The notes beneath the pieces were generated by a model, which ran no database searches, was not told the origin of the DNA, and saw only the letters and a list, made by a program, of their open reading frames with translations. Of a stretch of 64,000 nt of DNA, positions 1 to 64,000 are shown piece by piece. The stretch is from Streptomyces spinosus (lineage in GTDB: Bacteria; Actinomycetota; Actinomycetes; Streptomycetales; Streptomycetaceae): NCBI RefSeq assembly GCF_020400655.1, contig NZ_JAINRC010000005.1:310001-374000 (forward strand). Reading direction: 5' to 3'. The first letter of the stretch is position 1, and every line of letters begins with the position of its first letter. The position numbers were made by a program, and so were the translations under genes.

Positions 1-1
1 G

Positions 2-703
2 CCGAAGGTTGCCGGGGAGGTCGATCCCCGGGTGGTCGCCAATCCCGAGCAGGCTCGTTCCCTGCTGACTGCCGTTTCGTACGTCGGTGGGTACAGCCGT
101 GCGCGCGGCCGTCGGCTCGTCGGTCTGTTCGCGCTCATGTACTACGGTGCCCTGCGTCCGGCTGAGGCGGTCGGCCTCACCAGCGCGGACGTGAAGCTGC
201 CCGAGACCGGCTGGGGGGCAGTCCTGCTGCATCGGACACGTCCCAGTGTCGGCAAGCAGTGGACGGATTCCGGCGAGACCCATGACCACCGGGGCTTGAA
301 GAATCGGCCGGCAGAGGAAGTCCGCATCGTGCCGATCCCGCCCCAGCTCGTCGCCATCCTCCGGCGGCACCTCGACACCTTCGGCACCGCCGAGGACGGG
401 CGGCTGTTCACCAACGAGCGCGGGGGAGTGGTCGGCTCCTCGACTTACTATCGCGTCTGGCAGGAGGCCCGAGCGCTGGCGCTTCCGCCGGCCGCGGTTG
501 CCTCTCCGCTAGCTGCGCGGCCGTACGATCTCCGGCACTCGGCGCTGTCGACCTGGCTCAACTCCGGGGTGGACCCGACCGAGGTCGCCGAGCGCGCGGG
601 CAACAGTGTCGAGGTCCTGCTGAGCCGTTACGCCAAGTGCATCGACGGTCGGCAAGAGATCGCCAATCGCAAGATCGAGGAGCTGTTACGCGAGTACGAG
701 TGA
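2..703 (+). CDS. Tyrosine-family site-specific integrase, 5' end cut by window start
   Basis: The reading frame is open from the first bases, so the N-terminal arm-binding and core-binding domains lie outside the window and only the catalytic domain is visible. The first catalytic Arg sits in ALRPAEA, the second in YDLRHS, and the nucleophilic Tyr in SRYAKC near the C-terminus. Two usual catalytic histidines differ: the HxxR box reads YDLR and the later G-H reads G-N. Actinobacterial integrases of integrative plasmids often have YDLR, so I read this as a probably working enzyme rather than a relic. It would cut and rejoin DNA at an attachment site, probably in the tRNA-Arg gene about 1 kb downstream. 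No excisionase gene is visible here. A GTG at 32 is only an internal codon. Confidence 0.88.
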   Translation, partial: PKVAGEVDPRVVANPEQARSLLTAVSYVGGYSRARGRRLVGLFALMYYGALRPAEAVGLTSADVKLPETGWGAVLLHRTRPSVGKQWTDSGETHDHRGLKNRPAEEVRIVPIPPQLVAILRRHLDTFGTAEDGRLFTNERGGVVGSSTYYRVWQEARALALPPAAVASPLAARPYDLRHSALSTWLNSGVDPTEVAERAGNSVEVLLSRYAKCIDGRQEIANRKIEELLREYE

Positions 704-771
704 TCTCAGCTTCGTCAGGCGCAGCGCCCGGATGTGTCCGGGCGCTGCGTTTTGGTGTCAGCCCTAGATGG

Positions 772-1371
772 TCAAGAATCGTGCGCTGCCAATCCGCCTT
801 CAGGGCTGTACCAGTCGGGAAGTGTTTGAGTGGTTCCCACCTCGAGGCGCATGAGCGCCCGTACGTGTCCCTGTTGCGGGATGATTGAGTCCAGGAGGCC
901 GATGACCTGGTTGAGTCTCGTTCGACGAGCGGGTGAGTCCGACTCGCCTGCGGCTTTCATTAGGTACCTGTAGGCGGTCGTCAGCCGGTCATTCACTCGG
1001 CTCTCAAGCTCAAGTACTTCATCGCTCGCCACCAGCTGGGCTTCCGCGCGTGTGTCTCGTTGTGCCCGCCGAGCGTTACCTACTTCCGCCGCTTCCGCCT
1101 CGGCGGATCCCGATTTGAGCGCATAGGCGTACGCCAGCATTACGTCTCTGTAATGACGATCGTGGGCATTCAACTGAACGTAGCAGTTCCGGAGCTGATC
1201 TATCTTGCGCTGATCCGCAGAAGCCTGCTGCTCTGCGAGGCGGATCCCTTTCTCTTCCTCCAGTCTCCGTAACTCAGCACGATGCGCTAGTACTTGTGTG
1301 ACCACTGCCGAAGCCAGCGTGCCGCCCACGCCTACGACCGCGATGATCACAGAGATGATTGCGCCGGACAT
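772..1371 (-). CDS. Membrane-anchored helical hypothetical protein of the integrated element
   Basis: I do not recognise a family. The 199-residue product starts with a single hydrophobic segment (about residues 3-28, MSGAIISVIIAVVGVGGTL) with no signal peptidase site, followed by a charged, Glu/Arg/Gln-rich helical stretch and a mostly alpha-helical body without Cys or obvious catalytic motifs. I chose ATG 1371 because a GGGGGTGGGG ribosome-binding site lies directly before it; a longer frame reaches 1434. It lies between the integrase and the tRNA gene, on the opposite strand, so it is most likely element cargo. Proteins of this form (one N-terminal membrane helix plus coiled coil) are often hypothetical genes beside Streptomyces integrases. 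Confidence 0.65.
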   Translation of the reverse strand: MSGAIISVIIAVVGVGGTLASAVVTQVLAHRAELRRLEEEKGIRLAEQQASADQRKIDQLRNCYVQLNAHDRHYRDVMLAYAYALKSGSAEAEAAEVGNARRAQRDTRAEAQLVASDEVLELESRVNDRLTTAYRYLMKAAGESDSPARRTRLNQVIGLLDSIIPQQGHVRALMRLEVGTTQTLPDWYSPEGGLAAHDS

Positions 1372-1712
1372 CCCCACCCCCTGGCACTCACCTGAGTTCC
1401 CCTGATGCGCAGACCGTAGCGGACGCTCCCCCACGGCTCATGCCATACCGCGGCGATCATCTAGGAGCCTGTTGTTGGCCTGGCGCTGCCGGCCGTCCTC
1501 GGCGAGGGGTGTCTGTCGCCCGTCTCCCAGCCGGTCCGGGGGCTCACGCTTCTGTTGGTCCTGACCTGGGCAGACGTCTCAAGATCCTGTCCACGAATAG
1601 TCCACAGACCCCGACATACGGCCGCTACGAGCGGCACACGTCTGCACATACGCGAAGACCCCGGCCTCAGCGTTTCCGCTGGTGACGGGGTCTTTGGGCA
1701 CCTCATGCTGGG
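1372..1712. other. Intergenic stretch between element cargo gene and tRNA-Arg
   Basis: I see no convincing coding sequence in these 341 bases; the short frames here lack ribosome-binding sites and family features. The stretch holds the promoter region of the 199-residue protein and a strong hairpin at 1655-1694 just downstream of the tRNA 3' end. If the tRNA is the attachment site, this is the last DNA of the integrated element. Confidence 0.5.
1655..1694 (-). terminator. Hairpin 3' of tRNA-Arg, likely terminator
   Basis: Arms AAGACCCCG (1655-1663) and CGGGGTCTT (1686-1694) pair perfectly over 9 bp, and a second small stem (CAGCG with CGCTG) forms inside the loop. It lies 19 bases beyond the tRNA 3' end in the direction of tRNA transcription. 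There is no long U-run, which is common in high-GC terminators. Confidence 0.5.
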
Positions 1713-1760
1713 TGCCCCCGGCAGGATTCGAACCTGCGCACACGGCTCCGGAGGCCGTTG
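1713..1760 (-). other. Probable attachment site in the 3' half of tRNA-Arg
   Basis: Inference only. Integrative elements of actinobacteria commonly recombine within the anticodon-to-3'-end part of a tRNA gene, and here an integrase lies on the 3' side of an intact tRNA. The second copy that would prove the site is outside the window, upstream of position 1. Confidence 0.35.
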
Positions 1761-1784
1761 CTCTATCCCCTGAGCTACGGGGGC
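1713..1784 (-). tRNA. tRNA-Arg, anticodon CCG
   Basis: Read on the minus strand it folds as a full cloverleaf. The acceptor GCCCCCG pairs with CGGGGGC, the D arm is GCTC/GAGC, the anticodon stem ACGGC/GCCGT encloses the loop CTCCGGA with anticodon CCG, and the T arm GCAGG/CCTGC carries TTCGAAT. The discriminator base is A and CCA is not encoded. It reads CGG codons, which are common in this genome. The 3' end points toward the integrase, the arrangement expected when an element has integrated into the 3' end of a tRNA gene and rebuilt it. Confidence 0.95.
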
Positions 1785-1949
1785 GTGTCGGGCGCTGAGC
1801 TCTCGCTTGCGGCGACGGGTAGAACATTAGCAGGTCCGGCGGGGTGATCAGGAACCCGTTTCCCCGGGTCGGGGTCGGCGGGTCTCCTGTACGGGGTGGA
1901 AGTGGGGAAAACCCGGACGCGGTGGCCGGTCCGGACCTACTCTCGACGT

Positions 1950-2939
1950 GTGCCAGGCGCTTCGGGTCGGGTGCTTGTTGTGGACGACAACAAGGTCATC
2001 CGGCAGCTGATCAGGGTCAACCTCGAACTGGAAGGGCTAGAGGTCGTGACCGCGGCCGATGGTGCCGAGTGTCTGGACGTGGTGCACGAGGTGCGGCCCG
2101 ACGTCGTGACGCTCGACGTCGTCATGCCCCGCCTTGACGGCCTCCGCACCGCCGCCCGCCTCCGGGCTGATCCCCGTACGCACCACCTGCCCCTCGCCAT
2201 CATCAGCGCGTGTTCGCAGTACGAGGTCGAGACCGGCCTCGATGTCGGCGTGGACGCCTTCCTTGCCAAGCCCTTCGAGCCGACCGAGCTGGTACGGCTC
2301 GTGAAGCAGCTTTTGGAGCGGCGGACCGGGCCTGGGGGATATGGAGGGCATGCGGGGCGTGAGGGCAGTGACGGCTCTGGGGGCGGCGCGCTGCCTGGGT
2401 CGTTTGGGGCGCCCGGCGGCTCCGGGGGAGGGGACCGGGGTACAGGTCCCGGTGGGGGCGGCTCCGGTGGAGGTCCCGCGGGAGCTCCCGGCGGCGGAAT
2501 GCAGGGAGGAGGTGGTGAGGGAGAGGTCGATCGTGATGAGGGCTCTCCTGCTCATGAGGCCGCTTCCGTTCCCGACGTCCCGGCCGTTCAGGGGACTGCT
2601 TCCGCTTCCGTTCCCAGCGTCCCCTCCGCCCAGGGATCCGATTCCGGTTCCGGCGTCCCCACCCACCAGGGAGCCGCCTCCGTCCCCGACCTCCCCTCCG
2701 CTCAAGCAGCCGCACCCCCTCAGAACGCCCCCTTCCCTCAGGTCCCTCAAGCAGCCGCGCCCCCTCCCAACGCCTCCCCACCCCAAACACCCGCACCCCC
2801 TCCCAACACCCCCTCCCCCCGCGCAACCCCCTACGTCCACCCAGGTGTCCCCGCTCACCCGGTCACCCCGCCCCCCGGATCCTCCGAGGGTTCCGCGGTG
2901 CTCGACGGGCGTGGCTCCCTGGGCGGCGGTCTCTCCTAG
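1950..2939 (+). CDS. Stand-alone receiver-domain protein with long disordered tail
   Basis: Residues 7-125 form a CheY-like receiver: acidic pocket Asp12/Asp13 (VVDDN), phospho-acceptor Asp56 (TLDVVMP), Ser87 and Lys107 (LAKPFEP). No DNA-binding or enzymatic output domain follows. The tail is first Gly-rich (about 126-190) and then Ala/Pro/Ser/Val-rich with degenerate repeats such as ASVPDVP, PSVPSAQG and AASVPDLPSAQ, up to residue 329. It is predicted disordered. The start is uncertain: GTG 1950 directly precedes the domain, while an in-frame GTG at 1896 would add 18 poorly conserved residues. Codon use in the tail is less GC-biased than in the receiver, so the tail may be evolving quickly. 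The partner kinase is not in the window. Confidence 0.75.
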   Translation: MPGASGRVLVVDDNKVIRQLIRVNLELEGLEVVTAADGAECLDVVHEVRPDVVTLDVVMPRLDGLRTAARLRADPRTHHLPLAIISACSQYEVETGLDVGVDAFLAKPFEPTELVRLVKQLLERRTGPGGYGGHAGREGSDGSGGGALPGSFGAPGGSGGGDRGTGPGGGGSGGGPAGAPGGGMQGGGGEGEVDRDEGSPAHEAASVPDVPAVQGTASASVPSVPSAQGSDSGSGVPTHQGAASVPDLPSAQAAAPPQNAPFPQVPQAAAPPPNASPPQTPAPPPNTPSPRATPYVHPGVPAHPVTPPPGSSEGSAVLDGRGSLGGGLS

Positions 2940-3005
2940 GCCGGCGAGGGCGGGTAGTGATAACCGCCTCGCGTACCCACCCCCCTCCTCCCCTACGCTT
3001 GTCCC

Positions 3006-4304
3006 GTGACCCCCGTCGAGCTCTCCCGCACCGTGCTGCGCGCGGTGCGTCGTGCTGTCGATGACGGGGAGCTGAGCGTGACCGTGCCCGAGCGGGCCGT
3101 GGTGACCGAGCCGGGGCCCGGAGGGTGCGGGGACTTCGCCACCACCATCGCGCTCCAGCTCGCCCGGCCGGCCGGGCAGCCGGCGCTGCGGGTCGCCGAG
3201 ATCCTGCGTACCCGCCTCGCCGAGGCCGAGGGCGTCCGGGATGTCGTCGTCACCGGGCCCGGATTTCTCAACATCAGCCTCGACGAGCAGGTGGATCCCG
3301 TTGCCGGGCTGGTCCGGGAGATCCGCGAGAAGGGCGCCCGGTACGGCTACGGGGACGCCCTCGCCGGACAGGTCGTCGCCCTCCGCGTACCGTACGAGGT
3401 GCGGGCCGAGGTCGTCGCCGACGCCGTCGTACGGCTCGTCGCCACCCAGGGCGGACGCGCCACCGTCGAGCACGGCGAGCCCGTCAACCTGCGGCCCGTG
3501 CCCGCGCCGGAGGACCCCGCCCCGCTCGGACCCGACGCCGCCCGGTGGGCCCTCCTCCACCCCGCCCCGCACGACCGGCCCCGGATCACCGCCGATCACC
3601 TGATCCAGCGGGAGAGCAATCCGCTGTTCCGGGTGCGGTACGCCCACGCCCGTGTCCGCGCCCTCAGCCGCAACGCCGCCCGCCTCGGCTTCTCCGCCGA
3701 GCCCGGCCCGGTCGGACTCGTCGACCGTTCCGCCGCCGGGCCGTTCGGCACCCGGGCACTGGGTGCCGTTCGCCCTCCGGGGGCTTCCGCTCAGGCCGCC
3801 GTCGACCCCTTCGGCACCTCCGCCGGCGCCGGTGGCCGCAGCCTCCTCGGGGCCCTCGCATCCGCCGACGCCGCCGCGCTGACCAACCCCGCGGACACCG
3901 GCACCGGCCCCTCGTCCTCTCCCGCGCCCCCCGCCCTCGCCGGCCCCCTCGTCCCTTCCACAGCCCCCGCCCTCGCCCTCGCCGGCCCCGTTCCGCTCGG
4001 CCCCCGCGCAAGCGCCCCCGCCGCCGTGGTCGATGAAGGCGTCCCCACCCCTCTCCTCACCCCCCTGGCCGATCACCCCCGCATCCTCGCCGTGGCCGCC
4101 ACCCGTCGTGCCCCGGACCGGCTTGCCCGGCATCTCGTCACCGTCGCCGATGCCGTGCTGCCTCTGTTGCCCTGTGTGCTTCCCGTCGGCGAGGAGAAAC
4201 CCTCGGCCGCCCACCGCGCCCGGCTGGCCCTCGCCGAAGCTGCCGGGACGGTGCTGGCCGGCGGCCTGTCCCTGCTCGGCATCGACGCACCCGAACACCT
4301 CTGA
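3006..4304 (+). CDS. nrtL: ArgRS-related anticodon-binding protein without catalytic core (NrtL-like)
   Basis: The 432-residue protein matches the two ends of arginyl-tRNA synthetase. Residues about 1-95 resemble the N-terminal tRNA-elbow domain ([24 protein letters not shown]), and the C-terminal half has the DALR-type anticodon-binding fold ([13 protein letters not shown] and the final helical bundle). The Rossmann catalytic domain with HIGH and KMSKS-like motifs is absent, so it cannot charge tRNA. An Ala/Pro-rich insert of roughly 100 residues (about 245-345) splits the anticodon-binding part. Many actinobacteria place such a gene directly upstream of lysA, as here (53 bases), which recalls the argS-lysA operon of corynebacteria. 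A regulatory or tRNA-sensing role is possible but unproven. GTG start. Confidence 0.78.
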
Positions 4305-4357
4305 GGCGCGCGTTCCGATGCGCCCCCAAGAGAGACAGAGAGTCTGAGAGTCACGTC

Positions 4358-5749
4358 ATGAGCCGTTCCGCCCATCCCGCCGGGCCCCGCCACGCCGACG
4401 TCCTGCCCGAGGGGCACTACTCCGCGCCGCCCGCCGACCTCAACGTCCTCGACCAGAAGGTGTGGGCCCAGACCGTCACGCGCGGCGACGACGGCGTGGT
4501 CACCGTCGGCGGGATTCCGGTCAGCCGGCTCGCCGAGGAGTTCGGCACCCCCGCCTACGTCCTCGACGAGGCCGACTTCCGGTCCCGCGCGCGTGCCTGG
4601 CGCACCGCGTTCGGGCCGGACGCCGACGTCTTCTACGCCGGCAAGGCCTTCCTCTCCCGGGCCGTCGTGCGCTGGCTGAACGAGGAGGGCCTCAACCTGG
4701 ACGTCTGCTCCGGCGGCGAGCTGGCCACCGCGCTGTCCGCCGGGATGCCCGCCGAGCGCATCGCCTTCCACGGCAACAACAAGTCCGTCGCGGAGATCAC
4801 CCGGGCCGTCGAGGCCGGTGTGGGGCGGATCGTGCTCGACTCCTTCCAGGAGATCGTGCGGGTCGCCCACATCGCCCGGGAGCTGGGCACCCGCCAGCGC
4901 GTCCAGATCCGGATCACCGTGGGCGTGGAGGCGCACACCCACGAGTTCATCGCCACCGCCCACGAGGACCAGAAGTTCGGCATCCCGCTCGCCGGCGGGC
5001 AGGCCGCCGAGGCCGTGCGGCGGGCCCTTCAGCTCGACGGGCTCGAGCTGATCGGGATCCACTCCCACATCGGGTCGCAGATCTTCGACATGTCGGGCTT
5101 CGAGGTCGCCGCCCACCGGGTCGTCGGGCTGCTGAAGGACATCCGGGACGAGCACGGGGTCGAGCTGCCGGAGATCGACCTGGGAGGCGGCCTCGGGATC
5201 GCCTACACCAGCGACGACGATCCCCGCGAGCCGCACGAGATCGCCAAGGCGCTCACCGAGATCGTCACGCGGGAGTGCGAGGCCGCCCGGCTGCGCACCC
5301 CCCGCGTCTCCGTCGAGCCCGGGCGCGCCATCGTCGGCCCCACCGCCTTCACGCTGTACGAGGTCGGCACGGTCAAGCCGCTCGACGGGCTGCGCACGTA
5401 CGTCTCCGTCGACGGCGGCATGTCGGACAACATCCGCACCGCGCTGTACGACGCCGAGTACAGCGTCGCCCTCGTGTCCCGCGCGTCCGACGCCGAGCCG
5501 ATGCTCGCCCGGGTCGTCGGCAAGCACTGCGAGAGCGGGGACATCGTGGTCAAGGACGCGTTCCTGCCCTCGGACCTGGCGCCGGGCGACCTGATCGCCG
5601 TACCGGCCACGGGCGCGTACTGCCGGTCCATGGCCAGCAACTACAACCACGTGCTGCGGCCGCCCGTCGTCGCCGTGCGGGACGGGGAGGCGCGGGTGAT
5701 CGTCCGCCGGGAGACGGAGGAGGACCTCCTGCGTCTCGACGTCGGGTGA
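4358..5749 (+). CDS. lysA: Diaminopimelate decarboxylase
   Basis: This PLP enzyme decarboxylates meso-diaminopimelate to lysine, the last step of lysine synthesis. The 463-residue protein is a fold-type III alanine racemase-like barrel followed by a beta domain. Lys96 in FYAGKAF binds PLP, HIGSQI and GGGLGIAY line the phosphate pocket, and the CESGD motif supplies the active-site Cys from the partner subunit. A purine-rich GAGAG stretch precedes ATG 4358. It follows nrtL closely and is separated from hom by about 150 bases that contain a large dyad, so it probably ends the nrtL-lysA unit. Confidence 0.96.
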
Positions 5750-5819
5750 CCCGGCCGGCCGCCCCGGGGAAGGGGCCGGAAGATCTGCGGTCTCCCGGTC
5801 CCGTACAAATGAAATAGAT

Positions 5820-5868
5820 GTCTCACGATCCGGACGAAGGGTAGAAACTCCCGTCCGGTGAGTGAGAC
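5820..5868 (+). promoter_or_regulatory. Extended dyad in the hom leader
   Basis: Two perfect 7-bp stems stack: GTCTCAC (5820-5826) with GTGAGAC (5862-5868), and CCGGACG (5830-5836) with CGTCCGG (5852-5858), separated by a 3x3 internal loop. The structure ends 37 bases before the hom ATG. No U-run follows, so it is not a simple terminator. It may be a repressor site or an RNA leader element. Confidence 0.55.
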
Positions 5869-5905
5869 TGGTCCAACCGTAGACGGTGAGAGGAAACGAG
5901 GTCGG

Positions 5906-7255
5906 ATGATGCGTACGCGTCCGCTGAAGGTGGCGCTGCTGGGCTGTGGAGTGGTCGGCTCAGAGGTGGCGCGCATCATGACGACGCACGCCGACGACCT
6001 CGCCGCCAGGATCGGGGCGCCCGTGGAGCTCGCGGGCGTGGCCGTACGGCGGCCCGCCAAGGTGCGTGAGGGCATCGACCCCTCCCTCGTCACCACCGAC
6101 GCCACCGCCCTCGTCAAACGCGGCGACATCGACGTCGTGGTCGAGGTCATCGGCGGCATCGAGCCCGCCCGGTCCCTCATCACCGCCGCCTTCGAGCACG
6201 GCGCCTCCGTCGTCTCCGCCAACAAGGCCCTGCTCGCCCAGGACGGGGCCGCCCTGCACGCCGCCGCCGAGGAGCACGGCCGCGACCTCTACTACGAGGC
6301 CGCCGTCGCCGGCGCCATCCCGCTGATCCGGCCGCTGCGCGAGTCGCTCGCCGGTGACAAGGTCAACCGCGTGCTCGGCATCGTCAACGGCACCACCAAC
6401 TTCATCCTCGACAAGATGGACTCGACCGGCGCCGGTTACCAGGAGGCCCTCGACGAGGCCACCGCGCTGGGGTACGCCGAGGCCGACCCGACCGCGGACG
6501 TGGAGGGCTTCGACGCCGCCGCCAAGGCCGCCATCCTCGCCGGGATCGCCTTCCACACGCGCGTACGCCTCGACGACGTGCACCGTGAGGGCATGACCGA
6601 GGTCACGGCCGCCGACTTCCGCTCCGCCAAGGAGATGGGCTGCACCATCAAGCTGCTCGCCATCTGCGAGCGCTCCGCGGACGGTACGGCCGTCACCGCG
6701 CGCGTGCACCCCGCGATGATCCCGCTCAGCCACCCGCTCGCCTCGGTGCGCGGCGCGTACAACGCCGTCTTCGTGGAGAGCGACGCCGCTGGGCAGCTGA
6801 TGTTCTACGGCCCGGGCGCCGGCGGTTCGCCCACCGCCTCGGCCGTGCTCGGTGACCTGGTCGCCGTCTGCCGCAACCGGCTGAACGGCGCCACCGGGCC
6901 GGGCGAGTCGGCGTACGCCGACCTGACCGTCTCCCCGATGGGCGAGGTCGTCACCCGGTACCACATCAGCCTCGACGTGGCCGACAAACCGGGCGTGCTC
7001 GCCCAGGTCGCCACCGTCTTCGCCGAGCACGGCGTGTCGATCGACACGGTTCGGCAGCAGAGCAGGAATCCAGGCAGCGGCGACACAGTCGCCATCGAAC
7101 AGGGTGGCGGCGGGCCACGGGAGGGCGGCGAGGCCTCCCTCGTCGTCGTCACCCACCGGGCCTTCGACGCCTCCCTCTCCGGGACCGTCGAGGCGCTGCG
7201 CAAGCTCGACACCGTGCGGGGTGTCGCCAGCATCATGCGGGTTGAAGGAGAGTAA
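5906..7255 (+). CDS. hom: Homoserine dehydrogenase with C-terminal ACT domain
   Basis: It reduces aspartate semialdehyde to homoserine, the branch point toward threonine and methionine. The N-terminal Rossmann domain shows LLGCGVVGS; the catalytic domain carries NGTTNFI, the dimer core, and the Lys-containing segment around YAEADPTADVEG. The C-terminal ACT domain (from about residue 355, DVADKPGVLAQ) normally binds threonine for feedback control. I chose ATG 5906 (tandem ATG) because GAGGAAACGAGG lies just upstream; an in-frame GTG at 5858 overlaps the dyad. Within the ACT domain, after TVRQQ, about 19 extra residues (from 7061-7117) interrupt the usual VRQQGR-EGGEASL sequence, making the protein longer (449 residues) than its relatives. 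thrC follows after 6 bases. Confidence 0.95.
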   Translation: MMRTRPLKVALLGCGVVGSEVARIMTTHADDLAARIGAPVELAGVAVRRPAKVREGIDPSLVTTDATALVKRGDIDVVVEVIGGIEPARSLITAAFEHGASVVSANKALLAQDGAALHAAAEEHGRDLYYEAAVAGAIPLIRPLRESLAGDKVNRVLGIVNGTTNFILDKMDSTGAGYQEALDEATALGYAEADPTADVEGFDAAAKAAILAGIAFHTRVRLDDVHREGMTEVTAADFRSAKEMGCTIKLLAICERSADGTAVTARVHPAMIPLSHPLASVRGAYNAVFVESDAAGQLMFYGPGAGGSPTASAVLGDLVAVCRNRLNGATGPGESAYADLTVSPMGEVVTRYHISLDVADKPGVLAQVATVFAEHGVSIDTVRQQSRNPGSGDTVAIEQGGGGPREGGEASLVVVTHRAFDASLSGTVEALRKLDTVRGVASIMRVEGE

Positions 7256-7261
7256 CCAGCA

Positions 7262-8320
7262 ATGACCCACCAGTGGCGCGGAATCATCGAGGAGTACCGG
7301 GACAGGCTGCCGGTATCCGACACCACGCCGGTCGTGACGCTCCGTGAGGGCGGCACGCCCCTCGTGCCCGCGCAGGTGCTCTCCGAGCGCACGGGCTGCG
7401 AGGTCCACCTGAAGGTGGAGGGGGCCAACCCCACCGGGTCCTTCAAGGACCGCGGCATGACCATGGCCATCAGCAAGGCCAAGGAGGAGGGGGCGAAGGC
7501 CGTCATCTGCGCCTCCACGGGCAACACGTCCGCCTCCGCCGCCGCCTACGCCGTGCGGGCCGGGATGGTCTCCGCCGTGCTCGTGCCGCAGGGCAAGATC
7601 GCCCTCGGCAAGATGGGCCAGGCCCTCGTGCACGGCGCGAAGATCCTCCAGGTCGACGGCAACTTCGACGACTGCCTCACCCTGGCGCGGGCGCTGAGCG
7701 ACAACTACCCCGTGGCGCTGGTGAATTCGGTCAACCCGGTGCGCATCGAGGGCCAGAAGACGGCCGCCTTCGAGATCGTGGACATGCTCGGCGACGCGCC
7801 CGACATCCACGTCCTGCCGGTCGGCAACGCGGGCAACATCACGGCCTACTGGAAGGGTTACAAGGAGTACGCCGCCGACGGCGTCTCCGGCAAGACCCCC
7901 CGTATGTGGGGCTTCCAGGCCTCCGGCAGTGCCCCGATCGTGCGGGGCGAGGTCGTCAAGGACCCGTCGACCATCGCCACCGCCATCCGCATCGGCAACC
8001 CGGCGTCCTGGAGCTACGCGCTGGCCGCCCGCGACGAGTCCGGCGGCGCCATCGACGAGGTGACGGACCGTGAGATCCTGCGCGCCTACCGCCTGTTGGC
8101 CGCGCAGGAGGGTGTCTTCGTGGAGCCCGCCTCCGCCGCCTCCGTGGCCGGTCTGCTCAAGGCCGCCGAGCAGGGCAAGGTGGACCCGGGCCAGCGCATC
8201 GTGTGCACCGTCACCGGCAACGGCCTGAAGGACCCCGACTGGGCCGTCGCCGGCGCCCCGCAGCCGGTCACCGTCCCGGTCGACGCGGCCACCGCGGCCG
8301 AGCGCCTCGGCCTGGCCTGA
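7262..8320 (+). CDS. thrC: Threonine synthase
   Basis: It converts O-phosphohomoserine to threonine using PLP. The 352-residue protein is the short, fold-type II class: Lys62 in [11 protein letters not shown] forms the Schiff base, STGNTSAS binds the phosphate group and GNAGNI contacts the cofactor. GAAGGAGAG precedes ATG 7262, and the gene starts 6 bases after hom, so the two are co-transcribed. A 579-base repeat-rich gap separates it from thrB, which in many actinobacteria follows directly. Confidence 0.96.
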
Positions 8321-8389
8321 ACGCCGGCGAGCCGCAGGCGGGGCCGAAAGGGGGCCGGGGCCGAAAGGGTGTCTGAGTCGGGGCCGGCT

Positions 8390-8482
8390 CCCGACGGGTG
8401 CCGGAGCTTGAGGGGATCCGGAGCCCGGCGGGTGCCGGAGCCTGAGGGGAGTCGGAGCCCGACGGGTGCCGGAGTCTGAGGG
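8390..8482 (+). repeat. 34-bp tandem repeat, about 2.7 copies
   Basis: Units begin at 8390, 8424 and 8458 with CCCG[AG]CGGGTGCCGGAG and differ from each other at few positions; the third is partial. The units are not a multiple of three and carry stops in several frames, so they are not coding. Confidence 0.75.
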
Positions 8483-8594
8483 CCCGGACGCCCGAGGCCG
8501 GACGCCCGAGGCCGGGCGCCGAGGCGCCGGCGTCCGAGCGCGCGGCGCCGGCCGCACCGGCGTCCGGGCAGTACGGCACCGGCCTCTGAGCAAA

Positions 8595-8636
8595 ACCGCA
8601 CCGGCGCCCGAGCCCACCGCACCGGCGCCCGAGCCC
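8595..8636 (+). repeat. 21-bp direct repeat, two copies
   Basis: Two exact adjacent copies (8595-8615 and 8616-8636) starting ACCGCACCGGCGCCCGAG. They form part of the same expanded GC-rich array between thrC and thrB. Confidence 0.75.
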
Positions 8637-8899
8637 CGGCCGCCGGTGCGCCGGCCCGGGCGCTCCGCGCCCGGGACCTCCCCCTGACAGGGTGCACAAG
8701 GGGCTTGCGACACGCATCGTGCGCCTCCCGTGCGCCCTATGTCGCCGCAGAACCTTCCTTCGATAGGCTGTACCGAACCCCGTCCGTGGCACATGCCCCC
8801 CGCACACGGGCGACGCCGCGCCCGCCGCGCGGCCCGAGGGTCTCCCGTACGTATCGAATGTCTTCGACAGTCACGCAGCTCAAGGAGAGTCAACGAGCG

Positions 8900-9817
8900 A
8901 TGGCCGGTCCAGCGTTCCGCGCCGCCGCCGTCCGGGTGCGCGTTCCCGCCACCAGCGCCAACCTCGGTCCGGGCTTCGACGCCCTGGGCCTCGCGCTGGG
9001 GCTGTACGACGACGTGGTCGTCCGGGTGGCCGACTCCGGGCTGCACATCGACATCGCGGGCGAGGGCAGCGAGACCCTGCCGCGGGACGAGAGCCACCTC
9101 CTCGTCCGTTCCCTGCGCACCGCCTTCGACCTGCTGGGCGGGCAGCCCCGGGGCCTGGAGATCGTCTGCGCCAACCGCATCCCGCACGGCCGGGGCCTCG
9201 GCTCCTCCTCGGCCGCGATCTGCGCCGGCATCGTCGCCGCCCGCGCGGTGACCATAGGCGGCGAGGCCCGCCTGGACGACGCCGCGCTGCTGGAGCTGGC
9301 CACCGAGATCGAGGGCCACCCCGACAACGTGGCCGCCTGTCTGCTCGGCGGCTTCACTCTGTCCTGGATGGAGGCCGGCGCCGCCCGGGCCATCAGGATG
9401 GAGCCGCACGATTCCATCGTTCCGGTGGTTTTCGTGCCCGGGAAGCCGGTCCTGACCGAGACCGCGCGCGGTCTGCTCCCGCGCTCCGTGCCGCACGTCG
9501 ACGCCGCTGTCAACGCGGGCCGCGCCGCCCTGCTCGTCGAGGCCCTGACCAGGCGCCCCGAGCTGCTGCTGCCCGCCACCGAGGACCGGCTGCACCAGGA
9601 GTACCGCGCCCCGGCCATGCCGGAGAGCGCCGCGCTGGTGGAGCGGCTGCGGGCCGACGGCATCCCGGCCGTGATCTCGGGCGCCGGGCCCACCGTCATG
9701 GCACTCGCCGACGCCGACAGCGCGGACAAGGTGTCCCACCTCGCGGGTGAGGGATGGGCCGCCAACCGGCTGGACCTGGACGTCCAGGGAGCGAGCGTGC
9801 TGCCGCTTGCGACCTGA
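8900..9817 (+). CDS. thrB: Homoserine kinase
   Basis: This GHMP-family kinase phosphorylates homoserine with ATP, providing the substrate of ThrC. The 305-residue protein has the N-terminal substrate motif (PATSANLGPGFD), the ATP-binding motif PHGRGLGSSSAA and the C-terminal GAGPTV loop. ATG 8900 is preceded by AAGGAG at 8882-8887; the frame is open back to 8705 but the extra residues are not GHMP-like. It stands apart from hom-thrC and appears to have its own promoter. Confidence 0.95.
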   Translation: MAGPAFRAAAVRVRVPATSANLGPGFDALGLALGLYDDVVVRVADSGLHIDIAGEGSETLPRDESHLLVRSLRTAFDLLGGQPRGLEIVCANRIPHGRGLGSSSAAICAGIVAARAVTIGGEARLDDAALLELATEIEGHPDNVAACLLGGFTLSWMEAGAARAIRMEPHDSIVPVVFVPGKPVLTETARGLLPRSVPHVDAAVNAGRAALLVEALTRRPELLLPATEDRLHQEYRAPAMPESAALVERLRADGIPAVISGAGPTVMALADADSADKVSHLAGEGWAANRLDLDVQGASVLPLAT

Positions 9818-10238
9818 CACACGGTTGCCGGATTTGGAGAGGGGGAATGTTTGTTGGATCCGGTAGTGTTAATCTCAAGTCTGCACCCGACCCCACCATG
9901 GCGAGGTGCCTCGTGTCCCCGTCCGGGACAGACATTCTTCCGGGAGCCCCCCGCGCCACTCCGTGTTCCTTGCGTCGTACCTGGGCAGTACGTCGTATGC
10001 GAGTACTGAGCGGGCCGCCGGTGGGGGTATCCCCTCTGGGGGAGCTCCGGAATCGGTGCTACCACGCCACGTGACACTGGGTGCCACGGCTCGCGGAAGC
10101 GCCATCACCGCACATTTCCTCCGCCGCTTTGGCGGACCACCGCCCCGGCACGGTCCACAGAAGACAGGACCGTAGCCGGACAGCACAACCGGTCGCCGAG
10201 CCAGACAGGCCGACGTCCGCTCCAGGGAAGGACCCTTC
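9818..10238 (+). other. Long 5' leader and promoter region of rho
   Basis: These 421 bases contain no convincing gene. Near 10024-10041 the segments GGGG, CCCC and GGGG can form two mutually exclusive small hairpins. Long untranslated leaders are known for autoregulated rho genes in other bacteria, so this stretch may include a Rho-dependent control region; that is inference. A promoter candidate lies at 9844-9870. Confidence 0.5.
9844..9870 (+). promoter_or_regulatory. SigR-like promoter candidate for rho
   Basis: GGAAT (9844-9848) is followed by GTT (9868-9870) with a 19-base spacer. The Streptomyces SigR (thiol stress) consensus is GGAAT-N18-GTT, so the spacer is one base long. I see no better housekeeping promoter nearby, but the match is imperfect. 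Confidence 0.35.
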
Positions 10239-12257
10239 GTGAGCGACACCACCGATCTGATGGGCGCACGTGTCGAGGAGACCGCTGCCGCGCCCGCCAC
10301 GGACGCCTCCGCGCCTGCCACCGGTGCCGGCTCCCGGCGGCGCCGCGGTACCGGCCTCGAGGGCATGGTGCTGGCCGAGCTGCAGCAGGTCGCCTCGGGC
10401 CTCGGGATCAGGGGCACCGCGCGGATGCGCAAGAGCCAGCTGATCGAGGTCATCAAGGAGGCGCAGGCCGCCGGGGGTGCCCCCGCCGCCGCCAAGGCCG
10501 ACACCGCCACCGAGACCAAGCCGAAGCGCCGGGCCACCTCCAAGGCTCGCACCGGCGAGGACGCCGAGAAGAAGGCGGAGGCCAGGAACGAGGCGCCCGC
10601 CGAGAAGGCCGTGGCCCAGCAGCAGATCGAGATCCCCGGCCAGCCGGCGTCCGACGACGCCCCGGCCGAGCGCCGTCGCCGCCGCGCCACCGCCGAGGCG
10701 GGCAGCCCGGCCGCGGGCGGCGCCGAGACCGTCGCCGCCGAGGCCAGGGGCGAGTCCAGGACCGAGGCGCCCGCGCAGCAGCAGTCGCAGCCGCAGGGCG
10801 AGGCCAGGGGCGACGCCGACGGCGAGGGCCGTGGCCGCCGGGACCGCCGCGAGCGCGGCCGGGACCGCGACCGCCGCAACAAGGGCGACGACCAGCAGGG
10901 CCAGGGCGGCGGCCGCCAGGACCGGCAGGACCGGCAGGACCGCCAGGACCGGCAGCAGCAGGGTCAGCAGCAGGGCGGCGGCCGTCAGGACCGCAACACC
11001 GGTCCGCAGGACGACGACGACTTCGAGGGCGGCCGTCGTGGCCGTCGCGGCCGCTACCGCGACCGCCGGGGCCGCCGTGGCCGCGACGAGATCGCCGAGC
11101 CGCAGGTCGCCGAGGACGACGTCCTGATCCCGGTCGCGGGCATCCTGGACATCCTCGACAACTACGCCTTCATCCGGACCTCCGGCTACCTGCCCGGCCC
11201 GAACGACGTGTACGTCTCCCTCGCCCAGGTGCGCAAGAACGGCCTGCGCAAGGGTGACCACATCACCGGTGCCGTCCGCCAGCCGAAGGAGGGCGAGCGC
11301 CGCGAGAAGTTCAACGCGCTGGTCCGCCTCGACTCCGTCAACGGCATGGCGCCCGAACACGGCCGTGGCCGCCCGGAGTTCAACAAGCTGACCCCGCTGT
11401 ACCCGCAGGACCGGCTCCGTCTGGAGACCGACCCGGGCGTGCTCACCACCCGCATCATCGACCTGGTCTCGCCGATCGGCAAGGGCCAGCGCGGTCTGAT
11501 CGTGGCCCCGCCGAAGACCGGTAAGACCATGATCATGCAGGCGATCGCCAACGCGATCACGCACAACAACCCCGAGTGCCACCTGATGGTCGTCCTCGTC
11601 GACGAGCGTCCGGAAGAGGTCACCGACATGCAGCGGTCGGTCAAGGGCGAGGTCATCTCCTCCACCTTCGACCGTCCGGCCGAGGACCACACCACCGTCG
11701 CCGAGCTGGCCATCGAGCGGGCCAAGCGCCTGGTGGAGCTGGGCCACGACGTGGTCGTGCTGCTCGACTCGATCACGCGTCTGGGCCGCGCCTACAACCT
11801 GGCCGCGCCCGCCTCCGGCCGCATCCTGTCCGGTGGTGTCGACTCCACCGCCCTCTACCCGCCGAAGCGGTTCTTCGGCGCGGCGCGCAACATCGAGGAC
11901 GGCGGCTCGCTGACCATCCTGGCCACGGCTCTCGTGGACACCGGGTCCCGCATGGACGAGGTGATCTTCGAGGAGTTCAAGGGCACCGGCAACATGGAGC
12001 TCAAGCTCGACCGGAAGCTCGCCGACAAGCGCATCTTCCCGGCGGTGGACGTGGACGCGTCCGGCACCCGCAAGGAGGAGATCCTGCTCGGCAACGAGGA
12101 GCTGGCCGTCGTCTGGAAGCTCCGCCGCGTCCTGCACGCGCTGGACCAGCAGCAGGCGATCGAGCTGCTTCTCGACAAGATGAAGCAGACGAAGTCGAAC
12201 GTCGAGTTCCTGATGCAGATCCAGAAGACGACGCCGACGCCCGGCAACGGCGACTGA
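10239..12257 (+). CDS. rho: Transcription termination factor Rho
   Basis: Rho is the hexameric RNA helicase that ends transcription at C-rich unstructured sites. Residues about 40-80 form the Rho N-domain ([15 protein letters not shown]). An actinobacterial insert of roughly 200 residues follows, rich in Arg, Asp, Gln and Gly, with the short repeat QDRQDRQDR. The cold-shock RNA-binding domain starts near residue 285 ([13 protein letters not shown]). The motor domain has Walker A PPKTGKT near residue 425 and Walker [11 protein letters not shown]. The product is 672 residues against about 420 in E. coli, and the excess is the insert. GTG 10239 has AGGGAAGGA upstream. A strong terminator ends the unit. 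Confidence 0.97.
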
Positions 12258-12286
12258 CGCATCCGCCCGACGGCTCGTCCTCGAGG

Positions 12287-12321
12287 AAGCCCGTCCCCGT
12301 CACAGCGACGGGGGCGGGCTT
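12287..12321 (+). terminator. Terminator of rho
   Basis: Arms at 12287-12301 and 12307-12321 pair over 15 bp with one G-U pair and a 5-base loop, starting 30 bases after the rho stop. The 3' arm runs into a 16-bp direct repeat (CTTCGGCGTACAGGGC, copies near 12320 and 12336). Confidence 0.8.
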
Positions 12322-12523
12322 TCGGCGTACAGGGCCTTCGGCGTACAGGGCAGGGCATTCGCCACACAGGCCGCGAGCGAGATCTCTGCCACAGGGGGCA
12401 CGGTGGGCACCGGCTCCGAGGCGCGCGATCACGGGCGCCGAATCCGCAGGTGAGCGCCGTGTTCCCGGAGCCGGTGACCACGCAGCGTGCCCGCCGCCGT
12501 ACGCGGTGGGCCCTGTGCGTCGT

Positions 12524-12549
12524 GCAACCCTTTCCCGAGTTCCCCCGTC
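12524..12549 (+). promoter_or_regulatory. SigE-type promoter for the LCP gene
   Basis: GCAACC (12524-12529), a 16-base spacer, then CGTC (12546-12549) followed by TGA matches the consensus of the Streptomyces envelope-stress sigma factor SigE. It lies about 90 bases before the start of a cell-wall ligase gene, the kind of target SigE has. Confidence 0.65.
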
Positions 12550-12636
12550 TGATCGGGCGGAGCGACGATGGAGCGGTGACGACCGCGCCTGACCCTGACC
12601 GCAGGGGGTAACCGAACGACGAGACCTAGGAGCGAC

Positions 12637-13770
12637 GTGGCCGCCGAGAGTACGCCTCAGCCCGCCATATCCGAGCCGGGCACGGCCTCGCGCCGCCGGA
12701 GCAAGGGCCGCCGCCGCAAGGCGCCCAGCACGGGGCGCAAGGCCCTGCACGCGGCCGCCTGGACGGCGGCCGGCGTGGTGGTGCTGGGCGGGTCCGGCGC
12801 CGGGTACCTGTACTTCAAGCTCAACGGCAACCTGCACAGCGTCGACATCAACCAGGCGCTCGGCGCGGACCGGCCCTCGAAGGCCGACAACGGCTCCGAG
12901 AACATCCTGGTCCTGGGCTCGGACACCCGCTCCGGCACGAACAAGAAGCTCGGCGGTGGCGCCGACGACGGCAGCGCCCGCTCCGACACGGCGATGATCG
13001 TCCACGTGTACCGGGGCCACCAGCGCGCCAGTGTCGTCTCCATCCCCCGGGACACCCTGGTGGACCGTCCGCGGTGCACCGACACCAAGGGCACCGCCCA
13101 CCCCGCCGCGTCCGGCGTGATGTTCAACGAGGCGTACTCCACCGGCGGCGCGGCCTGCGCGGTCAAGACCGTCGAGTCCCTCACCGGCATCCGCATGGAC
13201 CACTACCTGGAGGTCGACTTCCAGGGCTTCCAGAAGCTCATCGACGACCTCGGCGGGGTCCGGGTCACCACCACCAAGGACATCGACGACCGGCAGAGCC
13301 ATCTGAAGCTCCAGGCCGGCACCCACACCCTGAACGGCGAGCAGGCGCTCGGCCTGGTCCGCACCCGGCACGGCGTGGGCGACGGCTCCGACCTGGGCCG
13401 CATCCAGCTCCAGCAGGCGTTCGTCAAGGCCCTGATCGACCAGGTCAAGCACGTCGGCGTCCTCACGAACCCGAAGAAGCTCTACGACCTCGCCGACACC
13501 GCCACCAAGGCCGTCACCACCGACTCCGACCTCGGTTCGGTCAACTCCCTGATCGACTTCGCCGGCGGCCTGAAGGGCATCGGCTCGTCCCGCATGACGA
13601 TGGTGACGATGCCGGTCCGGTACGACCCGGCCAACCCCAACCGCGTCCTCATCGCCGAGGCCAAGGCCCAACTGGTCTGGAACGCCCTGAAGAACGACCG
13701 GCCGATCCCGGGGTCGGCCACGCAGGGCACGGCCACGGGCGAGGCCAAGGGCGTCGTGAGCGCCGGCTAG
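12637..13770 (+). CDS. LytR-CpsA-Psr (LCP) family cell-wall glycopolymer ligase
   Basis: LCP enzymes move undecaprenyl-linked glycopolymers such as teichoic acids onto peptidoglycan outside the membrane. The 377-residue protein has a basic cytoplasmic N-terminus (RRRSKGRRRK), one membrane helix (about 46-66) and an extracellular LCP domain with the conserved NILVLGSDTRSG, RSDTAMIVHV and SIPRDT motifs, whose Arg/Asp residues bind the pyrophosphate. GTG 12637 follows TAGGAGCGAC. It sits alone between the rho terminator and rpmE, behind a SigE-type promoter. Its substrate carrier could come from the WecA/TagO-type enzyme encoded 5 kb downstream. Confidence 0.9.
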   Translation: MAAESTPQPAISEPGTASRRRSKGRRRKAPSTGRKALHAAAWTAAGVVVLGGSGAGYLYFKLNGNLHSVDINQALGADRPSKADNGSENILVLGSDTRSGTNKKLGGGADDGSARSDTAMIVHVYRGHQRASVVSIPRDTLVDRPRCTDTKGTAHPAASGVMFNEAYSTGGAACAVKTVESLTGIRMDHYLEVDFQGFQKLIDDLGGVRVTTTKDIDDRQSHLKLQAGTHTLNGEQALGLVRTRHGVGDGSDLGRIQLQQAFVKALIDQVKHVGVLTNPKKLYDLADTATKAVTTDSDLGSVNSLIDFAGGLKGIGSSRMTMVTMPVRYDPANPNRVLIAEAKAQLVWNALKNDRPIPGSATQGTATGEAKGVVSAG

Positions 13771-13804
13771 GTGTGCTGTCCCGGGACCCCGGGAACCGCG
13801 CGCC

Positions 13805-13830
13805 GGAATAGAACAGCCGCACCCCCGGTT
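13805..13830 (+). promoter_or_regulatory. SigR promoter for rpmE
   Basis: GGAAT (13805-13809), exactly 18 bases, then GTT (13828-13830) is a perfect match to the SigR thiol-oxidative-stress consensus. SigR control of the zinc ribosomal protein gene rpmE is established in S. coelicolor, and this site lies about 105 bases before the rpmE start. Confidence 0.75.
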
Positions 13831-13934
13831 TTGGGGGATGGCCCCAGTCCTGGCAGACTGGTACGTCGGCTCCGGTTCACGCCTCCGCATCCCGCGGCAG
13901 CGACCCGGCGCCCTCCCGGAACCTAGGAGACACC

Positions 13935-14159
13935 TTGAAGCGCGACATCCACCCCGCGTACGTCGAGACGCAGGTCAGCTGCACCTGCGGCGCGTCGTTC
14001 ACCACCCGCAGCACCATCGAGTCCGGCACCATCCGGGCCGAGGTCTGCTCCGAGTGCCACCCGTTCTACACGGGCAAGCAGAAGATCCTCGACACCGGTG
14101 GCCGTGTGGCCCGCTTCGAGGCCCGCTTCGGCAAGGCTGCCGCCGGCTCCAAGAAGTAG
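13935..14159 (+). CDS. rpmE: 50S ribosomal protein L31, zinc-binding form
   Basis: L31 bridges the ribosomal subunits. The 74-residue protein is the C+ form with four zinc ligands, Cys16, Cys18, Cys38 and Cys41 (SCTCGA and VCSECH). The start is TTG 13935 behind TAGGAGAC. Loss of zinc on thiol oxidation, or replacement by a Cys-free paralogue under Zur control, is known for such proteins; this fits the SigR promoter upstream. A strong terminator follows 12 bases after the stop. Confidence 0.96.
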
Positions 14160-14171
14160 CGAGCCCCATTT

Positions 14172-14223
14172 CGCCGGTCCACGGTCACGCCCTCACGGGG
14201 GTGTGCCCGGGACCGGCGTTTTT
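14172..14223 (+). terminator. Terminator of rpmE
   Basis: CGCCGGTCC (14172-14180) pairs with GGACCGGCG (14210-14218), and TTTTT follows directly. This is a classical intrinsic terminator, unusual in having a U-run in this GC-rich genome. Confidence 0.85.
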
Positions 14224-14265
14224 GGTCGCCCGCCCTTCCCTTTCACCGCAGTACAGGAGCCCAAG

Positions 14266-15333
<1,068 letters not shown>

Positions 15334-15382
15334 GAGCCGTACGCACGCACGCACGAGCACGAGTACGACACGGAGGACTCGC

Positions 15383-16228
15383 GTGAACCTGCTGCTCGCG
15401 GAGGTGGCCCAGGCCACCCAGCGGCTGGCCGACGCCGGCGTGCCCTCGCCGCGCACCGACGCGGAGGAGCTGGCCGCGTTCGTGCACGGTGTGAAGCGCG
15501 GCGAACTGCACTCCGTGAAGGACGCCGACTTCGACGCCCGGTACTGGGAGGTCATCGCCCGGCGCGAGCAGCGCGAGCCGCTGCAGCACATCACCGGGCG
15601 GGCCTACTTCCGGTACCTGGAGCTCCAGGTCGGGCCGGGGGTGTTCGTGCCCCGGCCGGAGACCGAGTCGGTGGTCGGCTGGGCCATAGACGCCGTGCGC
15701 GCCATGGACGTGGTCGAGCCCTGCATCGTCGACCTGTGCACCGGCTCCGGCGCCATCGCGCTCGCCCTCGCCCAGGAGGTCCCGCGTTCGCGCGTGCACG
15801 CCGTGGAGCTGTCCGAGGACGCCCTGGTGTGGACCCGCAAGAACATGGCCGGCTCCCGCGTCGACCTGCGCCAGGGGGACGCGCTGACCGCCTTCCCGGA
15901 CCTCGACGGCCAGGTCGACCTGGTCATCTCCAACCCGCCGTACATCCCGCTCACCGAGTGGGAGTACGTCGCCCCGGAGGCCCGCGACTACGACCCGGAG
16001 ATGGCGCTGTTCTCCGGCGAGGACGGCCTGGACCTCATCCGGGGCATCGAACGCACCGCGCACCGGCTGCTGCGCCCGGGCGGCGTCGTCGTGATCGAGC
16101 ACGCCGACACCCAGGGCGGCCAGGTGCCGTGGATCTTCACCGAGGAGCGGGGCTGGGCCGACGCGGCCGATCACCCCGACCTCAACAACCGCCCGCGGTT
16201 CGCCACCGCCCGCAAGGCGCTGCCGTGA
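15383..16228 (+). CDS. prmC: Release factor glutamine methyltransferase
   Basis: PrmC uses S-adenosylmethionine to methylate the GGQ glutamine of RF1 and RF2. The 281-residue protein has an N-terminal helical bundle that holds the release factor and a Rossmann-like methyltransferase domain with DLCTGSGAIAL and the NPPY active-site motif (ISNPPYIPL). GTG 15383 follows ACGGAGGACTC. Its stop overlaps the start of a mini-frame that leads into tsaC. Confidence 0.96.
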   Translation: MNLLLAEVAQATQRLADAGVPSPRTDAEELAAFVHGVKRGELHSVKDADFDARYWEVIARREQREPLQHITGRAYFRYLELQVGPGVFVPRPETESVVGWAIDAVRAMDVVEPCIVDLCTGSGAIALALAQEVPRSRVHAVELSEDALVWTRKNMAGSRVDLRQGDALTAFPDLDGQVDLVISNPPYIPLTEWEYVAPEARDYDPEMALFSGEDGLDLIRGIERTAHRLLRPGGVVVIEHADTQGGQVPWIFTEERGWADAADHPDLNNRPRFATARKALP

Positions 16229-16278
16229 GCACCCCCCAGTTCTCAACCCAGCAGTACGTGTACGAGGAGGCCAGCTAG
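16225..16278 (+). CDS. Possible 17-codon coupling peptide between prmC and tsaC
   Basis: A GTG overlapping the prmC stop (GTGA) opens a frame for a 17-residue peptide ending YVYEEAS and stopping 2 bases before the tsaC ATG. The ribosome-binding site of tsaC (GAGGAGG) lies inside it. It might keep ribosomes moving from prmC into tsaC (translational coupling). The peptide itself resembles nothing I know and the frame could be chance. Confidence 0.35.
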   Translation: MSTPQFSTQQYVYEEAS

Positions 16279-16280
16279 AC

Positions 16281-16928
16281 ATGGCACGGCGATACGACAC
16301 CAACGACGCGACCGACCGTGTGACGGGTCTGCGCGAGGCCGCGTCCGCCGTCCGCCGGGGCGAGCTGGTGGTCCTGCCGACGGACACGGTGTACGGCATC
16401 GGCGCCGACGCGTTCTCCTCGGAGGCCGTCGCCGACCTGCTCGCCGCCAAGGGCCGGGGCCGCAACATGCCCACTCCCGTCCTCATCGGCTCCCCGAACA
16501 CCCTGCACGGCCTCGTCACGGACTTCTCCGAGCTGGCCTGGGAGCTGGTCGACGCGTTCTGGCCGGGTGCCCTGACGCTCGTCGCCAGGCACCAGCCGTC
16601 CCTCCAGTGGGACCTCGGCGACACCCGCGGCACGGTCGCCGTCCGCATGCCGCTGCACCCGGTCGCCATCGAACTGCTCACCGAGGTCGGCCCGATGGCC
16701 GTCTCCTCGGCGAACCTCACCGGCCACCCGGCGCCGGAGAACTGCGACGCCGCCCAGGAGATGCTCGGCGACTCCGTCTCCGTCTACCTCGACGGCGGCC
16801 CCACCCCGGGCAACGTGCCGTCGTCCATCGTGGACGTCTCCCGCGAGGTGCCGGTGCTGCTGCGCGCGGGCGCGCTCTCCGCGGAGGAGCTGCGCAAGGT
16901 CGTACCCGACCTTGAGGTGGCGAATTGA
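16281..16928 (+). CDS. tsaC: Threonylcarbamoyl-AMP synthase (Sua5/YwlC/TsaC family)
   Basis: It makes threonylcarbamoyl-AMP from threonine, bicarbonate and ATP for the t6A37 modification of ANN-decoding tRNAs. The 215-residue protein is a single YrdC domain (VVLPTDTVYGIGADA, AAKGRGRNMPTPV, MAVSSANLTG) and lacks the C-terminal Sua5 domain of the long form. ATG 16281 follows GAGGAGGCCAGCTAGAC. The linkage prfA-prmC-tsaC is widely conserved in actinobacteria. Its stop overlaps the next start. Confidence 0.93.
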   Translation: MARRYDTNDATDRVTGLREAASAVRRGELVVLPTDTVYGIGADAFSSEAVADLLAAKGRGRNMPTPVLIGSPNTLHGLVTDFSELAWELVDAFWPGALTLVARHQPSLQWDLGDTRGTVAVRMPLHPVAIELLTEVGPMAVSSANLTGHPAPENCDAAQEMLGDSVSVYLDGGPTPGNVPSSIVDVSREVPVLLRAGALSAEELRKVVPDLEVAN

Positions 16929-17602
16929 CGGCCCCTGAAGCGGGGCGTGGCATAGGCGGCGGGGGCTACAGCGCGGAGGAGACGACCACGTTCGGGTTCC
17001 CCCGCGACACCTTCCGCATCCTCCACGTCAGCACCGGCAACGTGTGCCGCTCGCCCATCACCGAGCGGCTGACCCGCCACTTCGTCGCGGAGCGGCTCGG
17101 CGTACTCGGCGGCGGGCTGATCGTGGAGAGCGCCGGCACGTGGGGCCACGAGGGCGCGCCGATGGAGTCCCACGCGGAGACCGTGCTGTCCGAGTTCGGT
17201 GCGGACGCCTCCGGCTTCGTGGGCCGGGAACTGCTGGACGAGCACGTGATCAGGGCGGACCTGGTGCTGACCGCCACCCGCGACCACCGCGCCCAGGTCA
17301 TCTCCATGGGCCATTCGGCGGGCCTGCGCACCTTCACCCTGAAGGAGTTCACCCGCCTGGTCCGGGCGATAGATCCGGCCACCCTGCCGCCCCTGGAGGA
17401 CGGCGTGGTCATGCGGGCCCGGGCGCTGGTGCGCGCGGCGGCGGCACTGCGCGGCTGGCTGCTCGCCCCGACCGCCGAGGCCGACGAGGTGTACGACCCG
17501 TACGGCGCCCCGCTCACCTTCTTCCGTTCGATCGGCGACGAGATACGGGACGCCCTGGACCCGGTGGTGACGGCGCTGACCGGGGTTCCGGCACGAACGT
17601 AG
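16925..17602 (+). CDS. Low-molecular-weight tyrosine phosphatase-like protein lacking the nucleophilic Cys
   Basis: The fold is that of low-molecular-weight protein tyrosine phosphatases and arsenate reductases, but the P-loop reads HVSTGNVCRSP instead of VCxGNxCRSP. Ser36 (AGC) stands where the catalytic Cys of C-x5-R should be, while Arg42 and the general-acid loop Asp191 (YDPYG) are kept. Such a protein may bind phosphotyrosine or nucleotides without turnover; Cys-to-Ser forms of this family are known to trap substrates. The C-terminal region is longer than usual (225 residues against about 150-165). The start is TTG 16925, overlapping the tsaC stop, so translation is coupled. I recall the same STGNVCRSP motif in other Streptomyces, so it is probably a conserved change rather than a recent mutation. 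Confidence 0.85.
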   Translation: MTAPEAGRGIGGGGYSAEETTTFGFPRDTFRILHVSTGNVCRSPITERLTRHFVAERLGVLGGGLIVESAGTWGHEGAPMESHAETVLSEFGADASGFVGRELLDEHVIRADLVLTATRDHRAQVISMGHSAGLRTFTLKEFTRLVRAIDPATLPPLEDGVVMRARALVRAAAALRGWLLAPTAEADEVYDPYGAPLTFFRSIGDEIRDALDPVVTALTGVPART

Positions 17603-17687
17603 GGCGCCCGGCGGCAATACCGGGCGTCCCGCACCTCCCCGGCCTACATTGGGGATACGTCACCGCCGACCGCCCCGGGAGCCCGCC

Positions 17688-18926
17688 ATGTCGGTCACCC
17701 ATTCCCTCGAGACCGACGTCCTGCGCCGACAGGATCCGGCCATGGCCGAGATCCTCCTGGCCGAGCTGGAGAGGCAGTCGACCACGCTCCAGCTGATCGC
17801 CGCCGAGAACTTCTGCTCGCCGGCCGTGCTCGCCGCCCTCGGCTCCGCGCTCGCCAACAAGTACGCCGAGGGCTATCCCGGCGCCCGGCACCACGGCGGC
17901 TGCGAGCTCGTCGACGTCGCCGAACGCGCGGCCATCGACCGGGCCAAGGCCCTGTTCGGCGCCGAGCACGCCAACGTCCAGTCCCACTCCGGCTCCTCGG
18001 CCGTCCTGGCCGCCTACGCGGCCCTGCTGCGCCCCGGCGACACCGTCCTCGCCCTCGGCCTGCCCTACGGCGGCCACCTCACCCACGGCTCGCCCGCGAA
18101 CTTCTCGGGCCGCTGGTTCGACTTCGTCGGCTACGGCGTCGACGCCGAGACCGGGCTGATCGACCACGACCAGGTGCGCCACCTCGCCCGCAACCACCGG
18201 CCCAAGGCGATCGTGTGCGGCTCCATCGCCTACCCCCGGCACCTGGACTACGCCTTCTTCCGCGAGGTCGCCGACGAGGTCGGGGCGTATCTGATCGCCG
18301 ACGCGGCGCATCCGATCGGCCTGGTCGCCGGGGGAGCGGCGCCGAGCCCGGTGCCGTACGCGGACATCGTGTGCGCGACCACCCACAAGGTGCTGCGCGG
18401 CCCGCGCGGCGGGATGATCCTGTGCGGCGCCGAGCTCGCCGAGCGCGTGGACCGGGCCGTCTTCCCCTTCACGCAGAGCGGCGCCCAGATGAACACCATC
18501 GCCGCCAAGGCCGTCGCGTTCGGCGAGGCGGCGACCCCGGCGTTCGCCGTGTACGCCCACCAGGTGGTCGCCAACGCGCGCGTGCTGGCCGGTCATCTGG
18601 CCGCGGAGGGCCTGGCCGTCACCACCGGCGGCACGGACACCCACCTCATCACCGCCGACACCGCCCCGCTCGGTGTGGACGGCCGCACCGCGCGTGGCCG
18701 GCTGCTGGCGGCCGGCCTGGTGCTGGACTGCTGCGCGCTGCCGCACGGCGACGGCCGCGGGCTGCGCCTGGGCACGGCCGCGGTGACCACCCAGGGCATG
18801 GGCGAGCAGGAGATGGTGCGGATCGCGGCGCTGCTGGCGGCCGTGCTGCGCGGGGAGACGGAGCCGGTCGCGGCGCGGGAGGAGGCCCGCGCGCTCACCG
18901 GCCGGTTTCCGCCGTATCCCCGCTGA
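17688..18926 (+). CDS. glyA: Serine hydroxymethyltransferase, divergent paralogue
   Basis: SHMT interconverts serine and glycine with tetrahydrofolate. The 412-residue protein has the PLP Lys in ATTHKVLRGPRGG, the folate-side GGHLTHGSP segment and the characteristic N-terminus LIAAENFCS. It departs from the canonical enzyme in places: YPGARHHGGCE instead of YPGKRYYGGCE and QSHSGSSAV instead of QPHSGAQAN, which alters residues near the cofactor and subunit interface. It may be a second, specialised SHMT, with the housekeeping copy elsewhere. ATG 17688 follows CCGGGAG; a longer frame from 17649 lacks support. Confidence 0.85.
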   Translation: MSVTHSLETDVLRRQDPAMAEILLAELERQSTTLQLIAAENFCSPAVLAALGSALANKYAEGYPGARHHGGCELVDVAERAAIDRAKALFGAEHANVQSHSGSSAVLAAYAALLRPGDTVLALGLPYGGHLTHGSPANFSGRWFDFVGYGVDAETGLIDHDQVRHLARNHRPKAIVCGSIAYPRHLDYAFFREVADEVGAYLIADAAHPIGLVAGGAAPSPVPYADIVCATTHKVLRGPRGGMILCGAELAERVDRAVFPFTQSGAQMNTIAAKAVAFGEAATPAFAVYAHQVVANARVLAGHLAAEGLAVTTGGTDTHLITADTAPLGVDGRTARGRLLAAGLVLDCCALPHGDGRGLRLGTAAVTTQGMGEQEMVRIAALLAAVLRGETEPVAAREEARALTGRFPPYPR

Positions 18927-18962
18927 ACCGGGGGTGGCCGACGGGGGTGCACAGCCACTCGT

Positions 18963-18988
18963 GCAACCATCGTCGCTACCCGGAAGTC
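18963..18988 (+). promoter_or_regulatory. SigE-like promoter before the WecA/TagO-type gene
   Basis: GCAACC (18963-18968), a 16-base spacer and AGTC (18985-18988, consensus CGTC) resembles the SigE promoter consensus with one mismatch in the -10. It lies about 70 bases upstream of an envelope-biosynthesis gene. Confidence 0.45.
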
Positions 18989-19055
18989 CTCATCCATATG
19001 CGTCCGTCGCTAGGGTGTGGGGCTGTGATGGCCAGCGAGACCTGTGGGGAAGCCC

Positions 19056-20381
19056 GTGCGTGAATACCTGCTGACGCTCTGCATCACGGCTGCGGTGACG
19101 TACCTCCTGACCGGACCGGTACGGAAGTTCGCGATCGTGGCCGGGGCGATGCCGGAGATCCGTGCCCGGGACGTGCACCGGGAACCCACTCCGCGCCTCG
19201 GCGGTATCGCGATGTTCTTCGGGCTGTGCGCGGGGCTGCTGGTCGCCGACCACCTCACCAACCTCAACGAGGTCTTCGCGAAGTCCAACGAGCCGCGGGC
19301 ACTGCTCTCCGGGGCGGCCCTGATCTGGCTGATCGGTGTCCTGGACGACAAGTTCGAGATCGACGCGCTGATCAAGCTGGGCGGCCAGATGATCGCCGCG
19401 GGTGTGATGGTCATGCAGGGGCTGACGATCCTGTGGCTGCCCATCCCGGGCGTGGGCAACGTGGCGCTGACCCAGTGGCAGGGCACGCTGCTGACGGTCG
19501 CGCTGGTGGTCATCACCATCAACGCGGTCAACTTCGTGGACGGCCTGGACGGCCTCGCGGCCGGCATGGTGTGCATCGCGGCAGGCGCGTTCTTCCTGTA
19601 CGCCTACCGCATCTGGTACTCGTACGGCATCGAGGCCGCCGCCCCCGGCACGCTGTTCGCGGCGATCCTGATGGGCATGTGCCTGGGCTTCCTGCCGCAC
19701 AACATGCACCCCGCGCGGATCTTCATGGGCGACTCGGGGTCGATGCTCATCGGCCTGGTGCTGTCGGCCGGCGCGATCTCGATCACCGGCCAGGTGGACC
19801 CGGACGCGCTGAACCTGTACGCGGGCTCGGAGAAGGCGGCGGTCCACCAGACGGTCCCGGTGTACATCCCGCTGCTGCTGCCGCTGACGATCATCGCCGT
19901 ACCGGCCGCCGACCTGGTGCTGGCGATCGTGCGCCGCACCTGGCGAGGCCAGTCGCCGTTCGCCGCCGACCGCGGCCATCTGCACCACCGTCTGCTGGAG
20001 ATCGGCCACTCGCACAGCCGGGCCGTGCTGATCATGTACTTCTGGTCGGCGCTGATCGGCTTCGGGGCGCTGGCGTACTCGGTCAACTCGGCGTCGATGT
20101 GGATCGTGCTGGGCGTGGTGTTCCTGAGCGCGGTCGGTCTGGTCCTGCTGCTGCTCCCGCGCTTCACCCCGCGCGTGCCGGTGTGGGCCCAGCGGTTCGT
20201 GCCGCCGCGGTACCGGAGGCGGCGCCGGGCTCCGGAGGCCACCGCGGCGGCGGAGGCCGCCACCGCCTCGCAGGCGCAGGCCCCGGGCGGCGAGGAGCGG
20301 ACCCCGGTCACGGCCGGTGTCTCCGGTGTCAACGGGGCGACCGCGCTCGGCGCCAGGTCACGATTCCTCGATCGCCGTTGA
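19056..20381 (+). CDS. Undecaprenyl-phosphate N-acetylhexosamine 1-phosphate transferase (MraY/WecA/TagO family)
   Basis: This polytopic membrane enzyme transfers a sugar-1-phosphate to undecaprenyl phosphate, the first step of teichoic acid or other wall glycopolymer synthesis. About ten to eleven hydrophobic segments are visible. Signature motifs are the Mg-binding VNFVDGLDGLAAG, RIFMGDSGSM and the C-terminal-loop DRGHLHHRLL, which is typical of WecA/TagO rather than MraY. After the last helix comes an Arg/Ala-rich cytoplasmic tail of about 60 residues. I prefer GTG 19056 (after GGGGAAGCCC) over GTG 19044. It precedes the atp operon in the same direction, as in other Streptomyces. Confidence 0.9.
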   Translation: MREYLLTLCITAAVTYLLTGPVRKFAIVAGAMPEIRARDVHREPTPRLGGIAMFFGLCAGLLVADHLTNLNEVFAKSNEPRALLSGAALIWLIGVLDDKFEIDALIKLGGQMIAAGVMVMQGLTILWLPIPGVGNVALTQWQGTLLTVALVVITINAVNFVDGLDGLAAGMVCIAAGAFFLYAYRIWYSYGIEAAAPGTLFAAILMGMCLGFLPHNMHPARIFMGDSGSMLIGLVLSAGAISITGQVDPDALNLYAGSEKAAVHQTVPVYIPLLLPLTIIAVPAADLVLAIVRRTWRGQSPFAADRGHLHHRLLEIGHSHSRAVLIMYFWSALIGFGALAYSVNSASMWIVLGVVFLSAVGLVLLLLPRFTPRVPVWAQRFVPPRYRRRRRAPEATAAAEAATASQAQAPGGEERTPVTAGVSGVNGATALGARSRFLDRR

Positions 20382-20695
20382 CGATCGGCGTTGACGCGCA
20401 AGGTAAGAATCTGACTAGAGCATTGCCAACTCGTGGGGGAGCAAAGGCCCCTAATACCAGACAAGTGGGCGCGGTTTTTGCACAGACGCGCACTGTCACT
20501 CTCATGTGTGACAGCCAGCACACCCACCAGGTAAAGACCTCATCAAATAGTTTGTGATACGGTTCACGAGAACCCCGGATAGAACCGAAGGACCCGAGTG
20601 CGACGGTCCATTGGTGTGAGGTCTCGATCACTCAGCCCGGGACTACGCTCGTCCATGACGACACCCTGCCCCCTGTGAAAAGCGGAGTTGCCGCC
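20382..20695 (+). other. Upstream region of the atp operon
   Basis: These 314 bases hold no gene. They include a 13-bp near-direct repeat right at the wecA-type stop (ATCG[CG]CGTTGACG), an AT-richer segment around 20500-20580 that probably carries the atp promoter (GTTTGTGATACGG contains an extended -10-like TGTGATAC), and the short dyad GTGT/ACAC near 20505-20522. GGAG at 20683 serves atpI. I cannot fix the transcription start. Confidence 0.45.
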
Positions 20696-21133
20696 ATGCC
20701 GTCCAATGACGTCCGGAACCTTGCGCAGATCGCTGTGCCCACAGCGGCTGCCGGCGTGATCGCCGTCGCCGTGAGCGCCGCGGTCGCGGGGGGCAAGGGC
20801 GCGCTCGGCGCGGTCGTCGGCACGGTGCTGGCCATCCTGTTCATGGGACTCGGCCTCTACGTGCTGCAGTGGACGGCAAAAACGCTCCCGCAGCTCTTCC
20901 AGGCGATGGGGCTGCTGCTCTACGTCGCCCAGCTGCTGCTCCTCCTGATCTTCGTCGCTGTCTTCAAGGACACCTCCCTCTTCAACGCGAAGACGTTCGC
21001 CGTGTCGCTCGTCGTCGCGACCGTCGTGTGGATGGCCGCGCAGGCACGCGCACACATGAAGGCCAAGATCTTCTACATCGACCCGGACTCCGCGAAGAGT
21101 GAGAAGCCCGAGAAGACAGGGCCGAAGCCGTGA
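20696..21133 (+). CDS. atpI: ATP synthase accessory protein I
   Basis: AtpI helps assemble the membrane c-ring in several bacteria and is dispensable in some. The 145-residue protein has four hydrophobic segments (about 13-33, 39-58, 70-90 and 96-116) and a charged C-terminal tail. I chose ATG 20696, nine bases after GGAG; an in-frame GTG at 20675 lies upstream of that site. It is the first gene of the atp operon, with a 225-base gap before atpB. Confidence 0.85.
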   Translation: MPSNDVRNLAQIAVPTAAAGVIAVAVSAAVAGGKGALGAVVGTVLAILFMGLGLYVLQWTAKTLPQLFQAMGLLLYVAQLLLLLIFVAVFKDTSLFNAKTFAVSLVVATVVWMAAQARAHMKAKIFYIDPDSAKSEKPEKTGPKP

Positions 21134-21358
21134 GGGGTAGGGGCGGGATAAAGGCTTGTGAGATCTCCTGCTATCGTCCGGTGCCAACTGCGGCATCGCG
21201 GGCGCGGGCATCCGAGCTGACGCCTGCTCGATCGCGAGGCTCGATGCCCCCCAGCCGCCCCCACATCCGTAACACCAGTCCGGTGCCGATCCGCGGCCGT
21301 GCGCCGCGCCGACACAACGAGGTTGCCGAACCCATGCGTCACGCCGAAGGAGCCCGCG

Positions 21359-22177
21359 GTGAGTGCTGACCAGACCCAGCTCGCCTTTGACTGGAGTTGT
21401 CGGGTCATGTCCGACAACGGGTGCGGCTTCCCGGCCCCGGGCCTGCAGTCCTTCCTGTTCAAGCCGCTCGTCACGGTCGGGGGCTTCGAGTTCAACAAGG
21501 TGATGCTGCTCGCGCTCGTCACCACCGTGCTGATCGTCGCCTTCTTCTGGGCCGCCTTCGGCAAGGCCAAGGTCATCCCGGGCAAGCTCCAGATGGTCGG
21601 CGAGGCCGGTTACGACTTCGTGCGCCGCGGCATCGTGTACGAGACGCTGGGCAAGCGCGCGGGCGAGAAGTACGTCCCGCTCATGGTCTCGCTGTTCTTC
21701 TTCATCTGGATCATGAACGTGTGGTCCGTGATCCCGCTGGCCCAGTTCCCGGTGTCCTCGGTGATCGCCTTCCCGGCGGTGCTCGCCGCGATCGTCTACC
21801 TCACCTGGGTCGTGCTGACCTTCAAGAAGCACGGCTTCGTCGGCTTCTTCAAGAACGTCACGGGCTACGACAAGTCGCTCGGTGCCGTTCTGCCGCTGGT
21901 CATGGTCATCGAGTTCTTCTCGAACCTGCTGGTCCGCCCGTTCACGCACGCGGTGCGACTCTTCGCCAACATGTTCGCCGGCCACCTGATGCTGGTGATG
22001 TTCACCGTCGCCTCCTGGTACCTGCTGAACAGCTGGCTGGTCGTCGGCGCCGGCGTCTCCTTCGTGATGACGATGGCCATGATCTGCTTCGAGCTCTTCG
22101 TCCAGGCCGTCCAGGCGTACGTCTTCGTACTGCTGGCCTGCTCCTACATTCAGGGCGCTCTCGCCGAGCACCACTGA
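21359..22177 (+). CDS. atpB: ATP synthase F0 subunit a
   Basis: Subunit a forms the two proton half-channels against the c-ring. The 272-residue membrane protein carries the essential stator Arg in HAVRLFANMFAGH and the conserved polar helices around SNLLVRPF and FELFVQAVQAYVF. GTG 21359 follows CGAAGGAGCCCGCG, and the frame upstream to 21299 is not family-like. An ordinary intercistronic gap of 77 bases leads to atpE. Confidence 0.95.
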   Translation: MSADQTQLAFDWSCRVMSDNGCGFPAPGLQSFLFKPLVTVGGFEFNKVMLLALVTTVLIVAFFWAAFGKAKVIPGKLQMVGEAGYDFVRRGIVYETLGKRAGEKYVPLMVSLFFFIWIMNVWSVIPLAQFPVSSVIAFPAVLAAIVYLTWVVLTFKKHGFVGFFKNVTGYDKSLGAVLPLVMVIEFFSNLLVRPFTHAVRLFANMFAGHLMLVMFTVASWYLLNSWLVVGAGVSFVMTMAMICFELFVQAVQAYVFVLLACSYIQGALAEHH

Positions 22178-22236
22178 GCCGAACCACTCCCGCCAACCCC
22201 CAGACGTCCGGTGGCCAACCCCCACCGGTCCAGTAA

Positions 22237-22500
<264 letters not shown>

Positions 22501-22539
22501 TCACCCCTTACCTGACACGAATCGACGAAAGGCACTGAT

Positions 22540-23091
22540 GTGATCGCCAACCTGGCACAGCTGGCGGCCGAGGAGACGGAGCAGAACCCGCTCGTCCCGG
22601 CTGGTCCTGAGCTGCTCGTCGGCACCATCGCCTTCGCCATCGTGTTCTTCTTCTTCTGGAAGAAGCTGCTTCCGAACATCAACAAGGTTCTGGAGGAGCG
22701 GCGCGCGGCGATCGAAGGCGGCATCGAAGAGGCCGACGCCATGAAGGTCGAGGCCCAGAGCGTCCTTGAGCAGTACAAGGCCCAGCTCGCCGAGGCCCGG
22801 CACGAGGCCGCGCGCCTGCGCCAGGAGGCGCAGGAGCAGGGTGCCGCGCTCATCGCCGAGATGCGGGCCGAGGGCCAGCGGCAGCGCGAGGAGATCGTCG
22901 CCGCCGGCCACGCCCAGATCGACGCCGACCGCAAGGCCGCCGCGTCCGCGCTGCGTCAGGACGTCGGCAAGCTCGCCACCGAACTGGCCGGCAAGCTCGT
23001 CGGCGAGTCCCTCGAGGACCACGCCCGCCAGAGCCGTGTGATCGACCGCTTCCTCGACGAGCTCGAGGAGAAGGCCGAGGCCACGCGATGA
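22540..23091 (+). CDS. atpF: ATP synthase F0 subunit b
   Basis: Subunit b is the peripheral stalk. The 183-residue protein has one N-terminal membrane helix (about 26-44, VGTIAFAIVFFFFW) followed by a long charged coiled coil. The start is GTG 22540 (inside GATGTG), with GAAAGG upstream. Its end overlaps the atpH start by four bases (ATGA), so the two stalk subunits are translationally coupled. Confidence 0.95.
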   Translation: MIANLAQLAAEETEQNPLVPAGPELLVGTIAFAIVFFFFWKKLLPNINKVLEERRAAIEGGIEEADAMKVEAQSVLEQYKAQLAEARHEAARLRQEAQEQGAALIAEMRAEGQRQREEIVAAGHAQIDADRKAAASALRQDVGKLATELAGKLVGESLEDHARQSRVIDRFLDELEEKAEATR

Positions 23092-23903
23092 ACGGAGCGA
23101 GCCGCGAGGCCCTGGCAGCCGCACGTGAGCGTCTCGACGCGCTGACGGACTCCACGTCCGTCGACGCCGCGAAGCTCGCGGACGAGCTGGCGGCCGTCAC
23201 CGCGCTGCTCGACCGCGAGGCCGGCCTGCGCCGGGTCCTCACCGACCCGGCGCAGCCCGGGGAGGCGAAGGCGCAGCTGGTCCAGCGCCTGATCGGCGGC
23301 CAGGTCAGCGGCACCGCCGCCGACCTGGTGTCCGGAATGGCCCGGTCCCGCTGGTCGCAGCCCCGCGACCTGGTGGACGCGCTGGAGGAGCTGGCGAACA
23401 TCGCCGACCTCACGGCCGCGGAGAAGACGGGCACCCTCGACGACGTCGAGGACGAGCTGTTCCGGTTCGGCCGGATCGTCTCCTCCAGCACCGAGCTGCG
23501 CGCCGCGCTCACCGACCGTGCCGCCGGCACCTCGGCCAAGACCGAGCTGCTGCACCGGCTGCTGGGCGGGCGGGCCAAGCCGGCCACCGAGCGGCTGGTG
23601 ACGCGCCTCGCGACCGCGCCGCGTGGACGTAGCCTGGAGACGGGACTGGAGTCCCTGTCCAAGCTGGCGGCCGAGCGCCGGAACCGCATGGTCGCCGTCG
23701 TCACCTCCGCGGTGCCGCTGAGCGACGGGCAGCGCGACCGCCTCGGCGCCGCTCTGGCCAAGCTCTACGGGCGCCGGATGCACCTCAACCTCGACGTCGA
23801 CCCCGAGGTCGTCGGCGGGATCCGGGTGCAGGTCGGTGACGAGGTCATCAACGGCTCCCTCGCGGACCGGCTGGACGAGGCCGCCCGCCGCATGGCGAGC
23901 TAG
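23088..23903 (+). CDS. atpH: ATP synthase F1 subunit delta
   Basis: Delta links the b stalk to the top of F1. At 271 residues it is longer than the E. coli protein (177) because of an N-terminal extension of about 90 residues, usual in actinobacteria; mycobacteria go further and fuse b to delta. The conserved C-terminal end (GGIRVQVGDEVINGSLADRL) is present. It is followed by an unusually structured 132-base gap before atpA. Confidence 0.93.
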   Translation: MNGASREALAAARERLDALTDSTSVDAAKLADELAAVTALLDREAGLRRVLTDPAQPGEAKAQLVQRLIGGQVSGTAADLVSGMARSRWSQPRDLVDALEELANIADLTAAEKTGTLDDVEDELFRFGRIVSSSTELRAALTDRAAGTSAKTELLHRLLGGRAKPATERLVTRLATAPRGRSLETGLESLSKLAAERRNRMVAVVTSAVPLSDGQRDRLGAALAKLYGRRMHLNLDVDPEVVGGIRVQVGDEVINGSLADRLDEAARRMAS

Positions 23904-23940
23904 CAGCAACTCGATATTCCGAGAACAGCAGTACGTACTT

Positions 23941-23987
23941 ACGGCCCTGGTTGGGCCGTGCAGAGGATTCCTGGGGGTCGCCCCCAG
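23941..23987 (+). promoter_or_regulatory. Two tandem hairpins in the atpH-atpA gap
   Basis: ACGGCCC/GGGCCGT (23941-23959, 5-base loop) and CTGGGGG/CCCCCAG (23971-23987, 3-base loop) are perfect 7-bp stems within the operon. The second resembles GC-rich palindromes scattered in streptomycete intergenic regions. They may stabilise the downstream message or tune F1 against F0 expression; this is inference. Confidence 0.5.
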
Positions 23988-24035
23988 ACCCCCAAAGTGA
24001 AACTTCGGGCCCAACAAGGAGAGCAGGGAACCCAG

Positions 24036-25628
24036 ATGGCGGAGCTCACGATCCGGCCGGAGGAGATCCGGGACGCGCTGGAGAACTTCGTCCAGTCGTA
24101 CAAGCCGGACGCGGCCTCGCGCGAGGAGGTCGGTACGGTCACCCTTGCCGGCGACGGCATCGCGAAGGTCGAGGGCCTGCCCTCGGCCATGGCCAACGAA
24201 CTGCTGAAGTTCGAGGACGGCACCCTCGGCCTCGCGCTGAACCTGGAAGAGCGCGAGATCGGTGCCATCGTCCTCGGTGAGTTCAGCGGCATCGAGGAGG
24301 GTCAGCCGGTCACGCGCACCGGCGAGGTCCTCTCCGTGGCGGTCGGCGAGGGCTACCTCGGCCGTGTCGTCGACCCGCTCGGCAACCCGATCGACGGCCT
24401 CGGCGAGATCGACACCGACGGCCGCCGCGCCCTCGAGCTGCAGGCCCCCACGGTCATGCAGCGCAAGTCGGTGCACGAGCCGATGGAGACCGGCTACAAG
24501 GCCGTCGACGCGATGACCCCGATCGGCCGTGGTCAGCGTCAGCTGATCATCGGCGACCGCCAGACCGGCAAGACCGCCCTGGCCGTCGACACGATCATCA
24601 ACCAGCGCGACAACTGGCGCTCGGGCGACCCGAAGAAGCAGGTCCGCTGCATCTACGTCGCCATCGGCCAGAAGGGCTCCACCATCGCCGGCGTGCGCCG
24701 CGCGCTGGAGGAGAACGGCGCGCTGGAGTACACGACCATCGTCGCCGCCCCGGCGTCCGACCCGGCCGGCTTCAAGTACCTGGCGCCGTACACCGGTTCG
24801 GCCATCGGCCAGCACTGGATGTACCAGGGCAAGCACGTCCTGATCATCTTCGACGACCTGTCGAAGCAGGCCGACGCCTACCGCGCCGTGTCGCTGCTGC
24901 TGCGCCGCCCGCCGGGCCGTGAGGCCTACCCGGGTGACGTCTTCTACCTGCACTCCCGGCTGCTGGAGCGCTGCGCCAAGCTCTCCGACGACATGGGTGC
25001 CGGTTCGATGACCGGTCTGCCGATCGTCGAGACCAAGGCCAACGACGTCTCGGCGTTCATCCCGACCAACGTCATCTCCATCACCGACGGCCAGTGCTTC
25101 CTGGAGTCGGACCTGTTCAACGCCGGTCAGCGTCCCGCGCTGAACGTCGGTATCTCCGTCTCCCGAGTCGGTGGTTCCGCGCAGCACAAGGCGATGCGCC
25201 AGGTCTCCGGCCGCCTCCGTGTGGACCTCGCCCAGTTCCGTGAGCTGGAGGCGTTCGCCGCCTTCGGTTCCGACCTGGACGCGGCCTCGAAGGCCCAGCT
25301 GGAGCGCGGTCAGCGCATGGTCGAGCTGCTGAAGCAGGACCAGTACCAGCCGATGGCCACCGAGGACCAGGTCGTCTCCGTCTGGGCCGGCACCAACGGC
25401 CGCATGGACGACGTACCGGTCGCCGACATCCGCCGCTTCGAGAAGGAGCTGCTGGACTTCCTGCACCGGAAGCACCAGGGCCTGCTCACCTCCATCCGCG
25501 AGGGCGCCAAGATGTCGGACGACACGATCCAGGCGATCGACGACGCCGTGGCGGAGTTCAAGAAGCAGTTCGAGACGAGCGACGGCAAGCTGCTCGGCGA
25601 GGACGTTCCTGCCGCTGCCGCCAAGTGA
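24036..25628 (+). CDS. atpA: ATP synthase F1 subunit alpha
   Basis: Alpha carries the non-catalytic nucleotide sites of the F1 hexamer. The 530-residue protein has the P-loop [13 protein letters not shown] near residue 170, the Arg-finger region ([13 protein letters not shown]) and the usual beta-barrel N-domain. ATG 24036 follows AAGGAGAGCAGGGAA. The frame is open upstream through the hairpins but that part is not protein-like. The C-terminus is slightly extended with an acidic and Ala-rich end, as in other streptomycetes. Confidence 0.97.
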
Positions 25629-25649
25629 CGTAAGGAAGGGACCTGACTC

Positions 25650-26567
25650 ATGGGAGCCCAGCTCCGGGTCTACAAGCGTCGCATCCGATCCGTCAGCGCG
25701 ACCAAGAAGATCACCAAGGCGATGGAGATGATCGCCGCCTCGCGCGTCGTCAAGGCGCAGCGCAAGGTGGCGGCCTCCACGCCGTACGCGCAGGAGCTCA
25801 CGCGCGCGGTCACGGCGGTCGGTACGGGGTCGAACACCAAGCACCCGCTCACCACGGAGGCGGAGAACCCGGCCCGTGCCGCGGTCCTGCTCCTCACGAG
25901 CGACCGCGGTCTGGCCGGCGCCTTCAACTCCAACGCCATCAAGGCGGCGGAGCAGCTGACCGAGCGCCTGGAGCGCGAGGGCAAGCAGGTCGACACGTAC
26001 ATCGTCGGCCGGCGCGGTGTGGCGCACTACAACTTCCGTGAGCGCAAGATCGCGGAGTCGTGGAGCGGTTTCACCGACGAGCCGACGTACGCGGACGCCA
26101 AGAAGGTGGCGGCGCCGCTGATCGAGGCCATCGAGAAGGAGACGGCCGAGGGCGGCGTGGACGAACTCCACATCGTCTTCACCGAGTTCGTCTCGATGAT
26201 GACGCAGACGGCGCTCGACGCCCGGCTGCTGCCGCTGCGCCTCGAAGAGGTCGCGGAGGAGGTTCACCCCAAGGGCGAGATCCTCCCGCTGTACGACTTC
26301 GAGCCCTCGGCGGAGGACGTCCTCGACGCCCTGCTGCCGCGCTACGTGGAGAGCCGCATCTACAACGCGCTGCTTCAGTCGGCCGCTTCGAAGCACGCCG
26401 CCACGCGGCGCGCGATGAAGTCGGCCACCGACAACGCGGGCGAGCTGATCAACACGCTCTCCCGTCTTGCCAACGCGGCCCGCCAGGCCGAAATCACCCA
26501 GGAAATCAGCGAGATCGTCGGTGGCGCGAGCGCCCTGGCCGACGCGACCGCGGGGAGTGACCGATAA
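25650..26567 (+). CDS. atpG: ATP synthase F1 subunit gamma
   Basis: Gamma is the rotating central shaft. The 305-residue protein shows the conserved N-terminal helix ([19 protein letters not shown]) and C-terminal helix ([22 protein letters not shown] region) that form the coiled coil inside the alpha-beta hexamer, with the globular middle between them. AAGGAAGGGA precedes ATG 25650. It ends directly at the atpD start. Confidence 0.96.
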
Positions 26568-28004
<1,437 letters not shown>

Positions 28005-28025
28005 CTTCGGGCACACGCCTGAGTC

Positions 28026-28058
28026 GTGAGGGGGGCGGGGTGCGTCCCGCCCCCTCAC
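28026..28058 (+). terminator. Terminator-like hairpin between atpD and atpC
   Basis: GTGAGGGGGGCGGG (28026-28039) pairs with CCCGCCCCCTCAC (28046-28058) with one bulged base and a short loop, 22 bases after the atpD stop. No U-run follows. Inside an operon it would act as a partial terminator or RNA-stability element and could lower epsilon output. Confidence 0.55.
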
Positions 28059-28084
28059 TCACGCCCACTAGAATTGACCCCAAC

Positions 28085-28104
28085 ACCCGGCACCCCTGCC
28101 GGGT
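28085..28104 (+). promoter_or_regulatory. Second hairpin just before the atpC ribosome-binding site
   Basis: ACCCGGCA (28085-28092) and TGCCGGGT (28097-28104) form a perfect 8-bp stem with a CCCC loop, ending 9 bases before GAGGAG (28113-28118). It could affect translation initiation of atpC. Confidence 0.5.
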
Positions 28105-28124
28105 GGTGACCCGAGGAGCCACCC

Positions 28125-28499
28125 TTGGCTGCTGAGCTGCACGTCGAGCTGGTCGCCGCCGACCGCCAGGTCTGGTCCGGCGAGGCCACCCTGGTCGTCG
28201 CGCGCACCACGTCCGGCGACATCGGCGTCATGCCCGGTCACCAGCCGCTGCTCGGTGTGCTGGAGTCGGGCCCGGTGACCATCCGTACGAGTGAAGGCGG
28301 CACGGTCGTCGCCGCCGTGCACGGCGGTTTCATCTCGTTCGCGGACAACAAGCTGTCCCTGCTGGCCGAGATCGCCGAGCTGTCGGACGAGATCGATGTC
28401 CAGCGCACGGAGCGGGAACTGGAGCGTGCGAAGGCGGAAGGCGACGCCGTCGCCGAGCGCCGCGCGGACGTCCGACTGCGTGCTGCGACGGCGCGCTGA
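28125..28499 (+). CDS. atpC: ATP synthase F1 subunit epsilon
   Basis: Epsilon couples the central stalk to the c-ring and inhibits ATP hydrolysis. The 124-residue protein has the N-terminal beta-sandwich (ELVAADRQVWSGEA, GDIGVMPGHQPLL) and a C-terminal two-helix arm, shorter than in E. coli. The start is TTG 28125 behind GAGGAGCCACC. Unlike the tight packing of the other F1 genes, it is separated from atpD by 120 structured bases. It is the last gene of the operon. Confidence 0.95.
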   Translation: MAAELHVELVAADRQVWSGEATLVVARTTSGDIGVMPGHQPLLGVLESGPVTIRTSEGGTVVAAVHGGFISFADNKLSLLAEIAELSDEIDVQRTERELERAKAEGDAVAERRADVRLRAATAR

Positions 28500-28525
28500 A
28501 CCAGCCGCGCCGTACGTTGACGCCA

Positions 28526-28572
28526 CTCAGCCGCGGCCGGCCCGGAGCAATCCGGTGCCGGTCGCGGCTGAG
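28526..28572 (+). terminator. Terminator of the atp operon
   Basis: CTCAGCCGCGGCCGGC (28526-28541) pairs with GCCGGTCGCGGCTGAG (28557-28572) over 16 bp with one G-U pair. A T-run occurs 13 bases later (near 28586-28591). Confidence 0.75.
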
Positions 28573-28650
28573 GCAGATGTGGGTGTTTTTTCCGTTTCAT
28601 TACTCAGTCGTAGAAGCAGTTCTACCTAGGAGACGAGGAGGTCGGTGCCG

Positions 28651-29097
28651 ATGGTCCTCGCTCTGACTGTGTGCGGGATCGTGGTCGCACTCGTGGTGGT
28701 GGGACTGTTCCTGTTCGGGCTGCGCCGCAGGCTCATCCAGCGTTCCGGCGGCACCTTCGACTGTTCGCTGCGCTGGGACCTGCCCGAGAAACCGGACACG
28801 GGCGGCAAGGGCTGGTCCTACGGCGTCGCCCGCTACAACGGCGACCGGATCGAGTGGTACCGGGTCTTCTCCTACGCCCCCCGCCCCCGCCGCGTCCTGG
28901 AGCGCGGGCAGATCGAGGTGGCCGGCCGCCGGCTGCCCGAGGGCGAGGAGGAACTGGCGTTGCTGTCCGACTCGGTGGTGCTGGCCTGTGCGCACCGGGG
29001 CACGCGCCTGGAACTCGCCATGAGCGAGGACGCGCTGACCGGCTTCCTCGCGTGGCTGGAGGCCGCCCCGCCCGGACAGAGGGTGAACGTGGCGTAA
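28651..29097 (+). CDS. DUF2550 family membrane-anchored protein
   Basis: DUF2550 proteins follow atpC in many actinobacteria and have no assigned function. The 148-residue protein starts with one membrane helix (about 2-24, LALTVCGIVVALVVVGLFLFG), then a basic patch RRRLIQR and a globular beta-rich domain with conserved aromatic residues (WSYGVARYNGDRIEWYRVFSY). I chose ATG 28651, nine bases after GAGGAGG; GTG 28645 is too close to that site. A small dyad GTAGAA/TTCTAC (28610-28625) lies before the ribosome-binding site. The strong atp terminator upstream implies a separate promoter. Confidence 0.85.
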   Translation: MVLALTVCGIVVALVVVGLFLFGLRRRLIQRSGGTFDCSLRWDLPEKPDTGGKGWSYGVARYNGDRIEWYRVFSYAPRPRRVLERGQIEVAGRRLPEGEEELALLSDSVVLACAHRGTRLELAMSEDALTGFLAWLEAAPPGQRVNVA

Positions 29098-29140
29098 GCA
29101 CGTTCACCCTCCCCCGGACGCGGCCCGGGGGAGGGTGAAC
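29079..29140. terminator. Three-armed alternative hairpin at the end of DUF2550
   Basis: Arm A GAGGGTGAACGTG (29079-29091, inside the gene end) pairs with arm B (29099-29111, CACGTTCACCCTC) over 13 bp. Arm B extended (29102-29117) also pairs perfectly over 16 bp with arm C (29125-29140). A-B and B-C exclude each other. B-C is a good bidirectional terminator between DUF2550 and the convergent chitinase gene. Confidence 0.7.
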
Positions 29141-29160
29141 GGGTGTGGTGCCGTTCGCTC

Positions 29161-30984
<1,824 letters not shown>

Positions 30985-31051
30985 GCTGCGCCTCCCTCGT
31001 CATCGGGGATGTCAGGGGCATGACTGAGCCTTCATGCCCCACGGTGCTGCG

Positions 31052-31080
31052 AGGGTAGAAAGGTCTGGACCACCCGTCAA
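31052..31080 (-). promoter_or_regulatory. Chitinase promoter
   Basis: On the minus strand TTGACG (31075-31080), a 17-base spacer and TACCCT (31052-31057) form a near-consensus housekeeping promoter about 70 bases before the chitinase start codon. Confidence 0.8.
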
Positions 31081-31093
31081 TAGGTCTGGACCA
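31061..31093 (-). promoter_or_regulatory. 12-bp direct repeats of chitin-responsive operator
   Basis: TGGTCCAGACCT occurs twice (31061-31072 and 31082-31093), 21 bp apart, flanking and overlapping the -35. Such paired repeats are the established cis-element of Streptomyces chitinase promoters, and each copy resembles the DasR site core TGGTCTAGACCA. They link the gene to chitin and GlcNAc sensing. Confidence 0.85.
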
Positions 31094-31109
31094 TTCCCGG
31101 CGAGCCTCG

Positions 31110-31745
31110 CTAAACCCCCAACTCCCGGGCCGGAACCGCCGCTTGCACCCGGCTGCGCAGGCCCAGCTTGGCCAGCAACCGGCTGACGTGCGTCTTCACC
31201 GTGCCCTCCGCCATGTCCAGCCGGGCCGCGATCTCCGCGTTCGGCAGCCCCTCGCCGATACAGCGCAGCACCTCCCGCTCCCGCCGGGTGAGGCCCTCCA
31301 GCTCGGCCCGGCCGGCCTCCGTCCCCCGCGCCGGGGCCGCGGCGAACTCCGCGATCAGCCGCCGTGTCACGGCCGGCGCCGCGATCCCCTCCCCGCGCGC
31401 GACCGTCCGCACCGCCTCCAGCAGTTCCCGCGCCTCGGCGTTCTTCAGCAGGAACCCGGCCGCGCCCGCCCGCAGCGCCCCGAAGACGTACTCGTCGAGG
31501 TCGAAGGTGGTCAGCACGAGCACGTCCGCGAGCCGCTCGGCGACGATCCGCCGGGTCGCGGACACCCCGTCGAGCCGGGGCATCTGCACATCCATCAGCA
31601 CCAGATCGGGGCCGAGGCTCCGGGCCAGCTCGACCGCCCGCTCGCCGTCCGCCGCCTCGCCGACCACCTCGATGTCCGGCGCGCTGCGCAGGATCAGCAC
31701 GAGCCCGGCACGGACGGCGGACTGGTCCTCGGCGACCAGGGCCGC
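31110..31745 (-). pseudogene. NarL/LuxR-type response regulator missing its start
   Basis: The frame encodes an almost complete response regulator: ALVAEDQSAVRAGLVLILRS (phosphorylation-pocket Glu/Asp), phospho-acceptor Asp in LVLMDVQMP, FLLKNA Lys, and a C-terminal LuxR helix-turn-helix (LTRREREVLRCIGEGLPN, EGTVKTHVSRLL). Upstream of the ALVAEDQ segment the similarity stops abruptly and no ATG, GTG or TTG exists in frame. The first usable start, GTG 31700, would drop about 15 receiver residues including the acidic pocket. Beyond 31745 the DNA belongs to a membrane-protein gene on the other strand, and no sensor kinase follows. It looks like the survivor of a deletion; a CTG start is the alternative. 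Confidence 0.7.
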
Positions 31746-32203
31746 GCACCGGCCTGGCCCTGCTGCTGTGCGAGCCGCTGCTGGAGGTCGTGCTCTTCGC
31801 CGTCACCGCGATCGACCTGCGTGGCGGAGCCGAACCAAACTGGCGGCACGGGCTCGCCGCCGTCTACATCGGCTTCACGGTCGGCCTCGGCCACTCCAGC
31901 ATCAGGTGGGCGGACGCCCGGGTGGCCCACCGCTTCGCCGGCGGCCCGCCCCCGGTCAGGCCGCCCCGGTACGGCACGGCCCGCGCCGTCCACGAGTGGA
32001 GGGTCGCGGCCCGCTGGATCCTGGCCTCGGCCGTCGCCCTCGCCCTGCTCCAGGGCGCGGTCTGGTACGTCGGCGATTCCGGCGACACCGGTTCGCTGCG
32101 CGCCTGGCAGCAGCGCATGCTGTGGGTGATCGGCGTCAACGTGGTCGTCGCCGCGAGCTACACGCTGTTCCCCAAGCGGGAGCCGAACCGCGGGGCGGGC
32201 TGA
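31745..32203 (+). pseudogene. Membrane protein fragment missing its start
   Basis: From about 31745 the plus strand encodes a hydrophobic protein with four likely membrane segments (GLALLLCEPLLEVVLF, GLAAVYIGFTVGLG, WILASAVALALLQGAVWYV, MLWVIGVNVVVAASYTLF) and a charged C-terminus PKREPNRGAG. No start codon or ribosome-binding site lies before RTGLALLLCEP, where the response-regulator DNA abruptly begins; the first in-frame start is GTG 31790 inside the first helix. It is presumably the other side of the deletion junction. I do not know the family function. Confidence 0.6.
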
Positions 32204-32247
32204 AACTCCGTCGACACCGGGCCGGGCGCCGGGACATGATCGCCCCG

Positions 32248-32751
32248 ATGACACGCACCGACACGCCTTCCGCCTGGGACGAGCGCACCCAGCTGACCAC
32301 CTTCCTCACCTATGTCCGCGCCACCGCGCGCGCCAAGTGCGAGGGACTCTCCGACGAGGACGCCGTCAAGGCGATCCTCCCCGGCTCACCGCTGATGACC
32401 CTGAGCGGACTGATCAGCCATCTGCGCTGGGTCGAGTACTTCTGGTTCCGGGTCGTCTTTCTGGGGGAGCCGGACGAGGGCCCCTGGACCGACGAGGACC
32501 CCGACCGCGAGATGCGGATCGCCGTCGACATCCCGCTGTCCCGGCTGCTCGCCGAGTACGCCGAGGAGGCAGCCCGGCACGACGAACTCGTCGCCGCGCA
32601 CGACCTGGACACCAGGGCGCGCACCAAGCGGGACGACGGCAGCGCGGTGGACCTGCGCTGGATCCTGCTCCACCTCATCGAGGAGACCGCCCGCCACAAC
32701 GGCCACCTCGACATCCTGCGCGAACAGATCGACGGCCGGACCGGCGACTGA
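32248..32751 (+). CDS. DinB/DUF664 family protein
   Basis: The 167-residue protein has the four-helix DinB-like fold with putative metal ligands in SHLRWVEYFWF and HLIEETARHNGHLD. DUF664 members in actinobacteria are annotated as possible metal-dependent hydrolases or thiol (mycothiol or bacillithiol) transferases, but this function is unproven here. I chose ATG 32248 (MTRTDTPSAWDERTQL); ATG 32236 in the same frame would add four residues, and neither has a strong ribosome-binding site. It lies alone after the damaged region. Confidence 0.8.
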   Translation: MTRTDTPSAWDERTQLTTFLTYVRATARAKCEGLSDEDAVKAILPGSPLMTLSGLISHLRWVEYFWFRVVFLGEPDEGPWTDEDPDREMRIAVDIPLSRLLAEYAEEAARHDELVAAHDLDTRARTKRDDGSAVDLRWILLHLIEETARHNGHLDILREQIDGRTGD

Positions 32752-32818
32752 GGGAGCCGGGCTCCCCGGTCGGTGCTCAGGCGTCTGCCGCAGCGGTCCG
32801 GCGGCCCGCCGGACACGC

Positions 32819-33547
32819 TCAGCGCGCGAGGGTTTCGGGCAGGAGCGCGCTCGCTCCGCCGTCGATGGGGATGACGGCTGCGTTGATGAAGCCGGCCTCG
32901 TCGCTCAGCAGGAAGCCGGTGAGGTGGGCGACGTCCGCCGGGGTGCACAGGCGCGGGCTGGGGTAGGCGCGCTGTAGCGCCTTGAGTACTGTCCGGTCGG
33001 CGAGGTGCTCGTTGCGGGGGACGGGTACGAAGCCGGGTTCGACGAGGTTGGTCCGCAGCCCCTTCGGTCCCCATTCGACGGCGAGGGACAGCGTGAGCCC
33101 GCGCAGCGCGGCTTTCGCGGTGGTGTAGGCAGCCATCCCGGCCTCGCCGAAGCCGCCGTGGATGGAGCCGACCAGCACGCACGCCGCGGGACCGCTGCGG
33201 TGCTGCTCGAGGAGCTGGGCGGACCGGAGGGCCGAGGTGACCCCGGCCGCGAAGACCTGCTGCATGTCCTGGACGCCGAGCTGTTCCAGCGGGACGCGCC
33301 GGTCGGCGAAGACGCTGTGCACCAGGGCTTCGACCCGGCCGGTTTCGGCGGCGATGCCGAACACCTTCTCCAGGTCCTCGGGCCGGGAGGCGTCCGCGCG
33401 TACCGCGGTGACGTTCTCCCCCCGGAGGGTCAGGATCTGGTCACTGCGGGCGGCGGCGATGACGTGGCGTCCTCGGGAGACCTGCTCGGCGGTGACGGCG
33501 CGGCCGATGCCGCCCGATGCCCCGAGAACGACGACGACGGGCTTCAC
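32819..33547 (-). CDS. Short-chain dehydrogenase/reductase
   Basis: The 242-residue protein is a classical SDR: GASGGIGRA binds the nucleotide, Ser in LVGSIHGG and Tyr/Lys in AYTTAKAAL form the catalytic site, and the usual NNAG is replaced by VHSVF. The C-terminal IDGGA motif is present. The early RS after AAARSD may favour NADP. GTG 33547 has GGAAGGG upstream. It is the second gene of an AKR-SDR pair controlled, by position, by the divergent TetR gene. The substrate is unknown. Confidence 0.88.
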   Translation of the reverse strand: MKPVVVVLGASGGIGRAVTAEQVSRGRHVIAAARSDQILTLRGENVTAVRADASRPEDLEKVFGIAAETGRVEALVHSVFADRRVPLEQLGVQDMQQVFAAGVTSALRSAQLLEQHRSGPAACVLVGSIHGGFGEAGMAAYTTAKAALRGLTLSLAVEWGPKGLRTNLVEPGFVPVPRNEHLADRTVLKALQRAYPSPRLCTPADVAHLTGFLLSDEAGFINAAVIPIDGGASALLPETLAR

Positions 33548-33572
33548 TGTGTACTGCCCTTCCTTTCAGGGT

Positions 33573-33599
33573 GGGGGTGCGCGGCTGGGTCGCACCCCC
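33573..33599 (-). terminator. Hairpin between the AKR and SDR genes
   Basis: GGGGGTGCG (33573-33581) and CGCACCCCC (33591-33599) pair over 9 bp with a 9-base loop in the 70-base intergenic gap. It may reduce read-through into the SDR gene. Confidence 0.45.
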
Positions 33600-33617
33600 G
33601 GATGTGCGGCGTACGGG

Positions 33618-34484
33618 TCACTTACCGATGGCGTCGAGCTCCGACACCGCGTCGGCGGGCAGGGTCAGGCCGGCGGCGGCGATGTTCTCCGCCAGGTGCG
33701 CCACCGACGAGGTCCCCGGGATGAGGACCATGGACGGCGAGCGCTGGAGCAGCCACGCCAGGGCGACCTGCTGCTCGGAGGCGCCCAGGCGCTCGGCCAC
33801 GTCGGCGAGGGCCTGCGACTGCAGGGGGCTGAAGCCGCCGAGGGGGAAGAACGCCGCGTAGGCGATGTTCTCCGCGGCGCAGCGGTCCACCAGGGCGTCG
33901 TCGGCGCGGTTGGCCAGGTTGTACAGGTTCTGCACGGTGACGACCGGGGCGATGGCCTGGGCTTCGGTGAGCTGGGCGTCGGACACGCCGCTCAGGCCGA
34001 GGTGGCGGATCAGTCCCTGCTCGCGCAGCTCGGCCAGGGCACCGAACTGCTCGGCCAGCGAGTCGGTGGAGCCCGCCTCCAGCGCGGCGGTGCGCAGGTT
34101 GACCACGTCCAGAGTCTCCAGGCCGAGGTGCTGGAGGTTCTCGTGGACCTGAGCCTTGAGGTCGGCGGGGTCGAGGGAGGGGATCCAGGCGCCCTTGTCG
34201 TCGCGGCGCGCTCCGACCTTGGTGACGATGTGCAGGTCGGCCGGGTAGGGGTGCAGGGCCTCCTTGATGAGTTCGTTGACGACGACGGGGCCGTAGAAGT
34301 CACTGGTGTCGATGTGGGTGAGACCCGCGTCGACCACCGCGCGCAGTACGGCGATGGCCTGGTCCTTGTCCTTCGGCGGGCCGAAGACGCCAGGGCCGGC
34401 GAGCTGCATGGCGCCGTAGCCCATGCGCGTGATGGTCAGGCCTGCGGCCGGGGTGAGGGTCTCGAGGGAGGCGGGGGTGGTCAC
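33618..34484 (-). CDS. Aldo/keto reductase
   Basis: The 288-residue TIM-barrel enzyme reduces carbonyl substrates with NADPH. Catalytic Asp and Tyr lie in IDTSDFYG and the Lys in HIVTKVGA. The usual His position reads VVNLR (Asn), as in a bacterial AKR subgroup. The cofactor segment near the end (LIPGTSSVAHLAENI) is intact. GTG 34484 has GGAAGGA upstream. It is transcribed away from a TetR gene with a palindromic operator between them. Confidence 0.9.
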   Translation of the reverse strand: MTTPASLETLTPAAGLTITRMGYGAMQLAGPGVFGPPKDKDQAIAVLRAVVDAGLTHIDTSDFYGPVVVNELIKEALHPYPADLHIVTKVGARRDDKGAWIPSLDPADLKAQVHENLQHLGLETLDVVNLRTAALEAGSTDSLAEQFGALAELREQGLIRHLGLSGVSDAQLTEAQAIAPVVTVQNLYNLANRADDALVDRCAAENIAYAAFFPLGGFSPLQSQALADVAERLGASEQQVALAWLLQRSPSMVLIPGTSSVAHLAENIAAAGLTLPADAVSELDAIGK

Positions 34485-34517
34485 GCGTGCGTCCTTCCGG
34501 AGTGCTTCTGCCCAGCA

Positions 34518-34537
34518 GTATCTAACTGGATAGATAC
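34518..34537. promoter_or_regulatory. TetR-type operator between AKR and TetR genes
   Basis: GTATCTA and TAGATAC form an inverted repeat with a 6-base centre. A second, weaker dyad (GTAA...TTAC) lies at about 34558-34577, closer to the TetR start. Both sit in a short AT-richer island that must contain the two divergent promoters. Confidence 0.65.
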
Positions 34538-34595
34538 AAAGTAGCCCCGGAAGTCGGAGTAAGTCAAAAGTTAGTTACACGGCTACGATGGCCAC

Positions 34596-35237
34596 ATGGA
34601 CACGAACGGGACGGCGCCGAAGGGATCCAGGCCGAGGAACTCCGCGGCGACCAAGGAACTGCTGCTCGCGGCGGCCACCGCGGAGTTCGCGGACTTCGGC
34701 CTGGCCGGGGCCCGGATCGACCGGATCGCGGAGCGGGCAGGTGCCAACAAGCGCCTGCTCTACGTCTACTTCGGGGACAAGGATCAGTTGTTCGAAGCCG
34801 TCCTGCGCGAGCAGATCGGCAGGCTGGCCGAGGAGACGCCGTTGGTCAACGGCGACCTGGTCGCTTATGCCGCGGCGCGTTTCGACTTCATGCTGGCCCA
34901 CCCGGAGACCGCCCGCCTGGCGGCCTGGCGCCGCTTCGAGCGCCACGGCGAACCCAGCCGCGCCGAGATCGACAGCTACCGCGCCAAGGTCGACGCCATA
35001 GCCGCCGCCCAGCGCGCGGGGCGCGTCAACGACGGCATCCCCGCCGTGGACCTGTTCGCGATGGTCCTGCGCATCACCGAGAGCTGGCTGGACGCACCCC
35101 CGGCCCTGGCCGCCGCCGTCGGAACGGACCCCCGTTCCGACGACCGGCTCGCCGAGCACCGCGCCGCCTTCCTGGAGGCCGTGCGCCGCATCACCGCTCC
35201 GCGCACCGCCGGTCGGCCGCACGGCACGGACGCGTGA
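34596..35237 (+). CDS. TetR/AcrR family transcriptional regulator
   Basis: The 213-residue protein has an N-terminal TetR helix-turn-helix (TAEFADFGLAGARIDRIAER, then ANKRLLYVYFGDKDQLF) and a divergent ligand-binding helical domain. It is divergent from the AKR-SDR pair and probably represses both directions through the palindrome at 34518-34537. The inducer is unknown; carbonyl compounds or the substrates of the two reductases are natural guesses. Confidence 0.9.
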   Translation: MDTNGTAPKGSRPRNSAATKELLLAAATAEFADFGLAGARIDRIAERAGANKRLLYVYFGDKDQLFEAVLREQIGRLAEETPLVNGDLVAYAAARFDFMLAHPETARLAAWRRFERHGEPSRAEIDSYRAKVDAIAAAQRAGRVNDGIPAVDLFAMVLRITESWLDAPPALAAAVGTDPRSDDRLAEHRAAFLEAVRRITAPRTAGRPHGTDA

Positions 35238-35295
35238 GGCCGAGGAGCCGGCCGCCACCCGCCGGCCGCGTCCCCAACCTCACAGGGCAATACAG

Positions 35296-35868
35296 CTAGC
35301 GCTCTCCGCCCGGCACCCACAGCACGTCGCCGGTCTCCCGGTTGGCGCTGCGGGCCAGGATGAACAGCAGGTCGGAGAGGCGGTTCAGGTAGGTCGCGGT
35401 GAGCGGGTTCATCGTCTCGCCGTGCACCTCCAGGGCGGCCCAGGTGGAGCGCTCGGCCCGGCGGACGACCGTGCACGCCTGGTGCAGCAGGGCGGCACCC
35501 GGGGTGCCGCCCGGCAGGATGAAGGAGCGCAGCTTCTCCAGCCGCTCGTTGAAGCGGTCGCAGTCCGCCTCCAGCCGGTCGACGTAGAACTGCTCCACCC
35601 TCAGCGGCGGGAACTCCGGGTTCTCCACCACCGGCGTCGACAGGTCCGCGCCGACGTCGAACAGGTCGTTCTGGACGCGGGTGAGGACAGCGACGATCTC
35701 CTCGTCCAGGCCGCCCAGCGCGACGGCGGTGCCGATCACCGCGTTGGCCTCGTTGGCGTCCGCGTAGGCGGAGATCCTGAGGTCCGTCTTGGGCACGCGG
35801 CTCATGTCACCGAGGCTGGTGGTGCCCCGGTCGCCGGTCCTCGTGTAGATGCGCGTCAGGTTGACCAT
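35296..35868 (-). CDS. Cob(I)alamin adenosyltransferase, PduO type
   Basis: It transfers the adenosyl group of ATP to cob(I)alamin to make coenzyme B12. The 190-residue protein has the PduO signatures YTRTGDRGTT (ATP binding), RRAERS and NRLSDLLFILAR. ATG 35868. Methylmalonyl-CoA mutase needs this cofactor, and mce and meaB of the same pathway lie 19 kb downstream. The gene appears monocistronic and converges with the TetR gene. Confidence 0.93.
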   Translation of the reverse strand: MVNLTRIYTRTGDRGTTSLGDMSRVPKTDLRISAYADANEANAVIGTAVALGGLDEEIVAVLTRVQNDLFDVGADLSTPVVENPEFPPLRVEQFYVDRLEADCDRFNERLEKLRSFILPGGTPGAALLHQACTVVRRAERSTWAALEVHGETMNPLTATYLNRLSDLLFILARSANRETGDVLWVPGGER

Positions 35869-35970
35869 GCGGCCAGCGTAGTGATGCGCCGGCCGTCCGG
35901 GACACCCGTGTGCCCGCCGTCACGGCCGGGACGGCGAAGCGGATCAGCCTGCCGGCCGGCGGGGAGGACG

Positions 35971-36162
35971 CTAGCGGAGCGCTCCGGTCCGCACGGCGGC
36001 GACGAACGACGACCAGGACCCGGCCGCGAAGAGGAGGGCGGGCCGGTCGGGGGCTTTGCTGTCGCGGACGGGGACGGCGGGGGAGAGGTCGTCGGAGACT
36101 TCGAGGCAGTTTCCGCCGTCGGGGTTGCTGTAGCTGCTCTTGCGCCAGGTCACGGTGGTCAT
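35971..36162 (-). CDS. DUF397 small protein
   Basis: The 63-residue protein has the DUF397 hallmarks TWRKSSYSNPDGGNCLEV, VRDSK and W.SFVAAVR. In Streptomyces these small proteins are encoded next to DUF5753-type XRE regulators; the WhiJ and AbaA loci are studied examples, and related pairs have been described as antitoxin/toxin-like. The ATG overlaps the stop of the XRE gene (ATGA), so the two are translated together. There is no independent promoter in sight. Confidence 0.9.
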   Translation of the reverse strand: MTTVTWRKSSYSNPDGGNCLEVSDDLSPAVPVRDSKAPDRPALLFAAGSWSSFVAAVRTGALR

Positions 36163-37001
36163 GTCGATGGCTCGCACGGCACTTCCTCCAACATCCGCAG
36201 GATGAACTTCCGCGACTCGGCGGGACCGAGTGCCTGGTCGCGCATCGCATCGTACGCACGTTGCAGCCGCTCGACCGCCGCGTTTTCCTCCAGCAGTTCG
36301 CCACGGTGCGCGTTCTCCGTGTACGCCACCGTAGTACCGGATGTCAGCCGGAGGAACATGACGTCGGTGCTCACCAGACCGTGCAGACCCGAGCGGTCCG
36401 GCAGTGCCTGGAGCGTGATGTTGGGGTGCTCGGACACCTCCAGGAGGTAGCCCAACTGCTCCCGCCATGCCGCCTCGTCGCGCAACGGCGTGCGCATCGC
36501 AGTCTCGGCGATCAGGGCGCGGAACGGCGGGGCGTCCTCGCCCTCCAGGAGCAGCCGCCGACCGGTACGCGCGGTCACTTGCTGGTCCAATCGAGCGCCC
36601 TTGTAGCCGCCGAGTGCGAGCACTTCGCGCGCGTAGGCGTCCGTCTGCAACAGGCCGGGCAGGATACTCACGGAGTACTGCCAAAGACTCACCGCCTCCG
36701 CCTCCAGCGTCATGTACCGCCGGTACTGCTCCTTGAACTGCGTCGGGTCCGCCACCGCCATCTCCCACATCGCCAGCAGCAGGCCGGGCGTGCCGTAGTA
36801 CCGGTCCAGCGCCTCCGCCACCTCCGGCCCGCCCAGCGTCTCCCCGCTCTCCAGCTTCCTGAAGAGCGAGGGGTCCCAGCCGGCCGCCTTGGCCAGTTCG
36901 CGCAGGCTCAGACCCCTGGATGTGCGGAGCAGGCGAAGTTCCTCCGCGTAGCGCCGGCGGGGCTCCTGACTGCGTCCGGTGATCGCCCTGCGCATCGGCA
37001 T
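36159..37001 (-). CDS. XRE-family regulator with DUF5753 domain (WhiJ-like)
   Basis: The 280-residue protein has an N-terminal Cro/C1 helix-turn-helix (LRLLRTSRGLSLRELAKAAG, DPSLFRKLESG) and a C-terminal DUF5753 region (WQYSVSILPGLLQT, YTENAHRGEL). WhiJ-type proteins of this architecture act on Streptomyces development with a small DUF397 partner, here the overlapping gene. I chose ATG 37001, seven bases after GAAGGGGG; a frame extends to 37112 but adds only Arg-rich residues. Streptomycetes carry dozens of such pairs and the target of this one is unknown. Confidence 0.9.
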   Translation of the reverse strand: MPMRRAITGRSQEPRRRYAEELRLLRTSRGLSLRELAKAAGWDPSLFRKLESGETLGGPEVAEALDRYYGTPGLLLAMWEMAVADPTQFKEQYRRYMTLEAEAVSLWQYSVSILPGLLQTDAYAREVLALGGYKGARLDQQVTARTGRRLLLEGEDAPPFRALIAETAMRTPLRDEAAWREQLGYLLEVSEHPNITLQALPDRSGLHGLVSTDVMFLRLTSGTTVAYTENAHRGELLEENAAVERLQRAYDAMRDQALGPAESRKFILRMLEEVPCEPST

Positions 37002-37261
37002 GGGGCACCCCCTTCGTGGTCGCCGTGTGACAGTCCGGACGCAGAGAGTATCGGCGCGTACGCGATCGCGGCGCCGGAAGAGGCCGTGCCGTACCGGTAC
37101 GGGTTGACGCACACTCAGCCGCCGCCGGCCCCCGTACCCCTGCCGGTGTGATCTCCGTCAAATGGGACGTGACGCGCGTTACTTACCGGTCACACAGCGG
37201 CGCCGGAGCGCTATGGTCCGCCGAGGAGGCAGACCTTTCACCGCGTTCATAGGGAGTCGGA

Positions 37262-38110
37262 GTGGCACGGAAGCTCGCCGTCATCGGGGCCGGTCTCATG
37301 GGTTCCGGCATCGCCCAGGTCGCCGCGCAGGCGGGCTGGGACGTCGTTCTGCGCGACGTCACCGACGAGGCGCTGAAGCGCGGCACCGACGGCATCAAGG
37401 CCTCGTACGACAAGTTCGTCGGCAAGGGCAAGCTGGCCGCCGAGGACGCCGAGGCCGCCCTCGCCCGCATCACCCCGACCACCGACCTGGACGCCGCCGC
37501 CGAGGCCGACGTCGTGGTGGAGGCCGTCTTCGAGAAGCTGGAGGTCAAGCACGAGATCTTCCGCGCGCTCGACAAGCTCGTGCGCGAGGACGCCGTGCTC
37601 GCCTCCAACACCTCCGCCATCCCGATCACCAAGATCGCGGCGGCCACCGAGCGCCCCGAGCGGGTCGTCGGCGTGCACTTCTTCTCGCCGGTGCCGATGA
37701 TGCAGCTCGTCGAGCTCGTCCGCGGCTACAAGACCAGCGACGAAACCCTCGCCACCGCGCGGGAGTTCGCCGAGTCCGTCGGCAAGACCTGCATCGTCGT
37801 CAACCGGGACGTCGCCGGCTTCGTCACCACCCGGCTCATCTCCGCCCTCGTGGTCGAGGCGACCAAGCTGTACGAATCCGGCGTCGCGACCGCCGAGGAC
37901 ATCGACCTCGCCTGCAAGCTGGGCTTCGGCCACGCCATGGGCCCGCTCGCCACGGCCGACCTCACCGGCGTGGACATCCTGCTGCACGCCACGAGCAACA
38001 TCTACACCGAGTCGCAGGACGAGAAGTTCGCCCCGCCGGAGCTGATGCGCCGGATGGTGGACGCCGGTGACATCGGGCGCAAGAGCGGGCAGGGCTTCTA
38101 CACGTACTGA
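37262..38110 (+). CDS. 3-hydroxybutyryl-CoA dehydrogenase
   Basis: It oxidises or reduces 3-hydroxyacyl-CoA with NAD(P), for butyryl-CoA/ethylmalonyl-CoA metabolism or beta-oxidation. The 282-residue protein has the Rossmann GAGLMG, catalytic His in GVHFFSPVPMMQLVE, and the C-terminal dimerisation domain (GFVTTRL, LGFGHAMGP, GRKSGQGFYTY). GTG 37262 follows GGGAGTCGGA. It is alone between a long promoter region and a terminator. Confidence 0.93.
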   Translation: MARKLAVIGAGLMGSGIAQVAAQAGWDVVLRDVTDEALKRGTDGIKASYDKFVGKGKLAAEDAEAALARITPTTDLDAAAEADVVVEAVFEKLEVKHEIFRALDKLVREDAVLASNTSAIPITKIAAATERPERVVGVHFFSPVPMMQLVELVRGYKTSDETLATAREFAESVGKTCIVVNRDVAGFVTTRLISALVVEATKLYESGVATAEDIDLACKLGFGHAMGPLATADLTGVDILLHATSNIYTESQDEKFAPPELMRRMVDAGDIGRKSGQGFYTY

Positions 38111-38131
38111 GTCAACCCGATCACGCACGAC

Positions 38132-38159
38132 CACCCCGGGAGCGTCACTCCCCGGGGTG
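38132..38159 (+). terminator. Terminator of the hydroxyacyl-CoA dehydrogenase gene
   Basis: CACCCCGGG (38132-38140) pairs with CCCGGGGTG (38151-38159) over 9 bp with a 10-base loop, 21 bases after the stop. No U-run. Confidence 0.65.
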
Positions 38160-38268
38160 AATTCGGTATCGGTTCGCTTACAAGCAGCAACCGCACCGCC
38201 ACCCGAACAGTCAGACGTTGCACAGCACCGTCACCGAGTACGCCAATCGCACTCAACGGGGAGCGCAT

Positions 38269-38592
38269 ATGTACATCAGGGGCGACCACGCCGAGCTGGT
38301 CGTCGGGGGCCGCCTCGACGTCCGCAGCGCGGCGGACGCCCGTACGGCCCTGCACTCGGCCGTCGACACCGGAGTCGGCGACCTGGTGCTCGACCTGTCC
38401 GAACTGGACTCCTGGGACGCCACCGGACTCGGGGTGATCATGGGTGCCCACCGGCGGGCCGGCCGTTGCGGGCGCCGGCTGGTGCTACGGGGCGTACCCG
38501 CGCAGATGCAGCGTCTGCTGGTGGCGACCCGGCTGCACCGCATCCTCGCCATCGAGGGCGGCATCGGGGTGGAGTCACTGCCCCGGGTGTGA
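38269..38592 (+). CDS. STAS-domain protein (anti-sigma factor antagonist-like)
   Basis: The 107-residue protein is a single STAS domain. The phosphorylation segment reads SWDATGLGV, with Thr52 at the position where SpoIIAA-type antagonists have Ser, so phosphorylation by an anti-sigma kinase is possible. ATG 38269 follows CGGGGAG; the frame upstream to 38218 is not domain-like. No anti-sigma kinase is adjacent. The next gene, a large ATPase on the same strand 209 bases later, might be a partner or unrelated. Confidence 0.88.
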   Translation: MYIRGDHAELVVGGRLDVRSAADARTALHSAVDTGVGDLVLDLSELDSWDATGLGVIMGAHRRAGRCGRRLVLRGVPAQMQRLLVATRLHRILAIEGGIGVESLPRV

Positions 38593-38801
38593 GGCACGCA
38601 ATCCTCACAAGACCGTGACGTCTCGGACCGCAGGGCACCCCGCCCTGTCGTAGACACTGAGGAAAGGTTTAGGGTGCGGTCGCCCGCCACCTCGCACCCC
38701 TCGACCGAGCGGGCCCGGACCAGAAGCGACAGCGCGGTGTGCGACAAGGCCGGGAGGGGCCGCGAACACGGGCACACGACGCTTTTGGGGGGCTTGAACC
38801 C

Positions 38802-41426
38802 ATGGACCCGATCGAGCCGATCGACCCGGCCAACCCGGTCACCCCGGGCTCCGACGAACACGGCCAGGCGCACAGCCGCCGCCCGCCCCGGGACTCCCTC
38901 GGTTCCGACTTCGCCGCCGGCCCGGCCGTGCCCGCCCGCATGGCCCAGCTCGTCACCGGCGACCTGCAACTCACCGTCAATCCGGTCGACGGCAGCGAGA
39001 TAGAGCCCTGCCCGCCGGCCGAGCTCCCCGGCAGGCCCCGCAAGCGCACCGCCGCCGAACGCGCCGGTACGGAACGCGCCGCCCTGCCGCCCGTGCCGGC
39101 CGGCCCCGCCCAGCCGGCGCTCTCCCTGCTGGAACGCCAGGACGAACGCGAGCGCCTGGTCCGCCTCCTGGCCCGGGGCCGCTCGGTCCGGCTCACCGGC
39201 CCGGCCGGCTCCGGCCGCACCGCCCTGCTCGAACTGGTCGCCGAGGACTGCCTGGACCTCGCCCCCGACGGCGTGGTCCGCCTCAACGGCTTCCACCGCA
39301 CGGCCGGTGACCTCCTGCACGACCTGTTCCACGCCGTTCACGACGCCCCCCGCCACCGCCCCGACCGGGACGAACTCCTCGCCGCCGTCCAGGAGATCGG
39401 CGCGGTCGTCGTCCTGGACGACCTGGAGTTCGGCGGTGCCGCGCTGGACGAACTGCTCGAGGCCACCCCCGAGTGCGCGTTCCTGTTCGCCGCCACCCCC
39501 GACGTGCCCGCGCCCTCCGCGGGCTCCGACGTCGAGGAGGTCTTCCTCGGCGGCCTCGAACGCGCCGCCGGCGTGGAGATCCTGGAGCGGACCGTCGGCC
39601 GGGTGCTCACCGAGGAGGAGGCCAACTGGGCCGGCGACCTCTGGTTCGAGTCCGAGGGGCTGCCCCTGCGGTTCGTCCAGGCCGGTGCCCTGCTCCGGCA
39701 GCGCGACCGACTGCGCGCCAGCACGGGCGCGGTCGACGAGTACGGCGTCTTCGAGGACGTGCGCCTGCCGGCCGACCCGCCCGTGGACCTGGAGGACGAG
39801 GTCCCGCTGCCCTCCCTCGGCGAGGCCGCGGCCCCCGCCCCGCTGCTCGCCTCCCGGCTCAGCGCCTCCGCCCGCGCCACCCTGCGCTTCGCCGTCGCCC
39901 TCGGCGGTGAGGTACCGCACCAGGCGCACCTGCCCGCGCTGGTCGGCGACACCCACGCGGACGCCGCCCTCGGTGAGCTGGCGGGCTGCGGCCTGGTCTC
40001 CCCGGTCGGCTCCCGGTACCGCCTGGCGGCCGGCGTGCAGACCCAGCTGGAGGCCGCCGGGTACGCCGACGACGCCCCCGGCCACGCCGACACCGCCGCC
40101 CGGCACTACGCCTGGTGGGCCGGCCACCCCTCCGTCACCCCGGAGCGGGTGTGCGCGGAGGCCGACGCGGTCCTCGCCGCGCTCGCCGCCGTCGTCCCGC
40201 GGACGGTCCCGCCCGTCGAGGGCGAGGAGAGCAGCGCCGTACGGCTGGCCCGCACGGCCGCGCCCGCCTTCGCCGCCGGGCTCCACTGGAACGCCTGGGA
40301 GCGGGCCCTGCGGTCCGGCGCGGAGGCCTCCCTGCTGTCCGGCGAGGTGACCGAACAGGCCTACTTCCACCATGAGCTGGGCATACTCGCGCTCTGCACC
40401 GGCCGGCTCGACCGGGCACGGGCCGAACTGGAGGCGTCCAGCGGGCTGCGCGGCGCCCTCGCCGACAAGCGGGGCACGGTCGCCGGCCGCCGCGCCCTGG
40501 CTCTGCTCGCCGACCGCGCGGGCGAGGCGCCCGGGCTCCCGCCGGTGGCGGCGGGGGAGGAGCCGGCGGACGTGCGGCAGGAGGAGCGGGCGCCGGCGCC
40601 GTACGAGACCGCGGTCACCCAGCGGGTCCCGGTGCCCCGGCCGCGGGGCGGCGTCCGGGGCCTGGCCCGGCGCAACATGGTGGCGGCCGGCTCCGGCGCG
40701 CTGCTCGCCGCCGTGCTCGGTACGGTCGTCGCGCTCGGGGTGACCTCCCCCGACGACGCGGGCCGCAACCCGGCCGGCAAGGTCGACGCCAACCCGTCCG
40801 CCGGTCAGGACATCGGCGAGGGCGGCCCGGGCTCGGGGCCGGCGGACGGCGGCGGCACCGGTTCGGCGAGCAGCCGGCCCACGTCACCGGGGCCCGACGG
40901 CACGTACGGCACCGCGGACGACCCGGCACCGCCCGTGGCCCCCTCCCGCCCGTCGGAGAGCGTCGAGCCCTCCGGCTCGCACTCCTCCTCCGGCTCACCG
41001 TCCAAGTCGCCGAAGCCGGGAGGGCCGGGCGGCGGGACGACGGGGGGCTCGACCGGTGGCTCGACCGGTGGCACGACGGGCGGTACGACCGGCGGTTCCA
41101 CGGGCGGTTCCACGGGCGGCTCGACGACCGGTGGCTCGACGAGCGGCGGCACGGGCGGTACGACGACCGGCGGCGGTACGTCCACGGGCGGCAGCGGAAC
41201 CGGTGGCTCGACCGGCACGACGGGCGACACCACCGGGAGCACCGGCGGCGACGCGGGCGGCACGACGACCGGCGGCTCCACGGACGGCACCACCGGGGGC
41301 ACCACGACGGGCGGCGACACCGGCGGTACGACGACCGGCGGCTCCACGGACGGCACCACCGGCGGAACGTCGAGCAGCGCGTCGGCGTCGCAAACGGCCC
41401 CGGGAACGACCGGCACGCTGATGTGA
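38802..41426 (+). CDS. STAND-type ATPase with transmembrane helix and Gly/Thr repeat tail
   Basis: I read this 874-residue protein as a signalling ATPase with an unusual exterior. Residues 1-110 are a Pro-rich leader; 115-330 form a P-loop domain with Walker A GPAGSGRT (133-140) and Walker B VVVLDDLEF (about 200-208); 340-540 are winged-helix and helical repeats as in AfsR/STAND proteins. About 632-648 (GALLAAVLGTVVALGV) is one membrane helix. The rest is low complexity: Asp/Gly/Ser/Pro, then about 110 residues of GGTT/GGST repeats to the end. The topology suggests the repeat tail is outside. ATG 38802 has GGGGGG upstream. Substrate and role are unknown. Confidence 0.82.
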   Translation: MDPIEPIDPANPVTPGSDEHGQAHSRRPPRDSLGSDFAAGPAVPARMAQLVTGDLQLTVNPVDGSEIEPCPPAELPGRPRKRTAAERAGTERAALPPVPAGPAQPALSLLERQDERERLVRLLARGRSVRLTGPAGSGRTALLELVAEDCLDLAPDGVVRLNGFHRTAGDLLHDLFHAVHDAPRHRPDRDELLAAVQEIGAVVVLDDLEFGGAALDELLEATPECAFLFAATPDVPAPSAGSDVEEVFLGGLERAAGVEILERTVGRVLTEEEANWAGDLWFESEGLPLRFVQAGALLRQRDRLRASTGAVDEYGVFEDVRLPADPPVDLEDEVPLPSLGEAAAPAPLLASRLSASARATLRFAVALGGEVPHQAHLPALVGDTHADAALGELAGCGLVSPVGSRYRLAAGVQTQLEAAGYADDAPGHADTAARHYAWWAGHPSVTPERVCAEADAVLAALAAVVPRTVPPVEGEESSAVRLARTAAPAFAAGLHWNAWERALRSGAEASLLSGEVTEQAYFHHELGILALCTGRLDRARAELEASSGLRGALADKRGTVAGRRALALLADRAGEAPGLPPVAAGEEPADVRQEERAPAPYETAVTQRVPVPRPRGGVRGLARRNMVAAGSGALLAAVLGTVVALGVTSPDDAGRNPAGKVDANPSAGQDIGEGGPGSGPADGGGTGSASSRPTSPGPDGTYGTADDPAPPVAPSRPSESVEPSGSHSSSGSPSKSPKPGGPGGGTTGGSTGGSTGGTTGGTTGGSTGGSTGGSTTGGSTSGGTGGTTTGGGTSTGGSGTGGSTGTTGDTTGSTGGDAGGTTTGGSTDGTTGGTTTGGDTGGTTTGGSTDGTTGGTSSSASASQTAPGTTGTLM
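41262..41362 (+). repeat. Coding repeat in the ATPase tail
   Basis: A 35-bp sequence (starting ACGACGACCGGCGGCTCCAC) occurs exactly at 41262-41296 and 41328-41362. It lies within a longer field (about 41036-41375) of degenerate GGCGGCACGACG/GGCTCGACC units. Frame is kept, so length can change without disrupting the gene. Confidence 0.75.
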
Positions 41427-41523
41427 CCCCGGCCACGGCGGACACCTGCCTCCGCGCCGCGACGGTGGCTCCCGGGGTGCCCGGGGGGCGGTGCGCGGCG
41501 GCAGGGCCGGGCGGAGCCGCCGG

Positions 41524-42195
41524 TCAGAACAGGCGGAGCTTGTCGTCCTCGATGCCGCGCAGGGCGTCGTAGTCCAGGACGTGGCAGTCGATGCCGCGGT
41601 CGGTGGCGAGGACGCGGGCCTGCGGCTTGATCTCCTGGGCGGCGAAGATGCCGCGGACCGGGGCGAGGTGCGGGTCGCGGTTCAACAGGTCGAGGTAGCG
41701 CGTCAGTTGCTCCACGCCGTCGATCTCGCCCCGCCGCTTGATCTCGACCGCCACCGTCTGCCCGTCCGCGTCCCGGCACAGGATGTCCACGGGCCCGATC
41801 GCCGTCATGTACTCGCGGCGGATGAGGGTGTACCCGTCGCCCAGCGTCTCGATGCGGTCGGCGAGCAGTTCCTGGAGGTGGGCCTCCACGCCGTCCTTGA
41901 TCAGTCCCGGGTCCACACCCAGTTCGTGCGAGGAGTCGTGGAGGATCTCCTCCATCGTGATGATCAGTTTCTCGCCCGCCTTGTTGACGACCGTCCACAC
42001 GCCCTCGTCCTCGGCGGTGCCCTCCTTCAGCGTGCAGGGCGGCGACATCCAGTTGAGCGGCTTGTAGGCCCGGTCGTCGGCGTGGACGGAGACGCTGCCG
42101 TCCGCCTTGACCAGGATCAGTCGCGGGGCCGAGGGCAGGTGGGCGGTGAGCCGGCCGGCGTAGTCGACCGAGCAGCGGGCAATGACGAGACGCAT
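41524..42195 (-). CDS. nucS: Mismatch-specific endonuclease NucS (EndoMS)
   Basis: NucS starts the non-canonical mismatch repair of actinobacteria, which lack MutS and MutL. The 223-residue protein has an N-terminal DNA-binding/dimerisation domain and a C-terminal RecB-like nuclease with Asp137 (GPVDIL), Glu151 and Lys153 (AVEIKRR). The C-terminus DDKLRLF matches the sliding-clamp-binding peptide needed for activity. I chose ATG 42195 ([16 protein letters not shown]); the frame is open to 42351 but the extra residues are not conserved-looking. Confidence 0.95.
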
Positions 42196-42349
42196 GGTCG
42201 GCAACGCTACTCGACGCCCGCCGGTGCTCGCGATCCGTCCGCCCAGCTCCCAGTGGATCGCCCCAATTGTCCCTTCAAACTCTTGTTCATCCCTGGCCGA
42301 TTGTGGGCGTAACGGGATCGGTTCATATACGCATTCTGCTGGTGTGGTC

Positions 42350-42372
42350 ACCTACGGTTGCCTACCGTAGGT
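42350..42372. promoter_or_regulatory. Perfect 9-bp dyad upstream of the SCO5389-family gene
   Basis: ACCTACGGT (42350-42358) and ACCGTAGGT (42364-42372) flank a 5-base centre. It lies about 100 bases before the SCO5389-family start and 155 bases from nucS, divergently transcribed. It could be an operator or an RNA hairpin in the leader. Confidence 0.5.
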
Positions 42373-42470
42373 ACGGGAGGTTGCGGCCCCTGTACCGAGC
42401 GTGTTCGAAATCGCGAACTCCCTTATCTGTCCGGCAACCCCTGCTGTTCGGGGGTGCGAGAGGAGAACCC

Positions 42471-42863
42471 ATGTCGCTCGACGTCTCACCGGCCCTACTC
42501 GAACAGGCCGAGCGAGGCGAGGTCGACGAAGCAGCATTCGTCGACTGCGTCCGGACCTCCCTGCCCTACGCATGGGAGATGATCAGCTCCCTGGTGGCCC
42601 AGCTGAAGGTGGACGGCGGCCCCTTCGCCGACAACCAGACGCCCCCGCCGGACGAGCAGGCACGCGGTCAGCTGCTGCGTGCGCTCGCGAGTGACGCGAT
42701 ACGCGGCGCGTTGCAGCGGCACTTCGGTGTGCGACTGGCCTTCCAGAACTGCCACCGCGTGGCGGTGTTCCCACTGGACGCCTCGGTGGACGAGACGTTG
42801 GCCCGCTTCACGTCGGTGCGCAGCCAGTTGCTCAACCAGTCGCCGGAGCTCCGGGACTGCTGA
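42471..42863 (+). CDS. SCO5389-family conserved hypothetical protein
   Basis: The 130-residue protein is soluble, acidic and mostly helical (LLEQAERGEVDEAAFVDCVR, ASDAIRGALQRHFG, VDETLARFTSVRSQLLNQ). It has no catalytic motif I know and the only two Cys residues are scattered. It belongs to a streptomycete family named after SCO5389. AGAGGAGAACCC before ATG 42471 is strong. It is divergent from nucS, with a perfect dyad between them; no link to repair is shown. Confidence 0.85.
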   Translation: MSLDVSPALLEQAERGEVDEAAFVDCVRTSLPYAWEMISSLVAQLKVDGGPFADNQTPPPDEQARGQLLRALASDAIRGALQRHFGVRLAFQNCHRVAVFPLDASVDETLARFTSVRSQLLNQSPELRDC

Positions 42864-42981
42864 CGCGCGGTTCCGGTACGGCCCGGACGGACAGCCGCCG
42901 GCTTGCCGCTCCACCCGCGGGGGAGGTGCATCGAGACCCAGGGCGGCAAGCCCCCCAGGCGGCCCCCGCGCGGCGGGCCGG

Positions 42982-44010
42982 TCAGCGCAAGTGGGGCAGC
43001 ACCTCGGCGCCCAGGCGCCGTAGGTTCTCCTCCGTGGCTGCGAGGTCGCCCGAGCCCTCCACCAGGAGGGCGAAACGGGAGATGCCGGTGCGCTCCGAGG
43101 TCGCCGCGAGCCGGTCGGCGGCGAGCCGCGGGGTGCCCACCGGGTGCAGTCCGCAGAGCAGTTCGGTGTAGGCGTACGGGTCGCGCATCGCGCGCGCCCG
43201 TCCGTCCACCGTCACATGCGCGTCCAGGCCCTGCCGCAGCCACCCGGGCATCGCCTTCAGCAGCGTCTCCACCGCGTCCGTGCGCCGGTCGGCGAGCTGG
43301 CAGACCCCGGCGGAGACATGGGCGGCGCCCGCGATCTCCTCCGCGGGCCGGCCCGCCGCGCGGGCGCAGCGCCGCCAGAGGGCGACCATCTCGGCCTTCT
43401 CCTCGTCCCCGACGTGCATGCCGAGCAGCATCGGCAGCCCGCGCTCGGCGGCCAGCCGTACGCTCGCCGGTGAGGTGCAGGCGAGGACGACCTCGGGGCC
43501 CGGCGCGTCCGTCAGGGCCTCCGTCGGGCGGGGGACGACCGGCACCTCGCGGAAGGCGTAGCGCTTCCCGGAGGCCGCCACGGACGGCTCGCCCAGCCAG
43601 CGCAGCAGCAGATCGAGTGACTCCGGGAACCCGTGTTCGTACGCCTCCAGTCCCGCGCCGAACACCTCCAGGTCCACCCAGGGGCCGCCGCGCCCGACGC
43701 CCAGCGTGAACCGCCCGCCACTGGTCAGGTGCAGCAGGGCGGCCTGCTCGCCGAGGGCGACCGGGTGGGCCGTGGGCAGTACGCTGACGGCCGTGCCGAC
43801 CCGGATGCGGCGGGTGCGGCCGAGCAGCAGCGCGGCCAGGGTGACCGCGGACGGGCATGTGCCGTACGGCACGAAGTGGTGCTCGGCGAGCCAGACCGCG
43901 TCCAGCCCGGACTGCTCGGCGACCTCCGCCGAGCGGACGGCCCGGTGCAGGGCCTCCCCCGGACCCTGGCCCGGGAACTGGGCCGCCAGCACAAAACTTC
44001 CTACGTGCAT
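42982..44010 (-). CDS. Luciferase-like flavin-dependent monooxygenase
   Basis: The 342-residue TIM-barrel protein belongs to the LLM class that oxidises substrates with reduced flavin. Typical segments are AEVAEQSGLDAVWLAEHHF, GTAVSVLPTAHPVALGEQ, SGGRFTLGVGRG and GTPRLAADRL. ATG 44010 follows GGAAGCAGGAAATGCG; the frame is open far upstream but the extra part is not protein-like. No flavin reductase is adjacent and the substrate is unknown. Confidence 0.88.
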   Translation of the reverse strand: MHVGSFVLAAQFPGQGPGEALHRAVRSAEVAEQSGLDAVWLAEHHFVPYGTCPSAVTLAALLLGRTRRIRVGTAVSVLPTAHPVALGEQAALLHLTSGGRFTLGVGRGGPWVDLEVFGAGLEAYEHGFPESLDLLLRWLGEPSVAASGKRYAFREVPVVPRPTEALTDAPGPEVVLACTSPASVRLAAERGLPMLLGMHVGDEEKAEMVALWRRCARAAGRPAEEIAGAAHVSAGVCQLADRRTDAVETLLKAMPGWLRQGLDAHVTVDGRARAMRDPYAYTELLCGLHPVGTPRLAADRLAATSERTGISRFALLVEGSGDLAATEENLRRLGAEVLPHLR

Positions 44011-44243
44011 CGCATTTCCTGCTTCCTTGGCTCCGACCCGGAGCTCCCCCACCCGGCATAACCGTCTGACACGTGCCCAGGACACGGCCTGGCCGGAGGG
44101 ATTTACGGATTGTCTGCAGAATGGGTCGCACGGGAGGGGGACTTGTACGGGTTGGTTCCCTGCCCCTACTCCACGCCTACCCGCCCCGGCGGCGCGTAGG
44201 CTGGACGGAGCCGAGCTTCCCGTACAGCCCCGAGAGGTGTCCC

Positions 44244-44576
44244 GTGTCCCCGCGTCGCAACCGACCGAAGGCAGCCGGATCGTCGGGCCGGAGCGCCGAG
44301 GACGACCCCGCCGGCCGGTACGGCGGCTGGCAGTCCACGGAGAGCTGGCAGGGCGAGGAGTGGAGCGTGCGCCACGTCGCCGGGGCCGGCGCGCAGGGGA
44401 AGACCTACCGCTGCCCGGGCTGCGACCAGCTGATCCCCTCCGGCGTCCCGCACGTGGTGGCCTGGCCGGAGTACGCGGGCGTCGACGACCGCCGGCACTG
44501 GCACAAGGCCTGCTGGAACGCGAAGGACCGCCGCACCTCGCGGGTGCAGCGGTCCCGTAACGCGCCGAGGTTCTGA
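44244..44576 (+). CDS. Small zinc-finger-like conserved protein
   Basis: The 110-residue protein has a disordered N-terminal third (Arg/Ser/Gly-rich) and a compact domain with YRCPGCDQLIPSGVPHVV and HWHKACW, a C-x2-C...H...H-x3-C arrangement that suggests one zinc ion and recalls HNH-type knuckles, though the catalytic HNH residues are not evident. The C-terminus is basic (RRTSRVQRSRNAPRF). The start is GTG 44244 after GAGAGG. It is often annotated as ATP/GTP-binding in streptomycetes, for which I see no motif. Confidence 0.75.
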   Translation: MSPRRNRPKAAGSSGRSAEDDPAGRYGGWQSTESWQGEEWSVRHVAGAGAQGKTYRCPGCDQLIPSGVPHVVAWPEYAGVDDRRHWHKACWNAKDRRTSRVQRSRNAPRF

Positions 44577-44633
44577 GCCGTACGTCCACCCGGCCCGGCT
44601 CTCACCAGCCCCGGCTCTTGCACGTCCCGGTTC

Positions 44634-45518
44634 TTACACGTCCCGGTTCTGGAGCAGCGCGTACGCGCCCGCGTACACCGCCGCCGTCAGGACGAGCATG
44701 ATCCACAGCGGGTCCCAGCCGGACGGGCCGGACTCGGTCAGGGAGTTGGTGTAGAACACGCTCAGCTGGTTCGGGATCGAGTACTCGAAGAGCCACTCGC
44801 GCACCTTGTCCAGCGACTCCGCCACCATGAACAGCGCGAGCACCAGCGGCGCGAGCACCACGCCGATCATGATGGTGATGGCGCCCGCCGAGTGCCGGAT
44901 GACCGAGCCGATGAGCAGCGAGAGCAGGCCGAGCAGCGCCATGTAGAGGCTGACGCCGACGGTGGCCTTCAACCAGTCGCCGCCGCTCGGGGTGCGGGCG
45001 CCGGTGTCCCCCAGCAGGGACGCGTGGACCATGGCCACGAAGCCGGACGTGACCAGGGTGACGGCGAAGGCGACGGCGAAGAACACGATCGACTTGGCGG
45101 CGAGCACCCGGCCCCGGCTGGGGCACGCGGTCATCGTCGTCCGGATCATGCCGGTGCCGTACTCCGACGCCGTGGTCAGCACACCGAGGGTGATGACGCA
45201 GATGCTGCCGAGGAGCAGGCCGAAGAAGCCGAACGACAGCGGGTTCTCGCCGGACAGGCTGGTGGAGTCGGAGTTGGCCTCGACCAGCGCGCCGGTCAGC
45301 AGGCCGATGCCGACGACGAGCAGCACGAAGACGCCGAGCGTCCACATCGTGGAGCGCACCGACCTGATCTTCGTCCACTCGGAGGCCAGCGCGTGCCCGA
45401 GGTGGGTGCGCACGACCGGGATGGGCGAGGTGTAGCCGGGGTACGGCCCGCCGGGCGCCGCCTGCCAGTCAGGCGCGGCGGCCGGGGCCTGCGGCATGGG
45501 GGGCTGGTGGGTGCTCAT
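44634..45518 (-). CDS. ABC-2 type exporter permease (module 2)
   Basis: The 294-residue protein has a Pro/Ala-rich cytoplasmic N-terminus of about 38 residues, the segment ASEWTKIRSVRSTMWTL common to this permease family, and six hydrophobic helices. The ATG overlaps the stop of its ATPase gene by four bases. It is a paralogue of the permease at 46998-47771 (both have EWTKIRSV, EYGTGMIR/EYSTGMIR). Confidence 0.92.
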   Translation of the reverse strand: MSTHQPPMPQAPAAAPDWQAAPGGPYPGYTSPIPVVRTHLGHALASEWTKIRSVRSTMWTLGVFVLLVVGIGLLTGALVEANSDSTSLSGENPLSFGFFGLLLGSICVITLGVLTTASEYGTGMIRTTMTACPSRGRVLAAKSIVFFAVAFAVTLVTSGFVAMVHASLLGDTGARTPSGGDWLKATVGVSLYMALLGLLSLLIGSVIRHSAGAITIMIGVVLAPLVLALFMVAESLDKVREWLFEYSIPNQLSVFYTNSLTESGPSGWDPLWIMLVLTAAVYAGAYALLQNRDV

Positions 45519-46867
45519 CGGGCGTCCTCGGGCTGGGTCGGGTCGGCGGGGGCGGGGGCCGCGTCGGCGGCCGGGCTCGTGGCGGGGGCCGGGGGAGCCG
45601 CCTTGACCAGGGCGGGCGGCGGGCTCTGCGGCGCCTCCCCGGCGGCGGGAGCCTGCGGCGCCTGCCCGGCCGGCTGAACCGGTGCCGGCGCCTGTGCCGG
45701 GGCGCCGGGCTGCGCGTACGGGTTGGCCGCTCCCGCCGGGCCACCGGGCGCCGTGCCCGCGGCCGTGCCCGGTGCGCCGTACCCGGCCGCCGGGGCGCCC
45801 CCGTACGGGCCCGCCGGAGGCATCCCGAAGGGCTGGCCGCCCTGCTGGGGCGGCGGCGGGGCGTACCAGCCGGGCTGGCCCTGGCCCGGTACCGGCACGG
45901 GCGGCTGGACGCCGGGCGGCAGCGGCTGCTGCAGTCCCGCCTTCTGGTCGATGGTGGAGCGGTAGTCCACGGCGCCCTGCGTCATCCGCATGTACGCCTC
46001 CTCCAGCGAGGCCTGGTGCGGGGACAGCTCCCACAGCCGGACGCCCGACTCGTGCGCGAGGTCGCTGATCCGGGGCAGCGGCAGTCCGGTGACCCGGAGC
46101 GCTCCGTCCTGCTCCGGCAGCACGTGGCCGCCCGCCTCGGTGAGCGCGGAGGACAGCTTCTCGCGCAGCTGCGGCTCGGTGTCCGGCGTGCGCACGCGCG
46201 CGAAGTCGGCGGAGTTGGCCGAGATGAAGTCCGTGACGCTCATGTCGGCGAGCAGCTGCCCGCGCCCGATGACGATGAGGTGGTCGGCGGTCAGCGCCAT
46301 CTCGCTCATCAGGTGGGAGGAGACGAAGACCGTACGGCCCTCGGCGGCGAGGGCCTTCATCAGGTTGCGGACCCAGAGGATGCCCTCGGGGTCGAGGCCG
46401 TTGACCGGCTCGTCGAAGAGCAACACCTGCGGGTCGCCGAGCAGCGCGGCGGCGATGCCGAGGCGCTGGCCCATGCCGAGCGAGAAGCCCTTGGAACGCT
46501 TTCTGGCCACGTCCTGGAGGCCGACCACGCCGAGCACCTCGTCCACGCGCCGGGCCGGGATGCCGGACAGCTGGGCGAGGCTCAGCAGGTGGTTGCGGGC
46601 GCTCCGGCCGCCGTGCACGGCCTTGGCGTCGAGCAGCGCGCCGACCTGCCGGGGGGCGTTGGGCAGCTTGCGGTACGGGTAGCCGCCGATGGTGACGGCC
46701 CCGGAGGTGGGGTTGTCCAGCCCCAGGATCATCCGCATCGTCGTGGACTTGCCCGAGCCGTTGGGCCCGAGGAAGCCGGTCACGGCTCCTGGCCGCACCC
46801 GGAAGGAAAGGTTGTACACGGCGGTCTTGTCGCCGTAGCGCTTGGTCAGGCCGACAGCCTCGATCAT
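45515..46867 (-). CDS. ABC transporter ATPase with Pro-rich C-terminal tail (module 2)
   Basis: Residues 1-300 are a standard exporter ATPase with Walker A GPNGSGKST, signature SLGMGQRLGIA (in place of LSGGQ) and Walker B VLLFDEPVNGLDPEG, followed by the usual C-terminal accessory domain. The last 135 residues (PPGVQPPVPVPGQGQPGW, then Gly/Ala/Pro repeats) are low complexity and absent from the paralogue at 47776-48729. I chose ATG 46867; GTG 46876 is an alternative. The gene is coupled to the permease. Confidence 0.92.
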   Translation of the reverse strand: MIEAVGLTKRYGDKTAVYNLSFRVRPGAVTGFLGPNGSGKSTTMRMILGLDNPTSGAVTIGGYPYRKLPNAPRQVGALLDAKAVHGGRSARNHLLSLAQLSGIPARRVDEVLGVVGLQDVARKRSKGFSLGMGQRLGIAAALLGDPQVLLFDEPVNGLDPEGILWVRNLMKALAAEGRTVFVSSHLMSEMALTADHLIVIGRGQLLADMSVTDFISANSADFARVRTPDTEPQLREKLSSALTEAGGHVLPEQDGALRVTGLPLPRISDLAHESGVRLWELSPHQASLEEAYMRMTQGAVDYRSTIDQKAGLQQPLPPGVQPPVPVPGQGQPGWYAPPPPQQGGQPFGMPPAGPYGGAPAAGYGAPGTAAGTAPGGPAGAANPYAQPGAPAQAPAPVQPAGQAPQAPAAGEAPQSPPPALVKAAPPAPATSPAADAAPAPADPTQPEDAR

Positions 46868-46997
46868 GCTCCGCACCCATCGAAAGGTTCAGGACAGCGG
46901 GGCACACGCCCCCGTAAGGGTTAGGAGGATATCGAGGCGCTGACGGTTCCGCCCAAAAGAAAGTAAAGCCGGAGGCGACGCCGTGTGACCGCGCCGC

Positions 46998-47771
46998 CTA
47001 CTGGGCGTCCCGGCGCCTGAGGAGGAGGTAGCCGCCCGCCAGCGCGGCGACCACCCACAGCGCCATGATCCCGAGCCCGCCCCAGGGGCCGTAGGGCGTG
47101 TCGTCGGCCACGCGCGGCACCACCCGCATGATCCGGCTGCCGGCCTGGTCGGGCAGGAAGCGGCCGACCTTCTTGGTCGCGTCGACGTTGCCGAGGATGT
47201 TGGAGATCAGGAAGAAGAACGGCATCAGGATGCCGAGGGACAGCATCGGCGAGCGCAGCATCGTGGCGACGCCCATGGAGAACATCGCGATCAGGGTCAT
47301 GTACAGCCCGCCGCCGAAGACCGCGCGCAGCACACCGGGATCATCGATCGCGGCCCGGTGCGAGCCCAGCACGGCCTGGCCGAGGAAGAACGCGGCGAAG
47401 CTCGTCACCATGCCGACGGCGAGCGCGAGCGCGGCGGCCACCGCGACCTTGCAGAACAGGAAGGTGCCGCGCCGGGGCACGGCCGCCAGCGAGGCCCGGA
47501 TCATGCCGGTGCTGTACTCCGTGGAGACCACCAGCACCCCGAACACGATCATCGCGAGCTGGCCCAGGGTCATGCCCGCGAAACTGACCGCCGTCGGGTC
47601 GAAGGAGAACCGCTCCCGCGCGGGCATGTTCGCGAACTGCCGGCTGGACAGCGCGCAGATGAGCGTCCCGAGGGCGACGGTGACCACCACGGCCAGCGAC
47701 AGTGTCCACACGGTGGACGCCACCGACCGGATCTTGGTCCACTCGGACCGGATGACCTGAACGGCCGCCAT
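46998..47771 (-). CDS. ABC-2 type exporter permease (module 1)
   Basis: The 257-residue permease starts MAAVQVIRSEWTKIRSVAST and shows six hydrophobic segments ending GGYLLLRRRDAQ. It lies 4 bases after its ATPase gene. It lacks the Pro-rich N-terminal leader of the module 2 permease. Two modules arranged head to tail suggest tandem duplication followed by divergence. Confidence 0.92.
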   Translation of the reverse strand: MAAVQVIRSEWTKIRSVASTVWTLSLAVVVTVALGTLICALSSRQFANMPARERFSFDPTAVSFAGMTLGQLAMIVFGVLVVSTEYSTGMIRASLAAVPRRGTFLFCKVAVAAALALAVGMVTSFAAFFLGQAVLGSHRAAIDDPGVLRAVFGGGLYMTLIAMFSMGVATMLRSPMLSLGILMPFFFLISNILGNVDATKKVGRFLPDQAGSRIMRVVPRVADDTPYGPWGGLGIMALWVVAALAGGYLLLRRRDAQ

Positions 47772-47775
47772 GGTC

Positions 47776-48729
47776 TCAGACCCCCTTCCAGCCGGCGCCC
47801 CAGTCCTGCGGGGTCGGAGCGGGACCGGCCTGCGCGTGGTACTCCACCGCTTCCGCCGTCAGCTGCATGAACGCCTCCTCCAGCGAGGCCTGCCGCGGGC
47901 TCAGCTCGTGCAGCACGAGCCCGTAGCGCGCGGCCAGCTCACCGATCTGCTCCGCCTTGCCGCCCGCCACCTCCAGCGCCCCGCCGTCCGCCTCCACGAC
48001 GGTGATCCCGGCCTGGTGCAGCACGTCGAGCAGCCGCTCGCGCTGGGGGGAGCGGACCCGCACGTACGACCGCGAGTTGGTCCGGATGAAGTCGGCCATG
48101 GAGGTGTCCGCGAGCAGCCGACCCTGTCCGATCACCACCAGGTGATCGGCCGTCAGCGCCATCTCGCTCATCAGATGACTGGAGACGAACACCGTCCGGC
48201 CCTCCGCGGCCAGCGACTTCATCAGGTTCCGGATCCAGTGGATGCCCTCCGGGTCCAGGCCGTTGACCGGTTCGTCGAACATCAGGATGCGCGGGTCCCC
48301 GAGCAGTGCGGCGGCGATCCCGAGCCGCTGCCCCATGCCGTACGAGAACCCCTTGGCCTTCTTGCGGGCCACCGCGGTCAGCCCCACGGTCTCCAGGACC
48401 TCCGCCACCCGGCGCTCCGGGATGCCGTTGCTCTGCGCGAGGCACAGCAGGTGGTTCCAGGCGCTCCGGCCGCCGTGCACGGCCTTGGCGTCCAGCAGCG
48501 CGCCGATGTACGTCAGCGGGTCCCTGAGCCGGTCGTAGTGCGTGCCGTCGATCCGGACATCGCCGGCGGTGGGGCGGTCGAGCCCGAGGATCATCCGTAT
48601 GGTCGTGGACTTCCCGGCCCCGTTGGGCCCGAGGAACCCCGTCACGATGCCCGGCCGGACGGCGAAGGTGAGGTGGTCGACCGCCACCTTCGCGCCGTAC
48701 CGCTTCGTCAGCCCCTCCAGCTCGATCAT
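47776..48729 (-). CDS. ABC transporter ATPase (module 1)
   Basis: The 317-residue ATPase has Walker A GPNGAGKST, signature SYGMGQRLGIAAAL, Walker B RILMFDEPVNGLDPEG and the switch His in SSHLMSEM. It is the shorter paralogue of the module 2 ATPase. ATG 48729. Transported substrate is unknown; such modules in streptomycetes are usually exporters, sometimes for drugs or lipids. Confidence 0.93.
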   Translation of the reverse strand: MIELEGLTKRYGAKVAVDHLTFAVRPGIVTGFLGPNGAGKSTTIRMILGLDRPTAGDVRIDGTHYDRLRDPLTYIGALLDAKAVHGGRSAWNHLLCLAQSNGIPERRVAEVLETVGLTAVARKKAKGFSYGMGQRLGIAAALLGDPRILMFDEPVNGLDPEGIHWIRNLMKSLAAEGRTVFVSSHLMSEMALTADHLVVIGQGRLLADTSMADFIRTNSRSYVRVRSPQRERLLDVLHQAGITVVEADGGALEVAGGKAEQIGELAARYGLVLHELSPRQASLEEAFMQLTAEAVEYHAQAGPAPTPQDWGAGWKGV

Positions 48730-48947
48730 GCGGCCACGCTAAGACGGGCTCGGGGCGGCTGCCACCCGAGCGGGCGCGGCATGCTCCAGCCCCCTCGAAC
48801 GGCGCGAGGGCGCCGGGGCGGGGCACGGTGGGGGAGACGGTGGTCCAGGACGGGAGACCACGCGCGGGGTGGCGCGGGGCCCGGGCGGCGCCCCCGGCGG
48901 CGACCGGACCGGCGAGGACGACGGCGTCGTGGTGGCCGGCGATGCCG

Positions 48948-48980
48948 AAGGGGCGGCGGGAACAGGTCCCACCGCCCCTT
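48948..48980 (-). terminator. Terminator of filP
   Basis: AAGGGGCGGCGGGA (48948-48961) pairs with TCCCACCGCCCCTT (48967-48980) over 14 bp with one G-U pair and a 5-base loop, 24 bases after the filP stop. Confidence 0.8.
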
Positions 48981-49003
48981 GAGCGTCGTACGACTGCCCG
49001 GAC

Positions 49004-49939
49004 CTACCGGGACTGCTGCGCCGGAACGCCCCGGGAGATCGGCTCGTCGTCGGTCGACGTGCCGGCCGCGGCGACCGCGGCACCGGTCAGCGTGGCGAGC
49101 ATCTCGCGGACGTTCGTCAGCTGGGCGTTGATGCTGTCGCGGCGGTTGGTGAGCGCCGCCAGCTCGCGCTCGGATTCCGAACGGATCCGGTCGGCCTTGG
49201 CGTTGGCGTCGGCCACGATGTCCTCGGCCTGGCGCTGGGCGGTCTCCACCGTCTGGCGGGCGCGGCGCTCGGCGTCGGTGCGCAGCTTCTCCGCCTCCAG
49301 GCGAAGCTGCTCGGCCCGGTGCTCGATCTCGGCGAGGCGCTTCTCGGCCTTCTGCTGACGCGAGGCCAGGTCGCGCTCGGACTGCTCGCGGCGCTTGGCC
49401 AGGTTCGTCTCGAAGTCGGCGGCGGCCTGCGCGGCCTTGGCGCGGGTCTCCTCGAAGAGGGCGTCCGCCTCCTCGCGCTTGGACTGCGCGTCCTTCTGCG
49501 CCTCGGTGCGCAGCTGGGCGGCGTCGGACTTGGCCTTCTCGACGATCCGGACGCCCTCGTCCTCGGCCTTGGCCTTGCGCTCGGCCGCGTACGACTCGGC
49601 GTCGTTGCGGACCTGCTGGGCCGCCGACTCGGCGAGGTCGCGGTGCTGCTCGGCCGCCCTCCGGGCCTCCTCACGCAGCTCCTTGGCCTCTTCCTCGGCC
49701 AGGCGCAGGATCTTCTCGACCCGCGCGCCGAGACCCGCGTACGACGGCTCGGCGTCCGTGATCTGGGCCTGGGCGTTCTGCGTTTCGAGGTGGAGCTCCT
49801 CGATGCGCTTCTCCAGGGCGGTGATGCGGGCGAGAGCGCTGTCACGGTCGGAGACGAGCTTGGAGATACGTTCGTCCACCTGAGCGCGGTCGTATCCACG
49901 CCGCACAAGCTCGAAGCCGTAGGGGGAAGTGTCGCTCAT
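49004..49939 (-). CDS. filP: FilP, cytoplasmic intermediate-filament-like coiled-coil protein
   Basis: FilP self-assembles into filaments, gives hyphae stiffness and works with DivIVA and Scy at growing tips. The 311-residue protein starts with a short DivIVA-like N-terminal segment (YGFELVRRGYDRAQVDERI), then an almost continuous Ala/Glu/Arg-rich coiled coil to about residue 280 and a short disordered tail. Its length matches the S. coelicolor protein. CAGGAACCCC precedes ATG 49939. The gene lies directly downstream of scy, which fits their shared function. Confidence 0.95.
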   Translation of the reverse strand: MSDTSPYGFELVRRGYDRAQVDERISKLVSDRDSALARITALEKRIEELHLETQNAQAQITDAEPSYAGLGARVEKILRLAEEEAKELREEARRAAEQHRDLAESAAQQVRNDAESYAAERKAKAEDEGVRIVEKAKSDAAQLRTEAQKDAQSKREEADALFEETRAKAAQAAADFETNLAKRREQSERDLASRQQKAEKRLAEIEHRAEQLRLEAEKLRTDAERRARQTVETAQRQAEDIVADANAKADRIRSESERELAALTNRRDSINAQLTNVREMLATLTGAAVAAAGTSTDDEPISRGVPAQQSR

Positions 49940-50126
49940 GGGGTTCCTGTCGAATGAGACCGGTGAGTGAGGTGATAAGGGGAATCCTAGGGGCCGAAGC
50001 GGTGTGTCATCGTGCAGATACGGTTTTGATCTGGAGAATGGCACTCCATTTGGGTGGCTGACCGTCGGACGGTTTGCCGAGGAGCCGGGCAAAGCCCCCA
50101 GAAGACACCCGAACGTACCTCGTACG

Positions 50127-53100
50127 CTAGCTCTCTGACGACTTGCCACCCGAACGGGGGGCACCTACCGTGGCGCCCGCCTTGACTCCGCCGTCCTTGC
50201 CGGCCGCCGGGGCCTCGAAGGACTCCAGCGCCTCCAGCACGTCCTGGACCCGGGAGATCTCGGCGTTGATGTCCTCGCGCCGGCGCACCAGGATCTCCAG
50301 CTCCCGCTTGCCCTCCTCGACCGTGCGCCGGGCCTCGCGGATCGCCTCCGCCTTCAGCTCCTCGGCCTCCTTGACGAGGCGGGCCTTCTTCGTCTCGGCC
50401 TCCTTCAGGAGCCCCTCCGCCTTCTTGACCGCGGCGATGCGCACCTTGCCCGCCTCGGAGTTGGCGTCCGACACCAGCTCCTTGGCCTTGGCCTCGGCCT
50501 TCGCCAGCTGCTCCTCGGCGGCCTTGATGAGCGCGTCGCAGCGGTCGCCGGTGGACTTCATCGTCTCGGCGGCCTCGCGCCGGGCCCGCTCGTGCAGCTC
50601 CTCGATCTCGCCGGTGATGCGGTCGCGCAGCTCCTCGGCGCGCTGCCGGATCGCGGTGGCGTCCCGGCGGGCGCCGACCAGCAGCTCGTCCGCGTCCGTC
50701 CGGGCCTTCTCCACCAGGGAGTTGCCCTCGATGGTGGCCTCGGAGACGATCCGGTCGGCCTCGCTGCGGGCCGCGCCGACCATCGTGTCGGCCTGCGACT
50801 CGGCGTCCGCCGTGGTCTTCAGCGCCTGCTGCTGCGCCTCGGTGAGCAGCTTGTCGGCCTCGGCCGTCGTCTCCGTGATGAGCGTGTCGACCTGCTCCGC
50901 CGCCTCCGAACGCCGCTTGTTGGCCTCCTTTCGGGCCTCGTCCAGGGTCCGCTCGGCCTCCTGGCGCGCGGAGCCGACGAGCCGTTCGGCCTCCGCCCGC
51001 GCCTGCGACTTCGTCCGCTCGGCCTCCGTCCGCAGCCGCTCCGCGTGCGCCTGCGCCGAACCGACGGTCTCGGCCGCCTCGGCCCGCAGCCGCTCGGCCT
51101 CGTCGGTCGCCTCCCCGAGCAGCCGCTCGGCGCTCGCGACCGCCTCGGCACGGACCCGGTCCGCCTCGCTCAGCGCCTCCGCGCGCACCCGCTCGGCCTC
51201 CGCGAGCGTCTCGGTCTGGAGGCGTTCGGCCTCGTTGCGGGCCTCGGTGATGAGGGTGTCGGCCTGGGTGGCCGCGTCGGAGCGGATGCGGTTGGCGTCC
51301 TCGCGGGCGTCGGCCCGGGTGCGGGTCGCCGCCTCGGTGGCCTCGGTGAGCGTCTGAGCCGCCTCCGTGCGGACGCGCTCGGCCTCCGCCGCCGTCTCCG
51401 TCTGGAGCCGTTCGGCCTCGGCGAGCGTCTCGGTCTGGAGGCGTTCGGCCTCGTTGCGGGCCTCGGTGATGAGGGTGTCGGCCTGGGTGGCCGCGTCGGA
51501 GCGGATGCGGTTGGCGTCCTCGCGGGCGTCCGCCCGGGTGCGGGCCGCCGCCTGGTCGGCCTCGGCCAGCGCGTCCGACGCCTCGGTGCGCACCCGCTGG
51601 GCGTACTCGCCCGCGTCCGCGCGCAGCCGCTCGGCCTCCGCGACGGCCTCCGCCATCGTCCGCTCGGCCAGCGCCTTCGCGGCCTCCGACTCCTCGTTCG
51701 CCTCGCGCCGGATCCGGGAGGCGTCCTCGCTCGCCCGCTCCCGCTCGGCGTAGGCGTCGGCGCGGACCCGGTCCGCCTCCTCCTCGGCCTCCCGGCGGGT
51801 ACGGTCCGCCGCGTGCTCGGCGGCCGAACGCAGCCCGGCGATCTCCTCCTGCGCCTGCTCGTGCAGCCCGGCGACGGAGTCCCGCACCTGCTGCGCGTGC
51901 TGCTCGGCGGCGCCGACCATCTCCGTGGCGCGCCGGTCGGCCTCCTCCACCAGCCGGGTGGCCTCGGCCTGCGCCTCCTCCACGCGCTTGCGCGCGGAGG
52001 CCAGCAGTTCCTCGCTCTGCTCGCGGGCCCGCTGCCGCTCCTGGTCGGCCTCCTCGCGGGCGGCGCCGAGGAGCTCCTCGGCCTCGCGGCGGCGCCGGGC
52101 GGCCTCCTCCTGCGCGGCGGCCAGCGTCTCGGACGCCTCGGTGCCGAGGCGCTCGGCGGCGGCCTGCGCCTCCGCGCGCACCCGGTCGGCGGTGTCCTGC
52201 GCCTCCGCCTTCAGCCGCTCGGCCTCGGCGGCCGCCTCGGACCGCAGCCGTACGGCGATGGCCTCGCCCTCGGCGCGGGAGGCGGACGCGTCGGACGCGG
52301 CCTCGTCCCGCAGCCGCTCGGCCTCGGCCTCGGCCTGCTGCCGGAGCGTACGGATCCGCTCGGCGGCCTCCGCGCGCAGCCGCTCGGTCTCCTCGGCGGC
52401 CTCCCGGCGGATCCGGGCCGCCTCGGCGCGGGCGTCCGTCAGTGCCTGCTCGGCCGACGCCAGCCGCTCCTGCGCCTCGGTCTGGAGCCGGCTCAGCTCC
52501 TCGGCGGCCTCGGCCCGACGGGACTCGACGGCCTTCTCGGTCTCCTCGCGCAGCTCCCGCGCGGCCTTCTCGGCGTCCGACCGGACCGTCTCGGCCTGCT
52601 CGGCGGCCTCGGCGCGCAGCCGTTCGGCCTCCTTGCGGGTGCGCTCCAGGGTCTCCTCGGCCTGCCGGCGCAGGCCGGTGGCCCGCTCGATGGCCTCGGT
52701 GCGGACCTTCTCGCTGTCGGCGGTCGCGGTCTGCCGCAGCTCGTCGGCGTCCGCCTTGGCCTTGGCCAGCAGCTCCTCGGCGGACCTGGCCGCCTCCTCG
52801 ATCTGCGCCACCGCCTCCCGGCGGGCCTCGGCGCGGATCGACTCGCCCTCGGCGACCGCGTCGGCGCGCAGCTGTTCGGCCTCGCCGCGCAGCCGGCGGG
52901 CCTCCTCCTGCAGCTCGACCGTCTTGGCGCGGTACTCCTTGGTGTCGTCCTTCGCCGCGCCCTTGAGCTGCTCGGCGATGTCGTGCGCCTCGGCGCGCAG
53001 CCGGTCCGCCTCGGTCTCGGCCTCCGAGCGGATCCGCTCGGCCTCCTCGGCGGCGGCCCTGGTGGTCTTCTGGGCGTCCTCGGACGCCTTGTTGAGGACG

Positions 53101-54227
53101 TCCTCGGCGGTCTTGGCCGCCTTGGACAGCTGGGTGGCCGTCTCCTCGGCGGTGATCGAGCGGGCCTTCTCGGCGGCCTCGGCGACGATCTTCTCGGCCT
53201 CGGCGCGGGCGTCCGCGACCAGCTGCTCGGCCTCGGACTTGGTGTGCTCGGCCTCCTTGGTGGCCTCCTCGACCAGCCGGGCGACCTGCTCCTTGGCGGT
53301 GCGCGTCCGCGTCTCGTTGGCGGCCTCCGCGGTGGCGAGGGCCTTGGCGGCGGCCTCCTTCGCCTCCGTGACCACCTTCTCGGCCTCGGCCTGCGCCTTG
53401 CGCAGCGCCTCCTCGGCCGCCGTCATCCGCTCCTCGGCGGCCCGGCTCAGCTCGGCGGCCTGCCGACGGGCCGCGTCCGACTCGGTGACCGTGGCCGTGC
53501 GCAGCTGCTCGGCGTGCTCGGTGGCCTCCTGCGCCTGCGTGGAGGCCGCGTTCAGCAGCCGCTCGGCGTCCGCGCGGGCGCGGCGCAGGATCTGCTCGGC
53601 CTCCGCGCGCGCCGACTCGGCCTCGCTCTGCAGCCGCTCCCGGGCCTGACGGGTCAGCCGTTCGGCCTCCGCGCGGGCGGCGGCCATCGCCTGCTCGGCC
53701 TCCGCGCGGGACTCCTCCAGCAGCCGCCGGGCCTGCTGCTCGGTGCGGGCGCGCAGCTGCTCGGCCCAGGCCACGTTCTCGTTGACGTGCGACTCGACGG
53801 TGGCCCTGCGCTCGGCCAGCTCCTGGTCGAGCTGCTGGCGCCGGGTCACCGCCTCCTGGTGCAGCTCGGCCTGGAGCCGCGCGGCCTGCTCGGCGTGCTC
53901 CTGGAGGATGCGCTGGGTCTGCGCACGGGCCTGGCTCAGCTCCCGCTCGGCGTCCTGGCGCAGCTGCTCGGCCTGCATCTGGGCGTTGCGGAGCAACTGT
54001 TCGGCCTGGTACCCGATGTCACCCGCGTCGTAGGCGGGCCGGGTCATCAGGGTGCGCCGCGCCTCGTGCAGCTTGGCGCGCAGCACCTCGACCTGGTAGC
54101 CGAGGTCCTCGGCGTGCTGGATCGCCTTCTCGCGCTCGGTCCTCAGCCGCTTCATCTCGGCCTCGAACCGAGAGAGGTGGTCGACGTCAGCCGCCGGCTC
54201 TCGCTCCTGGCTCTCGTAGCCCCGCAC
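50127..54227 (-). CDS. scy: Scy, polarisome scaffold coiled-coil protein
   Basis: Scy organises the tip-organising centre of streptomycete hyphae, recruiting DivIVA and FilP and affecting branching. The 1366-residue protein is a giant Ala/Glu/Arg coiled coil built from imperfect short repeats (AEAERLRAEA type), with an N-terminal leader (GYESQEREPAADVDHLSRFEAEM) and a C-terminal DivIVA-like region ending in a Gly/Ser-rich tail. GTG 54227 is assigned by the conserved-looking N-terminus, not by a strong ribosome-binding site. Length is close to that of S. coelicolor (about 1300). A 219-bp internal duplication is noted separately. Confidence 0.96.
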   Translation of the reverse strand: MRGYESQEREPAADVDHLSRFEAEMKRLRTEREKAIQHAEDLGYQVEVLRAKLHEARRTLMTRPAYDAGDIGYQAEQLLRNAQMQAEQLRQDAERELSQARAQTQRILQEHAEQAARLQAELHQEAVTRRQQLDQELAERRATVESHVNENVAWAEQLRARTEQQARRLLEESRAEAEQAMAAARAEAERLTRQARERLQSEAESARAEAEQILRRARADAERLLNAASTQAQEATEHAEQLRTATVTESDAARRQAAELSRAAEERMTAAEEALRKAQAEAEKVVTEAKEAAAKALATAEAANETRTRTAKEQVARLVEEATKEAEHTKSEAEQLVADARAEAEKIVAEAAEKARSITAEETATQLSKAAKTAEDVLNKASEDAQKTTRAAAEEAERIRSEAETEADRLRAEAHDIAEQLKGAAKDDTKEYRAKTVELQEEARRLRGEAEQLRADAVAEGESIRAEARREAVAQIEEAARSAEELLAKAKADADELRQTATADSEKVRTEAIERATGLRRQAEETLERTRKEAERLRAEAAEQAETVRSDAEKAARELREETEKAVESRRAEAAEELSRLQTEAQERLASAEQALTDARAEAARIRREAAEETERLRAEAAERIRTLRQQAEAEAERLRDEAASDASASRAEGEAIAVRLRSEAAAEAERLKAEAQDTADRVRAEAQAAAERLGTEASETLAAAQEEAARRRREAEELLGAAREEADQERQRAREQSEELLASARKRVEEAQAEATRLVEEADRRATEMVGAAEQHAQQVRDSVAGLHEQAQEEIAGLRSAAEHAADRTRREAEEEADRVRADAYAERERASEDASRIRREANEESEAAKALAERTMAEAVAEAERLRADAGEYAQRVRTEASDALAEADQAAARTRADAREDANRIRSDAATQADTLITEARNEAERLQTETLAEAERLQTETAAEAERVRTEAAQTLTEATEAATRTRADAREDANRIRSDAATQADTLITEARNEAERLQTETLAEAERVRAEALSEADRVRAEAVASAERLLGEATDEAERLRAEAAETVGSAQAHAERLRTEAERTKSQARAEAERLVGSARQEAERTLDEARKEANKRRSEAAEQVDTLITETTAEADKLLTEAQQQALKTTADAESQADTMVGAARSEADRIVSEATIEGNSLVEKARTDADELLVGARRDATAIRQRAEELRDRITGEIEELHERARREAAETMKSTGDRCDALIKAAEEQLAKAEAKAKELVSDANSEAGKVRIAAVKKAEGLLKEAETKKARLVKEAEELKAEAIREARRTVEEGKRELEILVRRREDINAEISRVQDVLEALESFEAPAAGKDGGVKAGATVGAPRSGGKSSES
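51202..51544 (-). repeat. Direct repeat inside scy
   Basis: Copies of about 124 bp at 51202-51325 and 51421-51544 differ at one base, offset by 219 bp (73 codons). The encoded heptad blocks (THREE-residue-identical cores such as RADAREDANRIRSDAATQAD) are therefore nearly identical. Homogenised repeats allow length change by recombination while keeping frame. Confidence 0.85.
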
Positions 54228-54373
54228 TGCGCGGTCCCATCCGTCCCCTGGTCAGCTTCTGCAACGAGCTCCGTCCATCCGCCGAACGGGGCCCCCGGGG
54301 AATGGTGTCAGACAGACGGCGGAGCACGGGCTGCTGCCCCGACGCTCGTCCCCCGAAACCCGGACCCCGGCAT

Positions 54374-54402
54374 GCGGTCGTCCCCGTTTCGGGGACGACC
54401 GC
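54374..54402 (-). terminator. Terminator of mce
   Basis: GCGGTCGTCCCCG (54374-54386) and CGGGGACGACCGC (54390-54402) form a perfect 13-bp stem with a TTT loop, 31 bases beyond the mce stop and before scy. Confidence 0.8.
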
Positions 54403-54433
54403 CCCCAACCCTACCGGCCCTTATGTACGGGGG

Positions 54434-54874
54434 TCAGTGCTCAGGTGACTCAACAGGGGCCGAAGTGACCAGTTCTGTCAGAACGCCATGGCAATCCTTG
54501 GGGTGCAGGAAGGTGATCCGCGATCCCATGGAGCCGCGTCGTGGCTCGTCGTACAGCACCCGGACGCCCTTGCCGCGGATGTCCGCGGCGTCCCCGTCGA
54601 CGTCCGCCGTGCCGAAGGCGATGTGGTGGACGCCCTCCCCGTTCTTCGCGAGCCACTTGCCGACCGCCGAGTCCTCGCGGGTCGGTTCCAGCAGCTGGAG
54701 GTAGGAGGCTCCGCCGTCCGAGGTCCCGTTGATCCTGAGCATGGCCTCCCGCACGCCCTGCTCCTCGTTGACCTCGGTGTGGAACACCTCGAAGCCGTAC
54801 GTGGCCCGGTAGAACTCGACGGTCGCGTCGAGGTCGTGGCAGGCGATCCCGATGTGGTCGATTCGCGTCAGCAT
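54434..54874 (-). CDS. mce: Methylmalonyl-CoA epimerase
   Basis: It interconverts (2R)- and (2S)-methylmalonyl-CoA between propionyl-CoA carboxylase and the B12-dependent mutase. The 146-residue protein is a vicinal-oxygen-chelate fold with metal ligands in [14 protein letters not shown] and VLTELV. ATG 54874. It lies divergent from the thiolase, with about 150 bases between the two starts, and is separated from scy by a strong terminator. Confidence 0.94.
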
Positions 54875-55023
54875 GGATTCAGTGCAGCGCGCACCGGGTG
54901 GTTACGCAACGTGCGCGCGATCACACCGACGGGCCGATGACGCCGTGTCCAACCGCTCAGTACATTCGAAGTAAACCCTCGTTCACTCCTCGGCTGTGCG
55001 CAGCTGGAAGGGGATCGCACCTC

Positions 55024-56232
55024 ATGTCTTCTGGATCTTCTGGAACGACCAGCTCGGTGATCGTCGCGGGCGCCCGGACGCCCATGGGGCGGCTGCTGGG
55101 CTCGCTGAAGTCCTTCTCCGGAGCCGACCTGGGCGGCTTCGCGATCAAGGCCGCCCTCGACCGTGCGGGGATCGGCGGCGACCAGGTGCAGTACGTCATC
55201 ATGGGCCAGGTCCTGCAGGCCGGCGCCGGCCAGATCCCGGCCCGCCAGGCCGCCGTCAAGGCCGGCATCCCGATGAACGTCCCGGCGCTCACCGTCAACA
55301 AGGTGTGCCTCTCCGGCCTCGACGCCATCGCCCTCGCCGACCAGCTGATCCGAGCGGGTGAATTCGACATCGTCGTGGCGGGCGGCCAGGAGTCCATGAC
55401 CAACGCCCCGCACCTGCTGCCCAAGTCCCGCGAAGGGTACAAGTACGGCGCGGTACAGATGCTCGACGCGATGGCCTACGACGGCCTGACCGACCCGTGG
55501 GAGAACGTCCCGATGGGCGAGTCCACGGAGAGGCACAACACCCGCCTCGGCATCAAGCGCCCCGAGCAGGACGCGATCGCCGCCCTGTCCCACCAGCGGG
55601 CCGCCGCCGCGCAGAAGAACGGCCTGTTCGAGGCCGAGATCACCCCCGTGGAGATCCCGCAGCGCAAGGGCGAGCCCGTGCTGTTCAGCAAGGACGAGGG
55701 CATCCGCGGCGACACCACCGTCGAGTCCCTGGCCAAGCTGCGCCCGGCCTTCGCCAAGGACGGCACGATCACCGCCGGCTCCTCCTCGCAGATCTCGGAC
55801 GGCGCGGCGGCCGTGGTCGTGATGAGCAAGGCGAAGGCGGAGGAACTGGGCCTGACCTGGCTCGCCGAGATCGGCGCGCACGGCAACGTGGCCGGCCCGG
55901 ACAACTCGCTGCAGTCCCAGCCGTCGAACGCCATCCTGCACGCCCTGAAGAAGGAGGGCCTGGAGGTCTCCGACCTGGACCTCATCGAGATCAACGAGGC
56001 CTTCGCCGCCGTCGCCGTGCAGTCAATGAAGGACCTCGGCGTTTCCACGGAAAAGGTGAACGTCAACGGCGGCGCGATCGCCCTGGGTCACCCGATCGGC
56101 ATGTCCGGCGCCCGGCTCGTGCTCCACTTGGCCCTGGAGCTCAAGCGGCGCGGCGGCGGCGTCGGCGCGGCGGCGCTGTGCGGCGGCGGTGGCCAGGGTG
56201 ACGCGCTGATCGTGCGGGTACCGAAGGCCTGA
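55024..56232 (+). CDS. Acetyl-CoA acetyltransferase (thiolase)
   Basis: It condenses two acetyl-CoA to acetoacetyl-CoA or cleaves it. The 402-residue protein has the acyl-enzyme Cys95 ([11 protein letters not shown]), the catalytic His in [16 protein letters not shown] and the second Cys in [10 protein letters not shown] chose ATG 55024 after GAAGGGGATCG; the frame extends to 54898. It precedes meaB by 63 bases and probably forms an operon. With the hydroxyacyl-CoA dehydrogenase at 37262 it fits the ethylmalonyl-CoA route. Confidence 0.93.
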
Positions 56233-56295
56233 GGCCCCGAAAGTCTGTTTCCGGTACGCCGGTGTCCGGTACGTGGTGAACTGAACGGAGCTGTG

Positions 56296-57252
56296 ATGCA
56301 GGACGTCTCCTCTCTGGTGGCCCAGGCCAGGGACGGCCGGCCGCGGGCCGTGGCCCGGCTGATCTCCCTCGTGGAGGGGGCGTCCCCGCAGCTGAGGGAG
56401 GTCATGGCGGCACTGGCCCCGCTGACGGGCAACGCGTACGTGGTCGGCCTGACGGGCTCGCCGGGCGTCGGCAAGTCCACCTCCACCTCCGCGCTCGTCA
56501 CCGCCTACCGCAAGCAGGGCAGGCGGGTCGGCGTCCTGGCCGTCGACCCCTCGTCGCCGTTCTCCGGCGGCGCCCTGCTCGGCGACCGGGTCCGGATGTC
56601 GGAGCACGCCTCCGACCCCGGCGTCTACATCCGCTCCATGGCGACCCGCGGTCACCTCGGCGGTCTGGCCTGGGCGGCCCCCCAGGCCATCCGGGTGCTG
56701 GACGCGGCCGGCTGCGACGTGATCCTGGTCGAGACGGTCGGTGTGGGCCAGTCGGAGGTGGAGATCGCCTCCCAGGCGGACACCAGCGTGGTCCTGCTGG
56801 CCCCCGGCATGGGCGACGGCATCCAGGCGGCGAAGGCCGGGATCCTGGAGATCGGCGACGTGTACGTCGTCAACAAGGCCGACCGGGACGGCGCCGACGC
56901 CACCGCCCGCGAACTGAACCACATGCTGGGCCTGGGCGAGGCCCGGGGTCCCGGCGACTGGCGCCCGCCGATCGTGAAGACGGTCGCGGCCCGCGCGGAG
57001 GGCGTCGACGAGGTCGTGGAGGCCCTGGAGAAGCACCGGGCCTGGATGGAGGAGCGCGGGATCCTCACGGAGCGGCGCACGGCCCGCGCGGCCCGCGAGG
57101 TGGAGACCATCGCGGTGACGGCCCTGCGCGAACGCATCGGCGACCTGCACGGCGACCGCCGCCTCGGCGCCCTCGCCGAACGCATCGTCACCGGCGAACT
57201 GGACCCGTACCGCGCGGCGGACGAACTGGTCGCGGGCCTGACGGAAAGCTGA
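56296..57252 (+). CDS. meaB: MeaB, GTPase chaperone of methylmalonyl-CoA mutase
   Basis: MeaB protects and reactivates methylmalonyl-CoA mutase and gates cofactor loading. The 318-residue protein is a G3E/ArgK-type GTPase with Walker A GSPGVGKSTS (Lys60), DPSSPFSGGALLGDR, ETVGVGQSE and the guanine-specificity NKAD. ATG 56296 lies five bases after GGAG; GTG 56293 is too close. The mutase genes are outside the window. Older annotation calls this family a lysine/arginine transport ATPase, which is wrong for this subgroup. Confidence 0.95.
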   Translation: MQDVSSLVAQARDGRPRAVARLISLVEGASPQLREVMAALAPLTGNAYVVGLTGSPGVGKSTSTSALVTAYRKQGRRVGVLAVDPSSPFSGGALLGDRVRMSEHASDPGVYIRSMATRGHLGGLAWAAPQAIRVLDAAGCDVILVETVGVGQSEVEIASQADTSVVLLAPGMGDGIQAAKAGILEIGDVYVVNKADRDGADATARELNHMLGLGEARGPGDWRPPIVKTVAARAEGVDEVVEALEKHRAWMEERGILTERRTARAAREVETIAVTALRERIGDLHGDRRLGALAERIVTGELDPYRAADELVAGLTES

Positions 57253-57615
57253 CCGCACCGCGGGATCGGCGAGTCACGGGCGGACGGGGTTACCGCCGAC
57301 GTCGCCCGCACAGGGATGGGCCGGGCGCCGTGAGCACGTCTTACGGTGCCGGGGACGGGCCGGGCGGGCCGTTGGCCGAGGCGGCGAGCGGACCGTCGCC
57401 GGTGGGCGCGGCGCACCGCACCCGTGCCGTGGGGTCGCGCCCTCCGGGCCGTGAACCCGGGCGGGGCCAAGGGTCGCCGGGGCGGTGATCGCGCTGCTAC
57501 CTTGACCCGCATGTTCCTCTCCTTGGCGTAGAGCGCACCCGGGATCGCGGGGCCGGACAGACGGCCTTCGCGCCCTTCGGTGTCCCCTCTTCCGCCTCTC
57601 CCAGAGGAACCTCGC
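57253..57615 (+). other. Gap between meaB and the MFS gene
   Basis: These 363 bases contain no supported gene. A six-codon frame MFLSLA (57510-57530) sits in a promoter-like context (CTACCTTGACCCGC just upstream) and could be a leader, but I cannot support it. The AGAGGAAC ribosome-binding site for the MFS gene ends the region. Confidence 0.45.
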
Positions 57616-58893
57616 GTGTCCACGCCCCTTTCGCGGCCCTCGTACGCCGCCGTCCTGCGCGTCCCGCATGCGCGCCGCACCTTCACCGCGGCCCTGACAG
57701 CCCGCCTGTCCTACGGCACGGTCTCGCTGGCGGTCCTGCTGTCCGTCACCCACGCCACCGGGTCCTACGCGGTCTCCGGCACCGTTCTCTCCCTCTTCGG
57801 CGCCACGACGGTCTTCCTGATGCCCCTGCGCGCCTCCCTGATCGACCGCCACGGCCCGCGCCGGGTCCTGCCGCCCATGTCCGCGCTGTACGGCGCTCTG
57901 CTGGGCGTCCTGGCCGTCCTGACCTGGCGTCCCGGCGCGCCGGCCGTCGCGATCGCCCTCACCGCCGCCCTCGCGGGCGGCTGCGCGCCCCCGCTCGGCC
58001 CGACCATGCGCGCCCTGTGGTCCGACCTGGTGACGGACCGGGACCTGCTGCGGCGCGCCTACAGTCTGGACGGCGTCGCGGAGGAACTGCTCTACGTCTC
58101 CGGCCCCGCCCTGATCGCCGTGCTCGGCGGCTTCGCCCCGCCGGCAGCGGGAATCCTCCTCAGCGCGGCCCTGAACGTCGGGGGCACGTGCGCCTTCGTC
58201 ACCTCCCCGGCGATGACCGCCCGGCGCCCGTCCCCGGCGAAGGAGGAGGCCACCGGGGCACGGGTCGCTGGGGAAGAGGCCACCGGCGCGCGGTCCGGGC
58301 GGTCACGGACCGCCCTGGTCCGGGGCGTGCTGCCCCCGGTCGTGGTCGCCCTGGGTGCGGGACTGGCGCTCAGTGCCGTGGAACTGCTGGTGCTGGCCTT
58401 CGCCACGGAGCGTTCCTACGATCCCGCCCTGGTCCCCTGGGTCCTGGGCGCGCTCTCGGCGGGCAGCGCGCTGGGCGGTCTGGCCAACGGGGTGGTGCGG
58501 TGGCGCACGAGCGCCCGGACCCGCCTGTGCCGGTTCGCGGCGGCCCTCGGTCTGGTGCTCGCGGCGGCGGGCCTGGCGCCCGACCTGTGGACCCTCACGG
58601 CGGCCATGGCCTGCGCGGGAGCGTTCATCGCCCCGGTCCTGACGACGGCCTACCTGCTGGCCGACGAATCGGCCCAGGAGGGCGCCCGTACGCAGGCCGG
58701 GGCGTGGGTGAACATGGCGGTGAACGCGGGAAGCTCGGGCGGGGCGATGGCGGCAGGGCTGGTGATCGGCCGACTGCCGCTGCCCGTGTGCTTCACCCTG
58801 GCGGGCGGAACCGCACTGCTGGCCGCCGCGGCCGCGGCCGGCCGTGTCGCGGGAGCGGTACGGGCGGGCGCGGCGCCCGGCCTGCGCCGGTGA
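57616..58893 (+). CDS. Major facilitator superfamily transporter
   Basis: The 425-residue protein has about 12 hydrophobic segments, the MFS loop motif between helices 2 and 3 (DRHGPRRVLPPM) and a central cytoplasmic loop rich in Arg, Pro and Ala/Glu (RPSPAKEEATGARVAGEEAT). Substrate is unknown; drug or metabolite efflux is the likeliest class. GTG 57616 follows AGAGGAACCTCGC. It converges with a MarR gene across a perfect palindromic terminator. Confidence 0.88.
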   Translation: MSTPLSRPSYAAVLRVPHARRTFTAALTARLSYGTVSLAVLLSVTHATGSYAVSGTVLSLFGATTVFLMPLRASLIDRHGPRRVLPPMSALYGALLGVLAVLTWRPGAPAVAIALTAALAGGCAPPLGPTMRALWSDLVTDRDLLRRAYSLDGVAEELLYVSGPALIAVLGGFAPPAAGILLSAALNVGGTCAFVTSPAMTARRPSPAKEEATGARVAGEEATGARSGRSRTALVRGVLPPVVVALGAGLALSAVELLVLAFATERSYDPALVPWVLGALSAGSALGGLANGVVRWRTSARTRLCRFAAALGLVLAAAGLAPDLWTLTAAMACAGAFIAPVLTTAYLLADESAQEGARTQAGAWVNMAVNAGSSGGAMAAGLVIGRLPLPVCFTLAGGTALLAAAAAAGRVAGAVRAGAAPGLRR

Positions 58894-58917
58894 GCGCGTC
58901 CCCCCCGCCGGGCTACC

Positions 58918-58945
58918 GTGATCCGGGCCGGCCGGCCCGGATCAC
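58918..58945. terminator. Bidirectional terminator between MFS and MarR genes
   Basis: A perfect 28-bp palindrome (GTGATCCGGGCC with its complement around GGCC) spans the 3' end of the MarR gene, including its stop codon, and lies 25 bases after the MFS stop. Confidence 0.8.
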
Positions 58946-59418
58946 AGACGCCCCCGCTGCCCCCGCAGATGCTCGGCGATGGGCTTCAGCGCCTTGTCGA
59001 GTTCCATCAGCGTGTCCGGTGACAGCAGGTCGATGAAGTGGCGCCGCACCGACGCGACGTGGTGCGGCGCGACCTTCTTCATCGTCTCCATGCCGTGATC
59101 GGTGAGCACGGCGAACAGTCCCCGCCGGTCCGTGTCACAGTTCTCCCGGCGCACCAGGTTCGCGTTCTCCATGCGGGTGATCTGGTGCGAGAGCCGGCTC
59201 TTGGACTGCATCGTCGCGGAGGCGAGGTCGCTCATCCGCATCCGCACGTCTTCCGACTCGGACAGGTTCACCAGGATCTCGTAGTCGTTCATTGTCAGGC
59301 CGAACGGCTGGAGATCCTTCTCGAGCTGGTACGTCAACAGCCTGTTGACCTCCAGGTGGGTGCGCCAAGCGCACTGCTCCGCATCGGTCAGCCAGCGCGT
59401 GGCCGTCTCGGTCTCCAT
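58942..59418 (-). CDS. MarR family transcriptional regulator
   Basis: The 158-residue protein has the winged helix-turn-helix (RMSDLASATMQSKSRLSHQI, ENANLVRRENCDTDRRG). The single Cys near the wing is not by itself evidence of redox sensing. ATG 59418. Just upstream, GAAGTTGAATGGCGAACTACTTC (59434-59456) contains an imperfect dyad that may be its operator. It reads toward the MFS gene, not divergently from it, so control of that transporter is only a guess. Confidence 0.9.
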   Translation of the reverse strand: METETATRWLTDAEQCAWRTHLEVNRLLTYQLEKDLQPFGLTMNDYEILVNLSESEDVRMRMSDLASATMQSKSRLSHQITRMENANLVRRENCDTDRRGLFAVLTDHGMETMKKVAPHHVASVRRHFIDLLSPDTLMELDKALKPIAEHLRGQRGRL

Positions 59419-59510
59419 GAATGAAGTCTACCTAAGAAGTTGAATGGCGAACTACTTCGGGTGGTGTGACAGTGCGCACGCGTTCGACGTCACACTCCGC
59501 AGACTACCGC

Positions 59511-60320
59511 TCACAGCCCGAAGCGACGCTGGAGGTCCCCCAGCTGTCCGGGAAGGCGCGGTGTGCCCGACGATTGCGGACCGTGTCCGCCCGGCCCCGT
59601 TCCGCCACCGCCCGGCACCCCCGGTTCGGGAGGAACAACCCCCGTGGCCCCCTCGGCCATAAGGGTCTCCGTCGACTGCAGCAGAACCGTCCCGGCGCCC
59701 ACGAACTCGAACTGGTGCTCCTCCCCGGATACCCCGCCGAGGCCCGTCATCGCACGTAGACCGCCCAGTACACCCGTCATGTATCCGTGGTCGTAGTGAT
59801 GGCACGGGGACGGGCAGTCGGCCCACCCGACAAGCGCCTGGGGGTCGACCCGGATCGGAGGTTCCATGAACACCACCGGCCCGTTAGATGCGGCGACGAA
59901 CTTTCCGGTTCCGATAAGGGTCAGAAAACCCGGCACGATCGACTGCTTGAGCGCGAGACTTGGCTGAAAAGCGAGCAGGTTGCCCGCGCGAATGGTCAAG
60001 TTCCCGTCGTCCAGGTCGTAGGAGTTGACGTCGAAGGCCCGGTCGGCCAGCAGCATCTTGCCGGAGCCCCCGGCCACGACCCAGTCGCTCGCGTGCAGTG
60101 GCGAATGGAAGGACGTACGGACAAGTCGGTCGAGTCGGCCGTGCCCGATGCCGTTGAACTCGATCGTCCCGTAGTAGGCGATCATCTTCCCCTTCTGCAG
60201 GAACCACTGCCCGCCCTTGAGCTCCACGCAGAAGGTGTACTTGTTCACGTTGTCGTCGGCGGGCAGCGTCATGGGGTCGTGCACGGCCGGCCCGGCGCCG
60301 GGGCTCGCGTAGGTGCTCAC
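59511..60320 (-). CDS. AIM24-family protein C
   Basis: The 269-residue protein shows the AIM24 beta-rich repeat pattern (LKGGQWFLQKGKMIAYYG, GGSGKMLLADRAFDVNS, GNLTIRAGNLLAF, GTGKFVAAS, IRVDPQALVGW) and adds a Gly/Pro-rich tail (PPEPGVPGGGGTGPGG). The bacterial function is unknown. It is the third of three overlapping paralogues; its GTG start overlaps the stop of the previous gene. It has diverged most: the usual VDPxAYVAHxG motif reads VDPQALVGWADC. Confidence 0.85.
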   Translation of the reverse strand: MSTYASPGAGPAVHDPMTLPADDNVNKYTFCVELKGGQWFLQKGKMIAYYGTIEFNGIGHGRLDRLVRTSFHSPLHASDWVVAGGSGKMLLADRAFDVNSYDLDDGNLTIRAGNLLAFQPSLALKQSIVPGFLTLIGTGKFVAASNGPVVFMEPPIRVDPQALVGWADCPSPCHHYDHGYMTGVLGGLRAMTGLGGVSGEEHQFEFVGAGTVLLQSTETLMAEGATGVVPPEPGVPGGGGTGPGGHGPQSSGTPRLPGQLGDLQRRFGL

Positions 60321-60967
60321 AGCTTCTCCTCCGACGCCTGGACGTACACCGTGCCGTTGCCGCTCAGTTCCAGCTGGAAGGCCTCGCCGGAGCCCCGGCC
60401 CACCATGTCGCGCCAGCCGAGCGCGGTGGACAGCTTGTTGCGGACGTCGCCGTGGTGGGCGACGTAGGCCTGGGGGTCGACGTGGACCGGGCGCTGCGGG
60501 GTGACCGGGATCTCGAAGACTCCGCCGTGCGCCATCACGGCCACCGAGCCCTGTCCCTGGAGGGTCGTCGTGAACAGGCCCTGGCCGGTGACCTGCCCGC
60601 GCACCATGCCCATGACCCCGCCCTGCGAGCCCATGAACATCGTCCCCTGCCGCAGCGTGCCCTCGAAGGCGAGCAGCCGGTCGGCCTCGACGTAGAGCGT
60701 GTCGCCGGCGAGGGTGATCACATGGACGTGGTGGCCGCCGTGCCCGAAGAACACCGTGCCGCTGCCCTCCACGGTCATCAGCGGGGTCGCCTCGCCGGCC
60801 ACCCGGCGCCCGATCATGGACATCAGCCCGCCCTGTCCGCCCTGGACGTTGGGCGTGAAGGACACGTCCCCCTTGTAGGCGAGCATCGCGCCGCGCTGGC
60901 TGAACAGCCGCTGCCCCGGGGCCACCGTCGCCTCGACCATCTTCGAGTTGATCTCCCGGAAGGTCAT
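60317..60967 (-). CDS. AIM24-family protein B
   Basis: The 216-residue protein begins MTFREINSKMVEATVAPGQ and carries the AIM24 repeats (QRGAMLAYKGDVSF, VEGSGTVFFGHGGH, GDTLYVEADRLLAFE, GQGLFTTTLQGQGSVAV) and VDPQAYVAHHGDVRNKL. It has no signal peptide or membrane helix. ATG 60967 lies one base after the stop of gene A, and its stop overlaps gene C, so the three are one operon. Confidence 0.88.
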   Translation of the reverse strand: MTFREINSKMVEATVAPGQRLFSQRGAMLAYKGDVSFTPNVQGGQGGLMSMIGRRVAGEATPLMTVEGSGTVFFGHGGHHVHVITLAGDTLYVEADRLLAFEGTLRQGTMFMGSQGGVMGMVRGQVTGQGLFTTTLQGQGSVAVMAHGGVFEIPVTPQRPVHVDPQAYVAHHGDVRNKLSTALGWRDMVGRGSGEAFQLELSGNGTVYVQASEEKL

Positions 60968-60968
60968 C

Positions 60969-61601
60969 TCACAGGTCCCCCGCGATCGTGTTCCGCTCGC
61001 TCGGCTGCACGTACACCAGTCCGTCGCCCTCGAAGCGGATCTGGAAGGCCTCGCCGCCGCCCTCCCCGAGGAGCGTGCGGAACGTCACACCGGACTGGAA
61101 GCTCTGCCGGACGTTGCCCTGGTGGGCCACGTAGGCGCCCGGGTCGACGATCAGCGGGTACTGCGGACCGACCCGGAGCACGACCGCCGGCCCGTCCGAG
61201 ACGATCGCCGCCTGGCCGTGGCCCTCCACGGTCGTCGTGAACAGGCCGTTGCCCTGTGAGGCCCCGCGCAGCCCCGTGAACGTCGTGCCCGTTCTGAGCC
61301 CCGCGTCCGTGGCCAGCAGGTTGCCCGCCTCGACGTAGAGCTTGTCGCCTTGGAGGCTCACCAGGTTGATCTCCGACGCGCGGTCCGCGAACCAGCAGGT
61401 CCCGTGCCCCTTCACCTCCATCACCGTCATCTGCTCACCGGTGAGCCGCCGGGTCACCATCCCGCGCAGCCCCTCGCCGCCACCGCTCAGCTTCTTGAAG
61501 GTCATCTGCCCGTCGTACGCGACCATCGAGCCGTTCTTCGCCTTCACGGCGTCCCCGGTCATGTCGACAGCGAGGACCTTGCTCCCCTGGAGCCGGAACA
61601 T
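60969..61601 (-). CDS. AIM24-family protein A
   Basis: The 210-residue protein reads [20 protein letters not shown] and then AIM24 repeats ([80 protein letters not shown]). I chose ATG 61601; GTG 61607 would add two residues. It is the first gene of the trio, with promoter DNA upstream toward the divergent DUF3817 gene. Confidence 0.85.
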
Positions 61602-61754
61602 CGCCACGTTGTGAAAGTAGCGGCCGGGCGGGTGGACGGAACAGGGCCCATGGGTGGAGACCCACCCTGAGCGGACCCCTACGGGCGCGGTTTGCCACAA
61701 TGGGGGAACGCTTGTGCGTGCGTTCACAAACGACTCTCCCACCGAAGGTGACCC

Positions 61755-62099
61755 GTGGACATCAAGACAGCCACCGCCCTCCGCCGTCTCCGGCTGGTCT
61801 CGGCCCCGGAGGCCGTGTCCTTCCTGATCCTGCTGCTCTGCTCGGTGCTGAAGCGGACCACGGACTTCAACGCGGTCCCCGTGATGGGCGCGGTCCACGG
61901 CGTCCTCTTCATCCTCTACGTGATCTTCTGGGCGGACGCCTGGAACCGCGCCAAGTGGCCGCTGAGGACGGCGGCCCTCTACTTCGTCCTCTCGGTGCTG
62001 CCGACCGGAGGCTTCTTCGCCGAGCGCAAGCTGCGCCGCGAGGCCGAGGACGCCGTCATCGCCGCCCGTGCCCGCAAGGAAGGGGTCGTGAACGCATGA
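61755..62099 (+). CDS. DUF3817 membrane protein
   Basis: The 114-residue protein has three hydrophobic segments ([52 protein letters not shown]) and a charged C-terminus ([19 protein letters not shown]). The DUF3817 motif is HGVLFILYV. The start is GTG 61755 after GAAGGTGACCC. Its stop overlaps the thiamine-binding protein start (ATGA). The function is unknown. Confidence 0.88.
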
Positions 62100-62389
62100 T
62101 CGTCGCCTTCTCCGTGACGCCCCTCGGCGTCGGTGAGGACGTGGGGGAGTATGTCGCCGACGCCGTGCGCGTGGTCCGCGAGTCGGGCCTGCCCAACCGC
62201 ACCGACGCCATGTTCACCTCGGTCGAGGGCGAGTGGGACGAGGTCATGGACGTCGTGAAGCGGGCCGTGGCCGCCGTCGAGGCGCGTGCCCCGCGCGTCT
62301 CGCTCGTGCTCAAGGCCGACATCCGCCCCGGAGTGACCGACGGCCTCACGTCCAAGGTGGAGACCGTCGAACGGCACCTCGCCCGGTAG
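62096..62389 (+). CDS. MTH1187-type thiamine-binding protein
   Basis: The 97-residue protein matches the small MTH1187/YkoF-like family ([50 protein letters not shown]). Structures in the family show a ferredoxin-like fold that binds thiamine or other small molecules. AAGGAAGGGG precedes ATG 62096, which overlaps the DUF3817 stop. A membrane partner with a thiamine-binding protein suggests uptake or sensing, unproven. Confidence 0.88.
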
Positions 62390-62405
62390 CCGTACCCGTC
62401 GTCGG

Positions 62406-62432
62406 AACCCCGGTCCCCAGGGCCGGGGTTTT
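62406..62432 (+). terminator. Terminator after the thiamine-binding protein gene
   Basis: AACCCCGG (62406-62413) pairs with CCGGGGTT (62423-62430), followed by TTTT overlapping the 3' arm. It ends the DUF3817 operon and isolates the next promoter. Confidence 0.8.
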
Positions 62433-62445
62433 GTCGTACCCCCTC

Positions 62446-62506
62446 TTTGAGCGGTCGCTCAAAAGGGTGTACGTTCGGCGCCAGATGATTTGAGCGGTCG
62501 CTCAAA
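62446..62506 (+). promoter_or_regulatory. Twin TetR-type operators and promoter
   Basis: The perfect palindrome TTTGAGCGGTCGCTCAAA occurs at 62446-62463 and again at 62489-62506, 43 bp (about four helical turns) apart. A promoter fits between: TTGAGC (62447-62452), 17 bases, TACGTT (62470-62475), placing the start near 62482 so that operator 1 covers the -35 and operator 2 the early transcript. Confidence 0.85.
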
Positions 62507-62530
62507 CTCCGTGCTCACGTGGGGGAACAC

Positions 62531-63283
62531 ATGGGTCTCTACAGAGAGACGCACATCCGCGCCGACCTCGACGAACTGTGGGCCCGCACCCAGGACCCCG
62601 CCTGCCACCAACGCTGGGACCTGCGCTTCACCGAGATCGAGTACCTCCCGCGCGCGGAGGGCGGACCGCAGCGCTTCCGGTACGCCACGCGCGTGCTGCC
62701 GTTCCTCACCGTCTCCGGCACCGGCGTGGCCGCCGGCGAGAGGGAACGCCCCGACGGCACCCGCACCTCCGCCCTGCGCTTCTCCTCACCCCACCCGCTC
62801 TCCCCGATCACCGAGGGCAGCGGCTACTGGCGCTACGTCCCCGACGCCCACGGCGTGCGCTTCCTCACCGGCTACGACTACCGCCCCCGCTGGGGAACCC
62901 CCGGCGCCCTCGCCGACCGCCTGCTGTTCCGTCCGCTCATGGGCTGGGCCACCGCCTGGTCCTTCGACCGGCTCAGGCTCTGGCTGGAGCGGGGCATCAC
63001 CCCCGAGCGGGCGCTGTACCGCTGGCTGGCGGAACTGACGGTCCGGACGCTCCTCCTCGCCCTGTGCCTGACCGGACTGGGACGGGGCTCGCTGCCCGGC
63101 CCGGCCGGCCCCCTCGCCGACTCGCTGGCCTTCCTCTGCCCGCTCCTGCTCCTCCTCGGCGTCTGTCTGGCACTGTTCAAGGCGCCGCTCGCCGGCACCC
63201 CGGCCGCCCGCCGCTGCCTGCGCGCCCCCGCCACCCGGACCCGCGCGCCCCGGCTCCTGCGCACCCTGGAGAAGCACGGATGA
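62531..63283 (+). CDS. SRPBCC-fold protein with C-terminal membrane segments
   Basis: The 250-residue protein starts with an SRPBCC/START-like lipid-binding domain (LYRETHIRADLDELWART, HQRWDLRFTEIEYL, GYDYRPRWG) and ends with two hydrophobic stretches (about 172-190 and 203-220). A soluble-ligand fold joined to membrane helices is unusual. I chose ATG 62531 with GTGGGGGAAC upstream; GTG 62519 is an alternative. It is the first gene behind the twin operators and its stop overlaps the next start. Confidence 0.8.
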   Translation: MGLYRETHIRADLDELWARTQDPACHQRWDLRFTEIEYLPRAEGGPQRFRYATRVLPFLTVSGTGVAAGERERPDGTRTSALRFSSPHPLSPITEGSGYWRYVPDAHGVRFLTGYDYRPRWGTPGALADRLLFRPLMGWATAWSFDRLRLWLERGITPERALYRWLAELTVRTLLLALCLTGLGRGSLPGPAGPLADSLAFLCPLLLLLGVCLALFKAPLAGTPAARRCLRAPATRTRAPRLLRTLEKHG

Positions 63284-63960
63284 CCTCGATCTTCCAGGCC
63301 GCCATGGGGCCGGAGTTCCAGCGCCTCCACCCCGCCCTGCGGCGCCGCTTCTCGGTGGGCCTGGCCGGCGGCGAGGCCTGCACCGGCCGGGGCGTGATGG
63401 ACCGGATCTGGCACGGACCGGCCTTCGTGAAACCGTTCCTCGCCCTGGGCGCCACCCGGAACATCCTGGTGCCGAGGGCCGGCCGGAACGTCCCCTTCGT
63501 GATCGAGAACGTGCCGTACCGGGACACCTTCGGGCGTGAGACGGTGAGCTTCGTGCGCACCTTCCACCTGCCCGGCCGCGCCCGCCGCTTCGACGCCCAG
63601 ATGGTGCTCGGCCCGCGGGGCGACCGTGTCCTCGACTACCTCGGCACCCACCAGCACCTCGCGACCGACCTGCACTTCCACGCCGAGCCCGACGGCTCCC
63701 TGCTCATCCGCTCCGGCGCCCACCGGTTCCGGGAGGGCCCGGTGGACGTCCGCGTCCCCGAACTCGTCGGCGCCACGGCCGAGGTGCGCGAGTCGTACGA
63801 CGAGACCGCCGGCCGCTTCCACGTCCGCGTCCGCGTGGTGAACCGCTGGTTCGGCCCGCTCTTCGGCTACGAGGGCTCCTTCACGGCGTCGTACACCGAC
63901 GTCCGCGCCCGTGGCGTACGGCCCGGACTGCGCCCGGTGCGGGAGGAGGCGCGCGCGTGA
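63280..63960 (+). CDS. DUF4166 domain protein
   Basis: The 226-residue protein matches DUF4166 (QRLHPALRRRFSVGLAGG, FGRETVSFVRTFHLP, GTHQHLATDLHFHAEPDGSL, VVNRWFGPLFGYEGSF). The domain is often found at the end of NAD-dependent saccharopine-like or SRPBCC proteins and has no assigned function. ATG 63280 overlaps the SRPBCC stop (ATGA), and its own stop overlaps the next start (GTGA), so all three genes form one coupled operon. Confidence 0.88.
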   Translation: MTSIFQAAMGPEFQRLHPALRRRFSVGLAGGEACTGRGVMDRIWHGPAFVKPFLALGATRNILVPRAGRNVPFVIENVPYRDTFGRETVSFVRTFHLPGRARRFDAQMVLGPRGDRVLDYLGTHQHLATDLHFHAEPDGSLLIRSGAHRFREGPVDVRVPELVGATAEVRESYDETAGRFHVRVRVVNRWFGPLFGYEGSFTASYTDVRARGVRPGLRPVREEARA

Positions 63961-64000
63961 GCCCGGAGACCGCGAAGGCGCAGGAGACCAAGGCGAAGCT
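63957..64000 (+). CDS. Start of next operon gene, cut by window end; probably a TetR regulator
   Basis: GTG 63957 overlaps the DUF4166 stop and reads MSPETAKAQETKAKL before the window ends. A TetR-family protein is expected here because the operon is headed by twin palindromes typical of TetR sites, and a lysine-rich N-terminus precedes the helix-turn-helix in that family. Nothing in the visible 14 codons proves it. Confidence 0.5.
   Translation, partial: MSPETAKAQETKAK

Follow-up and report, generated by a model that had tools for sequence, protein, structure and literature searches.

The closest described relative of the locus analysed here is the ChiS/ChiR two-component pair, which passages of one study present as SCO5378/SCO5377 and as controlling the chitinase ChiC in Streptomyces coelicolor (PMC9739842); in excerpts of another paper chiR is numbered SCO5376 (PMC6097792). 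The latter excerpts state that disruption of chiR in S. coelicolor lowers chiC transcription with and without chitin (PMC6097792). ChiR is described in the papers cited here as required for full chiC expression. Overall chitinase activity was unaffected by a ChiR deletion, as the passages of the former study put it (PMC9739842), and no binding of ChiR to the promoter of chiC could be demonstrated, according to sections of a third paper (PMC10345050). These sections also mention S. thermoviolaceus, in which chitinase production is raised by a ChiS/ChiR pair located upstream of chi40, and the title of a work in the reference list of that paper reports ChiS as a negative regulator of ChiC in S. 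peucetius (PMC10345050).

The window, i.e. the whole stretch of 64,000 nucleotides of Streptomyces spinosus DNA that was analysed, contains a locus which fits the ChiS/ChiR system, judged by gene order, domains and the published descriptions (Table 1). As in S. coelicolor, intact relatives have a NarL-type regulator and a kinase adjoining a GH18 chitinase gene with promoter repeats. The window differs from S. coelicolor in that it has lost the kinase gene and its regulator lacks a start; the regulator domains and the chitinase neighbour with its two 12-bp repeats are present, the adjacent kinase is absent. Therefore the system is very probably defunct, and we regard it as a remnant of ChiS/ChiR and not as a working member. 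No model named ChiS or ChiR was found among the NCBIfam matches listed, which for chiR were the best 25 of 85 and which were without exception below their cut-offs.

The chiC protein of the window matches that of S. echinatus (G016) over its full length with 95.6% identity. Both promoter repeats are identical in all eight aligned genomes, including three in which chiS is broken or missing (the window genome, G020 and G259), and they differ from the printed DasR consensus core TGGTCTAGACCA at two of 12 bases. In excerpts of PMC6097792 DasR is described to bind similar repeats at the other chitinase genes chiD, chiH and chiI, and a DasR-type repressor acting at the conserved repeats may thus be a candidate for the control of chiC. 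Because chiC and its repeats stayed intact after the deletion, chiC would now be controlled without a two-component system of its own. The genome of the window has seven GH18 matches, so that the breakdown of chitin in general has probably been retained.

Table 1. Features of the chitinase locus and its right-hand flank, in window coordinates.
Feature	Position	Strand	Basis
chiC-like chitinase gene, intact, 607 aa	29161..30984	-	CBM2 PF00553, fn3 PF00041, GH18 PF00704
Direct repeat TGGTCCAGACCT, proximal copy, upstream of chiC	31061..31072	-	alignment of 8 genomes
Direct repeat TGGTCCAGACCT, distal copy, 21 bp away	31082..31093	-	alignment of 8 genomes
chiR remnant, NarL/LuxR-type response regulator without first 11 nt (M-I-R-V) and start	31110..31740	-	Pfam Response_reg and GerE
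Deletion junction, blunt	31740..31741	.	1,414-1,417 bp missing compared with G135/G016
Membrane-protein gene remnant without first 29 codons	31742..32203	+	aligns from residue 30 of G016 protein
Mycothiol S-transferase family gene	32248..32751	+	Pfam PF04978; common to G135 and G020
Cobalamin adenosyltransferase gene, right-hand syntenic anchor	35296..35868	-	96.8% match to G016

Structure of the junction and the missing segment

At the junction the headless regulator gene and the headless membrane-protein gene abut with no base between them. The initial annotation, which was made from the letters of the window, had seen them meet near 31745, within five bases of the position found here. In a BLAST search with window 29000-34600 against stretches of 15 relatives (G135 was added later from a search of the genus) two blocks of the window, 29000-31740 and 31741-32185, had their counterparts in G016 with 1,417 bp of G016 between them. 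The left-hand break lies at 31738-31740 in 14 of the 15 relatives, and at 31569 in the remaining one, G020. The segment missing from the window measures 1,414 bp in G135, 1,417 bp in G016 and 1,426 bp in G033. It comprises the first 11 nt of chiR, a complete histidine kinase gene, the divergent intergenic region between kinase and membrane gene, and the beginning of the membrane gene (29 codons).

The gap in G016 encodes a kinase of 395 aa with HisKA_3 and HATPase_c domains (the domain search was made on this kinase only), and further holds the regulator start and the GTG start of the membrane gene with the following codons; the intergenic region between chiS and the membrane gene is 136 bp long if the starts of the ORF list are taken. 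A kinase is present at this place in G135, G016, G205 and G033, and both starts accompany it in G135, G016 and G033. The suggestion that one deletion took the kinase together with both starts agrees with these comparisons, as intact relatives hold these elements between the two halves.

The details of that suggestion held to different degrees. For the regulator, whose frame runs on the minus strand from stop to stop over 31110-31802, the first in-frame ATG, GTG or TTG is the GTG at 31700, which already lies deep inside the receiver domain, so the usual start is indeed missing from this gene. Four of its residues are lost and the remnant aligns to intact orthologues starting at residue 5. The claim that only a few N-terminal residues are missing is thus right for the regulator, but the membrane protein has lost 29, a hydrophobic stretch. 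Its native start is gone; however, its frame runs open upstream into the antisense strand of the regulator, with a GTG at 31364, and "no start codon" is true only of the native start. Neither remnant frame contains stop codons. Response_reg and GerE were found both in the chiR remnant and in the intact chiR of G016, and for the intact G016 membrane protein no Pfam or NCBIfam family was matched.

The absence of the expected kinase was also borne out: there is no kinase ORF beside the regulator, and no chiS orthologue was found elsewhere in the genome of the window (9.17 Mb, 94 contigs). The best of 27 matches to the G016 kinase in this genome (3.1e-42) has 48% identity over residues 167-391, which is the level of other kinases, while in G135 the match is 8.7e-215 with 86% identity over the full length. 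A relocation of chiS to another place was not supported, as no kinase match of ortholog grade lies on the contigs of the assembly.

We favour, with a probability of about 0.93, the explanation that a deletion of about 1.41 kb by end joining removed chiS and both gene starts and left chiC intact. A single illegitimate end-joining event would have taken out the whole segment described above, leaving two pseudogene remnants back to back which may then have decayed, and chiC with its promoter repeats would have remained untouched. That the mechanism was end joining is inferred from the junctions: at the join in the window the two ends have no bases in common (judged on G135 and G016), the join in G020 has a possible overlap of 1 bp, and no repeats are found, which fits end joining. 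Ku-family matches over the cut-off number three in the window genome, four in G020, two in G135 (with one more below the cut-off) and one in G259. The scar resembles bacterial end-joining deletion remnants in its blunt or 1-bp junctions, the absence of repeats, the fusion of gene fragments and the presence of the segment in intact relatives. It differs from them in nothing of kind; what stands out is the number of genomes in which chiS is hit.

Comparison with the deletion in a near relative

The relative G020 shows a deletion of its own at this locus. Its left block ends at 31569 and its right block starts at 31787-31788, 1,631 bp are lost in comparison with G135, and its chiR is also frame-shifted. 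The deletion of the window is contained within that of G020. One ancestral deletion common to both, which G020 later extended at the left end (171 bp) and at the right end (46-47 bp), would explain this arrangement. This is a question of history and compatible with the end-joining deletion preferred here; we consider it rather unlikely, but worth weighing.

The window genome is 97.10% identical to G020 over 18,668 upstream columns, as would suit a shared event, but G135, which is intact, is equally close (97.38%). Within the same block the derived sites common to the window genome and G020 (26) slightly exceed those of G020 and G135 (22), but the window genome and G135 share most (38). When both flanks are taken (55,126 columns), the numbers are 165 for the window genome and G135, 140 for G020 and G135, and 86 for the window genome and G020, and in the flank tree the window genome and G135 form a pair with a bootstrap of 87%. 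Near the scar the ranking is the same, with 6, 4 and 2 sites in 29161-31569 and 2, 1 and 0 sites in the membrane remnant. In addition, the base retained at the junction of G020 is that of G135 and not that of the window. The mycothiol S-transferase gene, counted without an outgroup, gives a pairing of the window genome with G135 no support (9 sites, against 16 for the window genome with G020 and 16 for G020 with G135). Where an outgroup was used, the pairing of the window genome with G020 was never the best supported; it came last in the largest set, though in the upstream block it did not. Because the flank tree does not contain this pairing, independent losses in the window genome and G020 appear favoured, though they are not proven.

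State of the remnants and other readings of the junction

To what extent the chiR remnant has decayed can be estimated from substitutions. With G016 as outgroup 12 nonsynonymous and 6 synonymous changes fall on the branch of the window, compared with 5 and 16 on that of G135 (Fisher p 0.011), and with two outgroups the numbers are 8 and 4 versus 2 and 10 (p 0.036); these p values, like those below, come from several tests and are uncorrected. The intact chiR of G016 has 13 nonsynonymous and 14 synonymous changes on its branch. For chiC, although it is intact, the proportion is raised as well (13 and 13 in the window versus 2 and 11 in G135, p 0.045; with two outgroups p 0.096), and the membrane remnants show no decay contrast, neither in the window (8 and 10, G135 5 and 4, p 0.69) nor in G020 (2 and 7). 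The chiR remnant has seven unique residues, which is no outlier among the other 20 sequences (0-16). One of them is a Ser-to-Pro exchange in the GerE region (alignment column 173), where the other 20 sequences have Ser. These counts suggest, but do not prove, a relaxed selection on chiR after the deletion, and the overall decay signal is mixed. ChiR function has presumably been lost.

A different reading is that the layout is functional and that chiR is translated from CTG or another unusual start and acts as an orphan regulator. Its frame contains no stops, translation from a CTG at codon 5 might in principle yield an almost complete ChiR which retains the acidic residues of the receiver domain, and the mixed decay signal of chiR, membrane remnant and chiC would agree with it. 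However, the usual start codons begin only at the position in the receiver domain given above, the deletion took the divergent intergenic region, which is probably the promoter, and the branch of the chiR remnant has, with the caveats of the mixed signal, a raised number of nonsynonymous changes. Moreover, among the genomes examined none was met with the same back-to-back layout and working starts. We therefore regard a functional layout as very improbable. An assembly error, in which 1.4 kb present in the organism were dropped by the assembler, is equally hard to credit: the assembly is a draft of 94 contigs, but the junction lies in the middle of a contig (position 341,740 of 408,154 in C55), no bases are shared at the ends of the join from which a collapse could arise, the contigs lack a kinase of ortholog grade, and the near relative G020 has its own deletion at the locus.

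Lesions of chiS in the genus and neighbouring genes

Among 392 genomes of the genus the exact 25-base junction is found in one, that of the window. When up to three mismatches are allowed the pattern matches 53 genomes, all except the window genome at exactly three, and a control pattern read backwards matched 24 (counted by eye), so that the forward pattern matches somewhat more genomes than the control does. The three-mismatch match of G020 sits on a different contig from its scar. Among the matches listed, the whole query of 361 bases aligned in the window genome alone, and some other genomes align up to 19 bases beyond the junction (e.g. G262 and G209, both of which have the kinase next door).

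A kinase match better than 1e-50 is present in 345 of the 392 genomes, of which the eight weakest were inspected more closely, and absent from 47 (counted by eye). In 45 of these 47 the DNA of the chiR/membrane locus is not strongly matched either (E no better than 1.6e-24); the other two, the window genome and G020, have lost the kinase from a locus which is still partly there. In G259 only residues 249-394 of the kinase are left, fused to the membrane gene at about residue 114. The join (stretch L137, 7221-7223) has an overlap of about 3 bp, of up to 9 by one alignment and more by another; chiR aligns in full and chiC from residue 7. G393 has kept only residues 272-395 beside unrelated ORFs (stretch L138, 5702-6073), and in the 12 kb fetched chiC, the membrane protein and the adenosyltransferase were unmatched when matches below 38% identity were left out. 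Thus chiS has been removed or cut in at least four of 392 genomes which still keep part of the locus, and three of the four (the window genome, G020 and G259) have kept chiC. G248 and G399 were rejected as losses; their kinase pieces are scattered over frames or segments which, with a genome completeness of 88% and 55%, looks like sequencing error. The open kinase frames of G031, G178, G257 and G088 (449-496 aa) look divergent rather than broken.

A deletion scar is an ordinary kind of event, and we find the recurrence of chiS loss mildly interesting. In the literature, as judged by titles and the openings of abstracts, nothing was found on a natural loss of ChiS/ChiR in Streptomyces. The recurrence suggests that, where other chitinases exist, the pair can be dispensed with or is at times a disadvantage. 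A more far-reaching idea, which we hold to be quite doubtful, is that the loss of ChiS has been repeatedly favoured in Streptomyces lineages, the kinase and the divergent promoter region being deleted and chiC with its repeats being kept, so that control would switch to other regulators or to constitutive expression. It would fit the role of ChiS as a negative regulator of ChiC that the cited title gives for S. peucetius. In any case, nature has here knocked out a chitin-sensing pair that is still poorly understood and that the near relative G135 keeps, and a comparison of the scarred genomes with G135 would test the role of ChiS/ChiR.

To the right of the scar the mycothiol S-transferase gene, for which no match was obtained in the fetched stretches of G016, G205 and G033, is probably a lineage-specific insertion. 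PF01923 was detected on the G016 orthologue of the adenosyltransferase which follows. Between these two genes the window has about 2.5 kb (32750-35294) with a short-chain dehydrogenase, an aldo-keto reductase and a TetR-type regulator. As the same gap measures only 11 bp in G135 and about 14 bp in G020, this segment looks like an insertion in the genome of the window. Further downstream, window 35951-37125, which we take to hold an XRE/DUF397-like pair, matches G020 at 87% and G135 only in short pieces.
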